Of a stretch of 42,388 nt of DNA, positions 1 to 42,388 are shown piece after piece. Positions within the stretch are counted from its first letter, which is position 1; each line of letters opens with the position of its first letter. The notes under the pieces were generated by a model that worked only from the letters and a program-made list of their open reading frames with translations, made no database searches and was not told the DNA's origin. The DNA is from Gemmatimonadota bacterium (lineage in GTDB: Bacteria > Gemmatimonadota > Gemmatimonadetes > Gemmatimonadales > Gemmatimonadaceae): assembly GCA_003223455.1 (NCBI GenBank), contig QHVE01000052.1, positions 41,510 to 83,897 of the forward strand, given 5' to 3'. The translations under genes were made by a program, and so were the position numbers.

Positions 1-124
1 CCTGCGAGTCGGGGTCCTTCTCCTGCCCCAGATCGGGGTGGTCGTGCGATGAGCGCTCATCATCGCGCGTCCACGTTTTCTGGGCGGGAGCGCTGTTGCT
101 GGGTCGCGCTTTTCGGTCGGGCAT
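1..124 (-). CDS. 5' end of a hydrophilic hypothetical protein, cut by the window edge
   Basis: An ATG at 122-124 opens a minus-strand frame that runs without a stop to the left edge (41 codons visible). A good ribosome binding site, GAGG, lies six bases upstream of the ATG. The visible N-terminus (MPDRKARPSN...) is very hydrophilic, rich in Asp, Arg, Ser and Lys, with no signal peptide or membrane segment. Third codon positions are mostly G or C, as in the real genes here. I recognise no family and the function is unknown. It would be transcribed divergently from the CorA-type gene, sharing the roughly 125-base gap, in which I see no convincing promoter. Confidence 0.45.
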   Translation of the reverse strand, partial: MPDRKARPSNSAPAQKTWTRDDERSSHDHPDLGQEKDPDSQ

Positions 125-249
125 GACATACCTCGCTGAAGTGGACTGTTCCGAGCGCGTCAAATCACGTACCGTCCCCTCCGCTGCGCTCGCCAGCGGC
201 GGTTCATGGACGACATATTTCGCGCCCACCGCATCAGAGACCGAATCGA

Positions 250-1248
250 TTGGACGTGCCAGGAACTACACCGCACAGCGTCTTTCGTCGCGCTACGGGA
301 GAGATCGAGCGCGAGCTCCCGCCCGACAAGCTTCGCGCCGCCTTCGAGCACCCGGACGGTGGAACACTGTGGGTGGACCTCGACGTCTCGGACGGCGCGC
401 AGGCCGCGCTCCTCACCGAGCTGTTCCGCTTCCACCCGCTCGCCGTCGAGGACGCGCGAAACCCGAGCAGTCGCGTCAAGGCGGAGGAGTATCCCGGTTT
501 CCTGCTCGTCGTCGCGCGCGTCGTCGGATTCTGCGAGACGACGCCGGACCCGTACGATCTGGAGACGGCGAATCTCACGCTCTTCCTCACCGAGAGCGCC
601 ATCGTCACCACGCACATGGAGACGTTGCCGGCGGTGCAGGCCCTCGTCGCGCGCATCGAGTCCAACCCCGATCTCCTCGATCGCGGTCCCGCGCGTGTCG
701 CGCATCACGTGCTCGACACGGCGATCGACGCCTACTTCCCGATCCTCGACCAGCTCGACGAGTTCGTCGACGAGATGGAGCAGCGCGTGTTCGGACAGTT
801 CGACGAGCAACTGCTCCAGGAGATCTTCAAGGTGAAACGGCTCGTCATCTCGCTGCGCCGCTATCTGTCGCCGCAACGAGATGTCCTCAGCATGCTCACC
901 AACCGGCCATCGCGGTTCCTGTCCGCCGAGGCACAGCTCTATTTCCGCGACGTGTACGACCACATGCTGCGCATCACCGACGCGCTGGACAGCTATCGCG
1001 ACCTGATGAGCAGCACTCTCGACAGCTATCTCTCCCAGGTGTCGAACCGGCTGGGCAGCGTGTCGAAGGGGCTGGCGGTGTTCGGCGCGCTGAGCATCCC
1101 GTTCGTCGTCATCGCCGGCGTCTACGGAATGAACTTCGAGCGCATCCCGCTGTCGCACCATCCGTGGGGCTTCGAGATCATGGTCGGCATCCAGGTGGTG
1201 TGCTCGCTCGCGCTGCTCGTCGGCATGCGGCGCAAGCGCATGCTCTGA
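250..1248 (+). CDS. corA: CorA-family magnesium/divalent cation transporter
   Basis: This is a 332-residue protein of the usual length for CorA. A cytoplasmic alpha/beta domain (about residues 1-190) is followed by long acidic helices (about 150-270) and two C-terminal membrane segments. The signature GMN sits in YGMNFE at about 292-297, just after the first membrane helix, and forms the pore entrance in the family. The extreme C-terminus is basic (RRKRML), as expected for the cytoplasmic end. The protein should act as a homopentameric inner-membrane channel taking up Mg2+, possibly Co2+ or Ni2+. The start used is TTG at 250; a GTG six bases later is equally possible and neither has a strong ribosome binding site. 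No stop or frameshift disturbs it. Confidence 0.93.
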   Translation: MDVPGTTPHSVFRRATGEIERELPPDKLRAAFEHPDGGTLWVDLDVSDGAQAALLTELFRFHPLAVEDARNPSSRVKAEEYPGFLLVVARVVGFCETTPDPYDLETANLTLFLTESAIVTTHMETLPAVQALVARIESNPDLLDRGPARVAHHVLDTAIDAYFPILDQLDEFVDEMEQRVFGQFDEQLLQEIFKVKRLVISLRRYLSPQRDVLSMLTNRPSRFLSAEAQLYFRDVYDHMLRITDALDSYRDLMSSTLDSYLSQVSNRLGSVSKGLAVFGALSIPFVVIAGVYGMNFERIPLSHHPWGFEIMVGIQVVCSLALLVGMRRKRML

Positions 1249-1255
1249 GCGTCCG

Positions 1256-1615
1256 TCAGCGTGCGCGTCCGGTCGCGAGTCCAGCCGTTGCGGTCCCGAG
1301 GCCGAGCAGCGCGAGATCGCTCATCACGACCAGTCGCTCGTCCTCGATGATCGCGACCTCATGATAGGGCACGCGGATCCAGCACTCGGCGGGCGAGTCG
1401 TCCGGCGGGTCGTGTGGCACGATTTGGAGATATACCGGCGCGCGGGTCTCGACGTCGACGATCACCTCGGCCACCGTGCCGAGTGTGCCGCCGTCGCGCG
1501 TCGCGACGGACCAGGTGCGGAGATCGAGCGAGCCCGGAAGGATGGCGCCAGCGACGTTGCGGAGTGGCTGTAATGGCATGCGCACGGATGGCGCAAATCG
1601 TCGACCACCACGCAT
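1256..1615 (-). CDS. PRC-barrel domain protein
   Basis: A 119-residue protein whose core (LRTWSVATRDGGTLGTVAEVIVDVET, about residues 33-58, then YLQIV and WIRVPYHEVAII) has the short beta-strand pattern of PRC-barrel domains. These occur in the photosynthetic reaction centre H subunit and in RimM-like proteins. The substrate or partner is unknown; stand-alone members are often stress-related. The gene converges on the CorA-type gene with only seven bases between stops. The ATG at 1615 has GGAGG almost touching it, which is too close to be ideal, so an ATG at 1579 giving 107 residues is a real alternative. The assignment rests on pattern recognition and is moderate. Confidence 0.65.
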   Translation of the reverse strand: MRGGRRFAPSVRMPLQPLRNVAGAILPGSLDLRTWSVATRDGGTLGTVAEVIVDVETRAPVYLQIVPHDPPDDSPAECWIRVPYHEVAIIEDERLVVMSDLALLGLGTATAGLATGRAR

Positions 1616-1693
1616 GCCTCCGGAGCGCGCCGTGCGAGTAGGTATCGTTCCGGACGCACGCGGACATCGAGTTCCCGGGTGGGGACCAGGATG

Positions 1694-2377
1694 CTACGCG
1701 CGCGGTCGTGCGCGCTCGCGCAGGCGTTGCTCGTCGACCACGGCGAAGCGCGACCGTCCGACGCGGCGGACCGCTCCGTCGTCACACAGCGCACGCAGCG
1801 AGCGCACGACGACCTCACGCACCGTACCGAGACTGTCGGCGAGCGCCGCTTGGCTCATCCCGAGCTCGAGCACCTCGTGCTGGGTGGCGTCGGCGCGCGC
1901 GCTCAGATATCCGGCGACGCGTGCGGTCACGCTGTAGTCCGACAGCGCGTCGAGGCGCTCGAGCATCGTGCGGGCACGGTGCGCGAGGCGGCGCAGTGCG
2001 AAGCGCGCGAATTCCGGCTCCTCGACCAGCAGACGCTCGACCACGTCAGCCGCGAGCACTGCGCAGCACACCGGCGTCACGGCCGTCGCCGTCGCCGGAT
2101 ACGGTCCGCCGCCGAACACCGGGATCTCGCCCAGCACTCCGCCCGACTCCTCGAAGTGCAGCACGGTCGATCCGCTGTCGACGCGTCGCGCCACGCGCAC
2201 GCGCCCCGTCAGCACGAGGTGCAGCGCGGCCGGCGCGTCGCCGGCCCGGAACAACACGGCGCGGCGTGGACGGCGTTCGATCACCGATGCCGCCGCTACA
2301 CGGCGTGCGACGCGAGGAGAGAGATCGCCGAGCACGGGCAGCGCGACGATCGCGGTACGTGGGTCAGCGGGCGACAC
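1694..2377 (-). CDS. Crp/Fnr-family transcriptional regulator
   Basis: The protein has an N-terminal cyclic-nucleotide-binding-like beta roll (LFRAGDAPAALHLVLTGRVRV...GGVLGEIPVFGG), a long dimerisation helix, and a C-terminal winged helix-turn-helix (LGMSQAALADSLGTVREVVVRSLRALCDDGAV). The recognition helix VREVVVRSLRAL resembles the Crp/Fnr consensus. No Cys cluster typical of Fnr oxygen sensing is seen, and the beta-roll lacks an obvious RxS cAMP pocket, so the ligand is unknown. I chose the GTG at 2377, which gives 227 residues, the usual family length. A GTG at 2455 would add a Pro/Ala-rich tail and squeeze the divergent promoter region to 35 bases. Confidence 0.85.
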   Translation of the reverse strand: MSPADPRTAIVALPVLGDLSPRVARRVAAASVIERRPRRAVLFRAGDAPAALHLVLTGRVRVARRVDSGSTVLHFEESGGVLGEIPVFGGGPYPATATAVTPVCCAVLAADVVERLLVEEPEFARFALRRLAHRARTMLERLDALSDYSVTARVAGYLSARADATQHEVLELGMSQAALADSLGTVREVVVRSLRALCDDGAVRRVGRSRFAVVDEQRLRERARPRA

Positions 2378-2490
2378 GGGCCGAGCTCGAGGTGATGGAA
2401 CCGCGGTTCCAGCCGCGCTGATGCATGCGGTGCAGACTTCGAATCGCCGGCGCACCGCGCGTCGGCCACGACTCTTCGAGGAACACTCTC

Positions 2491-3003
2491 ATGCGTCCCG
2501 TCGCCACCTTGATGATTTCGGCCGCACTCCTGATGCCTTGCGCTCTCGTCGCGCAGACGCACGACGACCACTCACACGCGGCTATGCAGGAAGATTCTGC
2601 CTTTCGCGCCATGCAGGCGCGAGGGCAGGCGGTGATGGGCGTCGACCAATACACCTCTGTACACCGCTTCGATGCGCTTCGCGACGGCGGACGCATCGTG
2701 CTCCAGCGAGATCGCGACGACTCCGCCGGCGCCGTGGTGATCCGCGCCCATCTGCGATCGGTGGCTCGGGCCTTCTCTGCGGGCGATTTCTCGTCCCCCC
2801 GCGCGGTGCATGTCGATACGGTGCCGGGAACTGCGGTCATGCGTGCGCGCCGTGCCGCGATCCGGTACGAGGTCTCCGACGTTCCACGAGGCGCGTTGTT
2901 GCGCATCCGATCGCGTGACGCGCGCGCCGTGGAGGCCATTCACCGCTTTCTCGACTACCAGCGGTCCGAGCACCACACGGCGCCCGCCGCACACGAACAC
3001 TGA
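2491..3003 (+). CDS. exported His-rich protein of unknown function
   Basis: A 170-residue protein with a clear signal peptide (MRPVATLMISAALLMPCALVAQ). The mature N-terminus is His-rich (THDDHSHA) and so is the C-terminus (SEHHTAPAAHEH). The start is ATG 2491 with GAGG ten bases upstream; an in-frame earlier start would put residues ahead of the signal peptide. The middle contains AMQARGQAVMGVDQYTSVHRF and a DGGRIVLQRDRDDSAG stretch. From memory these are conserved in a family of small exported proteins without known activity. It lies 59 bases ahead of a His-rich CDF metal exporter on the same strand, so a periplasmic metal-binding role is a reasonable inference, not a demonstrated one. Confidence 0.8.
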   Translation: MRPVATLMISAALLMPCALVAQTHDDHSHAAMQEDSAFRAMQARGQAVMGVDQYTSVHRFDALRDGGRIVLQRDRDDSAGAVVIRAHLRSVARAFSAGDFSSPRAVHVDTVPGTAVMRARRAAIRYEVSDVPRGALLRIRSRDARAVEAIHRFLDYQRSEHHTAPAAHEH

Positions 3004-3026
3004 GTGCGGCGACCGGGCCAGTGTGG

Positions 3027-3056
3027 TTGGCCTCGACAACGAGCGCAGGGTAACTT
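3027..3056 (+). promoter_or_regulatory. candidate promoter giving a leaderless CDF transcript
   Basis: TTGGCC at 3027-3032 and TAACTT at 3051-3056 are separated by 18 bases. The ATG of the CDF gene begins six bases after the -10 element, so transcription would start at or next to the initiation codon. No ribosome binding site precedes that ATG, which fits a leaderless message. The -35 matches consensus only in TTG. Confidence 0.4.
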
Positions 3057-3062
3057 CCAGCC

Positions 3063-4046
3063 ATGGGTGCGGCCCCCGGCAACGTCCACACGCACGAGCA
3101 CGGCCACGATCATGTCCATGACCATGCTCATGGGCATGCGCATGGTCCAGGCGGGCATGGACACGCACCCGCCAGCTTCGACCGCGCGTTCGCGCTGGGC
3201 GTCGGGCTGAACGTCGCGTTCGTCCTCGCCGAGGTCGGATTCGGGCTGCGGGCGCACTCGCTCGCGCTGATCGCCGATGCCGGGCACAATCTGGGCGATG
3301 TGCTGGCGCTCGTGCTCGCATGGGCCGGCACGGTGCTGGCGCGCAGCGAGCCGACGCCGCGACGCACGTACGGCATGCGCCGGTTCTCGATCCTCGCCGC
3401 GGTCGCGAATGCCGGCATCCTTCTCGTGGCCGTCGGCGCGATCATCGTCGAGGCCCTCGATCGCTTCCGACATCCCGCGCCGATCGCCGGCGGGATCGTC
3501 TCCATCGTCGCGGCGGTGGGCATCGCGATCAACCTCGGCACCGCGCTGGCGTTCATGCGCGGACGCGAGCACGACCTCAACATCCGTGGCGCGTTCATCC
3601 ACATGCTCGGCGACGCCGCCGCGTCCGTCGGCGTCGTCGTCGCCGGTCTGCTGATCGCCGCGACCGGGCTCCTCTGGATCGACCCGCTCGTCTCACTTCT
3701 CCTCGCGGCCCTGATCACGTGGAGCAGCTGGGGATTGGCGAAGGACTCGGTGAATCTGGCGATGGACGCGGTGCCCGCCGGCATCGACCCGCTCGAGGTC
3801 GATGCAATGCTGCGCGGCCTCGAGGGCGTCGTCGAGGTGCACGACCTGCACATCTGGGGGATGAGCACGACCGACGTCGCGCTCACGGCGCACCTCATTC
3901 GGCCCTGTCACGGTGGCGAAGACGCACTGCTCGCCACGGCCACGCGCTTGCTGCGGGAACGGTTCGGCATCGCACACGCGACGCTCCAGGTGGAGCAGGG
4001 GCTCGCGATCCATCCGTGCGACCTCGCCGCGCCCGGCAGCGTCTGA
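3063..4046 (+). CDS. cation diffusion facilitator (Zn/Co/Cd exporter, CzcD/ZitB type)
   Basis: A 327-residue CDF antiporter. A cytoplasmic N-terminal tail (residues 9-34) is almost all His, Gly and Asp (HTHEHGHDHVHDHAHGHAH) and should collect metal. Six membrane segments follow. The transport site is formed by H75/D79 in helix 2 (DAGHNLGD) and H180/D184 in helix 5 (HMLGDA), the HxxxD pair typical of zinc-transporting members. A His-rich loop between helices 4 and 5 is missing, with the tail perhaps substituting. The C-terminal domain (about 240-310) contains HDLHIW, the ferredoxin-like dimer domain signature. It likely exports Zn2+ and related ions from the cytoplasm in exchange for protons, probably working with the His-rich exported protein encoded just upstream. 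Confidence 0.93.
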   Translation: MGAAPGNVHTHEHGHDHVHDHAHGHAHGPGGHGHAPASFDRAFALGVGLNVAFVLAEVGFGLRAHSLALIADAGHNLGDVLALVLAWAGTVLARSEPTPRRTYGMRRFSILAAVANAGILLVAVGAIIVEALDRFRHPAPIAGGIVSIVAAVGIAINLGTALAFMRGREHDLNIRGAFIHMLGDAAASVGVVVAGLLIAATGLLWIDPLVSLLLAALITWSSWGLAKDSVNLAMDAVPAGIDPLEVDAMLRGLEGVVEVHDLHIWGMSTTDVALTAHLIRPCHGGEDALLATATRLLRERFGIAHATLQVEQGLAIHPCDLAAPGSV

Positions 4047-4152
4047 AGATCCGTTCGGCGCCGTCGGGCGTACCGCATCAGAGCGGCTCGCCGTTCCCTT
4101 CTGGTCCGTCCGGTTGCACACTATCCGCTCCTCTTCCGCGAGTCGCCAGCCC

Positions 4153-4890
4153 GTGGCTCCCCTCGTCAAGCGAAACCACTGGGTCATTCGCCTCACCCAC
4201 TGGGTGAACCTCGTGGCCGTCGTGCTCATGGCCGGTAGCGGAATGCGCATCTTCAACGCGCACCCTGCCTTCGCGCGACCAGGCGAGACGTTTCCGCTCA
4301 ACCCGTGGGAGGGGACGTCGATTCCGGCGTGGCTCACGTTCGGCGGATGGCTCGCCGGCGCTCGGCACTGGCACTTCGCCGCGATGTGGCTGCTCGTCGC
4401 CAACGGGCTGCTCTATCTCGGCTTCCTGTTCTTCCACGGCGAGTGGCGCGACATCGTGCCCCGCCGCGGCGATGTACGGGACGCGATCGAGATGCTCAAG
4501 TTCTACCTCTTCGTGCGGCGTGACCATCCGCCGCAGGGGAAGCACAACGCGCTGCAGAAGTCCGCGTACTTCGCGATGGCGGTACTCGGGATCGTGCTCG
4601 TGCTGAGCGGGTTGGCGATCTGGAAGCCCGTCACGCTCTGGTTCATCACCGCGCTGTTCGTGAACTTCAAGTGGGCGCGCTTCGTCCACTTCACCGCGAT
4701 GGCGCTCCTGCTGCTGCTCGCGCTCGTCCACGTGTTCATGGTGTTCAGCGTCGATCCGTACTCGCTTCGCGCGATCTTCACCGGATGGTACGACAGGGCG
4801 CGTTCGCCCGAGGCGCGCAACGCCAGACCGTTCTATCACCTCTTCGGGGGGACGCGTCCGGCCCCGTCGAGCGAGGCACCACGTCCATGA
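4153..4890 (+). CDS. membrane-bound b-type cytochrome, partner of the molybdopterin oxidoreductase
   Basis: This 245-residue membrane protein belongs to the cytochrome b561/thiosulfate reductase cytochrome b group. Candidate haem-ligand His residues lie in RNHWVIRLTHWVN near the N-terminus, in ARHWHFAAMW, and in RFVHFTAMALLLLLALVH. About four to five hydrophobic helices are visible. The stop overlaps the next start as ATGA, so the two genes are translationally coupled and the products should form one complex: the cytochrome links the quinone pool to the exported molybdoenzyme. The start is GTG 4153, because residues upstream of it in the same frame are Arg/Ser-rich and overlap the CDF gene. 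The length differs from MsrQ, so it is not simply an MsrPQ system. Confidence 0.85.
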   Translation: MAPLVKRNHWVIRLTHWVNLVAVVLMAGSGMRIFNAHPAFARPGETFPLNPWEGTSIPAWLTFGGWLAGARHWHFAAMWLLVANGLLYLGFLFFHGEWRDIVPRRGDVRDAIEMLKFYLFVRRDHPPQGKHNALQKSAYFAMAVLGIVLVLSGLAIWKPVTLWFITALFVNFKWARFVHFTAMALLLLLALVHVFMVFSVDPYSLRAIFTGWYDRARSPEARNARPFYHLFGGTRPAPSSEAPRP

Positions 4891-5597
4891 CGCTCGACCG
4901 ACGGCGCTTCCTCGGTATTTCGGCGGCCTCGATCGCCGGCTCGCTCCTGGCGGCGTGCGACAAGAATCCGGAGGGTGCGAAGCCGCTGCTGCAGCTCGCC
5001 GAACGGGCGAACGAACAGGTGGAGGGTGGGCTGTTCCGCCATTCGGCGATGAATCACGTCGGCGCGAAGGCGCGGCTCGCCGGACCGAGCTTCCCCAAGT
5101 ACTTCATCTCGCCGACGGTGCCCGTATGGGATCCCGCTGCCGGCGGCGTGTGGCGGCTGGAGGTGTCGGGCGCGGTGCGTCGGCCGCTCTCCCTGACGCT
5201 CGACGATCTCATGAAGCTGCCGCGCGTCACGCAGAAGGTCGATCACTTCTGCGTCGAGGGGTGGAACGCGCGAGCGATCTGGTCGGGCGTGAGAGTGAGC
5301 GACATCGCGCGCGCCGCCGGCATCACCGACGATGCGCAGTACGTGGACTTCGCCGGGTTCGACAAGGGCTATCACGAGAGCTGGGACATGCAGAGCGCGA
5401 TGCATCCGCAGACCCTCGTGGCCTACGGCATGGACGGGTATCTGCTCACACCCGCCCACGGCGCGCCGGCACGTGTGCACTCTCCAGTGAAGCTGGGCTA
5501 CAAGAACACGAAGTACCTCACGCGTGTCGTGTTCATGCCCGGCCGCAATGGCGGCTACTGGAGCGATCAGGGCTACGAGTGGTACGGGGGAACCTGA
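4887..5597 (+). CDS. Tat-exported molybdopterin-dependent oxidoreductase (sulfite oxidase/MsrP-like fold)
   Basis: A 236-residue protein with a twin-arginine signal (DRRRFLG, residues 4-10) that ends in a lipobox-like LLAAC with Cys24, so it may be a Tat-exported lipoprotein. The oxidoreductase molybdopterin-binding domain spans about residues 85-230. HFCVEGW carries Cys122, the expected molybdenum ligand, and the C-terminal half has conserved-looking GYHESWDM and NTKYL segments. By homology it reduces or oxidises a small oxo-compound such as a sulfoxide or sulfite in the periplasm; the substrate cannot be told. It follows its b-type cytochrome with a four-base overlap. No dimerisation domain of true sulfite oxidases is present, which fits the short bacterial class. 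Confidence 0.88.
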   Translation: MTLDRRRFLGISAASIAGSLLAACDKNPEGAKPLLQLAERANEQVEGGLFRHSAMNHVGAKARLAGPSFPKYFISPTVPVWDPAAGGVWRLEVSGAVRRPLSLTLDDLMKLPRVTQKVDHFCVEGWNARAIWSGVRVSDIARAAGITDDAQYVDFAGFDKGYHESWDMQSAMHPQTLVAYGMDGYLLTPAHGAPARVHSPVKLGYKNTKYLTRVVFMPGRNGGYWSDQGYEWYGGT

Positions 5598-5620
5598 TCG
5601 ACCGGAGCGTGGAGCTTGCA

Positions 5621-5636
5621 TGAGGCGAGGGCCTCA
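5621..5636 (+). terminator. possible weak terminator hairpin
   Basis: TGAGGC (5621-5626) and GCCTCA (5631-5636) form a perfect six-base stem with a GAGG loop, 23 bases after the molybdoenzyme stop codon. No T-run follows, so it would be weak or Rho-assisted, and it may be chance. Confidence 0.25.
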
Positions 5637-5660
5637 CGTCTTCGACCCTTCACCCCACCG

Positions 5661-5945
5661 ATGCCCATTACCGCTCCCGTCTCACACGATCCCGCCGCCG
5701 GCCGCTTCGAGATTCGCCTCGACGCCGGGACCGCCGTGCTCGCCTATCTCCGTCGCGGCGACGCGATCGAGATCACGCATACCGAAGTGCCGGAGGCCCT
5801 CGAGGGGCACGGCTACGCCGCTGCGCTGGCCGAAGCGGGACTCGACTACGCGCGCCGCGAGGGAATGCGAGTCATCCCTTCGTGCCCGTATGTCGCGGCG
5901 TACATTCGTCGGCATCGGGGCTACGCGGATCTCGTCGCGCCCTAG
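5661..5945 (+). CDS. small GCN5-related N-acetyltransferase-like protein (YidJ/NATD1 type)
   Basis: A 94-residue protein matching the compact single-domain Gcn5-related family. The order is a beta-hairpin (GRFEIRLDAGTAVLAYLRRGDAIEITHTEVP), the EALEGHGYAAALAEAGLDYAR segment corresponding to the acetyl-CoA loop and helix, and the signature VIPSCPYVAAYIRRHRGYADLV near the C-terminus. Family members bind acetyl-CoA, but their acceptors are mostly unknown. The start at ATG 5661 gives the usual family length; an earlier in-frame ATG at 5616 would add unrelated residues. Its stop TAG shares the palindrome CTAG with the stop of the convergent gene. Confidence 0.85.
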   Translation: MPITAPVSHDPAAGRFEIRLDAGTAVLAYLRRGDAIEITHTEVPEALEGHGYAAALAEAGLDYARREGMRVIPSCPYVAAYIRRHRGYADLVAP

Positions 5946-6223
5946 TCCTGCGCGCGACGTGCCGGTGCGGGAGGCACTCGCGTGGCCTTCATGCACCAGC
6001 GCTCGAGCTCGAAGAGCGACACCGTGCGCCAGTCCGGCGGGTATGGCGCGAGTCGCCGCTTGTCCCCATCCGCCGACTCGAACACCAGCCAGCCGGATTT
6101 GCGGCGTTCCTTCTCGAGCATCTTCGCCAACGTCTGCGTGAGCGATGGAGAGTCGATCTCCCGAACCGTCCACTCGACGCCCACCGTGTCGGTGAACGAT
6201 CGCGACGTGATGTGCTCGGACAT
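5942..6223 (-). CDS. small conserved-looking hypothetical protein
   Basis: A 93-residue hydrophilic protein without signal or membrane segment. It has a Trp-rich pattern (EWTVREI, GWLVFESADGDKRRLAPYPPDW, ELERWCM) that suggests a compact beta domain, and a basic C-terminus (PAPARRAQD). I do not recognise a named family. The first ATG has no purine-rich site upstream. Its stop overlaps that of the convergent acetyltransferase-like gene. It is the last of three minus-strand genes (8654 to 5942), separated from the next by 57 bases. Confidence 0.6.
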   Translation of the reverse strand: MSEHITSRSFTDTVGVEWTVREIDSPSLTQTLAKMLEKERRKSGWLVFESADGDKRRLAPYPPDWRTVSLFELERWCMKATRVPPAPARRAQD

Positions 6224-6280
6224 GCGCAGGGGAGGAGAAGATGGCGCCGCGATCGAGCGGATGGCGCTCGTGTTGGATGG

Positions 6281-7381
6281 CTACTGGTACTGAATGTACA
6301 GCGGCTGGGGGTGCAACCGCAGCACCTCCGCCGGCGTCAACAGGGGGGCGCCCGTTTTGGTGTCGTTGTGGAAGAAGAGCTTGAACCCCGTGAACTGGAC
6401 GGGCTCGGCCTTCACGTAGTCGTGGTAGGAATCGAACTTGAGCCAGGGGGGTCCCCACCCGTCCATGTCCATCACCACCTGGACGTGTGGGGTGAACCGA
6501 ATCTTCGGCGCGTTGGTCACCATGTTCCGCGTGAAGCGGTGCACGATGAGGATCTTCGGTGGCAGATGCTTCGAGCGCACGATCTCGTCGAGGAAATCGA
6601 CCGCCCAGTTGATGTCCTTCGCGTCCAGCGTGCCGATCTTGCGCCCCGGTACGGACCCCGACGGTGCCATCGAGAACTCCGGATCGATCGCGAGGTGCAC
6701 GTCGGGATTCTCGAGGAACTGGCGCAGCCGCGGCAGCTCCGCCGGTACCGTGCTCTTTCCCACCTGCACGTCGATGAAGAACAGCGCATGCCGTGATTGC
6801 GCCCAGGAGTGGACCTCGTTCACGAGCGAGTCACGCATCCACAGACGATAGAGACCATTCTTGCCCGGTGCACCCTGCGCGACGGTCACGATGAGGTGCA
6901 GCGCCGGCACGACCGGATGCGACGGGTCGGCCTTCGCCCACCGCGTGGCCTCCTTGTCCAGCATCGCCAGCATCTGGTCCTTCGGGTACTCGCCGAGCAC
7001 GCCCATCTTCTTCGAGAGGGGATTGCCATAGAAGGCGACGATTCGCTTCGCCGGCAGCACGGCTCCCGGCAAAGGCGCTGGCATCTTCACCGGCCACTTT
7101 CTGTCCAGCACGCTGTCGGGCTTCGTCATGCTCGCCAGCGCCACACTGTCACGATGCGAGCGCTTCGGGACTTCCCCAATCGGCGCCGGCAGGCGCGGAA
7201 CGTTCGTCGAATCGATCGCCGACGGCGCCGCCGCGACAGTCGAGGAGCTGTCTCCTCGTGGTCGCTCTTCCGCTGCCGCGCTCGTGTCGAGGCCCGGCGC
7301 GGACCGTGGGCGGTCGTAGCAGGCAGCCGCGATCGAGAGCGCGACGAGAGTGACGGCGCGGCGCGGCGGGAATGCAATCAT
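6281..7381 (-). CDS. secreted lipoprotein of unknown function
   Basis: A 366-residue protein with a signal peptide ending in a lipobox (SIAAAC), then a Ser/Ala/Pro-rich linker to about residue 90, then a globular domain. That domain has a regular alternation of strands and helices: RIVAFYGNPLSKKMGVLGEYP, VVPALHLIVTVAQG, ALFFIDVQVG, VHLAIDPEF, ILIVHRFT, VQVVMDMDGWG. This looks like a TIM-barrel arrangement, with acidic residues at strand ends (FIDVQ, AIDPEF, MDMDG) that could be catalytic. I cannot assign an enzymatic class. ATG 7381 is preferred over GTG 7387, as both lead straight into the signal peptide. It sits downstream of another lipoprotein gene on the same strand. Confidence 0.75.
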   Translation of the reverse strand: MIAFPPRRAVTLVALSIAAACYDRPRSAPGLDTSAAAEERPRGDSSSTVAAAPSAIDSTNVPRLPAPIGEVPKRSHRDSVALASMTKPDSVLDRKWPVKMPAPLPGAVLPAKRIVAFYGNPLSKKMGVLGEYPKDQMLAMLDKEATRWAKADPSHPVVPALHLIVTVAQGAPGKNGLYRLWMRDSLVNEVHSWAQSRHALFFIDVQVGKSTVPAELPRLRQFLENPDVHLAIDPEFSMAPSGSVPGRKIGTLDAKDINWAVDFLDEIVRSKHLPPKILIVHRFTRNMVTNAPKIRFTPHVQVVMDMDGWGPPWLKFDSYHDYVKAEPVQFTGFKLFFHNDTKTGAPLLTPAEVLRLHPQPLYIQYQ

Positions 7382-7487
7382 GTACACGACAGGGCGGGAG
7401 TGACGCAGCTTTGGGTACCCGGACGCCGCAATCTAGCAAGCCGTGTGCGAGCATCGAGCTCGGCACTTTCACCCAGTAGACCGGACC

Positions 7488-8654
7488 TCAGGGAAAATCG
7501 CGCTCGAACTGGTTGCGAGCCTCGCGCAGCTCGGGCGACACCGTGCGCGAGCCCTCGCGCTCGACGACGATCGACGGGCTGCCGCCCACGCGCCGCAGGA
7601 GATCGGGGTACGGATAGCGCGCCGATGCGACCGCGTACGTGAACACCTTGCCCTCGACTCGCGCGCCGGAGAACCAGACCGACACCGCGTCGCTGCGTGG
7701 GTGATAGTGAAACGACGACCGGTACACCACGTCGCGCAGCGGCGCGAACTCGCCGGGCGCGAGCAGCGGCGTCGGCGACACCTTCCATGTCGTGCCGTCG
7801 ACGCTCCGCGCGAAGTACACCGCGGTCTGCGAGCACGTCGTGCCGCTCGGATATGCCGCGACGAGCGCCCAGTACTCCGACTTCGCCGCGACATACTGCA
7901 CGTCCCAGTGCCACGGAACTCGCCCCGGCACCTCGAGGTGCACGGGCTCCGGGCCTCCCCACGTGATGCCATCGGCGGAGTGCCGCTGCTCCAGCGTCAT
8001 CTCGATCGGAAGTGAATAGCACCCCTGGGCCTCTGCGTTCACCGTCCACATCCGCCACGACGTCGCGTTCTCACGCACGATCGAAGGGGAGATCATCGTG
8101 TATCGAGCGTCGGAGACGAGCAGCTGCGGCGGCGACCACAGCACGCCGTTCCGGCTCGTGATCAGGAAGATCTGATCCACCTCCCCCGACGTTCGCCGGT
8201 AATACATGCGAAGCTCATCGGTGTCGGGGTCGTGGAGGATGTCGGGATCCGACATGTACCCGTTCGTCGGCGCGGGAACGATCGGATTCGTGACGCCGAG
8301 TGGAACCTGCATCTCGTTCGACGCGTGGCCCTGATAGATGGACGGGTTCTCGTACTTCGGCTGTCCGGCCGGATACGGTGTGGCCGAAACCCAGTACCGC
8401 TTCCCCTGCCACCGGTCGGGGAACACGGCCGCGTCGGGGTGCACGAGCTGGCCGGAGCCCTCGTATGTGACCGCCGGGAGCAGGCTGGGCGCGACCAGGG
8501 CCGCCCCAGGCTCCTCGGCCTCGTCGAGATCGGACACGTCGTCCGGTGGCGAGAGAGTTGCTCCGGTGACCGCGTCGTGGCCACCGCACGCGACGAGCAG
8601 AAGAAAGGTGACGAGGGTCACCGAAAGAAGACTACGCGCGCGAACCTGCTCCAT
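7488..8654 (-). CDS. secreted lipoprotein with beta-propeller, sialidase/GH43-like features
   Basis: A 388-residue protein with a lipoprotein signal ending LLLVAC. Several repeats of an aromatic and Asp-rich blade pattern follow: NGYMSDPDILHDPDTDELRMYYRR, ISPSIVRENATSWRMWTVN, WDVQYVAAKSEYWALVAAY, SVDGTTWKVSPTPLL, RSSFHYHPRSDAVSVWFSG. These resemble five-bladed propellers of GH43/GH117-type glycosidases and the Asp-box of sialidases (SxDGxTW occurs twice). A role in extracellular glycan binding or cleavage is inferred, and catalytic residues cannot be fixed. The start at ATG 8654 has AGGAG four bases upstream, which decides against a frame extending to 8825. Confidence 0.75.
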   Translation of the reverse strand: MEQVRARSLLSVTLVTFLLLVACGGHDAVTGATLSPPDDVSDLDEAEEPGAALVAPSLLPAVTYEGSGQLVHPDAAVFPDRWQGKRYWVSATPYPAGQPKYENPSIYQGHASNEMQVPLGVTNPIVPAPTNGYMSDPDILHDPDTDELRMYYRRTSGEVDQIFLITSRNGVLWSPPQLLVSDARYTMISPSIVRENATSWRMWTVNAEAQGCYSLPIEMTLEQRHSADGITWGGPEPVHLEVPGRVPWHWDVQYVAAKSEYWALVAAYPSGTTCSQTAVYFARSVDGTTWKVSPTPLLAPGEFAPLRDVVYRSSFHYHPRSDAVSVWFSGARVEGKVFTYAVASARYPYPDLLRRVGGSPSIVVEREGSRTVSPELREARNQFERDFP

Positions 8655-8921
8655 CTCACTCCTGTGGATCGATTCGAGGCCTACGGCGCGGAACCCCGAT
8701 CGGCTTCCCTCGTAGCATACTCTCCGACTGGGTCGTCCTGCTCCGGAAGGATCGCCGAGCTCGGCGTCTGCCGCTTCACGGATCGACGCAGTATGGCGCG
8801 AGCCGGCCTCGTGCGCCAGATTCAAAACTCCAAATGTTTATGGCCGCGGCGCGCCACCGCTTGACGGACGGCGTCACGGGTCGCAGCCTGTGCGCGCCGA
8901 CGTTCCGACGAAGGAGAACGC
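8655..8921. other. divergent intergenic region upstream of asnB and the propeller lipoprotein
   Basis: This 267-base gap separates two divergent genes. It contains an unusually AT-rich tract at about 8820-8842 and no convincing -35/-10 pair on either strand. The asparagine synthase start is preceded by AAGGAGAA. No small ORF with a good start stands out. Confidence 0.5.
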
Positions 8922-10955
8922 ATGTGCGGGATCGCTGGCTTCTGGTCGCCTTCTCTTTCGGCCTCCGTCCGTAGAGAGGTAGTACGGGGAATGACGCTTC
9001 GGCTCGCGCATCGCGGGCCGGACGCGGACGGCCATTGGGTGCCCGCCGACACCCCGGTCGCGCTTGGGCACCGCCGCCTGTCGATCCTCGATCTCTCGAC
9101 CACCGGCGCGCAGCCGATGTGGTCCGCCAATGGCCGCTACATCATCTCGTTCAACGGCGAGATCTACAACTTCCGCGAGCTCCGCGAGCGCCTGCACGCT
9201 GCCGGTGCGACCTTTCGAGGCACGTCCGACACCGAGGTGTTGCTCGCTGGATTCGAGGCCTGGGGGATCACGCTCACGTTGCGCGAGGCCACCGGGATGT
9301 TCGCGCTCGCCGTGTGGGACGTGCGGGACCAGGAGCTCATTCTCGCGCGCGACCGCATCGGCGAGAAGCCGCTCTACTACGGCGTGTGCGACGACTCGCT
9401 CGTCTTCGCCTCCGAGCTGAGCGCGATCCGGCAGCATCCGCACTTCAAGGGTGAGATCGATCGTGGCGCCGTCGCGCTCCTGATGCGCTTTGGTTACGTC
9501 CCCGCGCCCTACTCGATCTATCGCAACATCGGAAAAGTCTCACCCGGCACGCTGCTCCGCTTCCGACCGAGCGACGGTCTCGCTCCGGTGGTCACGGCGT
9601 ACTGGTCGGCACACTCGATCGGACGCGCCGGGATCGCCAGGCCGGTCAACAAATCGGATGCGGACCTGGTCGGCGAGCTCGATACGCTCCTCCGGAGCGC
9701 CGTCGCCAAACAGATGGTGGCCGACGTTCCCCTCGGCGCCTTCCTCACCGGCGGCATCGACTCGACGACCGTCGTCGCGATGATGCAGGCGCAGTCGAAG
9801 GCGCCGGTGCGGACCTTCTCGATCGGCTTCTTCGATCCGAAGTTCGAGGAGGCGCGGCATGCACGGGCCATCGCGGCGCAGCTCCGAACGATCCATACCG
9901 AGCACTATCTGAGCGCCGAGGAGTCGATGCGCGTCATCGACCGCCTGCCGTCGATGTACGACGAGCCCTTCGCCGACTGGTCGCAGATCCCGACCTACCT
10001 CGTGTCGACGCTCGCGCGCGACGCCGTCACCGTCGCCCTCACCGGTGACGGGGGAGACGAGCTGTTCGGCGGCTACGACCGGTACGTGGGTCTCGACAAG
10101 ATCTGGCGGCGGCTCCGCCTTCTGCCGCTTCCCGTGCGGCTCGCCATCGCGAAGCGGATCGACGTGATCGACCGACTGGACGCGCGACGCTGGAATCCGG
10201 ACTCGTGGCAGCAGAAGAACTGGTCGTCGGGGAGCCGCGCCCATCGGCTCGTCGTCAAGGCCAGGAAGGTCGCGCGACTGCTCCGTTGCGAGTGGCGCGA
10301 GGATCTGTACCAGGAGCTGCTCTCGTCCTGGTCCGACTCCGCCCGCCTCATCCCCGGTGCGACGCAGCTGCCGACGGTGCTGAACGATGTGGCGAACCTG
10401 ATGCCGTCGGCGACGTTCGCGCAGCAGATGATGCACCTCGATCTCATGTTCTACCTTCCCGACGACGTGCTCGTGAAGGTGGATCGCGCGGCGATGGCGG
10501 TGAGCCTCGAGACGCGGACGCCATTCCTCGACCATCGCGTCGTCGAGTTCGCGGCGCGCCTGCCGCTGCGCGCCAAGCTGCGCAACAAGCAGTCGAAGTG
10601 GATCCTTCGCCAGCTCCTCGACCGCTACGTGCCGCGCGAGTTCGTCGAGCGTCCGAAGATGGGATTCGGCGTCCCGCTGCACGATTGGCTGCGCGGACCG
10701 CTCCGCGAGTGGGCCGAGGCGAAGCTCGATCCGGCGCGCCTCGCGCGTCACGACGTGTTCGATCCGATCGAGGTCCGGCACGTGTGGGAGGAGCACCTGC
10801 GCGGCTACTCGAACAACACGGCCACGCTCTGGCCGGTGCTCATGTTCGACGGCTGGATGACGGAGACGCACGGCGCCGCCAGCGGTGGCGAGACCGCGGG
10901 TTCCACGAGCGTCGCCGAGCGCCTCGCGCATGGCCACGACGTCGCCGGTTCGTGA
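8922..10955 (+). CDS. asnB: asparagine synthase (glutamine-hydrolysing)
   Basis: A 677-residue two-domain enzyme. The N-terminus MCGIAGFW supplies the catalytic Cys2 of the class II glutamine amidotransferase domain (about 1-190), with RLSILDLS and SFNGEIYNF following as expected. The synthetase domain carries the ATP-pyrophosphatase loop TGGIDST at about 276-282, a Thr variant of SGGxDS, and GDGGDELFGGYDRY further on. It converts aspartate, glutamine and ATP to asparagine and glutamate in the cytoplasm. Members of this architecture also occur in exopolysaccharide loci, but no polysaccharide genes are next to it here. A short low-complexity tail of about 25 residues follows the conserved end. 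The ribosome binding site AAGGAGAA supports the start. Confidence 0.95.
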   Translation: MCGIAGFWSPSLSASVRREVVRGMTLRLAHRGPDADGHWVPADTPVALGHRRLSILDLSTTGAQPMWSANGRYIISFNGEIYNFRELRERLHAAGATFRGTSDTEVLLAGFEAWGITLTLREATGMFALAVWDVRDQELILARDRIGEKPLYYGVCDDSLVFASELSAIRQHPHFKGEIDRGAVALLMRFGYVPAPYSIYRNIGKVSPGTLLRFRPSDGLAPVVTAYWSAHSIGRAGIARPVNKSDADLVGELDTLLRSAVAKQMVADVPLGAFLTGGIDSTTVVAMMQAQSKAPVRTFSIGFFDPKFEEARHARAIAAQLRTIHTEHYLSAEESMRVIDRLPSMYDEPFADWSQIPTYLVSTLARDAVTVALTGDGGDELFGGYDRYVGLDKIWRRLRLLPLPVRLAIAKRIDVIDRLDARRWNPDSWQQKNWSSGSRAHRLVVKARKVARLLRCEWREDLYQELLSSWSDSARLIPGATQLPTVLNDVANLMPSATFAQQMMHLDLMFYLPDDVLVKVDRAAMAVSLETRTPFLDHRVVEFAARLPLRAKLRNKQSKWILRQLLDRYVPREFVERPKMGFGVPLHDWLRGPLREWAEAKLDPARLARHDVFDPIEVRHVWEEHLRGYSNNTATLWPVLMFDGWMTETHGAASGGETAGSTSVAERLAHGHDVAGS

Positions 10956-11012
10956 GCGACGTGACGCTGTGCTCGCCGAACGAGACGATGGCCATCCGCA
11001 GGAGGTGCCGGC

Positions 11013-11336
11013 ATGCACGGACCCACCGCTAGCGAGCGCCTGAGACGATCGCTGCGGACCGCGATCGCCGAAGACGACTGGGCGCAGGCCAGCCTCGACG
11101 CGGCAATCTCCGACTACGTGCGCGAGGCGCAGAAGCGCGACGTGCCGCTCGCCGAGATCTGCCGATCGTTGCGCGTGCACGTTCAGCAGGTCGGCCTTGG
11201 GCTGCCTGCCGACCGCTACGAGACGATCGCGCGCCACGTCACCGCGCTCGCCGAGACCGCGCATCGTGGCGAGTTCCGCGGTCGGCACACGACGCACACG
11301 GTCGACGTATCGGGCTCGGGAGAAGACGAGACATGA
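11013..11336 (+). CDS. small helical hypothetical protein coupled to a MarR regulator
   Basis: A 107-residue, mostly helical and charged protein (ERLRRSLRTAIAEDDWAQASLDAAISDYVREAQKRD, then LAEICRSLRVHVQQVG). No membrane segment or signal is present. The GGAGGTG ribosome binding site five bases before ATG 11013 is strong. Its stop overlaps the next start as ATGA, so it is translationally coupled to the MarR regulator and may modulate or accompany it. I recognise no family. Confidence 0.7.
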   Translation: MHGPTASERLRRSLRTAIAEDDWAQASLDAAISDYVREAQKRDVPLAEICRSLRVHVQQVGLGLPADRYETIARHVTALAETAHRGEFRGRHTTHTVDVSGSGEDET

Positions 11337-11752
11337 GTGGCCGGGGCTGCGCCCTGACCCTGCTCCTGCTCGATGCCGCGCGAGCCGTCGAGGCGCGCGT
11401 CGAGGGTGCACTGGCCGAAGAGGGGATGTCGCTGGCCAAGCTGGGTGCGCTGCGCCACCTCGCCCTCGCCGAGGAGCCGCTCACGCTGACGCAGCTGGCC
11501 GAGCGCCACTGCTGCGGGCGGTCGAACGTCACCGCGCTGATCGATCGACTGGAGGCCGACGGCTACGTGGCGCGGATGATCGATCCGAACGACCGTCGCA
11601 ACGTGCGCGCGGCGCTGACCGCGGCCGGCCGCACCGCCTATGCGCGTGCCAACGCGATCCTCGCCGAACACGAGCGCGCGATCGACGAGCGCCTCGGGCA
11701 GGCGCCGCGGGCGGAGCTCGCGCGCGGTCTGCAGACGATGCGCGAGGGGTGA
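11333..11752 (+). CDS. MarR-family transcriptional regulator
   Basis: A 139-residue winged-helix protein. The core LTLTQLAERHCCGRSNVTALIDRLEADGYVARMIDPNDRRNVRAALTAAGR is a clear MarR helix-turn-helix followed by the beta-wing with the typical DPxDRRxV motif. N- and C-terminal helices form the dimer interface. Two adjacent Cys in the recognition region (HCCGRSN) could allow redox control as in OhrR-like proteins, which is speculative. It probably represses local or distant genes in response to a small ligand. No obvious target gene is adjacent; the only partner is the coupled small protein upstream. Confidence 0.9.
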   Translation: MSGRGCALTLLLLDAARAVEARVEGALAEEGMSLAKLGALRHLALAEEPLTLTQLAERHCCGRSNVTALIDRLEADGYVARMIDPNDRRNVRAALTAAGRTAYARANAILAEHERAIDERLGQAPRAELARGLQTMREG

Positions 11753-11759
11753 GCGATCG

Positions 11760-12611
11760 CTATCGTGACGACGTCGACGATTCGCCGAGCAACCCTTCCA
11801 CGAACGGCTTCGTGATACAGTCGAAGAAGCCGCGCCCGTTGCAGATCGACGTCGCGGACGCCTCGACGTAGCGCTTCACCTTGTCCGGGTAGCTCTTGCA
11901 ATTCGGGGTGTTCGAGCCCGTCACGCAGCCGTTGTAGTGCAGGAGTGCCGAGCGATAGTCGCGCGTTCGCACCTGACCACCGCGTGTGTGCGGATTGAAG
12001 TACTGGCTGAGGATGAAGACGCCGTACCGCACGTTCGTCGAATCGCTCGCGAGGTCGGTGCCCAGGCTGTCGCTGAACTGCTTCTTCAGCCAGATCTTCG
12101 GGTACACCTGCATCAGCCCCACCGCGCCCACGTTCGAGAGCGCCCCGGAGATGAACCGCGCATTCTCCGTGAGCATGACGCCGAAGATGATCGCTGGCGA
12201 GATGCCGCGGATGTACGCCTCGCGCACGGCGTAGGTCGCGATCGAGTCGGCGCGCGCCGAGTCGAGCCGCTGCGTGCGCATCAGATCCTCGTAGAAGTTC
12301 TGTTTCTCCTCGCGGAACTTGTCGGTCGCCATCAGGCGCTCCATCGGCGAGGCGGAGCTGTCGACGAGCACCGCGGCCGCGTTGGGCGCGTGCTTGCGCA
12401 GCTCCTGCGCGATCGTGCCGCGTGATGCGTACACCGGCCTCGTGTGCCGCACGGTGAAGATGATCACCATCACGAGCACCAGCGCCAGCACGAATGAATG
12501 CAGCACGTACTGGAGGGCCGAGGTGCGCTTGGGGGTGCGCCGTCCGCCCGAGGAGTGCGCACGCCGGTCGCTCGCGTGTCGCCGATCGTTCGAGATCACG
12601 TCGTTCGACAT
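11760..12611 (-). CDS. membrane-anchored lytic transglycosylase (SLT domain)
   Basis: A 283-residue protein. A basic cytoplasmic tail (about 1-30) leads into one membrane helix (33-54), placing the rest in the periplasm. The SLT domain runs from about residue 120: AYIRGISPAIIFGVMLTEN has the catalytic Glu149 (TEN rather than the usual ES), and SNVGAVGLMQVYPKIW is the conserved GAxGLMQ motif. The enzyme should cleave glycan strands of peptidoglycan with 1,6-anhydro formation. It is the last gene of a minus-strand set: bactofilin, M23 endopeptidase, a 42-residue membrane protein, then this gene, ten bases after the small protein. This points to local wall remodelling. Confidence 0.88.
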   Translation of the reverse strand: MSNDVISNDRRHASDRRAHSSGGRRTPKRTSALQYVLHSFVLALVLVMVIIFTVRHTRPVYASRGTIAQELRKHAPNAAAVLVDSSASPMERLMATDKFREEKQNFYEDLMRTQRLDSARADSIATYAVREAYIRGISPAIIFGVMLTENARFISGALSNVGAVGLMQVYPKIWLKKQFSDSLGTDLASDSTNVRYGVFILSQYFNPHTRGGQVRTRDYRSALLHYNGCVTGSNTPNCKSYPDKVKRYVEASATSICNGRGFFDCITKPFVEGLLGESSTSSR

Positions 12612-12621
12612 GAGGCGCCCC

Positions 12622-12750
12622 TCAGCGGGCCCATCCGAAGTGACCGAGCAGCCACCAGAGCAACAGGAAGATCAGCAGAGTGCTGAAGCACCCGCCGCCC
12701 AACTTCTTCGCTCCGTAACCTGCAACGAGCCCGCGAAGCAGCTTGCTCAA
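12622..12750 (-). CDS. 42-residue single-pass membrane protein in the bactofilin operon
   Basis: Read from a TTG at 12748-12750, the minus strand encodes 42 residues: an N-terminal basic amphipathic part (MSKLLRGLVAGYGAKKLGGG), then a hydrophobic aromatic segment (CFSTLLIFLLLWWLLGHFGW) and AR-stop. The composition, with codons ending mainly in G or C and one clean membrane helix, looks like a genuine small protein. GAGGAG nine bases upstream of the TTG is a plausible ribosome binding site. The gene sits between the M23 peptidase and the transglycosylase, ten bases ahead of the latter. I know no named family. It could be a membrane adaptor for the wall enzymes; that is inference. Confidence 0.65.
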   Translation of the reverse strand: MSKLLRGLVAGYGAKKLGGGCFSTLLIFLLLWWLLGHFGWAR

Positions 12751-12846
12751 TTCTCCGCACTCCTCGGTCGTAGACCATTCCAGAGTGCAGGAGGCGTACC
12801 CAAGATCGGGCTGGCCGGCGTCGGCGCGCCACGATCACCGCCGTGA

Positions 12847-13947
12847 CTACTGGGGAGCGGCGGTCGGCTCCGGTCGCGAAGCGCCTGCCGCCGCATTCGG
12901 CGAGACGGATCCAGCCACGGCGGGTGCGGCGGCCTGCGCCGGAGTCGCGCCGATGGAGCTGTCCGCAGTGGGCTGAAGGATCTTGTATCGGAGTGGATCG
13001 ACCTGCCGGCCATTGACCAGCACCTCGTAATGAAGGTGCGGTCCCGTCGAGAGCCCGCTCGTACCGACGGTGGCGATCGGCATGCCGCGCTGGACGCGCG
13101 CACCCTCGCTCACCAGCGCGGTGCCACAGTGCGCGTACCGCGTGAGCACGCCATTGCCGTGCTCGATCTCGACGACGAGCCCGAAACCGAACTTCCGTCC
13201 CACGAATGTGACCCGACCGGGCGCCGGCGCGGTGATTTGCGTGCCGCGGCGAGCGGCGACGTCCACGCCGAGATGCGGGCGAATGACGTGGAGCAGGGGA
13301 TGGCGGCGCGCGCGCGAGAAACGACTCGCGATCGCGCCGATCACGGGAAGCCCCTCGATGCCGCCGACGCTCGGCTCATCGTCGGCCGCGCGATCCGACC
13401 GTCGGGACGCTGCCTTGAGGCTTGGCGTCAGAAGCTTCGTCGCGCGGCGCGCCGCGGGAGCAGGCGCGGCGGCGTTGGCACTCGGCGCGCCGGCCGACGC
13501 GGCAGCGAGCGAGTCGGTCGGAGCGTCGACCTCCGACAGCGCGAGGGCAAGCGAATCCTCGACGACGAGCAATCGCGCGCGCAGTAGCTCGGTCTCCTCG
13601 CTCGTGAAGACCTCCGGCGAGCGTACGGCAACGACGAGCGTCGACAGGCCTGCGACCGCCGCGACGAACAGCGCGATCACCGTACCGAGTACCAGTCGAG
13701 CATGCCATCGCGCGACGTTGAAGGTGCGCGTCGGTGCGCCGGGCGTTGGAGGAACGAGGAGGAGCTGCCATGGCCGTCGTGCGAGCGGGACGGCCTTCGC
13801 GCGCGGCCAGTGCTCCGTGATCGGCGGAAGCGCCGGACCGAGCGGATCGGGCCGCAGACGAATGACGTCGGCGGACATGTTCCGCTCGACGACCTCGAAA
13901 GGCCGGATCGCGTCGACGTACCTGGGCGTGCGCTTCGCCGAGGACAT
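12847..13947 (-). CDS. membrane-anchored M23 (LytM-type) peptidase
   Basis: A 366-residue protein with a cytoplasmic N-terminal part, one membrane helix (about 84-108), a short coiled-coil and Ala/Pro-rich linker, and a C-terminal M23 domain. Zinc ligands and catalytic residues are intact: HLGVD gives H225 and D229, YAHC supplies another His, and HLHYE gives H304 and H306. It should cut peptide cross-links of peptidoglycan in the periplasm. A tail of about 40 Ala/Pro-rich residues follows the domain. It lies four bases downstream of the bactofilin gene, a pairing known from cell-shape loci such as Helicobacter ccmA-csd1. A later ATG at 13878 is an alternative start that only shortens the cytoplasmic part. 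Confidence 0.92.
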   Translation of the reverse strand: MSSAKRTPRYVDAIRPFEVVERNMSADVIRLRPDPLGPALPPITEHWPRAKAVPLARRPWQLLLVPPTPGAPTRTFNVARWHARLVLGTVIALFVAAVAGLSTLVVAVRSPEVFTSEETELLRARLLVVEDSLALALSEVDAPTDSLAAASAGAPSANAAAPAPAARRATKLLTPSLKAASRRSDRAADDEPSVGGIEGLPVIGAIASRFSRARRHPLLHVIRPHLGVDVAARRGTQITAPAPGRVTFVGRKFGFGLVVEIEHGNGVLTRYAHCGTALVSEGARVQRGMPIATVGTSGLSTGPHLHYEVLVNGRQVDPLRYKILQPTADSSIGATPAQAAAPAVAGSVSPNAAAGASRPEPTAAPQ

Positions 13948-13951
13948 CCGC

Positions 13952-14380
13952 CTATCGGCTGCTCGTCGCGCCGTCGCTCACATGCAACGTCGCCGTGTCG
14001 GACGCCCCTTCAGGGGGACGCATCAGGACGCGGCCATTCACGACGCCGCCTTCCTGGACAAGGATCGTCTGCGTGAGGATGTCTCCCGTGACGATGGCGG
14101 TCGCCTGCAGCTCGACGCGCTCCGTTGCGTGCACGTTGCCGGTAATCGTTCCTCCGATGACCACTTCTCGCGCGTGGACGTCGCCGGTCATCGTTGCGCC
14201 GACGCCGAGTACGACGGTGTCCGCCCGTCGCACGTTGCCCTCGAGCCTTCCGTCGATCCTGAGCGAGCCGACGGTATCGAGGTCGCCGGTGACGACGAGT
14301 TGGGCGTCGAGCAGCGAGTAGCCGCTGCCGGCGGGGGTAGGGGTCGAAGTGGGGCCGGAGCGCCGGGCGAGAAGGCTCAT
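13952..14380 (-). CDS. bactofilin
   Basis: A 142-residue protein with the bactofilin (DUF583) beta-helix at about residues 25-115. Short repeated strands appear as VVTGDLDTVGSLRIDGRLEGNV, ATMTGDVHAREVVIGGTITGNVHA and ATIVTGDILTQTILVQEGGVVNG, each about 17-18 residues apart. Flexible Pro/Ser/Thr-rich termini flank it. Bactofilins polymerise without nucleotide and recruit wall enzymes to defined membrane sites, affecting cell shape, stalks or chromosome positioning. This one heads an operon with an M23 endopeptidase and a lytic transglycosylase, which favours a wall-shaping role. No strong ribosome binding site precedes the ATG. Confidence 0.93.
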   Translation of the reverse strand: MSLLARRSGPTSTPTPAGSGYSLLDAQLVVTGDLDTVGSLRIDGRLEGNVRRADTVVLGVGATMTGDVHAREVVIGGTITGNVHATERVELQATAIVTGDILTQTILVQEGGVVNGRVLMRPPEGASDTATLHVSDGATSSR

Positions 14381-14500
14381 CTGCGGAAGCGGCTGGGGGG
14401 TGAGATGTCAGCGTGGCGGGACCCGATGGGAATCTGCGCCGGTCGCTCATGCCATCCCCTAGACGCACCAGCCTCAGCCGAAGGCACGCCCTCGCGGCCG

Positions 14501-14516
14501 AGTGACGAACGTCACT
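14501..14516. promoter_or_regulatory. palindromic operator-like site between bactofilin operon and lipoprotein gene
   Basis: AGTGACGAACGTCACT is a 16-base dyad with seven-base perfect arms around AA. A further half-site, GTGACGG, occurs eight bases after GGATCTCC to the right. It lies in the 277-base divergent gap (14381-14657) between the bactofilin operon and the glycine-zipper lipoprotein. The gap otherwise shows only a weak -10-like TATCTA at 14561-14566. Confidence 0.4.
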
Positions 14517-14657
14517 GGATCTCCGTGACGGGTCGATCCGCCGCATCCTGCCGAGCATGGTATCTATGTCGCAGCCGCACGCGGCGGCTGGCACAGGCTC
14601 TGCCTTGTGTATCCGGGCTCGTTTCAAGCGCGAACTGACCACCCCCCTGGAGGTACG

Positions 14658-15164
14658 ATGCGCTCCACTCTGAAGACACTCATTCTCGCCCCGGCGCTCG
14701 CGATCGCGGCAGGATGCAGCAAGGATAAGCCCGCAGATCCAGCGTTGAACAACGATCTCTCCCTCGCCGCGCAGGCGAACCCGAACGCGCGGCTCGATTC
14801 CATCACTGCCGCGGAGCGGATGAATGCCGCCGCGGCGCCAGCACCGAGCAACCTGCGGACAGGAGCGGCGCCAGCTCCCGCGGCTCGGACGACCTCGTCG
14901 TCCACTCGCCGACGCTCGACGTCGAGCAGCAGCGGGAGCAGCGCCGGCAGCAGCAGCGGGTCGACGACCGCATCGCAGCCGCACGAGGTCATCAAGAAGA
15001 ACACGAAGCGTGACGCGGCGATCGGCGCGGCGGCAGGTGCCATCGTCGGCGCGGCGGCGAGCCGGAACAAGGTCAAGGGAGGAATCATCGGCGCAGCGGC
15101 CGGTGGCATCCTCGGCGGCGTGATCGGGAACAATGCCGATATCGAGAAGAAGCGCGTTCCCTGA
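14658..15164 (+). CDS. glycine-zipper lipoprotein
   Basis: A 168-residue protein with a lipoprotein signal (LAIAAGC, Cys20). The middle is disordered and Ser/Ala/Thr-rich. A C-terminal glycine zipper has small-residue repeats (AAIGAAAGAIVGAAASRNKVKGG and IIGAAAGGILGGVIGNN), as in YMGG/SlyB-like outer-membrane proteins. Such proteins insert hairpins into membranes and often have structural or stress roles. GGAGG six bases before ATG 14658 fixes the start. Its function here is unknown. Confidence 0.8.
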   Translation: MRSTLKTLILAPALAIAAGCSKDKPADPALNNDLSLAAQANPNARLDSITAAERMNAAAAPAPSNLRTGAAPAPAARTTSSSTRRRSTSSSSGSSAGSSSGSTTASQPHEVIKKNTKRDAAIGAAAGAIVGAAASRNKVKGGIIGAAAGGILGGVIGNNADIEKKRVP

Positions 15165-15197
15165 GCGGCGTGTTCCCTAGCAGCGCAGCGTGGTAGC

Positions 15198-16652
15198 GTG
15201 AGCTCCCCTCCGCCACGAGAGCTCGGTGGTGGGGAGGAGCGCGTCCCCAACCGGCGACCGGCTGATCTGCCGGCGCCGGAGGGCCAGGCGCTCGTTGAAC
15301 ACCTGGTCGACCGACTGGCGCGCACCGAGCGTGAGCTCAGCGTCGCGCGTCAACTGATCGCCGAGTCCGAGCGTGAGCGTGCGGCCCTGCGCACGGCGAC
15401 TCGGCAGGTCGCCAGCAGCGAGCGCGTGGACAACGTCGAACTGATTCGTCCTTTCCTGCCGGCCCTCGGGAGATGGTGCCTGTTCGATCAGGTGTTCAAC
15501 GGCCACGGCGAGCGGCGGCTGATCACCGCCGACCCCTCCCTCGCCGAGCTCGCGCATTCGGTGGAGGGCGAGCTCGCGCTCGACGGGGACGCGAGCCTGG
15601 GAATCGTGCGTGCGCTTCGTCGGCGTCGTGCCGAACGGCTGGACCACGTGTCGCCACCGCCTCCAGCCATCATTCGCGACGATGCACCGTCGTCGTCGGC
15701 ATGGACCGCGCTCGAGCGCCTCGCCGCGGGACCGGTGCTCGTCGTGCCCATCCTGGTGCGCGGACGCATCGTAGGGGCGCTGAGCTTCGGCCGGCCGGCC
15801 GATCACGCACTCTTCAACGAGCGCGATCAGGGACTGGCCGAGGAACTCGCACAGCTCATCGGACTGGCGCTGGAGCAACAGCGCATCGCGACCGTCGCCG
15901 AGGCGGCGGCTCGCACCAAGTCCGAGTTCCTGGCCATGATGAGCCACGAGCTGCGCACCCCCCTCAATGCGATTGCCGGGTATGCGCAGTTGCTCGAGAT
16001 GGGATTCCGCGGTCCGCTGACCGACGGACAGCGCGACGCCGTGAGCCGCATCCTGCGCGGGCAGGAGCATCTGCTCTCGCTCGTCGACGCCGTGCTCACC
16101 TTCTCGAGGCTGACCAGCGGACGTCTGACGATCGACTCGACCGAGCTCGATGCGGTTGACCTGATCGACACGGCGAGCGAGCCCCTCGTGATGGAGTTCG
16201 CGGCGCACGAGATCGACTTCCGCATCCTGCCGTGCCCCGAGCGCGTGCGGGTCTGCGCCGACAGGGAGCGCGCGGTGGAGATCCTGCGACATCTGCTCTC
16301 GAACGCGCTCAAGTTCACACCGAAGGGCGGTGCGGTGACTGTGGGGTGCGAGGAAGGGGGCGAGACGGTTCGCTTCGTGGTCTCGGATACCGGACGTGGC
16401 ATCCCGGAAGGCCACCGCGACGCGATCTTCCAGCCGTTCGTGCAGGTGGAGAAGGGATTGACGCGGTCGGCCGATGGGAGTGGACTGGGGCTGGCGATCG
16501 GCCGCGAGCTCGCGGAGCGGATGGGTGGAACGCTCACCATGACGAGCGAAGTGGGCTCCGGCTCACGCTTTGTCCTCTCGCTGATACGGGCGCCCCAGGA
16601 CGGCGGGGAACCGGCCTCCGGCGCGATTGACATGGTTTCCGACGCCGGCTAG
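15198..16652 (+). CDS. soluble sensor histidine kinase with GAF-like domain
   Basis: A 484-residue cytoplasmic kinase with no membrane helix. A coiled coil (about 30-70) and GAF-like sensor (about 85-225, ending AGPVLVVPILVRGRIVGALSFGR) precede the HisKA domain. The H-box FLAMMSHELRTPLN places the phosphorylated His at 250. The ATPase domain has the N-box at Asn369 (LLSNALKF), G1 as DTGRGIP (397-403), the F-box FQPF, and G2 as GSGLGLAI (427-434). All catalytic motifs are intact. No response regulator is adjacent, so it is an orphan. The GTG start at 15198 has no strong ribosome binding site. Its last bases contain the promoter of the following ribosomal protein gene, and the stop TAG is part of that -10 element. 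Confidence 0.92.
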   Translation: MSSPPPRELGGGEERVPNRRPADLPAPEGQALVEHLVDRLARTERELSVARQLIAESERERAALRTATRQVASSERVDNVELIRPFLPALGRWCLFDQVFNGHGERRLITADPSLAELAHSVEGELALDGDASLGIVRALRRRRAERLDHVSPPPPAIIRDDAPSSSAWTALERLAAGPVLVVPILVRGRIVGALSFGRPADHALFNERDQGLAEELAQLIGLALEQQRIATVAEAAARTKSEFLAMMSHELRTPLNAIAGYAQLLEMGFRGPLTDGQRDAVSRILRGQEHLLSLVDAVLTFSRLTSGRLTIDSTELDAVDLIDTASEPLVMEFAAHEIDFRILPCPERVRVCADRERAVEILRHLLSNALKFTPKGGAVTVGCEEGGETVRFVVSDTGRGIPEGHRDAIFQPFVQVEKGLTRSADGSGLGLAIGRELAERMGGTLTMTSEVGSGSRFVLSLIRAPQDGGEPASGAIDMVSDAG

Positions 16653-16655
16653 TAT
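16627..16655 (+). promoter_or_regulatory. near-consensus sigma-70 promoter for rpsU-infA
   Basis: TTGACA at 16627-16632 is a perfect -35 element. TAGTAT at 16650-16655 follows after exactly 17 bases and matches the -10 consensus at four or five positions depending on the form used. The promoter lies inside the end of the histidine kinase gene; its -10 contains the kinase stop codon TAG (16650-16652). Transcription should begin near 16662. Confidence 0.75.
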
Positions 16656-16668
16656 ACGGGGCTGCGTT

Positions 16669-16727
16669 GCCCGCGCGCGCGGTGCTCCGGCGACGGTCGC
16701 CGAGTCGCCCGCGCGGGGCTCTTTTTT
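16669..16727 (+). terminator. terminator-like hairpin with T-run in the rpsU leader (possible attenuator)
   Basis: GCCCGCGC at 16669-16676 can pair with GCGCGGGGC at 16711-16719 with one bulge. It encloses an inner hairpin with arms CGGCGAC and GTCGCCG (16688-16102 region: 16688-16694 and 16696-16702). T6 follows at 16722-16727. The 3' part alone can also fold as GCCC-gcgcg-GGGC. Because it lies downstream of the rpsU promoter, it should stop or attenuate rpsU transcripts rather than just end the kinase message. Confidence 0.55.
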
Positions 16728-16797
16728 CATTTCAGGGCACCGACACGCGGCAATTCCTCGCGCCCACGGCGCGAACCACAGGGGGAAGGACGCACTG

Positions 16798-16986
16798 ATG
16801 GTCGAGATTCATCTCGAAGAGAGCGATCGCCTCGATTGGGCGCTCAAGGCGTTCAAGCGCAAGATCGCGAAGGCGGGGATCCTGAAGGACCTCCGAAAGA
16901 AGCGCTACTACGTGAAGCCGAGCGAGGCACGGCAGCTGAAGGCGGCCGCGGCCCGTCGCCGCAGCCGCACCGAGCGCGCGCGCTGA
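16798..16986 (+). CDS. rpsU: 30S ribosomal protein S21
   Basis: A 62-residue basic protein matching bS21: VEIHLEESDRLDWALKAFKRKIAKAGILKDLRKKRYYVKPSEARQLKAAAARRR. S21 joins the small subunit late and helps base pairing of mRNA with the 3' end of 16S rRNA. GGGGGAAGGA seven bases upstream supports ATG 16798. It is followed 26 bases later by infA, so two factors of translation initiation are co-transcribed. A strong promoter and a terminator-like hairpin precede it, suggesting transcriptional attenuation. Confidence 0.96.
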   Translation: MVEIHLEESDRLDWALKAFKRKIAKAGILKDLRKKRYYVKPSEARQLKAAAARRRSRTERAR

Positions 16987-17012
16987 GCCAGACCGGCTAG
17001 CGCAAGGTCCGG

Positions 17013-17234
17013 ATGGCGAAAGAAGACGCGATTCAGCTCGAGGGCTCGGTCACGGAGGTGCTCCCGAACGCGACGTTCCGGGTGCAGCTGACCAATGGCC
17101 ACAACGTACTCGCCACGCTGGGCGGCAACATGCGGCGCTTCCGCATCCGCGTGCTGGCGGGTGACCGTGTGACGATCGAGGTCTCTCCGTACGACCTGAC
17201 CCGCGGTCGCATCACCTTCCGCCACAAGAACTGA
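17013..17234 (+). CDS. infA: translation initiation factor IF-1
   Basis: A 73-residue single OB-fold protein, the usual IF-1 length. Characteristic segments are [64 protein letters not shown]. It binds the 30S A site during initiation and is essential. It follows rpsU on the same transcript and is closed by a strong hairpin just after the stop codon. The family usually has ISGKMR where this has LGGNMRRF, a modest variant. Confidence 0.97.
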
Positions 17235-17242
17235 CGAGCACG

Positions 17243-17268
17243 AGCGACCCGCCTCCCGGCGGGTCGCT
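17243..17268. terminator. bidirectional terminator between infA and the MATE gene
   Basis: AGCGACCCGCC (17243-17253) and GGCGGGTCGCT (17258-17268) form an 11-base perfect stem with a TCCC loop, lying between two convergent genes. Only a short T-rich stretch (GCGTTTCT) follows on the plus strand. Confidence 0.75.
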
Positions 17269-17279
17269 GCGTTTCTGGC

Positions 17280-18662
17280 TCAGGCGCCCGACGCCGCGCT
17301 CGACAACCGCGCTGGGGTGGCGGATTCCACGCGCTCCAGCGTGCCGCGCAACCGCGAGCGCACGCGCAGAAGCAGCAGCGTCGCGACCGCAGCCAGCCCC
17401 GCGACGAGGCCCCACCACAGGCCCATCGCTCGCAGCGGCGTGTGGAACGCCAGCGCGACGCTCACCGGGAACCCGCACAGCCAGAAGCCGGCAAGGTTGA
17501 TGACGAACGGCGCGCGGGTGTCGCCGAGGCCGCGAAGCACACCGACGCTCACAGCCTGGATCCCGTCGAACAGCTGAAACATCCCGGCGATCGGGATCAG
17601 CGTGGCGGCGATCGACGCGACCGTTGGCTGATTCGTGTAGGCCGCGGCGATGACGGCCGGGATGGCGAGCATCGTCACGGCCGTGCAGAGCATGAACGCC
17701 ACGCCGAACACGAGGGCCGTCCGCGCACGCTCGCGCGCCGCACCAACGTCTCCCTCACCGACCGCGTGACCGACGCGCACGGCCGCCGCAGCGCCGACTC
17801 CGAGCGGCACCATGAAGGTGAGGCTCGAGAGGTTCAACGCGATCTCGTGCGCCGCCATCTCGGGTGTACCGAGGAGTCCCATCAACAGCCCGATGGCGGC
17901 GAAGACGCCGAATTCCAGTACCTGCTGAACGCCGATCGTCCAGCCGAGGCGGAACATCCGCGCGAGCGATGCGACCTGGAATGCCTCGCGCTTCCATGGA
18001 ACCAGCGCGCCGCGCAGCACGGGCCACCCGCCCACGAACAGCAGCACCGTCATCGCCCAGCGGCTCGCTACGGTGGCCCACGCGCTTCCCGACACGCCCA
18101 TCGCGTCGACGCCGAGATGACCGTAGACGAGCACCCAATTGAGCCCGACGTTCAGCAGGTTCCCCACCACGACGACGGCCACCACGGCGCGCACCCGATG
18201 CAGCGCCTGCAGGCTCTGGCGAAGCACGACGAAGCCGAGGAAGGGAAGCAGTCCTGCGATGGAGACGCGCACGTACGTCGTCGCCAGCTCGATCAGCTCG
18301 GGGGGCTGGCGGAACAGCACGAGCACCTGCCGAACGGGCCAGAGCAAAATGGCCGTTGGTAGCGCGAGCAGCGCGGCGAGGAGCAGGCCGCGCTGCACAC
18401 CCAGCGCGATCCGATCGGCGTCGCGCGCCCCCGAGGCCTGCGACACGATGGGATCGAGCACCATGAGCGTGCCCGCGGCCGCGGTGCTCACCGTGTAGAA
18501 ATAGAGGTTGCCCAGCGCGACGGCCGCGAGCGCCGCGGCCGACACGCGTCCCACCATCACCGTGTCGACGACGCCCATCGACATCATCCCGATCTGCGCG
18601 AGAACGATCGGCATCGCGAGGCGAGCCGTGGCTGCGAGCTCGGTACGATTTGGGAGACGCAT
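17280..18662 (-). CDS. MATE-family multidrug efflux transporter
   Basis: A 460-residue protein with 12 predicted membrane helices in two MatE repeats, the normal size for the NorM group. The N-terminal segment LAMPIVLAQIGMMSMGVVDTVMVGRVSAAALAAVALGN is typical. The second half begins around GVQQVLEFGVFAAIGLLMGLLGTPEMAAHEIALNLSSLTFMVPLGVGAAAAVRVGHAVGEGD. It should export cationic drugs or metabolites in exchange for Na+ or H+. The start at ATG 18662 matches the family; the same frame stays open further upstream but would overlap the divergent gene. Only 51 bases separate the two divergent starts. Confidence 0.93.
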   Translation of the reverse strand: MRLPNRTELAATARLAMPIVLAQIGMMSMGVVDTVMVGRVSAAALAAVALGNLYFYTVSTAAAGTLMVLDPIVSQASGARDADRIALGVQRGLLLAALLALPTAILLWPVRQVLVLFRQPPELIELATTYVRVSIAGLLPFLGFVVLRQSLQALHRVRAVVAVVVVGNLLNVGLNWVLVYGHLGVDAMGVSGSAWATVASRWAMTVLLFVGGWPVLRGALVPWKREAFQVASLARMFRLGWTIGVQQVLEFGVFAAIGLLMGLLGTPEMAAHEIALNLSSLTFMVPLGVGAAAAVRVGHAVGEGDVGAARERARTALVFGVAFMLCTAVTMLAIPAVIAAAYTNQPTVASIAATLIPIAGMFQLFDGIQAVSVGVLRGLGDTRAPFVINLAGFWLCGFPVSVALAFHTPLRAMGLWWGLVAGLAAVATLLLLRVRSRLRGTLERVESATPARLSSAASGA

Positions 18663-18713
18663 GACGCGAGCGAGGTGGGACGGATCGGCCGGACTGGTGT
18701 ATGACAGTAACTT

Positions 18714-20042
18714 ATGCCCATGTGCCCCACGCCCACGGCGACGATCGTCGTCGCGCTCGCCTTGCTCGTCGGGGTGCCGTTTGCGGCTCGTGCACAGCAC
18801 GAGGGCCATGCGACATCGATCGCTGCGGACAGCACCAACGACACGCGACCGAACGCGTGGCATGGCATGGTGCAGGCGATCCCGATCGTGACCCACGCCG
18901 AGAACACCGCCGAGGGAGCCGATCTCGCCGAGGGGTACCTCTCGCAGGCGGCGGCGATGGGAAAGGGCGATCTGTTGTCCGGACATCTCCGTCTCGAGGC
19001 GACGCTCAACGCCGAAGGGCTGACGATGTCGCGCGGCGAGCTGTCGACCGGCGCGTTCGGCGAGGGGTTCGTCGACCGGAGGCATCCGCACGCGTACGTG
19101 CACGAGCTCGTCGCCTCGGGGCTTGGCTCACGTGGTCCTCTCGCCTACTCGCTCAGCGCCGGCCGCGGCTTCGCTGCATTCGGCACGGACGACCCCATGA
19201 TGCGGCCATTCGAGAAGTACCCGATCAACCATCATCTCTCGCAGATCCTCGAGCGCCCGATGATCACCGGTGCGATACGGTTCGGGCGCGCCATGCTGGA
19301 CGCGAGCAGCTTCGGCGGGGACGAGCCGACCTCGACTGGCTCGCCGCCATTGCTTCGCCGGCTCGGTGACTCCTGGTCGGTGCGCGCGACGGCGATGCCG
19401 GTGACCGGCATCGAGGTGCAGGGGAGCTACGCGCGCGTGGCGTCGCCGGAGCAGCGGGAGGGGTTCGGCCTCGATCAGCACAAGCGAAGCGCGTCGGCGC
19501 GTTTCATCTCCGCCGACGGGGGCCGCTATCTGCTCGGCGAGTGGGCACGCACCGTGGAGCGCGACCACGGACGCAACGAAAACGTGTTCGCGTACGAGAG
19601 CGCGCTGATCGAGGGCGCAGCCACGATTCGCACCGTGAGCGTCGCGCTGCGCCTCGAGCAGACGGAGCGTCCCGAGGAGGAGCGCCTGAGCGATCCCTTT
19701 CGCGTGCCTCGACCCGCGGCTGATCTCGGGATCAGCGGGGTGACGCGCTGGCGCACCGCCACTCTCGCCCTCACGCTGCCGTCACCGACCTCCGGGCCGA
19801 TTCGAGGGTATCCCTTCATCGAGGTCGAGCGCGCCAGCGCGCGCGCGCGCGACGCCCGCAGCGTCTTCGACGCAGAATCGTTCTATCGAACCGGCTCGCC
19901 GTGGATGCTCACTGCGGGTGCTCGACTGCGCTTCGGTCCGCTGCATGCACGGATGGGGCGCTACGGAGCGGCGGTGCCGGCGGGACCGGCCATCCGTGCC
20001 CTGGGAATAGCCGACGGCGATCCCACGTCCCACCATCACTGA
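18714..20042 (+). CDS. exported, probably outer-membrane protein with His-containing termini
   Basis: A 442-residue protein with a signal peptide (TATIVVALALLVGVPFAARAQ). The mature start QHEGHA and the extreme C-terminus SHHH are His-rich. The body has many alternating-residue stretches of about ten residues (SGHLRLEATLNAE, WSVRATAMPVTGIEVQGSYARV, TIRTVSVALRLEQTE, WMLTAGARLRFG), as in beta-barrels. A conserved-looking DRRHPHAYVHELV segment lies near residue 122. No named family is recognised; a metal-related or porin-like role is possible but unproven. Two ATGs (18714, 18720) are usable and no ribosome binding site precedes them, so the message may be leaderless. Confidence 0.7.
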   Translation: MPMCPTPTATIVVALALLVGVPFAARAQHEGHATSIAADSTNDTRPNAWHGMVQAIPIVTHAENTAEGADLAEGYLSQAAAMGKGDLLSGHLRLEATLNAEGLTMSRGELSTGAFGEGFVDRRHPHAYVHELVASGLGSRGPLAYSLSAGRGFAAFGTDDPMMRPFEKYPINHHLSQILERPMITGAIRFGRAMLDASSFGGDEPTSTGSPPLLRRLGDSWSVRATAMPVTGIEVQGSYARVASPEQREGFGLDQHKRSASARFISADGGRYLLGEWARTVERDHGRNENVFAYESALIEGAATIRTVSVALRLEQTERPEEERLSDPFRVPRPAADLGISGVTRWRTATLALTLPSPTSGPIRGYPFIEVERASARARDARSVFDAESFYRTGSPWMLTAGARLRFGPLHARMGRYGAAVPAGPAIRALGIADGDPTSHHH

Positions 20043-20099
20043 CGATTCCACCCGTTTTCACGACCCGTGACGATTCCTTCTTCGCGCTTCCCGTTCCGG

Positions 20100-21380
20100 A
20101 TGAGGCAGGCATCCCATCGCCGCGGCCGTGCGCTCGGCGCGCTGCTCCTGCTCGCGCTGGGCATGGCTTGCGGCAGCGACGACACGACCGACCCGCTCGG
20201 CTCGACCAACGGTGCCACCTGTGGAGCATCGGCCGGCGCGCCGCCCGCCAACGCGATGACGGTGCTGGGATGCGGCAACTTCAAGCCATCGCGCACGACG
20301 GCCGAGATCGCGGTGCGCGGGACGCTCGCGTACACGACGACGTGGGGCAATGCCGCCGCCGCGGCGAGCGTCTTCTACATCTGGGACGTTTCCGGGAACG
20401 TACCCGCGCTGCTCGACTCGGTGAAGGTCGACAACGCGACGACGCTGGGTGACGTCGCCGTGAGCGACGATGGCGCTTATTTGGTCGTGGCAACGGAGCG
20501 CGCCCCGGGCTCGATCGTGATCTACAGCCTGACCAATCCGCGACAGCCACAGCTCGTCTCGATCTTCTCGAACGGCGAGACGAACCCTGGCGTGCACACG
20601 GCGGAAATCGGACGGGTGAACGGAAAGCTGTATGGCTTCCTGGCGATCGATCCGGTTGCTTCGACGCCGGCGAAGCTCGTCATCGTGGACCTGAGCAGCC
20701 CGGCGTCCCCCAAGCAGGTGTTCTCGCAGTTCATCGGAAATCCGTTCGTGCACGACACGTTCGTGCGCGACGGCATCCTCTTTCTCGCGCTGTGGAACGC
20801 GGGCGTGGCGATCTGGGACATCGGCGGCGGTGGAAAGGGAGGCACGCCGGCCGCCCCGGTCGAGCTGGGTCGGGTGCTCACGGCGAACGGCGAGGCTCAC
20901 AACGTGTGGTGGTTCAAGGATCCGATCACCGGGAGCGCCAAGTACGCCTTCGTCGGCGAGGAGGGCCCGGCCAGCATCGGTGTGTCTTCCACGGGCGACA
21001 TCCACGTCCTCGACGTGTCGAACATGGCATCGCCGCGCGAAGTGGCGTACTACACCGTGCCGAGCTCGCCGACGTCGGGGACGCACAACTTCTCGATGGA
21101 CGAGCCCAATGGGATCCTTTACGCGGCGTACTACAACGGCGGCGTGCGAGCGCTGGACGTGCGTGGCGACCTCGGCACGTGCACCGACGCGCAGAAGTCG
21201 AGTCCGAGGAACCAGACGGTACCGCTGTGCGATTTGACCAAGATGGGGCGCGAGCTCGGGGTGGGACTGAAGGATCGCGCCGACCCCGTCTACGTCTGGG
21301 GCGTCCAGTTTCTCGGCGGGTCGGTCTTTGCGTCTGACATGCTCAACGGGATCTGGAAGCTCCGCGCCGTTTCCCGCTAG
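20100..21380 (+). CDS. lipoprotein with LVIVD-type beta-propeller repeats
   Basis: A 426-residue protein with a lipoprotein signal (LLLALGMAC). Repeated motifs of about 45-60 residues follow: SVFYIWDVSGNVPALLDSV, SIVIYSLTNPRQPQLVSIF, KLVIVDLSSPASPKQVFS, VAIWDIGG, DIHVLDVSNMASPREVAYY and GVRALDVRG. These match the LVIVD repeat of surface propeller proteins. It probably acts outside the cytoplasm as a binding protein; the ligand is unknown. ATG 20100 gives a normal signal peptide; a GTG at 20067 would lengthen its N-terminal part. A strong hairpin with T5 closes the gene. Confidence 0.8.
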   Translation: MRQASHRRGRALGALLLLALGMACGSDDTTDPLGSTNGATCGASAGAPPANAMTVLGCGNFKPSRTTAEIAVRGTLAYTTTWGNAAAAASVFYIWDVSGNVPALLDSVKVDNATTLGDVAVSDDGAYLVVATERAPGSIVIYSLTNPRQPQLVSIFSNGETNPGVHTAEIGRVNGKLYGFLAIDPVASTPAKLVIVDLSSPASPKQVFSQFIGNPFVHDTFVRDGILFLALWNAGVAIWDIGGGGKGGTPAAPVELGRVLTANGEAHNVWWFKDPITGSAKYAFVGEEGPASIGVSSTGDIHVLDVSNMASPREVAYYTVPSSPTSGTHNFSMDEPNGILYAAYYNGGVRALDVRGDLGTCTDAQKSSPRNQTVPLCDLTKMGRELGVGLKDRADPVYVWGVQFLGGSVFASDMLNGIWKLRAVSR

Positions 21381-21407
21381 GGGAGCGACCGGTAGATTAC
21401 GGCAGGA

Positions 21408-21440
21408 CCGGGCGCGCGGTTGCGCGCCCGGGATCTTTTT
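21408..21440 (+). terminator. intrinsic terminator just before the S41 protease gene
   Basis: CCGGGCGCGC (21408-21417) and GCGCGCCCGG (21422-21431) form a ten-base perfect stem with loop GGTT, followed by GATC and T5 (21436-21440). It begins 28 bases after the lipoprotein stop. The S41 ribosome binding site starts at once after the T-run, leaving no room for a promoter between them. A -10-like TAGATT lies at 21393-21398. Confidence 0.75.
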
Positions 21441-21455
21441 CTGGAGGTCGCTCGA

Positions 21456-23033
21456 ATGCTTCGTCCCCGCACCGCGGCCGCCGCGTCGCTGCTCCTCATC
21501 CCGCTGGTCGCGGGTGGCTTCTTCCTGCAGAAGACGCCGGTTCCCGCGACGCCTCGGCTGTTCGACCAGGTGATCTCGCTCGTCGCCAACCGGTACGTGG
21601 ACTCACTGCAGGGCTCGGCGATCTTCGAGAAGGCCGCCCACGGCCTCGTTCGCGAGCTCAACGATCCATACAGCGAGCTGCTCGCGCCCAAGCAGAACGA
21701 CGAGTTCAACCGCAGCGTCGGCGGACGCTACGGTGGCGTCGGCATGCTGCTCGAGGAGCAGAAGACCACGGGAACGACGACGGTCGTCGTGAGCCGGGTG
21801 TTCCCCCACACGCCGGCGGAGGATGGCGGGGTGCGCGAGGGAGACCGGATCATCCAGGTCGACTCGCTGCCGATCGTCGATACGAAGATCGACAAGGTGT
21901 CCGACGCACTGCGCGGGATCGCGGGCACGACGGTGAAGGTGACGTTCGCACGCCCGGGCGTGGCCGAGCCGGTGAAGCTGGCGTTCAAGCGCGCGGTGAT
22001 CCACGTCCCCGCCGTGCCGTTCGCCGTGATGCTCGGCGACAAGGTGGGCTACATCCCGCTGCAGACGTTCAATGAGAATGCGGCGGAGGAAGTCGAGGCA
22101 GCGGCGGCGAAGCTCGTGAGCGACGGCGCGCGCGGTATCGTGCTCGATCTGCGCGACAACGGCGGCGGGATCGTCGACCAGTCGCTCGCCGTGAGCTCGC
22201 TGTTCCTCAAGCGTGGGCAGTCGATCGTGAACGTGCGCTCGCGGAACGCGCCGGAGGAAGTGGCGCGCGCGTCGGGCGACCAGCTGCCGACGCAGCCGCC
22301 GATGATCGTGCTCACCGACGGCGGCAGTGCCTCGGCGAGTGAGATCGTCGCGGGCTCGTTGCAGGATCACGACCGTGCGCTGGTGGTGGGCACGACGAGC
22401 TTCGGCAAGGGACTCGTGCAGTCGGTGTTCCCGCTCGACGGCGGCTACGCGCTGAAGATCAGCACGCTCCTTCCCGATGGGCGATTCGTGGAGTCGCGTC
22501 CCGATTCGCTCGAGACCGAGGCGGAGAAGCGCGCGCGGCCGAAGTACAGCTCCGACGCCGGACGCACGGTGTACGGTGGCGGCGGCATCACCCCCGATCT
22601 GCTCGTTCCCGACGACACGCTGGTCACGGCGGAGCAGGAGTTCCTCAAGTCGATCGCGCCGAAGGCGCAGTCGTTCGTGACGGTGCTCAACCAGTACGCC
22701 TTCGATCTGAAGGGATCGGCAGCGCGCACCTTCACCGTGACGCCGGCGTGGCGCACGGAGCTGCGGCGCCGATTGGGCGCGGCCGGTGTGACGATCGACG
22801 CCAAGTACGAGCCGGCAGCGACGCGGATTCTCGATCGCGAGCTCGATCGCCGCGTGGCGCGCTACGTCCTCGGCGACGCGGGTGCGAAGCAGCGCGCGTT
22901 GGCGGAGGACCACCAGCTTGCTCGCGCGGTGAGTCTGCTCGCCGGGGCGAGCTCGCAGGAGCAGCTGTTCACGGCGGCGGGCGTGACGTCGGCCGCCTCC
23001 GCTCAGCGGAGCACGAGCACGAACCAGCGATAG
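21456..23033 (+). CDS. C-terminal processing protease, S41 family
   Basis: A 525-residue protein. An N-terminal signal or anchor (AAAASLLLIPLVAGGFFLQ) is followed by a helical region, a PDZ domain (VVVSRVFPHTPAEDGGVREGDRIIQVDSLPI), and the S41 protease core. The catalytic Ser lies in GGSASASE and the Lys in SFGKG, 25 residues later, as in CtpA/Tsp. RGIVLDLRDNGGGIVDQS is the conserved strand before it. A further helical C-terminal domain of about 130 residues is typical of longer CtpA members. It should trim C-termini of periplasmic proteins. GGAGG nine bases upstream supports ATG 21456. A terminator-like hairpin lies just upstream of that site. Confidence 0.93.
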   Translation: MLRPRTAAAASLLLIPLVAGGFFLQKTPVPATPRLFDQVISLVANRYVDSLQGSAIFEKAAHGLVRELNDPYSELLAPKQNDEFNRSVGGRYGGVGMLLEEQKTTGTTTVVVSRVFPHTPAEDGGVREGDRIIQVDSLPIVDTKIDKVSDALRGIAGTTVKVTFARPGVAEPVKLAFKRAVIHVPAVPFAVMLGDKVGYIPLQTFNENAAEEVEAAAAKLVSDGARGIVLDLRDNGGGIVDQSLAVSSLFLKRGQSIVNVRSRNAPEEVARASGDQLPTQPPMIVLTDGGSASASEIVAGSLQDHDRALVVGTTSFGKGLVQSVFPLDGGYALKISTLLPDGRFVESRPDSLETEAEKRARPKYSSDAGRTVYGGGGITPDLLVPDDTLVTAEQEFLKSIAPKAQSFVTVLNQYAFDLKGSAARTFTVTPAWRTELRRRLGAAGVTIDAKYEPAATRILDRELDRRVARYVLGDAGAKQRALAEDHQLARAVSLLAGASSQEQLFTAAGVTSAASAQRSTSTNQR

Positions 23034-23045
23034 TCGCCGGCGCTC

Positions 23046-23717
23046 ATGTCGGGGATCACGCCGCACTCGATCCACGTCCGGCGTACGGCACGGTACTACA
23101 CGATTGGCCCGACCCACGGCTTTCCTCGCGAGCTGTGGGTCGTCGTGCATGGATACGGCCAGCTCGCGCACCGGTTCGCGAAGTGGTTCTCCGCGCTGGA
23201 CGACGGAACGCGGTTGATCGTCGCACCCGAAGCGCTGTCTCGCTTCTACCTCGATCCGGTGGCCGAGCGCAGGACGCAGGCGGAGCCACGCGTCGGCGCG
23301 ACGTGGATGACGCGCGAGGACCGCGAATCGGAGATCGCGGACTACGTGGCGTACCTCGAGCACCTCACAGCCGAGGTTCGGCGGCACCACACCGGCGCCG
23401 GCCCGCGCATCGTCGTGCTCGGGTTCTCTCAGGGCGCAGCGACTGTGTGCCGCTGGCTCGCGTCGAGCGAGCTGCGGGCGGATCACCTCGTACTGTGGTC
23501 GGGAGGGATCCCGCCCGAGCTGGAGGTCGCCACGTGGTCGACGCGACTGCACGGTGCCTCGCTGACCCTCGTGGCGGGAGACGGAGACGAGATGGTTCCG
23601 GCGAGTGCGGTGGTCGCCGAAGGTGAGCGACTATCGGCCGCCGGTGTGGCGTTCACGCTGCTCCGCTACGAGTCGGAGCCGTTGACGCGGCTGGCGGAGG
23701 GGTTCGAGGGGCACTGA
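23046..23717 (+). CDS. alpha/beta hydrolase of the phospholipase/carboxylesterase family, catalytic His not found
   Basis: A 223-residue protein with the fold order of YpfH/carboxylesterase-2 enzymes. ELWVVVHGYGQ supplies the oxyanion region, IVVLGFSQGAATVCRW carries the nucleophile Ser in GFSQG, and VAGDGDEMVPASAV holds the expected Asp. At the place where the family normally has F-E-G-G-H, this protein reads YESEPL, so Pro stands where His is expected. A His occurs only as the last residue (FEGH-stop). It may be inactive or use a different triad. It follows the S41 gene by 12 bases, likely in one operon. Substrate unknown. Confidence 0.82.
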   Translation: MSGITPHSIHVRRTARYYTIGPTHGFPRELWVVVHGYGQLAHRFAKWFSALDDGTRLIVAPEALSRFYLDPVAERRTQAEPRVGATWMTREDRESEIADYVAYLEHLTAEVRRHHTGAGPRIVVLGFSQGAATVCRWLASSELRADHLVLWSGGIPPELEVATWSTRLHGASLTLVAGDGDEMVPASAVVAEGERLSAAGVAFTLLRYESEPLTRLAEGFEGH

Positions 23718-23742
23718 GCCCGGGCGGGCCAGCTCGGCGCCG

Positions 23743-24162
23743 TCACCCGTGCTCGTCGCGAAACCGGTCGATCTCGCGGCGGTCGCGCTTCGTCGGTCGC
23801 CCCTTCTCCTCGTACACGAACGCGGCGGGCGCCATGCGCAGCTGCTCGGCGAGCTTCGCGCGTACGGCCGAGCTCTCGGCCGTCTCCTCGTACAGCGTCG
23901 CCGCGACGGTGGCCGGTCCCCGGCGCTCGGAGAGGCCGCGCACGTGGACGACGTGGAGATAGGGGCCGAGTCTGATGCTGACCGAATCGTCGAGCTGAAC
24001 CAGCTTGGCGGGTTTGGTCCGCTCGCCGTTGAGCTCGACCTTGCCCGCGGCGATGGCTTCGGCGGCGAGCGAGCGGGTCTTGAAGAAACGCGCAGCCCAG
24101 AGCCACTTGTCGATGCGGACTCGGCCGGCTGGGGAGGATTCCGAGGGTGTCGGTTTGGCCAT
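23743..24162 (-). CDS. S4-domain RNA-binding protein (Hsp15/HslR-like)
   Basis: A 139-residue protein whose N-terminal part (RVRIDKWLWAARFFKTRSLAAEAIAAGKVELNGERTKPAKLVQLDDSVSI) is a clear S4 domain with the WLWAARFFKTR signature of Hsp15. The charged C-terminus (KGRPTKRDRREIDRFRDEH) is also typical. Hsp15 recycles stalled 50S subunits carrying nascent chains. The gene converges with the hydrolase gene and is divergent from the TetR operon, sharing a 144-base regulatory gap. Confidence 0.9.
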   Translation of the reverse strand: MAKPTPSESSPAGRVRIDKWLWAARFFKTRSLAAEAIAAGKVELNGERTKPAKLVQLDDSVSIRLGPYLHVVHVRGLSERRGPATVAATLYEETAESSAVRAKLAEQLRMAPAAFVYEEKGRPTKRDRREIDRFRDEHG

Positions 24163-24186
24163 GACTCGAAAATAGGGTAGGGGCGG

Positions 24187-24215
24187 TTGATTCCCGGCCG
24201 GGAACGAGTTAAGTT
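24187..24215 (+). promoter_or_regulatory. promoter of the TetR-efflux operon
   Basis: TTGATT (24187-24192) and TAAGTT (24210-24215) are spaced by 17 bases. The spacer contains a perfect 14-base palindrome, TTCCCGGCCGGGAA, starting at 24191. The expected transcription start (about 24222) lies inside the first operator dyad, as for an autorepressed gene. Confidence 0.6.
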
Positions 24216-24231
24216 ACTGACCAGTCATTAA
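24214..24231. promoter_or_regulatory. TetR-type operator 1
   Basis: TTACTGACCAGTCATTAA is an 18-base dyad with seven of nine pairs matching. It overlaps the -10 element and the expected start site of the TetR operon, and shares the core TGAC-x2-GTCA with the second site. Confidence 0.6.
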
Positions 24232-24276
24232 CAGTCGGCGTGAGGGTCGGAACTATTCGAGCCACGTTCCCCTTCA

Positions 24277-24294
24277 TGACTGACTAGTCGGTCA
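24277..24294. promoter_or_regulatory. TetR-type operator 2
   Basis: TGACTGACTAGTCGGTCA is an 18-base dyad with eight of nine pairs matching, centred on CTAG and ending 12 bases before the TetR start codon. It resembles the TGACTGACTAGTCAGTCA type of site known for several TetR repressors. Confidence 0.65.
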
Positions 24295-24306
24295 CTTACG
24301 GAGCCC

Positions 24307-24966
24307 ATGTCCGAGCACGTCGCTGAACCACGCTGGCGAAGACTGCCAGAAGAGCGCCCCAAGCAGATCCTCGACGCCGCCCTCGCGGTGTTCGCGGAGC
24401 GCGGCCTCGCCGCGGCCCGTCTCGAGGACATCGCCAAGCGCGCCGGCGTCTCCAAGGGCACGATCTACCTCTACTTCGCCAACAAGGAAGAGCTGTTCCG
24501 CGGCGTCGTCCGCGATACCGTCATCGCATTCATCGAGCGCGGCGAGGCCAGCTTCGCCGTGGAGCGCGATCCGATCCGCGCCCTCGACGTGTGGATGGAG
24601 GGCCACTGGCGATGGATCCGCTCCGACGTCTTTCCGGCGATGCACCGTCTGGCCAACTCCGAGCTCCGCGACTTCCCCGACCTGTACGAGTTCTACGCCG
24701 TCGAGGTCGTGGGACGCGCCCAGCGCCTCGTGTGCGAGATCCTCGAGCGCGGGATGGAGACTGGCGTCTTTCGCCGGATGGACGCACTAGTCGCGGCGCG
24801 CATGCTGAGCGCGCTGTTCGTCACGCACGGCACGTGGTACCACCAGAAGCATTCCTTCAAATCGATCGCGAACATCCCGGATGGCGTGCTCCTCGCGCAG
24901 ATCCGTGAGTTCTTCCTTCACGCCATGCGCCCGGACGCCGGGCCCAGCTCCCCGCTCGTCGACTGA
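24307..24966 (+). CDS. TetR/AcrR-family repressor of the efflux operon
   Basis: A 219-residue regulator. The helix-turn-helix spans about residues 20-66 (KQILDAALAVFAERGLAAARLEDIAKRAGVSKGTIYLYFANKEELF), strongly matching the family. The C-terminal helical domain, with several Trp and Phe residues, would bind an inducer. Its stop overlaps the next start by one base (TGATG), so it is the first gene of the pump operon and probably represses itself and the pump. Two palindromes upstream are likely its operators. The inducer is probably a pump substrate. Confidence 0.94.
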   Translation: MSEHVAEPRWRRLPEERPKQILDAALAVFAERGLAAARLEDIAKRAGVSKGTIYLYFANKEELFRGVVRDTVIAFIERGEASFAVERDPIRALDVWMEGHWRWIRSDVFPAMHRLANSELRDFPDLYEFYAVEVVGRAQRLVCEILERGMETGVFRRMDALVAARMLSALFVTHGTWYHQKHSFKSIANIPDGVLLAQIREFFLHAMRPDAGPSSPLVD

Positions 24967-26324
24967 TGAACCAGCCGCGATTCCCGCGCCTCGTGGCGAT
25001 CGGCCTCACGCTCGCTCTGCTCGTCGCGCTTCTCGCTTTCTTCGCACGTGCCGCATCCGCGCAGGAGGTGGCCGCCGACTCGACGGTGCGCCTCACGCTC
25101 GGTGAGGCCGTTCGAATCGCCGCCCGACAGAACCCGCAGGTCGGGAGCGCGCGGTCGCGCCTCGGCGCGGCGGAGGCGCGCGTCACGCAGCACCGTGCCG
25201 ACCTGCTTCCGACGCTCTCGCTCGACGCGCGCCAGACCGGCGGGACGTTCAACAGCGCCGCGCTATTCCCGCTCGATTTTCCGAGCGCGCCCGGACAGCC
25301 TCCGCTGCTCGATCGAAACGGCTCGATCCTCGGACCGCTCAATGTGTTCGACGCGCGAGCGCATGTGAGCCAGACGCTGCTCGATGCAGGTGCGATCGAA
25401 CGGTTGCGCGGCGCGCGCACGAGCGTGCAGGCCGCGGACGCGGACGTCAGCAACGTCGCGGAGACGGTCGGGCTGATCGCGGCGAACGCGTATCTCGCCG
25501 TGCTTCATGCCGGTGCGGCGCTCGCCGCCGAGCTGCTGCGGATCGCGCAGGACCAGCTCCGTGCCGGTACCGGCGTGGCGCTCGACGTCACGCGCGCGCG
25601 CTCGCAGCTCAGCGGTGCACGCACCCAACTCATCGTCGCACGGAACGACCGCGACCGGACCCGGGTCGAGCTCGCACGTTCGATGGGGCTGCCGCTCGTG
25701 ACGCTCGTGCTGGTCGATTCGCTCGCCGCACTGCCCTCGGCGCCGCGCACCACGGAGGAGGCTTCACTCGCCGACGCGCTGCGCGGGCGCAGCGACCTCC
25801 GCTCGATCTCGCTGCAGGCGCAGGCGGCGCGACAGCAGGCCGCGGCGATCCGCAGCGAGCGGCTGCCCACGATCGGCGTGTTCGCCGACCAGGGGCAGGC
25901 CTATCGCCTTGGACGCAGCTCGCTCCCGACCTACCAGTGGGGCGTGCAGCTCTCGCTTCCCGTGTTCGACGGCTTCCGGCGCGAGGGGCGTACCGAAGAA
26001 CAGCTCGCGACGGCGCACGACTTCGAGATGCGCGAGCGCGATCTGCGCATCCAGGTCGAGGCCGACGTACGCATCGCGCTCCTGAACCTCGCGTCTTCAG
26101 GCGAAGCCGTCGCCTCGGCACGCGAGCGGCTCCAGCTCGCGGAGCAGGAGGTGTCGCAGGCGCGCGAGCGCTTCCAGGCCGGCGTGACCGGCAACGCCGA
26201 CGTGATCACGGCCTCGCTCACGCTGAACGTGGCGCGTACGCAGTACGTCGACGCGCTGACGTCCTATCAGGCCGCGCGCGTCGCACTCGCGCGCGCTCGC
26301 GGTTCCATCACGACGATCGACTGA
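24966..26324 (+). CDS. TolC-family outer-membrane efflux protein
   Basis: A 452-residue protein with a signal peptide (LVAIGLTLALLVALLAFFARAASA). Two OEP repeats follow (about 50-235 and 260-445), each with long helices such as RVTQHRADLLPTLSLDARQTGGTFN and AAAIRSERLPTIGVFADQGQAYRLG. The second-repeat signature WGVQLSLPVFDGFRREGRTEEQLA is typical. It forms the trimeric outer-membrane duct of the EmrAB-type pump encoded after it. No lipobox is seen. Confidence 0.92.
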   Translation: MNQPRFPRLVAIGLTLALLVALLAFFARAASAQEVAADSTVRLTLGEAVRIAARQNPQVGSARSRLGAAEARVTQHRADLLPTLSLDARQTGGTFNSAALFPLDFPSAPGQPPLLDRNGSILGPLNVFDARAHVSQTLLDAGAIERLRGARTSVQAADADVSNVAETVGLIAANAYLAVLHAGAALAAELLRIAQDQLRAGTGVALDVTRARSQLSGARTQLIVARNDRDRTRVELARSMGLPLVTLVLVDSLAALPSAPRTTEEASLADALRGRSDLRSISLQAQAARQQAAAIRSERLPTIGVFADQGQAYRLGRSSLPTYQWGVQLSLPVFDGFRREGRTEEQLATAHDFEMRERDLRIQVEADVRIALLNLASSGEAVASARERLQLAEQEVSQARERFQAGVTGNADVITASLTLNVARTQYVDALTSYQAARVALARARGSITTID

Positions 26325-26370
26325 CCCGGCGCACTTCACCCACCGTCCGTACTCCGCACGCATCATCGAC

Positions 26371-27483
26371 ATGGCTACCGCAACGCAACCGCAGAGCAGC
26401 GCACCACGCGCTCCCGTTCCTCCCGCCGCCACCTCCGCGCCGGGCGGACGTCGGCGCATCGTCCTCGGACTCGTGCTGCTGGCCGCCCTGCTCGGCGTCG
26501 GCTGGGCGCTCAAGCAGTGGCTGTACGGCCGCTCGCACGAGAGCACGGACAACGCCCAGGTCGACGGGCATCTCGTCCCGATCCTGGCGAAGGTCAGCGG
26601 CTACGTGACGGCGGTGAACGTCGCCGAGAACGACCGCGTGCGCGCCGACTCCACGCTCGTGCGCATCGACGAGCGCGAGTACGCCGTGCGTCTGGCACAG
26701 GCCGACGCCGACCTGGCCGCCGCGCGCGCGCAGGCTGGCGGAAGGGGCGTCGCGGGGCAGGCAGAGGCGCAAGTCGCGAACGCGGCCGGCCAGCGCGCGG
26801 CGCTCGATGCGTCGATCGCCGTCGCCCGGGCCAACTCGGTGAAAGCGGACGCCGATCTCGCCCGCGCGCGCGAGCTGGCGGAGAAGCAGATCGTGTCGCG
26901 CCAGCAAGTCGATGCCGCGCAAGCGGCGGCTGATGCCGCGCGCGCGCAGCTGCTGTCGGCTCAGCGCTCGGCGAGCGCGGCGGGCGCCGGCGTGACGAAC
27001 GCGGAGGCGGGGGTGCGACTCGCGCAGGCGCGACTCGCCGCGGCGCAGGCGGCACGCGACAACGCGGCGCTTCAGCTCTCCTACACGCGCGTCACCTCAC
27101 CCGTGGCGGGCATCGTGTCCCGGAAGCAAGTGGAGATCGGGCAGCTCGTGCAGGCCGGACAGCCACTGCTCACCGTCGTGTCGGACACGGGCGTGTGGGT
27201 GACGGCCAACTTCAAGGAGACGCAGCTCTCCGACATCAAGGTCGGTCAGCCGGTGGAGGTGGAGGTCGACGCGTACGGTGGGTGCTCGGCGAAGGGGAAG
27301 GTGGAGAGCGTGAGCGCCGCGACAGGGGCGAAGTTCGCGCTGCTGCCACCCGACAACGCGACCGGCAACTTCACCAAGGTCGTGCAGCGAGTCCCCGTGC
27401 GCATCGCGATCACCGAGGGCTGCGGCAAGGATCAGCCGCTGCGTCCGGGGATGTCGGTGGCGGCGCACGTCGACGTCAAGTAA
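26371..27483 (+). CDS. emrA: membrane fusion protein (HlyD/EmrA type)
   Basis: A 370-residue protein. A short cytoplasmic part and one membrane helix (about 31-52, RIVLGLVLLAALLGVGWAL) are followed by a biotinyl-lipoyl-like domain (STDNAQVDGHLVPILAKVSGYVTAVNVAENDRV). The TDNAQVDG motif is diagnostic for EmrA. A long Ala/Gln/Arg-rich coiled-coil hairpin (about 100-235) and a beta-barrel domain (VTANFKETQLSDIKVGQPVEVEVDAYGG) complete it. It bridges the inner-membrane transporter EmrB to the TolC-like duct. Confidence 0.95.
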   Translation: MATATQPQSSAPRAPVPPAATSAPGGRRRIVLGLVLLAALLGVGWALKQWLYGRSHESTDNAQVDGHLVPILAKVSGYVTAVNVAENDRVRADSTLVRIDEREYAVRLAQADADLAAARAQAGGRGVAGQAEAQVANAAGQRAALDASIAVARANSVKADADLARARELAEKQIVSRQQVDAAQAAADAARAQLLSAQRSASAAGAGVTNAEAGVRLAQARLAAAQAARDNAALQLSYTRVTSPVAGIVSRKQVEIGQLVQAGQPLLTVVSDTGVWVTANFKETQLSDIKVGQPVEVEVDAYGGCSAKGKVESVSAATGAKFALLPPDNATGNFTKVVQRVPVRIAITEGCGKDQPLRPGMSVAAHVDVK

Positions 27484-27502
27484 CGGAGCGACCGCGACGC
27501 CG

Positions 27503-29131
27503 ATGGCGACGACCGCGCTCCATCCCGACGGCGCGTCCGGGAGGGTGACCGACCGTTCCGGTCCACCCCCCGGCGCGGTCGTCGAGATCGACAAGTACAA
27601 ATACAAGTATCTCGTCGCGATCGCGGTGTCGCTCGCCGCGATGCTCGAGCTGATCGACACCTCGATCGTGAACGTCGCCATCCCGCACATGATGGGGAAC
27701 CTCGGTGCGACGCTCGACGAGATCTCGTGGGTGTCGACGGGCTACATCATCGCCAACGTGATCGTGATCCCGCTTTCGAGCTGGCTCTCGGGTTACTTCG
27801 GTCGCAAGCGGTATCTCACGGGCTCGATCATGGTCTTCGTCGCGGCGTCGTTCTTCTGCGGCGCGGCGAGCACGCTCGGCGGGATGATCTTCTGGCGCGT
27901 CGTGCAAGGACTCGGCGGTGGTGCGCTGCTGTCCACGGCACAGTCGACGCTGTTCGAGGCGTTCCCGCCGAAGGAAGTCGGCGTGGGCCAGGCCGTGTTC
28001 GGCGTGAGCGTGATGGTCGGACCGACGATCGGTCCGACGCTCGGCGGCTACATCGTCGACAATCTCTCGTGGCCGTGGATCTTCTACATCAACGTGCCGC
28101 TCGGCATCGTGGCGGCGTTCATGGTGTGGACCTACGTGCACGACTCGGAGCATCAGGAGCGCGCGGGAAGCATCGACGGGACCGGCATCCTGCTGCTCGC
28201 CACGTGCGTGGGCTCGCTGCAGTGGATGCTCGAGCGCGGCGAGCGCTTCGACTGGTTCGAATCGCGATTCGTGACGATCCTCGCGGTGACGTCACTCGTT
28301 TCGTTCGTGCTGCTGTTGTGGCGCGAGCTCACGATCGACGAGCCGGTGATCAACTTCCGCGTGCTGCGGAACCGGCAGCTCGCCGGGGGCGTGATGATCG
28401 CATCGTTCCTGGGGCTCGCGTTGTACGGCTCGGTGTTCGTGCTGCCGGTGTTCCTGCAACAGCTGCACGGATTCACGGCGAACCAGACCGGGATGGTGAT
28501 CCTGCCGGGCGCCATCGCCTCGGCGGTGACGATGGCCGTCGTGGGGCGCAATGCGCAACGACTCGACGCGCGCGTCACGGTACCGATCGGTGCCGCGCTG
28601 TTCTTCCTCAGCATGTGGAAGCTGTCGCTCCTCACGTACGACGCGGGCGCGCACGATCTGTTCTGGCCGCTCATCTCGCGCGGCGTGGGGCTGGGACTGA
28701 TCTTCGTGCCGCTCACCGGCGCGACGATGGCCGAGCTCAAGCCGGCGGAGCTCGCGCAAGGCACGGGTATGTTCAACCTGACGCGGCAGCTCGGGGGCTC
28801 GCTCGGCATCGCGATCAGCGCCACGCTGCTCGGCCGGTTCACGGCGCAGTCGCGAGCGCTGTTGTCCGAGCACATCGTGACCGGTGAACCAGCGGCGATG
28901 GCGCGCCTGGAGATGATCACGCGCGGACTGGTGTCGCGCGGGGTGAATGCCGTCATCGCCAAGCAGCAGGCGCTCGCGGTGCTCGACCGGCAGATGCAAG
29001 GTCAGGCGAGCGTGCTGGCGTTCTCGAAGCTGTATCTGTTCAGCGGGATCGCGCTGGTGATATCGCTCCCGTTGCTGCTGCTGTTCCGGTCGGGGAAGTC
29101 GCGCGGGCTGGGGGCGGGGGCGGGGCACTAG
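27503..29131 (+). CDS. emrB: DHA2-family MFS multidrug transporter (EmrB/QacA type)
   Basis: A 542-residue protein with 14 membrane helices. After a cytoplasmic N-terminus come AAMLELIDTSIVNVAIPHMMGNLGATLDEISWVSTGYI, the LxxLDxTIVNVALP motif of the DHA2 drug:H+ antiporters, and a motif A-like GYFGRKRY. Motif C appears as GVSVMVGPTIGPTLGGYIVD. It exports hydrophobic compounds driven by protons through the EmrA-TolC complex. It lies 19 bases after emrA. Confidence 0.95.
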   Translation: MATTALHPDGASGRVTDRSGPPPGAVVEIDKYKYKYLVAIAVSLAAMLELIDTSIVNVAIPHMMGNLGATLDEISWVSTGYIIANVIVIPLSSWLSGYFGRKRYLTGSIMVFVAASFFCGAASTLGGMIFWRVVQGLGGGALLSTAQSTLFEAFPPKEVGVGQAVFGVSVMVGPTIGPTLGGYIVDNLSWPWIFYINVPLGIVAAFMVWTYVHDSEHQERAGSIDGTGILLLATCVGSLQWMLERGERFDWFESRFVTILAVTSLVSFVLLLWRELTIDEPVINFRVLRNRQLAGGVMIASFLGLALYGSVFVLPVFLQQLHGFTANQTGMVILPGAIASAVTMAVVGRNAQRLDARVTVPIGAALFFLSMWKLSLLTYDAGAHDLFWPLISRGVGLGLIFVPLTGATMAELKPAELAQGTGMFNLTRQLGGSLGIAISATLLGRFTAQSRALLSEHIVTGEPAAMARLEMITRGLVSRGVNAVIAKQQALAVLDRQMQGQASVLAFSKLYLFSGIALVISLPLLLLFRSGKSRGLGAGAGH

Positions 29132-29207
29132 GCGCGGCGCGCGCACCGACTAACCGCCTCGGCCCATCGATGGAAACCCTGCATCCCGCTCGATCCGTAG
29201 GGACTCC

Positions 29208-30467
29208 ATGGCCTTCGCCGTCAAGCTCACCTCCCTCCTCGAGTCCGCGCGAGTCGGCGCAGACTCGCTGCGGTCGAATCCCCTGCGCACGGTGCTCGCG
29301 ACCACCGGCGTGATCATTGGCGTGGCGTCGCTCGTGGCGGCGTTCGCGATCACGGATGGTGTGGAAGTGTGGTCGCGGGCGTTGATCGCGCGCGAGAGCA
29401 GCGTGCAGGACGTGGCGGTGACGGCGCGGACGCAGGAGCGGGTGCGAGGGCGAGCCGTGCCCGTGCACGGCTACCCGGTGCTCACGCTCGAGGACGCCGA
29501 GCGCGCTCAAGCCGAGGTGCCCGGCGTGATCCGCCATGCACTGATGCTCAACGGCCGCGCGGAGACCGAATTCCTCGGTGCCCGCGCCACCGTGCAGCTC
29601 ACGCTGGGCACGGCGAGTCTCACCGATTTCGCCGGCCTGCGGTTCGCGGGCGGACGCTTCTTCACGACGGGAGAGGAGACCCATGGTGCCGCAGTGATCG
29701 TGCTCGGTCATCGCACCGCGACGGAGCTCGCCGGCGTACACGACCCGCTCTGGCTCGTCGGGCGCACGATCCGCGCGGGGGGCGAGCGGCGCGAGGTGGT
29801 CGGTGTGTTGGAGGCGCCGCCTGGCGGTGAGGAGCCCGATCTGGTGGCGTTCGCCCCGCTGCGCGGCGGCGACGCACTGCTCGAGCCGTCGGCGGCGCCA
29901 CGCGTGCCGACGCTGCGCCTCAAGGCGCGCAGCATCGAGGCGGTGGATACGCTGCAGGGTCAGGTGGTGAACTGGCTCGCCGAGCGCTTCGGTCGCGGAG
30001 TCGAGAAGCTCGACATCGTGGTCGGGACGGAGCGGCTGCACAACACCCGGCAGGCGATGCTGCTGTCCAAGCTTCTGCTCGGACTACTTGCGTCGCTGAT
30101 CCTCGCGGTGGGCGGGATCGGGATCATGAACGTGCTGCTCGCCGCCGTGGTGGAGCGCACGCGTGAGATCGGGATTCGGAAGGCGGTCGGCGCCAGCCGG
30201 CGCGACATCCAGGCGCAGTTCCTCGTCGAATCGGTGACCGTGACGACGGTCGGGAGCATGATCGGATTCGTCGGCGGACTGGTGATCGCGTTCGTCGGAA
30301 CGGCGGTGTTCCGGCGGATCACCGGGGCCGGGATCTGGCCGGTGGTGCACGCGTCGACGTCGCTGATCGCGGTCGGTGCCGCGGTAGTCGTCGGCGTGGC
30401 GTTCGGAACGTACCCGGCGCGCCGGGCGGCGAGTCTCTCGCCGATCGAGGCGATCGCGAGGGAGTGA
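29208..30467 (+). CDS. orphan MacB/FtsX-type ABC transporter permease
   Basis: A 419-residue protein with one N-terminal membrane helix (NPLRTVLATTGVIIGVASLVAAFAI), a periplasmic core domain (about 60-270) and three C-terminal helices of the FtsX domain. The signature ILAVGGIGIMNVLLAAVVERTREIGIRKAVGASRRDI is typical of MacB permeases. No ATPase gene is next to it. It either borrows an ATPase encoded elsewhere or belongs to a separate function from the pump genes 76 bases upstream. An AGGGA site precedes the ATG. Confidence 0.9.
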   Translation: MAFAVKLTSLLESARVGADSLRSNPLRTVLATTGVIIGVASLVAAFAITDGVEVWSRALIARESSVQDVAVTARTQERVRGRAVPVHGYPVLTLEDAERAQAEVPGVIRHALMLNGRAETEFLGARATVQLTLGTASLTDFAGLRFAGGRFFTTGEETHGAAVIVLGHRTATELAGVHDPLWLVGRTIRAGGERREVVGVLEAPPGGEEPDLVAFAPLRGGDALLEPSAAPRVPTLRLKARSIEAVDTLQGQVVNWLAERFGRGVEKLDIVVGTERLHNTRQAMLLSKLLLGLLASLILAVGGIGIMNVLLAAVVERTREIGIRKAVGASRRDIQAQFLVESVTVTTVGSMIGFVGGLVIAFVGTAVFRRITGAGIWPVVHASTSLIAVGAAVVVGVAFGTYPARRAASLSPIEAIARE

Positions 30468-30485
30468 CGGCCCCGGGCGGGAGAA

Positions 30486-30508
30486 GCGCGGCGCGCGTCA
30501 GGCCGCGC
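30486..30508. terminator. possible hairpin between convergent genes
   Basis: GCGCGGC (30486-30492) and GCCGCGC (30502-30508) form a seven-base stem with a nine-base loop between the permease and CPXCG stops. No T-run is present, so a terminator role is tentative. Confidence 0.35.
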
Positions 30509-30523
30509 CGTCCGCTCGCTCCC

Positions 30524-30790
30524 TCACGAATCCGATCTGATCACCTCGACCTCGGCCGAGCCGTCGCGCTGATAGCGCACGCGTACCAGCCACGCGCGGC
30601 AGCACACCTGACAATCCTCGGCGTACTCCTGATCGGCGCCGCTGCCCGGATCGAGCGAGATCTCGTTCACCTCGCCGCAGTACGGGCACTCGACGAATGC
30701 CTCGGTCTCCGCGGTGCCGTCGCCGAGCGGGAATTCCTCGTCGATGCGCTCACTAGACCACCCCTCTTCGTCGTCGTCGGAATCGACCAT
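30524..30790 (-). CDS. CPXCG-motif cysteine-rich zinc-ribbon protein
   Basis: An 88-residue protein. A very acidic N-terminus (MVDSDDDEEGWSSERIDEEFP) precedes the CPXCG domain: VECPYCGEVNEISLDPGSGADQEYAEDCQVCCRAWLVRVRYQRDG. Two CxxC pairs (CPYC and CQVC) should bind one zinc. The family is about 60 residues and uncharacterised. ATG 30790 is chosen because residues further upstream in frame look non-coding; an ATG at 30814 is an alternative. Confidence 0.85.
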   Translation of the reverse strand: MVDSDDDEEGWSSERIDEEFPLGDGTAETEAFVECPYCGEVNEISLDPGSGADQEYAEDCQVCCRAWLVRVRYQRDGSAEVEVIRSDS

Positions 30791-31142
30791 GGGCGGAAGG
30801 TAGCGAGAGGTCATTCTGGTGGGAGGTCTATCCACTTGATTCGAAACGGGAATGTCGCCGCCCGGTGAGGCGTCGACAGCAACGGGATCGCAGCAGGCGG
30901 CGCATCGGCGACTTGTTTTCAGGCGGGCGCGAGCGGGACATGCTCCCACATCTGGACGCACGGCGCTCGACCTCGAAACGAACGCGTGGGTCGGGACCAG
31001 CCGAACAGCGGCTCGCCAGCGGACCGCCGTCTCAGAAAGCAACCGCTGCCGCAGTCAGGGTGTCACAGTCTTAACACTGAGAGATTCGCGACGTCATCCG
31101 AGGTGGCAGCGCGATGGTGCGCGCCAACGCTTCGGAGGCAGA
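30791..31142. other. 352-base divergent gap without a recognisable gene
   Basis: The gap separates the CPXCG gene and the Spy-like gene. A dyad CAGTCTTAACACTG (31066-31079, arms CAGT/ACTG around TTAA) and a possible extracytoplasmic-sigma-like pair (GCAACC near 31040 and TGTC at 31061) lie upstream of the Spy-like gene. Neither is strong. No credible small ORF is seen; an open frame in phase with the Spy-like gene lacks coding character. Confidence 0.4.
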
Positions 31143-31670
31143 ATGCGTAAGACTCGTGTAATCGGATTCGCCATCGCGGGGATCCTTTCGGTCGGGACGT
31201 TCGCGCAGGCGCAGTCGACCACGACGCGGCCGTCCCGGCAGCGGGATTCGACGAGCTGGCAGGGGCGCGCGGGGCGCGGCCGCGGAGGAATGCTTCGCGG
31301 GATCACGCTGAGTGATGCCGAGAAGTCCCGAGTGAAGGCGATTCGTGCGAAGTACGGCGCCGAGACGAAGTCACTGCGGGAATGGCTGCGGCCGACGATG
31401 GAAGACGTTCGTGCGGCTCGACAGAAGCGGGACACCGCGGCGGCGAAGGCGGCGTCGGAGAAGACGGCAGGCGATCGGCAGAAGCTGCAGACGCTGATGC
31501 AGCGCGAACGCGGGGAGATTCGCGCGGCACTCACGCCGGAGCATCAGCAGGTGTTCGACGCGAACGCGAGCGCGCTGAAGCAGCATCGCGCCGAGGGTCG
31601 GAAGAAGGGGAAGGGCGAGCGCGGTGTCCGGCCGGGGGGACGCGGACGCCGAGGGATCAGCAAAAGCTGA
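31143..31670 (+). CDS. Spy/CpxP-like periplasmic helical protein
   Basis: A 175-residue protein with a signal peptide (TRVIGFAIAGILSVGTFAQAQ). The mature part is helical and very basic. It shows a Spy-like layout: GITLSDAEKSRVKAIRAKYGAE, then long Arg/Lys/Ala-rich helices, then IRAALTPEHQQVFDANASALKQH, a good match to the LTPEQ motif. Such proteins act as periplasmic chaperones or envelope-stress sensors. The Gly/Arg/Lys-rich tail (about 25 residues) is an unusual addition. GGAGG five bases before ATG 31143 is strong. Confidence 0.82.
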   Translation: MRKTRVIGFAIAGILSVGTFAQAQSTTTRPSRQRDSTSWQGRAGRGRGGMLRGITLSDAEKSRVKAIRAKYGAETKSLREWLRPTMEDVRAARQKRDTAAAKAASEKTAGDRQKLQTLMQRERGEIRAALTPEHQQVFDANASALKQHRAEGRKKGKGERGVRPGGRGRRGISKS

Positions 31671-31739
31671 ACGCTCGAGAGGAATAGCGAGGGGGAGTGA
31701 CTGGGCGCTGGTGGGGCGCACTGCACGAACCCGAGCGAT

Positions 31740-31777
31740 CACGAATGGGTTGGCGGCTTGCCGCCAACCCATTCGTG
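31740..31777. repeat. perfect 18-base inverted repeat between convergent genes
   Basis: CACGAATGGGTTGGCGGC (31740-31757) is followed after TT by its exact reverse complement (31760-31777). It lies in the 121-base gap between the Spy-like gene and the Gfo/Idh gene. It could act as a bidirectional terminator, although no T-run follows on either side. Confidence 0.85.
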
Positions 31778-31791
31778 CGTTCACTCCTCTG

Positions 31792-32949
31792 TCAGACCGG
31801 ATGCGCGCCCGGCTTCAGCACCTTCGCCTGATCCTGTGCGCGAATGGAGAGCTCGGAGGCGAGGAAGGTGTGCTGCTGCGGCACCGCTGTCTCGGTGCGA
31901 TTCAGCACGTCGTCGACGAGTTGCTTGCCGTACGGAGTCTCCATCCCCTTGCAGTCGATGTAATTCATCCCCTTCTGATCGACGAGAAAGAGATGATTGC
32001 CGCCCGGTCGGCCGGCGATGTCGACGTACTTGCGCAACTCGATGTAGCCATCGGTCCCGAGGATGGTCATCCGCCCGTCGCCCCATGTGGGCAGCCCATT
32101 CGGGGTGAACCAGTCCATTCGGATGTAGCCGGTGCCGCCGTCGCCGCGCACCATGACGTCGCCGAAGTCCTGAAATTTGGGGTGTTCCGGATGACGGACG
32201 TTCCGCACTTGCGATGCGACGATCTCGCCCGTCGTCGACCCGGTGAAGAAGAGGAACTGGTCGAACTGGTGTGAGCCGATGTCGACGAGGATGCCTCCGT
32301 AGCGAGCGGGATCCCAGAACCACTCGGGACGTGCGGCACCCTTCTGAATGATCTGGTGCGGGCCAAATCCCGCGGTCTGGATCACCGTCCCTATCGCGCC
32401 GGCCTTGACCAACTCGCCCGCCTTCACTGCGGCGGGCACCTCGAGGCGCTCGCTGAACAGGATGGAGTAGATGCGTTTGGTCTCCGCCTGGACCTTTCGC
32501 GCCTCGGCGAGTTGCGCCATCGACGTGATCCCCGGTTTGTCGACCATGAAATCCTTACCCGCCTTCATGACGCGCACGCCGAGGGGAGCGCGTTCGTCGG
32601 GGATACTGGCTGAGACGACGAGTTGGATCGAGGCATCATCGAGGATTGCGCGCTCGTCGTCGACCGCCTTCGCGCTCGGGTAGCGCTTGGCGAAGGGGGC
32701 GCGGAGCTCGGGCTCCTTGATGTAGTACGACACCAGCTCGCCGCCGCCCCTTGTAACCGCGCCGACCTGTCCCGTGATGTGGCCATGATTGGCACCGATG
32801 ACGGCGAAGCGGAGCCGCGCCGCCTGCTTGCCGCGCCGGGCCGTGTGCACCGCCGCCGCGAGCCGCTCCGGCATGGCGGAGAGCGCGGCGAGTCCGGCCA
32901 CCGCCCCGGCCGACGCCTTGACGAGGTCCCTGCGAGTGAGCTTGTCCAT
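31792..32949 (-). CDS. Tat-exported Gfo/Idh/MocA-family oxidoreductase
   Basis: A 385-residue protein with a twin-arginine signal (TRRDLVKASAGAVAGLAALSA). The NAD(P)-binding part starts with LRFAVIGANHGHITGQV, a variant of the GxGxxG motif, and continues with MKAGKDFMVDKPGITSMAQL, which matches the family's EKP segment as DKP. The C-terminal alpha/beta domain follows with GGILVDIGSHQFDQFLFFTG, the conserved G-D-x-G-x-H motif. Exported members such as glucose-fructose oxidoreductase carry a tightly bound cofactor. A periplasmic sugar or sugar-acid conversion is likely but the substrate is unknown. It is divergent from the sugar-acid dehydratase operon by 88 bases. Confidence 0.9.
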   Translation of the reverse strand: MDKLTRRDLVKASAGAVAGLAALSAMPERLAAAVHTARRGKQAARLRFAVIGANHGHITGQVGAVTRGGGELVSYYIKEPELRAPFAKRYPSAKAVDDERAILDDASIQLVVSASIPDERAPLGVRVMKAGKDFMVDKPGITSMAQLAEARKVQAETKRIYSILFSERLEVPAAVKAGELVKAGAIGTVIQTAGFGPHQIIQKGAARPEWFWDPARYGGILVDIGSHQFDQFLFFTGSTTGEIVASQVRNVRHPEHPKFQDFGDVMVRGDGGTGYIRMDWFTPNGLPTWGDGRMTILGTDGYIELRKYVDIAGRPGGNHLFLVDQKGMNYIDCKGMETPYGKQLVDDVLNRTETAVPQQHTFLASELSIRAQDQAKVLKPGAHPV

Positions 32950-33037
32950 GAGCCAGGTGGGTGATGGGTTGTGCGTGTTCTACGCCCGCGCCAGTCAGTC
33001 CGCTGGCGGACGGGCAGTCGAACGCCGACTTTGAGAC

Positions 33038-35092
33038 ATGAAGAAGATGCCACCGATCCCACCCCTGGACGCAGTCCTGGGGACGGCGGCCGCCGTGTCC
33101 GCGGGCCGCCTCGCCGGCGAAGGGCCGGCCGGCAAGCTGCCGTTCACCCCCGAGATGCTGCGCGAGGCGCCGAGCGGCGACCTGTTCGGCCTCACCCAGA
33201 ACGTGGGTATGGGGTGGAGCCCGACGAAGCTCCAGGGCCCCGAGTACGTCATCGTCAGCACGATGGGCGGGCTGCGCGCCGAGGACGGCACCGCGATCGC
33301 GCTCGGGTACCATACCGGACACTGGGAGATCGGCCTGCTCGTGCGCGAGGCGGCGGAGACGCTGCGTGCCGCGGGAGCGGTCCCCTTCTCGGCCTACGTC
33401 AGCGATCCGTGCGACGGCCGTACGCAGGGGACGACGGGGATGTTCGACAGCCTCGCGTACCGCAACGACGCGTCGATCGTGATGCGGCGCCTGATCCGCT
33501 CGCTGCCGACGGCATCGGGGGTGATGGGCATCGCCACGTGCGACAAGGGGTTGCCGGCGACGATGCTCGCCCTCGCGGGTGTGGGGAAGCTGCCGGGCAT
33601 CGTCGTGCCGGGGGGCGTGACGCTGCCGCCGGTGAACGGCGAGGACGCGGGACAGGTGCAGAGCCTCAACGCGCGCTTCTCGCGCGATCTCGTGACGCTC
33701 GACTACGCGCAGACCATGGGATGTCGGGCCTGTGGCTCGTCAGGAGGGGGATGCCAGTTCCTCGGCACCGCGGCGACGTCGCAGGTGGTGGCGGAAGCGT
33801 TCGGGCTCGCGCTGCCGCACAGCGCGCTCGCGCCGAGCGGCGAGCCGGCGTGGATGGAGCTGGGCAGGCGGTCGGCGACGGCGCTCGTGCGGCTGCACGG
33901 GCTCGGCATCACGATCGACAAGATCCTCACGCAGCGCGCGCTCGAGAACGCGATGCTGGTGCACGCCGCGTTCGGTGGATCGACCAATCTGCTGCTGCAC
34001 ATTCCGGCCATCGCGAGGCAGGCGGGGCTGCGACCGCCGACCGTCGAAGACTGGAGCCGGATCAACCGCTCGACACCGCGACTCGTGGACGCGCTGCCGA
34101 ACGGGCCGCGCGGCCATCCCACCGTTCAGGTGTTCATGGCGGGAGGCGTGCCGGAGGTGATGCTCCATCTGCGCGAGATGGGGCTGCTCAACGGCGACGT
34201 GCTCACGGCGACGGGCGATACCCTCGACACGACGCTCGACTGGTGGCGGGACAGCGACCGCCGGCGCGACGCGCGGGCGCGGCTCGCGTCGGGCGCGTCG
34301 GTGATGCCCGACGACGTGATCAAGGATCCGGACTCGGCGCGGCGCGCGGGATTCACGAGCACGGTGGTGTTCCCCGTCGGCAACCTCGCGCCCGAGGGAT
34401 CGGTGCTCAAGGCGACGGCGATCGACGCGTCGGTGGTTGACGACGATCAGGTCTATCGGCACACGGGGCCGGCGCGGGTGTTCGCCGACGAGCGTGAGGC
34501 GATCGCGGCGGTGAAGGGTGGAACGGCGCGGCCGATCAAGCCGGGCGACGTGATCGTGCTGATCGGCAACGGACCGTCGGGGACGGGGATGCAGGAGACG
34601 GCGCAGATCACGACGGCGCTCAAGTATCTGCCGTGGGGGAAGCAGGTCGCGCTGCTCACCGACGGGCGATTCTCCGGCTTCTCGAGCGGCGCGTGCATCG
34701 GCCACATCGGGCCCGAGGCGCTGCAGGGCGGACCGATCTCGCGAGTGCAGGACGACGACCTGATCGAGATCATCGTCGATCGGGGAGACGCGCTGAGCGG
34801 ATCGATCAATCTGGTCGGGGTGCGCGGCGAGCGCGCGTCGCCCGATGCGTGCGCCGAGTTGCTCGCGTCGCGGCCCGTGCATCCCGCGCTGGCGCCGCAC
34901 GCGCAGCTTCCCAACGACACGCGGCTGTGGGCGGCGCTGCAGCGCGCGAGCGGCGGAACGTGGGCCGGCTGCGTCTACGACGTGGATCGCATCATCGAGG
35001 TGCTCGACGCGGGCCTTCGCGCGACGGCGGCAGACGCGTCGAGCGACGATCCGACGCAGGATCACGTGCGATTCACCGGAGCTACGTCATGA
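33038..35092 (+). CDS. IlvD/Edd-family sugar-acid dehydratase, YjhG/YagF (D-xylonate) type
   Basis: A 684-residue protein, close to the roughly 655 residues of the YjhG/YagF branch and longer than IlvD. Iron-sulfur ligands and active-site motifs are present: [27 protein letters not shown] and [18 protein letters not shown]. Late segments [13 protein letters not shown] and [23 protein letters not shown] are family signatures. By homology it removes water from D-xylonate to give 2-keto-3-deoxy-D-xylonate. It is first in an operon with an exported cupin (ATGA overlap) and an FAH-family dehydratase, which could catalyse the next Weimberg step. ATG 33038 is used. Confidence 0.92.
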
Positions 35093-35868
35093 GAGGACTG
35101 CTGCTCGCGCTCGCCGGTGTCGTGCTGACCGCCGCGACGGTCACCGCGCAGGTCGCGCCGGTGAAGTCGGGCGTCTATCACTGGGCCGCGATGCCGCCGG
35201 CAAAGGCGGCCGGCGGACGCGTGGAGCGGGCGGTGTTCATCGGCTCGACGCTCGACCTCGACTCGCTCGACGTACGGGCGATCACGATACCAGCGACCGT
35301 GTCGGCGGACACCGTCGCAGGGCTCGACAGTCTCGAGACGTTCGTGCTGGTGAAGGAGGGGAAGCTGTGGGCGACGCTGAGCGGCGTGAGCCGTTCGCTC
35401 GGTGCAGGGGGTGTCGCCCTGACGCTGCCGGGCGACATGCTCGTGCTGGCGAACACCGGCGGCGTTCCGGCGACGTACTACCGGTTCAGATATCGCTCGA
35501 AAGCGCCGATGGACATGAACCGCGCGCGACAGGCGGGCGGCTCGTTCATGGTCGATTACGCCGACCTGACGGAGAAGCCGACCGCGGTCGGGTTCCGGCG
35601 TGACGTGCTCAATCGACCGACGGCCATGTTCCGGCGATTCGAGTCGCACTGGTCATCCGTGAAGGCAGGAGTCCGCAACCACGCGACCCACACGCACCGC
35701 GCCGACGAATTCATGATGATGACGAAGGGAAACGTCGAGATGCTGATCGGGCAGTACGAGCCGCCGGCGACGATCGGCGATGTCGTGTTCCTCGGCTCGA
35801 TGCTGCCGCATTCCCTGCTGAGCAAGGGCGCTGGACCGGCGGAGTATCTCGTGATCCAGGGGGAGTGA
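35089..35868 (+). CDS. exported bicupin protein
   Basis: A 259-residue protein with a signal peptide ([18 protein letters not shown]). Two cupin domains are visible. The first (about 60-150) lacks a clear metal site. The second carries [21 protein letters not shown] and LPHSLLS, matching the HxHxxxE...H pattern for a metal ion. It overlaps the dehydratase stop as ATGA and the next gene as TGATG, so it is translationally coupled on both sides. Export is surprising between two presumably cytoplasmic enzymes. It may bind or isomerise a sugar acid outside the cytoplasm; this is inference. Confidence 0.85.
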
Positions 35869-36704
35869 TGCATCTCTGGCGAACGAGGGAGGGGATCCGG
35901 CTCAACGACGGGCAGCACACGCAGGTGATCCAGGCGGATTGGGACGCGCTGATCAATCACGAGGATCTCGGACAATTCCTGTCCGGCCTGATGCGCGAGC
36001 CTCACGACAGCGGACCGCTGGTGATGAACGATCCCGACGTGGACGTCCTTCCACCCATCGGCACGCAGGAGGTGTGGGCGGCGGGCGTCACGTACTTCCG
36101 CAGCCGCACGGCGCGCATGGAGGAATCGAAGGACGCCGGCGGCGGCACGTTTTACGATCGCGTCTACGAGGCCGATCGTCCCGAGCTGTTCTTCAAGGCC
36201 TCCCCGTGGCGCGTGCGCGGCCCGCGCGCGGGCATTCGCATTCGCAAGGACGCGAAGTGGAACGTTCCCGAGCCGGAGCTCGCGCTGTGCGTGAATGCTC
36301 GCGGCGAGATCATCGGCTACACGATCGGCAACGACGTGAGCTCACGCGACATCGAGGGGGAGAACCCTCTCTACCTGCCGCAGGCGAAGGTGTACGACGG
36401 CTCCTGTGCGCTCGGCCCGGGCCTCTACGTGTCGAGGGATCTGCTGCCGCCCGAGACGGGAATCGCGATTCGCATCACGCGTGGCCACGACATCGTATTC
36501 GAGGGCCAGACGACGCTGGCGCAGATGCGGCGGAAGCCCGAGGAGCTGGTCGAGTACCTGTATCGAGAGACGAGCTTTCCGTCGGGATGCATCCTGCTCA
36601 CGGGGACGGGGATCATCCCACCGGACGCGTTCACGCTGCAGTCGGCGGACCTGGTGGAGATCACGATTGAACCCATCGGGACGCTGTCCAACGTAGTGGA
36701 GTAG
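35868..36704 (+). CDS. fumarylacetoacetate hydrolase-family protein, probable 2-keto-3-deoxy-pentonate dehydratase
   Basis: A 278-residue protein. The FAH domain (about 65-275) contains [17 protein letters not shown], the metal-binding acidic [34 protein letters not shown] and [15 protein letters not shown]. Members next to sugar-acid dehydratases often convert 2-keto-3-deoxy-pentonates to 2-oxoglutarate semialdehyde in the Weimberg route, as XylX does. GGGGGAG precedes the ATG, which overlaps the cupin stop. A GTG three bases earlier is possible. The 17-base gap to the convergent gene contains only a four-base stem. Confidence 0.88.
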
Positions 36705-36721
36705 AGGAACACCTCGTGCGG

Positions 36722-37747
36722 TCAGCGGGCGGGCCGCTCCCACCGCCCGCTGTCCGCCGAGCGGAACAGTGCGTCGATCACGGCCATGTTCGCCACCGCG
36801 TCCTCGACGCTCACGGGGACGCCGCGCTCGCCTCGGACGGCGGCGGCGAAGTTGTCGCCCTGCAAGGTGTACTGATCGACCTTCGGGAACTCGATCGTCT
36901 CGGCCGAGCGGTCGCCGAGCTCGCGGCCGTCGTCGACGAAGATGCGGCAGGGGCGATCGTTGGGCGCATTGAACGGGATCTGCACCTCGATGCGACCCGA
37001 CGTGCCGTGAAGCTGCATGCGCTGATAGTGGACGAGCTGCATGGCGCTGGTGAACGTCGCCTGGCCGCCCGACGGAAAGCGCAGCAGACCCGAGACGACG
37101 CGGTCGACCCGGAGCTCGGGATCGCGATCGATGACGGCGACCGCCGCCTCCGGCTCCTCGCCGAACAGCCAGCGCGCCATCGTGATGGGATAGCAGCCGA
37201 CGTCCATCAGCCCGCCGCCGCCCCACTCGGGGACACTGCGCACGTCCTTCGGATCGCGCTTGAAGTACGCGAAGTGCCCGGCGACGAGGCGCAGGTCGCC
37301 GATGCGGCCCTGGTGTACCAGATCGCGCACGGCGAGCCACTGCGGATGGTTGCGCACCATGAACGCCTCGCCGATGCGGACGCCGGTGCGGTCGCGCACA
37401 TCGAGCAACCGACGCGCCTCGTCGGCCGACAGCGCGATCGGCTTCTCGCAGAGCACGTGCTTGCCCGCCTCGGCAGCTCGGATCGTCCACGGGACGTGCA
37501 GGTGGTTCGGCAGGGGATTGTAGATCGCTTCGACGTCGGGGTCGGCGAGCAGCTCCTCGTACGATCCGTACGCGCGTTCGACGCCGAGCTCGCGTGCCGC
37601 ACGCTGCGCCTTGCCGAGGTTCCGCGAGGCGATGGCGACGACGTCGCATCGAACTCCACGCTGCATCGCGGGCACTACCTTCTTCACGGCGATGTTCGCG
37701 GCGCCGAGGATCCCCCAGCGCACGGGTTTGCTGATCTCGACTACCAT
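36722..37747 (-). CDS. Gfo/Idh/MocA-family dehydrogenase, possible D-xylose dehydrogenase
   Basis: A 341-residue cytoplasmic protein. VRWGILGAANIAVKKVVPAM is the NAD(P)-binding start, and AGKHVLCEKPIALSADEARRL has the catalytic EKP lysine. GGGLMDVGCYPITMARWLFG is the conserved substrate-side helix. It groups by pattern with NADP-dependent D-xylose/glucose dehydrogenases, whose product would be xylonolactone. It overlaps the aldo/keto reductase gene by seven bases at the end of the alpha-xylosidase operon. No lactonase is in the window. Sugar specificity is inferred from context only. Confidence 0.88.
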   Translation of the reverse strand: MVVEISKPVRWGILGAANIAVKKVVPAMQRGVRCDVVAIASRNLGKAQRAARELGVERAYGSYEELLADPDVEAIYNPLPNHLHVPWTIRAAEAGKHVLCEKPIALSADEARRLLDVRDRTGVRIGEAFMVRNHPQWLAVRDLVHQGRIGDLRLVAGHFAYFKRDPKDVRSVPEWGGGGLMDVGCYPITMARWLFGEEPEAAVAVIDRDPELRVDRVVSGLLRFPSGGQATFTSAMQLVHYQRMQLHGTSGRIEVQIPFNAPNDRPCRIFVDDGRELGDRSAETIEFPKVDQYTLQGDNFAAAVRGERGVPVSVEDAVANMAVIDALFRSADSGRWERPAR

Positions 37748-38727
37748 CGGTGGTGCACCAGCGGGCGGATCGACCGCGTGTAGATCTCGCGCACCGTCGT
37801 CATCTGCTCGGGCGTCAGCGGGGGAAGATCGGCCGCCCGGGCGTTGTCCTCCGTCTGCTGGACGTTCTTCGCACCGGGGATCGCGGCCGACACTTCAGGG
37901 AACATGAGAATCCACCGCAGCGCGAGCTGCGCCATGCTCGCGCCAGAGGGGACGAGCGCACGGAGCTCGTCGACGGCCTCGAGGCCGGTGTCGTAGTCGA
38001 CGCCACTGAACGTCTCGCCGACGTCGAACGCCTCGCCGTGGCGATTGTAGTTGCGATGATCGCGCAGCTCGAAGGTCGAGTCGCGACGGAGCTTTCCGCT
38101 CAGCAGGCCGCTGGCCAGGGGCACGCGGGCGAGGATGCCGATCCGCTTCTCGCGCACGACGGGGAAGAGCTCCTCGGCCGGCTTGAGCCGGAACATGTTG
38201 AAGATGATCTGGATCGACTGCACGTTCGGATAACGCGCCGCACGCAAGGCTTCTTCGACGTACTCGACGCTCACGCCGTAGAAGCGCAGCTTTCCATCCG
38301 CTACCAGGTCATCGAGGATGCCGAACACCTCGGGCATGTCGTAGACGTCGGGGGGCGGGCAGTGCAGCTGCAGCAGATCGAGCGCGTCGGTCTCGAGGTT
38401 ACGCAGGCTCCGCTCGACGAACGCGGAGAGGTTCTTCCGGGTGAAGCCTTCGGGCACGTGCGGGTCGAGGCGGCGCCCGGCCTTCGTGGCGACGATGATC
38501 TCGTCCTTCCGCTCCCGGCGGAGCCGGCCGATGAGTTGCTCGGAGTGTCCGTTGCCGTAGACGTCGGCCGTGTCGATGAAATTCACGCCGAGATCGATCG
38601 CGCGGTTCAGCGAACGCATCGACTCGGCGTCGTCGGTCTTTCCCCAGGCATCGCCGCCGATGGCCCACGCACCGTAGCTGACGGTGGAGATGTTCCAGCC
38701 GGTGCGGCCGAGAGGGCGGTAGTCCAT
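37741..38727 (-). CDS. aldo/keto reductase
   Basis: A 328-residue protein with an (alpha/beta)8 NADPH-dependent reductase pattern. Tetrad candidates are Asp and Tyr in NFIDTADVYGNGHSEQLIG, Lys in IIVATKAGRR, and His in DLLQLHCPP. The end SAAIPGAKNVQQTEDNARAADLPPLTPEQ is the conserved cofactor-binding strand of this AKR group. It should reduce sugar aldehydes or ketones, or oxidise the reverse way. AGGAG precedes ATG 38727. It is coupled to the Gfo/Idh gene downstream. Confidence 0.93.
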   Translation of the reverse strand: MDYRPLGRTGWNISTVSYGAWAIGGDAWGKTDDAESMRSLNRAIDLGVNFIDTADVYGNGHSEQLIGRLRRERKDEIIVATKAGRRLDPHVPEGFTRKNLSAFVERSLRNLETDALDLLQLHCPPPDVYDMPEVFGILDDLVADGKLRFYGVSVEYVEEALRAARYPNVQSIQIIFNMFRLKPAEELFPVVREKRIGILARVPLASGLLSGKLRRDSTFELRDHRNYNRHGEAFDVGETFSGVDYDTGLEAVDELRALVPSGASMAQLALRWILMFPEVSAAIPGAKNVQQTEDNARAADLPPLTPEQMTTVREIYTRSIRPLVHHRW

Positions 38728-38746
38728 TCGCTGCGCTCCTGTCGTG

Positions 38747-39358
38747 CTAGTGCTTCGTCATGCCGAGTCCGATCTGCAGGGCGTTGCCGTGCACGGAACC
38801 GGTGATCCCGGACATGTGGCCCGGGGCCACCCCGAAGAACGTGGCGTACGGCGTCCAGGAAAAATACTTCTTTGCTCGGTAATCATAGCCGACCCCGAGC
38901 TGATAGCCGCCGGAGACACCAGAGCGATAGAAAACGCCGGTCGTCCTGTCACTGATTCGGGTCTCGAGAATGCCGAGGCCGATGCCGGGCGCGACGAAGA
39001 AACCCCGCTCGACGCGAGGATACCACTGCGCGACCATGTCGATCGTGGCGAGCATCTCGCGGACTTCGGATTGAGACGCCGCGGTGATCGTGCCTGCCCG
39101 CCGCCAGTTGCTCACCTCGCCAGCAAGGATCAGGTCGGGACGGAGCGCGCCACCGAAGCGAGCGTACACCGACACTCCGGCCCCGTTCGCGCACGCGGGG
39201 CATTGGACACCGGCCACTCCAGCACCGATGCCGGCGCTCGCGGTGAAGCCGTCGCGGAGCTGAGGAAGAGACTGCGCGCGCGCCTCGGTCGCGCACACGA
39301 GCGTGATGGCTGCGGCGCGAAGAACGCAGGACCACATCCTCGACACGACTTCGGGCAT
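38747..39358 (-). CDS. outer-membrane beta-barrel-like protein
   Basis: A 203-residue protein with a signal peptide (SCVLRAAAITLVCATEARAQ). Alternating strands follow: GFTASAGIGAGVAGVQC, GVSVYARFGGALRPDLILAGEVSNW, GFFVAPGIGLGILETRI, GVSGGYQLGVGYDYRA and GNALQIGLGMTKH, the final aromatic-poor strand ending at the C-terminus. This fits a small eight-stranded OmpA-like barrel. Two Cys are in CPAC. GAGGTGAG just before ATG 39358 supports the start. It sits between the alpha-xylosidase and the reductase and could be a surface or porin partner. Function unknown. Confidence 0.72.
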   Translation of the reverse strand: MPEVVSRMWSCVLRAAAITLVCATEARAQSLPQLRDGFTASAGIGAGVAGVQCPACANGAGVSVYARFGGALRPDLILAGEVSNWRRAGTITAASQSEVREMLATIDMVAQWYPRVERGFFVAPGIGLGILETRISDRTTGVFYRSGVSGGYQLGVGYDYRAKKYFSWTPYATFFGVAPGHMSGITGSVHGNALQIGLGMTKH

Positions 39359-39360
39359 GC

Positions 39361-41683
39361 TCACCTCGCTGAAGGAGTGATGCTGGGGCGCGTGACTCGC
39401 CAGTTGACGCGACCAGCCAGTGGATCGGCCATGAGGCCCGTTCCGCTCACGCGAAGAGTCTGTACCGCGCCACCGGGCTGAATGAACGTCCCCTCCGCCT
39501 CGCCGCCGTCCGAGGAGAAGACGCGGAGCTCGATGCTCCTCCAGTCGATCAGCGCCGTGCTCTGTGCGACGGCGACATGGGGCAACACGGTGTGGTCCTT
39601 CACGAGCAGCACGATCGGCACCGTGCCGGCGGCGATGTCGTGCCATCGCGCACCAGCATACGCGCGCCCCGACTGATAGTCGATCCACGTGCCCGGCGGC
39701 AGGTACACGCGCCGGCTCGTCGCCGAATCGGTGAACAGCGGCGCGACCAGCAGGCTCGCTCCGAGCATGTACTCGTCCTCGATCGTCCACGACGTCGGAT
39801 CGTTGGGATACTCGAAGAAGAGCGTGCGCAGCATCGGCCATCCGCGCGCCGAGGCGACGTGCGCCTGCGCGTAGATGTACGGCATGAGCGAGTAGCGCAG
39901 GCCGAGCCCGTTCTGCCAGTCCTTCACCATCGCGTCGTCGTAGCCCCACGGCTCGCGCGGCGGCGCGCCGTGCGTGCGCATGTGCGACGTGAGCGCGCCG
40001 AACGCCATCCAGCGTCGATAGAGGTCGCGCGGTGCGCGGTTCACGAACCCGCCGACGTCGTGGCTCCAGAAGGTGAAGCCCGAGAGGCCGAACGACAGCC
40101 CACCGCGCAGCTCGGCCGCCATCGCCGAGTTGGTATTCTCGGCGTCGCCGCCCCAATGGAGCGGATAGCGCTGACTCCCCGCCCACGCGCTGCGCCCCCA
40201 GATGATGCCGTCGCCGGTGATCTCCTTCGTGAGGCTCCACACCGCGTCGTTGTAGCGCACGGGATAGAGGTTGTGCTCGTACCACCCCGTACGGCCATTG
40301 GCATAGATCCCCTCGAGCGGAGCGCCCTCGCCGAAGTCCGCCTTGATCACGCTCACGCCCATGCGCAGCAGCGCGCCGAGCTTGGCCCGATACCACGCCA
40401 CCGCCTTCGGGTTCGTGAAGTCGAGCACCGCGTCCTCGGTGGCGAGGCGTCCACCCGGGTCCTTCACGGCGAGGCCCTGATCGACCAGCTCCTTCCAGAG
40501 CGCGTTCTTGGGGGTGAAGTACGTGTACTGCCAGAGGCTGACGTGGAAGCCGTCCTTCTTCAGGTCGGCGATCATCCTGGCCGGATCGGTGAAGCGCGTC
40601 TTCGACAACCGGTAGTCGCTGCGCCAGTCGGTCTCGAACCAGCCGGTGTCGAGATGCAGCACGTCGGCCGGCACCTTGTACTGCCGGAGCTTGGCGGCGA
40701 CGTCGCGGACTTCGGCCTCGGACTTGTACGTGATGCGGCTCATCCAGAGCCCGAACGACCAGAGCGGCGGCACCGGGCTCCGGCCGGTGAGAGCGGTGTA
40801 CTCGGAGACGACGTCCTTCGGCTCGCCGAGGAAGACGAAGATGTCCATCATCTCGTCGCCGCTGTAGATCGTGTGATGCGCGTCGTACTCGGCGCCGACG
40901 TCGAAGGCGACGGGCGCGCTCGTGTGGACGAACATGCCGTAGCCGCGACTGCTGACGAAGAAGGGAACCGCCTTGTACTGGAGCCGGCCCTGAACCCCCA
41001 TCGCGTCGCGGAGGTACGCGAGCACGCGCTGGCCGCGCTTGTTCAGCCGCGTGAACGACTCGCCGAAGCCGTAGATACGCGGGATCGGAGAGGTGCGTGG
41101 TACGCGTCAAGAGTCTGCCAGTGGCATCATAGACGGCGACGTCCCATGGGTTGCGGCGGATGACGACGCGACCGAAGGCGCTCGTGTAGCTGACGACGCT
41201 GTCGCCGTTCTCGACGCGCCACGAGCGGTCCGTCGGCACGGGGCCGGCGAGCATGAGCGAGCGCTCGCCGTGCATCATCGCGGCAGGGAGATCGCGCGTG
41301 GACAGGCGCAGCCGCAGCGTGCGCGGACTCACGAAGGAGATCTCGAACGGCAGCACCGGATCGCGGTCGTACTCCGTACCGGGAAACTCGGTGGGCTGCG
41401 CGCGCGAGTAGACGACGTCCGTCTTCTCGAACGAGTGACCGGGGCCGAGCGTGTAGCGATCCCACTGGAGCGTGCCGCGTCCGGTGGTGGCGTCGAACGC
41501 CGTGAGCTTGCTCGCGACGAAGACCGGTTGGAGCGGCTTCCTGAAGTCGTCGCCCGCGTCGACGACGTCGCCGAGCTGGCCGTTGCCCTGTTGGGCGTGG
41601 GAAAGCGAAGGCAGGGCGGGGACGGCGAGCACGATCAAACACAGCGCGAGCGCCGAGCGAACGCGCTGAAGCCGAACGGTCAT
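39361..41683 (-). pseudogene. GH31 alpha-xylosidase (YicI type) with internal frameshift
   Basis: The N-terminal part (from ATG 41683, signal peptide MTVRLQRVRSALALCLIVLA...) runs in one frame up to TTHLSDP at about 41083. The rest, from PRIYGFGESFTRLNKRG to the stop at 39361, is in a frame one base further on. The downstream frame has a TGA at 41107-41109, so the shift lies between about 41106 and 41080. The second part has the YicI catalytic residues: nucleophile Asp in IKADFGEG, acid/base Asp in LHWGGD, and FTFWSHDVGGF. In relatives I recall 30 to 40 extra residues between HLSD and the YGFGESF motif, so an internal deletion of about 100 bases is likely. It may be a real mutation or an assembly error. 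Intact, it would cut terminal alpha-xylose, for example from xyloglucan fragments. Confidence 0.85.
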
Positions 41684-41687
41684 CTGA

Positions 41688-42227
41688 TCAGGGCTCGGAT
41701 GGAGAGGCGGAGACGTCCAGTCGCAGCAAGTACCCCTCGACCAGCTCGGAGCCCGGTAGTTGAAAGTCGTGCTCGGGGTCGCGGACGAATCCCATCCGCT
41801 CGTACAACTGCCTCGCGGCGCGCATGCTCCGCGACGTATGGAGGCCGAGTGCGGTGGCACCGATCGCCCGCGCGCGCCGAATGCATTCCTCGACGAGCGC
41901 GCGTGCGATGCCACGACCACGCTCGGCGGGATCCACCGCGACCAGCCGAAGCTCGGGCCACGAGGTGGCGGACGCAAGGTCGCCGTACGCGGCGGCGTCG
42001 GGCGCGTGGAGGGCGGCGCTGCCGACGACCCGGCCATCGAGCTCGGCGACGAGGCGCGTGACGCCCGAGTCGACGGCGAGCGAGGCGCGGATGGCCTGGT
42101 CGGCGGCATGCCAGGCGTCGGGTAACATCACTGACGCGTACTCGCGGTAGGCGGCGAGGGTGAGACGGGCGATGGCGCTGCGGTCGGTGGGGCGGGCGGG
42201 GCGGATCGAGAGAGGGTGGGTGCTCAC
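41688..42227 (-). CDS. GNAT-family N-acetyltransferase
   Basis: A 179-residue protein with a GNAT fold: PLSIRPARPTDRSAIARLTLAAY at the start, then LVAELDGRVVGSAALH, and the acetyl-CoA site RLVAVDPAERGRGIARALVEECIRRARAIGATALGLHTS with R-G-x-G-I-A. The last part QLYERMGFVRDPEHDF is the usual C-terminal motif. GTG 42227 starts right at the domain; an upstream ATG at 42302 would add 25 unrelated residues. Its stop is four bases before the alpha-xylosidase start, so it heads the operon. The substrate is unknown. Confidence 0.85.
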   Translation of the reverse strand: MSTHPLSIRPARPTDRSAIARLTLAAYREYASVMLPDAWHAADQAIRASLAVDSGVTRLVAELDGRVVGSAALHAPDAAAYGDLASATSWPELRLVAVDPAERGRGIARALVEECIRRARAIGATALGLHTSRSMRAARQLYERMGFVRDPEHDFQLPGSELVEGYLLRLDVSASPSEP

Positions 42228-42320
42228 GTGGCTGATTCGGTCGGTGACCGTGACGATGGCAGTGGATCCGATAGATAGCGAGTCGTCCGCGCCTGGCATC
42301 ATTCACGGACGCCGACGCAC

Positions 42321-42352
42321 GAACGGGCCCGGCAGACGAGCCGGACCCGTTC
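42321..42352. terminator. hairpin near the right edge
   Basis: GAACGGGCCCGGC (42321-42333) and GCCGGACCCGTTC (42340-42352) pair over 12 of 13 positions with loop AGACGA. No T-run follows. On the minus strand it lies about 20 bases after a possible stop codon (TAG, 42371-42373) of a gene mostly outside the window, so it may end that gene. Confidence 0.5.
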
Positions 42353-42388
42353 AGGTGTCGCGGGGCAATGCTATTTGTCGTGAATCAC

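Follow-up and report, generated by a model that had tools for sequence, protein, structure and literature searches.

Within the window, the whole 42,388-nt stretch of DNA that was analysed, the ribosomal protein gene rpsU and the initiation factor gene infA are preceded by a histidine kinase gene on the same strand, and the coordinates given for this locus in an earlier note were all correct. The window is 68% GC and belongs to a Gemmatimonadota genome (G000) of 4.96 Mb in 127 contigs. The features of the locus, in order along the forward (+) strand, are as follows.

15198-16652, + strand: histidine kinase gene (GAF, HisKA and HATPase_c; ORF and domain calls); its stop codon TAG (16650-16652) doubles as the first three bases of the rpsU -10 box
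16627-16632, + strand: -35 box TTGACA of the rpsU promoter, found in 9/9 genus leaders, with TTGACT in one
16650-16655, + strand: -10 box TAGTAT of the rpsU promoter; TAGTAT or TAATAT in 9/9 genus leaders
16660-16663, + strand: GGCT at the expected transcription start (position predicted), invariant in 9 genus leaders
16661-16683, + strand: possible transient 5' hairpin overlapping the 5' terminator arm (-11 kcal/mol by prefix folding; weakly supported and without conservation)
16669-16719, + strand: P1, a two-tier terminator-type hairpin of 51 nt (-38.5 kcal/mol)
16720-16727, + strand: T tract TCTTTTTT, TC followed by T6 at 16722-16727, holding the single T6 run of the window
16758-16774, + strand: P2, hairpin TCGCGCC-CAC-GGCGCGA just 5' of the Shine-Dalgarno region, with a hairpin at the same place in 7/9 genus members
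16781-16790, + strand: Shine-Dalgarno region GGGGGAAGGA, read from the sequence
16798-16986, + strand: rpsU (bS21, PF01165), 62 aa, start codon ATG at 16798 (ORF and domain calls)
17013-17234, + strand: infA (IF-1, PF01176), 73 aa (ORF and domain calls)

The earlier note had proposed a TTGACA-17-TAGTAT promoter overlapping the kinase stop codon, and this arrangement was confirmed. A promoter scan of positions 14000-20000 returned it as the lone sigma-70-like site, with 0.3 expected in shuffled sequence, and found no promoter-like site between the T6 run and rpsU. Of ten genus genomes that were examined for rpsU, nine, including that of the window, had a usable leader. All nine keep the pattern TTGACa-17-TARTAT-N4-GGCT, with the same 17-nt spacing as in the window and diverged spacer sequences, and judged by this conservation the promoter is genuine. 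In L003 and L007 the kinase terminates in the same TAG/TAA, while L004 and others have another gene upstream. Because it is only partly shared among congeners, the overlap between the kinase stop codon and the -10 box is a by-product of the end of the kinase gene and no part of rpsU control.

The predicted terminator (16669-16727) lies between this promoter (16627-16655) and the gene it drives (rpsU, from 16798), the placement of an attenuator. As in an intrinsic terminator, the GC-rich P1 hairpin is immediately followed on the coding strand by a T run (16669-16719, then TCTTTTTT). The GC-rich two-tier hairpin and T6 that had been reported ahead of the rpsU ribosome binding site were recovered at 16669-16719 and 16722-16727, with the Shine-Dalgarno region following at 16781-16790. 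P1 extends from about 9 nt past the predicted start (16661-16663) to near +58; the T6 run begins 2 nt past the stem, a gap that may weaken the terminator. This run is the sole T6 on either strand of the 42,388 bases, and a hairpin of -35 kcal/mol or lower preceded 0 of 1200 random positions. Relative to dinucleotide shuffles the stability of P1 is unremarkable (z about -1 to -2); the unusual feature is the hairpin paired with a T run, not hairpin stability. P1 falls outside the stem and loop limits of a simple terminator scan, which did not return the site. The possibility that P1 is a repeated genomic element was rejected, its best other match being a 40-base partial.

A scan of the whole of G000 for SSSNN-T6 gave 19 distinct sites, about 10 of them with a proper hairpin. 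Read in context, six of the nine hairpin-T6 sites other than that of rpsU lie in leaders resembling attenuators (thr, his and two tandem Cys-type). The nine are listed below.

L251 1291-1569 (G000 C53, ~22237-22515): thr-type attenuator, with TTGACA-17-TAGTCT and the leader peptide MIASSRNTYTRMTTTTTPCRGGGAHSV, which contains MTTTTTP, then an aspartate kinase gene
L252: his attenuator, with a leader peptide containing RTHRHAQLHH, then hisG
L254/L255 (C57 61844, 62105) and L261/L260 (C62 47214, 46924): tandem pairs ahead of an OsmC-like or rhodanese-like gene
Cysteine-synthase-like gene and tRNA-Ile: sites at 3' ends (context reading)
Upstream of a csp gene: the remaining site (context reading)

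At both tandem loci a short ORF MICRLLPPR is followed by a terminator, a second Cys-containing short ORF, a further terminator and then the gene, an arrangement resembling a duplicated two-stage attenuator of the cysteine type. Gene ends elsewhere have a different character. In ~212 kb of G000, a hairpin was present at 51 of 57 convergent gene ends and at least five T occurred in the next eight bases at 0/51, these counts being approximate as the genes were called by a simple GC3 rule. The absence of T-rich tails at convergent ends implies that T6 is not the usual gene-end signal in G000, and from these contexts hairpin plus T6 is mostly a leader signal. A comparison of 7/7 with 0/51 was discarded as circular, the seven sites having been chosen by their T6. 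Since T6 is unique in the window, and the hairpin-T6 combination is rare genome-wide and concentrated in 5' leaders, the rpsU leader likely contains an intrinsic terminator. In G000, with its high GC content, a T6 tail marks mostly leader terminators and so offers a cheap attenuator finder.

P1 exceeds the remaining T6 leader hairpins of G000 (-12.7 to -20.8 kcal/mol) by a wide margin in both length and stability, and published mean terminator energies are -16.5 for 5' and -20.2 for 3' terminators (PMC2965389). This strength argues against easy regulated read-through and is more in keeping with a fixed, leaky barrier than with a finely balanced switch. A very stable hairpin is also more typical of 3' terminators (PMC2965389), and P1 starts 17 nt beyond the kinase stop codon, a normal position for a 3' terminator; two of the hairpin-T6 sites in G000, at the cysteine-synthase-like gene and tRNA-Ile, are themselves 3' ends. 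P1 and T6 could then terminate the upstream kinase transcript, with the rpsU promoter happening to lie inside the kinase end so that rpsU transcripts also have to read through. However, ordinary gene ends in G000 are without T-rich tails, and the congeners L003 and L007 have the kinase at the same place without such a terminator. A kinase terminator is considered rather unlikely.

When the same detection rule was applied to all nine genus leaders, the T tract was found in one, that of the window's genome; the leader of L046 has a weaker TCTTTTC. A hairpin at the P1 position is present in 6/9 genus members, and the six P1 segments have a mean z of about -1.7 against dinucleotide shuffles. The leaders of L005 and L044 are short, with neither P1 nor P2. 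The hisG leaders (L290-L298) served as a positive control and keep a His-rich leader peptide, hairpin and T tract in 9/9 genus members in which hisG was found, G000 included. Because the T tract at rpsU occurs in 1/9 genus members while the his attenuator is kept in 9/9, comparison of the leaders does not support a conserved attenuation switch at rpsU. This stop signal, which the transcript would meet within about 65 bases of its start, probably arose recently in one species and acts there as a leaky brake.

Alternatively, P1 may be a hairpin that stabilises or spaces the 5' end, with T6 arising by drift and causing little termination. This would suit five of the other eight genus leaders, in which a hairpin begins near +9 but no similar T tract follows; two leaders have neither hairpin. 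Against this, the sole T6 in 42 kb sits exactly behind P1, and such a passive role is judged improbable. The P2 hairpin is better kept than P1; it occurs in 7/9 genus members, its stems changed yet still complementary in most and weak in L004, and is possibly a translational element of rpsU. In congeners, the equivalent of P2 (16758-16774) is often preceded by CAGCATC.

The earlier note had suggested attenuation of rpsU-infA, and this survives in part. The conserved promoter, the hairpin with its T6 and the lack of a later promoter-like site agree with it, such that regulated attenuation at rpsU is possible; a conserved device is not borne out, with the T tract in 1/9 leaders and two leaders lacking P1 and P2. 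The covarying alternative stems for which related leaders were to be compared are not supported. No conserved alternative pairing was found in the nine genus members, and P1, despite hairpins at the same place in 6/9, is too variable for a trustworthy alignment or a test of covariation. Nor was a conserved antiterminator structure or sensor found in these nine, the leader of the window showing only the weak transient hairpin. In prefix folding, this hairpin (+1 to +23) would occupy the 5' arm of P1 until transcription reaches the 3' arm. It lacks conservation and offers no more than a hint. Leader-peptide attenuation, in which a ribosome would act, was excluded because P1 begins about 9 nt from the expected start and leaves no room for an ORF.

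A sensory attenuator, in which the choice between P1 and read-through is set by the competing 5' hairpin or by one particular protein, namely S21, a cold-shock protein or NusA, would draw on the overlap of the transient hairpin with the 5' arm of P1 and on the csp-terminator-rpsU gene order of several genera. In E. coli, Csp proteins attenuate intrinsic termination, and CspD raises terminator read-through at several leaders (PMC9765468). The genus, however, has no conserved alternative pairing, leader peptide or conserved protein site in its rpsU leaders, and a sensory attenuator is judged distinctly improbable. A stable functional small RNA of ~65 nt as the terminated product, also raised in the earlier note, would have its own promoter and terminator and a fitting length, but it is nearly entirely terminator hairpin, is not conserved in congeners and has no Rfam match (no covariance model reached its gathering score in the window, and no relevant family matched the leaders at E<=0.5), leaving it very improbable.

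The explanation favoured here, at about even confidence, is that a lineage-specific leaky terminator in the leader lowers rpsU-infA output from this locus, perhaps conditionally. The conserved growth-type promoter TTGACA-17-TAGTAT-N4-GGCT would drive rpsU-infA, and P1 (+9 to ~+58) with its T6 tail would act as an intrinsic terminator in the species of G000 but not in its congeners. Most transcripts from this promoter, together with read-through from the kinase, would end near 16722-16727, with the fraction reading past the terminator forming the rpsU-infA mRNA. The level of read-through could plausibly be varied by general factors such as cold-shock proteins, NusA and NusG, and the cell would tolerate the lowered output by means of additional gene copies.

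G000, alone among ten genus members, several of which are incomplete drafts, has a second rpsU, which follows csp on contig C118, and a second infA, on C62. A contaminant origin of this additional rpsU was rejected, as the composition of the C118 stretch that carries it is like that of the window and the genome. Given these spare copies, a lower output from the rpsU-infA locus of the window would be tolerable, a correlation seen in one genome. The genus in this way offers a contrast between one species with T6 and spare rpsU and infA and nine congeners without spare copies. Across genera, a leader terminator accompanied two rpsU copies in 5/10 versus 1/10, which was not significant (p = 0.14).

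Among other genera whose rpsU belongs to the same sequence group, a terminator within 150 nt upstream was found in g16 (L031), g20 (L008, L010), g21, g26 (L014), g34 (L018, L019) and L040. In g21 it is present in 4/4 genomes, as GGACCY...RGGTCC-T7/8, which precedes the start codon by about 38 nt and lies behind TTGCYA-17-TAGCTT; the rpsU leaders of g21, g16 and L040 all have the terminator behind a promoter-like site. Control leaders (S20, S15, L21 and Cpn10, 30 each) contained a terminator in 3/120. With one genome per genus and the window's own genus left out, the rpsU frequency was 4/19 versus 3/120 (p = 0.007); this replaced a test of 6/20 versus 3/120 (p = 0.0003) that over-counted genera. 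Without the csp-linked cases the comparison was 2/19 versus 3/120 and not significant, and in two of the four genera the terminator follows csp and may belong to it. The order csp-terminator-rpsU occurs in g20 and g34. In L008-L010, L014, L018, L019, L022 and L032, csp is the gene directly 5' of rpsU, and the short gap between them contains a strong hairpin or terminator. Transcription must therefore enter rpsU either by read-through or from a promoter that precedes the hairpin. In the divergent rpsU group there was no comparable terminator except two weak matches (L093, L101).

A broader reading is that in the Gemmatimonadaceae rpsU(-infA) has repeatedly come to lie behind leader terminators (g16, g21, L040 and G000, with csp-terminator-rpsU in g20 and g34). 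Cold-shock proteins, or some other antitermination factor of general action, would increase read-through and so tie the supply of bS21 and IF-1 to cold or growth state, and the terminator-only attenuator would re-evolve its hairpin from genus to genus. This extension is speculative and judged unlikely.

Among known systems, the rpsU leader resembles, in having an intrinsic terminator between the promoter and a ribosome-related operon and no visible antiterminator or sensor, the rimP-leader and other terminator-only translation-operon leaders (Naville and Gautheret 2010, PMC2965389). The rimP-leader, however, has a GGGc...gCCC stem conserved across phyla, whereas P1-T6 lacks conservation even among congeners and greatly exceeds the mean 5' terminator in stability (PMC2965389). 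Premature termination in a ribosomal protein operon leader, predicted at rpsU, is shared with the rplJL-type attenuators of B. subtilis, but there the encoded protein binds the leader and structures compete (PMC4538822), neither of which was found in the rpsU leader. The thr/his/cys-type leader-peptide attenuators of G000 (L251, L252, L254, L261) likewise place hairpin and T6 in a 5' leader downstream of a promoter; in contrast, the rpsU leader allows no peptide and has a longer hairpin that is unconserved in congeners. In Flavobacterium the same gene is controlled through its 5' leader by translational autoregulation, with bS21 acting via an extended Shine-Dalgarno sequence (PMC9976891). That control is translational and based on the Shine-Dalgarno sequence, whereas by sequence appearance the rpsU Shine-Dalgarno of the window is ordinary (GGGGGAAGGA) compared with AAGGGGGGA in the divergent rpsU group of the family. 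Control of rpsU is little known outside Bacteroidota, and a 2024 review describes its regulation in E. coli as still unknown (PMC10931766). If true, a leader terminator in an rpsU-infA unit with one promoter would offer a simple means of adjusting the dosage of bS21 and IF-1.

The leaders of the divergent rpsU group (group 2, L069-L120) have a TTG/GTG start codon and a -10-like TAACTT followed by GGCT. Many also carry a small GGCGC...CGCC stem and then AAGGGGGGA, an extended Shine-Dalgarno sequence like that of Bacteroidota bS21 autoregulation. The tRNA-Ile promoter TTGACT-17-TAATTT-N4-AGCT (L264 1339-1400, reverse strand orientation) resembles the rpsU promoters, which have GGCT at that place, and stable-RNA and ribosomal protein genes in the family possibly have a common start-site signature.

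Follow-up and report, generated by a model that had tools for sequence, protein, structure and literature searches.

A 95-base internal deletion probably inactivates a GH31 glycosidase gene beside putative xylonate-pathway genes in a Gemmatimonadota bacterium

A GH31 gene lies in two reading frames next to a putative xylose/xylonate cluster

We analysed a window of 42,388 nucleotides from a Gemmatimonadota bacterium; its right end (42388) coincides with that of contig C11. Between an ATG at 41683 and a stop at 39361, the minus strand carries a GH31 gene in two halves that are both well conserved but stand in different frames (Table 1). The normal GH31 N-terminal region is present up to ...LLTRTTHLSDPA, the last codon ending at 41078, and the next family motif, RIYGFGESFTRLNKRG, follows directly after TTHLSDPA in the other frame (CGT 41079–41077, ATC 41076–41074). 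From this motif, the C-terminal frame runs uninterrupted down to the stop at 39361. A sequence-only reading had recognized a broken gene from the change of frame, the TGA and the sudden switch from TTHLSDPA to RIYGFGESFTRLNKRG, and each of these features is present in the sequence. That reading had also placed the junction within 41060–41110, which agrees with alignment to relatives (41077|41076, minus strand), although its narrower limit of about 41080 is off by 3–4 bases.

The adjoining stretch, 33035–38727, looks like an oxidative xylose/xylonate pathway cluster. As genes for a D-xylonate dehydratase, a D-xylose 1-dehydrogenase-like oxidoreductase and a fumarylacetoacetate hydrolase (FAH)-fold protein lie nearby, the neighbourhood favours xylose as the probable substrate context. 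In the Gemmatimonadetes MAG SH_69_11 (L049), an intact GH31 frame is followed by aldo/keto reductase, Gfo/Idh and FAH genes in the same order. Downstream of the GH31 gene in the window is a 187-codon ORF (38747–39310) without a Pfam or NCBIfam match. Its identity to the L049 counterpart is only 29%, compared with 90.5% for the flanking aldo/keto reductase, and it may be either fast-evolving or replaced. A GNAT gene at the contig end (41688–42302) had no match in any of 80 related loci at E ≤ 1e-10, and its synteny therefore lends no support.

Table 1. Coordinates of the GH31 gene, its junction and reading frames, and the neighbouring genes (positions in the window)
Feature	Position	Strand	Remarks
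D-xylonate dehydratase, YjhG/YagF family	33035..35089	+	intact; 1035.4 bits, cut-off 808.15
Fumarylacetoacetate hydrolase-fold protein	35604..36701	+	possibly a sugar-acid pathway enzyme
Gfo/Idh/MocA oxidoreductase	36725..37894	-	best NCBIfam model D-xylose 1-dehydrogenase, below cut-off
Aldo/keto reductase	37741..38727	-	L049 neighbour 90.5% identical
GH31 N-terminal half	41078..41683	-	202 codons, ATG to ...TTHLSDPA; signal-peptide-like start; PF13802 positions 1-79
GH31 C-terminal half, other frame	39361..41079	-	RIYGFGES... to stop; end of PF13802, complete TIM barrel PF01055, C-terminal domain PF21365
Junction	41076..41077	-	95 bases of five close relatives absent between base 41077 and base 41076
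TGA	41107..41109	-	upstream of and in frame with the C-terminal half; N-terminal-half coding DNA read out of frame
Shifted open frame	38747..41683	-	978 codons from the true ATG; catalytic domain read in the wrong frame, continuing into the 187-codon ORF downstream
Longest internal-start ORF of the C-terminal half	39361..41025	-	GTG, 554 aa; signal peptide and the larger part of the N-terminal domain absent

Thirty-one conserved codons and two bases are missing at the junction

We aligned the DNA with five close relatives (L005, L006, L007, L008 and L009) that are 75–87% identical to the C-terminal half. When lengths of 88–102 bases were scanned, the best-fitting deletion was 95 bases with the same breakpoint, 41077/41076, in all five, and a separate alignment with four of them (L008 left out) placed a 95-base gap at the same site. 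Because 95 bases amount to 31 codons plus two bases, a single event accounts for the missing segment and the frameshift alike. The relatives carry 31 residues between ...DPA and RIYGFGES, such as the block SYLPYTPFSFVRRARDMGRTAAASFDLAPDE. A single internal loss of some 100 bases had been proposed beforehand to explain both the missing residues and the shift, together with a guess of 30–40 residues between the two motifs; the alignments bear out the loss, and the 31 residues lie within the guessed range.

To a wider set of 81 loci, consisting of the best 80 of 271 confirmed relatives from a genome contig scan plus L008, the same comparison was applied. Two of these, L060 and L069, were set aside because their contigs start within the gene, and all 79 evaluable loci that remain keep the block (27–33 residues). 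Its length, measured in 77 homologues, was 31–33 residues in 76 and 27 in one (L097); L066 and L124 were read separately, and the block is present in both. Homologues without the extra residues, which the sequence-only reading had named as the finding that would speak against a deletion, did not occur. With the block kept throughout the 79 evaluable homologues, its absence from the window gene is far beyond chance. Single-base errors often cause split genes in draft assemblies, and such an error in an otherwise normal gene would be the commonplace explanation of two frames; however, with 95 further bases at this site in each of the five relatives and the block in every evaluable homologue, the alignments refute it and leave it a negligible probability. 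Relocation of the block within the genome was likewise rejected, as no copy was found by DNA or protein search of the genome, the best chance matches having E values of 9.5e-4 over 26 bases (DNA) and 1.38 (protein). Thus, the frame is interrupted in a gene that also lacks a family-wide conserved segment, the combination taken here to mark a pseudogene (5/5 pairwise comparisons; 79/79 homologues).

The breakpoints share at most a possible three- or four-base microhomology

A 9-base direct repeat, GATCCCGCG, had been suggested at the breakpoints. This suggestion is not supported by the nearest relative, L005, which has GACGAGCGC before the right breakpoint. Only GCG is shared between the right flank in L005 (GACGAGCGC|ATT) and the left flank GCGT; with CGT as the lost Arg codon, the microhomology would extend to GCGT at most. 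In neither the window stretch nor L005 is the site flanked by correctly spaced direct repeats of 8 bases or longer. A longer repeat, GCGTATCT, which supposes an ancestor one codon shorter, is not relied on because none of the 77 homologues measured has a 30-residue form. Judged from the relatives, the natural reading and likely mutational route is an illegitimate deletion that used a microhomology of only 3–4 bases, through slippage or a repair process resembling end joining.

The deletion falls in the N-terminal domain of a possible alpha-xylosidase

The GH31 TIM barrel (PF01055) matched with 273 bits against a curated cut-off of 23.5, covering profile positions 2–327 of 328, and the C-terminal domain (PF21365) matched with 81.7 bits (cut-off 24.4). 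In contrast, the N-terminal mutarotase-like domain (PF13802) is not complete in one frame: positions 1–79 match in the N-terminal half (24.9 bits, below the cut-off of 27) and 119–184 in the C-terminal half, whereas the match is unbroken from 1 to 184 in the intact relative L006. Profile positions 80–118 are lost from the window gene, and the lost block falls there. It corresponds to residues 212–242 of the intact L050 protein and spans two predicted strands (E220–224 and E229–237), according to a structure prediction of low confidence (mean pLDDT 63.6, 13 sequences) that gives only a rough placement of the block. The deletion removes 31 codons of the N-terminal beta-sandwich domain plus two bases, so that the whole catalytic barrel is read out of frame.

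The alpha-xylosidase equivalog NF007940 (YicI-type) is the best NCBIfam model for the window gene, though its score (496.7 bits for the C-terminal half) is below the cut-off of 606, which intact relatives L006 and L008 also miss (514.7 and 504.1 bits). The name alpha-xylosidase, assigned from the DNA at the outset, is made plausible by the nearby D-xylonate dehydratase gene, but is unproven, given that even intact relatives stay under the equivalog cut-off, a point that also sets them apart from YicI-type enzymes. The original enzyme was probably an alpha-xylosidase that would have fed the xylose/xylonate pathway. The closest solved relative of intact L006 is PDB 5f7c ('Alpha-glucosidase', E 8.2e-134), and E. 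coli YicI (PDB 1we5/1xsi/2f2h) is also close (E 1.3e-114). Like the YicI-type and 5f7c enzymes, the intact homologues combine a TIM barrel with a mutarotase-like domain on its N-terminal side and a further C-terminal domain; the window gene differs in missing 31 conserved residues of the N-terminal domain, at which point its frame changes. Two other GH31 genes in the genome are only 28–29% identical to it, indicating there is no close backup. Nothing on this gene appeared among the literature listings and abstract openings consulted. Close orthologues (at least 75% identity) are patchily distributed, being present in 6 of 59 other genomes searched and in 3 of the 9 others in the genus.

Both halves look constrained, as expected of a recent break

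No second lesion was seen in either half. The C-terminal half aligned with L005 without a gap over 572 codons at an NG86 dN/dS of 0.156, and its values ranged from 0.125 to 0.364 between window and relatives and from 0.110 to 0.362 among the intact relatives themselves. For the N-terminal half, the corresponding ranges were 0.179–0.442 and 0.078–0.423, with the L005 comparison covering only 72 codons as the L005 contig begins inside the gene. The value of 0.442, against L008, is slightly greater than the highest between intact relatives (0.423) and may be a weak hint of relaxed selection at most. In a relative-rate comparison over 565 codons with L006 as outgroup, the window lineage had 21 amino-acid changes versus 37 in L005, and 48 synonymous changes versus 49. 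Relaxed selection after inactivation was thus not detected by dN/dS or relative rate, both of which resembled those of intact relatives; since a recent break would give the same result, this does not decide the matter. By these measures, both halves appear to be under normal purifying selection. Normal constraint and no second lesion would mean that the break is recent relative to the split from L005, or else that it is not fixed in the organism or is confined to the assembly.

If the latter, the deletion would be an assembly artefact, or a minority variant that the assembler followed, and the organism's usual gene would be intact. The genome is a draft of 127 contigs, and contig C11 ends 1.3 kb away from the lesion, in a position where assemblies can be weaker; moreover, neither half shows decay and the gene still looks fully constrained. 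On the other hand, a 95-base loss between breakpoints that share almost no repeat is unlike the usual collapse or homopolymer error, and short-read assemblers normally do not join across 95 bases on a 3–4 base overlap. Among the 29 other window ORFs scanned (24 with any Pfam match, 5 with none), no further split Pfam domain was found, so errors do not pervade the assembly in this region; one Gfo/Idh/MocA protein at 31795–32979 is matched in Pfam by its C-terminal domain only. With no repeat that could have collapsed and no other Pfam domain seen split, we regard an origin in the assembly as unlikely, albeit with a chance that deserves to be kept in mind.

What we favour, with considerable confidence, is a secreted GH31 glycosidase gene inactivated by an ordinary, apparently recent, loss-of-function internal deletion. 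The 95 bases are missing, the frame is shifted, a conserved block is gone and the rest of the gene is intact. We infer that this junction is present in the living genome, where the gene would very probably be dead. It resembles ordinary bacterial pseudogenes that arose by a short out-of-frame deletion in its single lesion, recognisable halves, lost conserved segment and the lack of a copy elsewhere; nothing sets it apart from them except a shifted frame that is open for 978 codons.

The long shifted frame probably reflects codon context

In a feature absent from the sequence-only reading, the N-terminal frame stays open past the junction down to 38747 and enters the next ORF in frame. Across the catalytic half, this shifted frame contains no stop codon, compared with 7.8 expected from codon shuffling. 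However, shifted-frame stops were below the shuffle mean in all 18 long window ORFs, of which a few may be extended or not real genes, with P ≤ 0.05 in nine (the GH31 ORF among them), and in 5/5 intact relatives. A special meaning of the frame was rejected because of this similar deficit, and we read it as a probable codon-context habit of these genomes that is extreme here.

A shortened enzyme could in principle still be made if the C-terminal half were translated from the internal GTG at 41025 or by frameshifting, and were functional without the block. Its barrel is complete and conserved, as is its C-terminal domain, and constraint is apparently undiminished, yet a recent break would leave constraint looking alike. 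None of the 79 evaluable homologues lacks the block, and the N-terminal frame runs on past the junction, which gives no opening for translational coupling. The catalytic half can be started only at GTG 41025 or later, giving a product without a signal peptide and with a mere remnant of the N-terminal domain. Together with the loss of the two strands predicted in the block, this suggests no active enzyme would be expected from the locus, and we consider a functional shortened enzyme very improbable. Slightly less credible still is that expression of the 978-codon frame, or of the internally started C-terminal half, yields a new chimeric or cytosolic protein in place of a dead gene.

If the deletion is real, the lineage would recently have lost a secreted enzyme that releases sugar but kept the linked genes of the xylonate pathway, and annotation should not credit it with GH31 sugar-releasing activity. 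Beyond the source genome, this would have little significance. Caution is warranted in automatic annotation, which could mistake either the long shifted frame or the well-conserved barrel ORF for a normal gene. More generally, codon shuffling predicts more +2-frame stops than these coding sequences contain, and long shifted frames are easily taken for genes.
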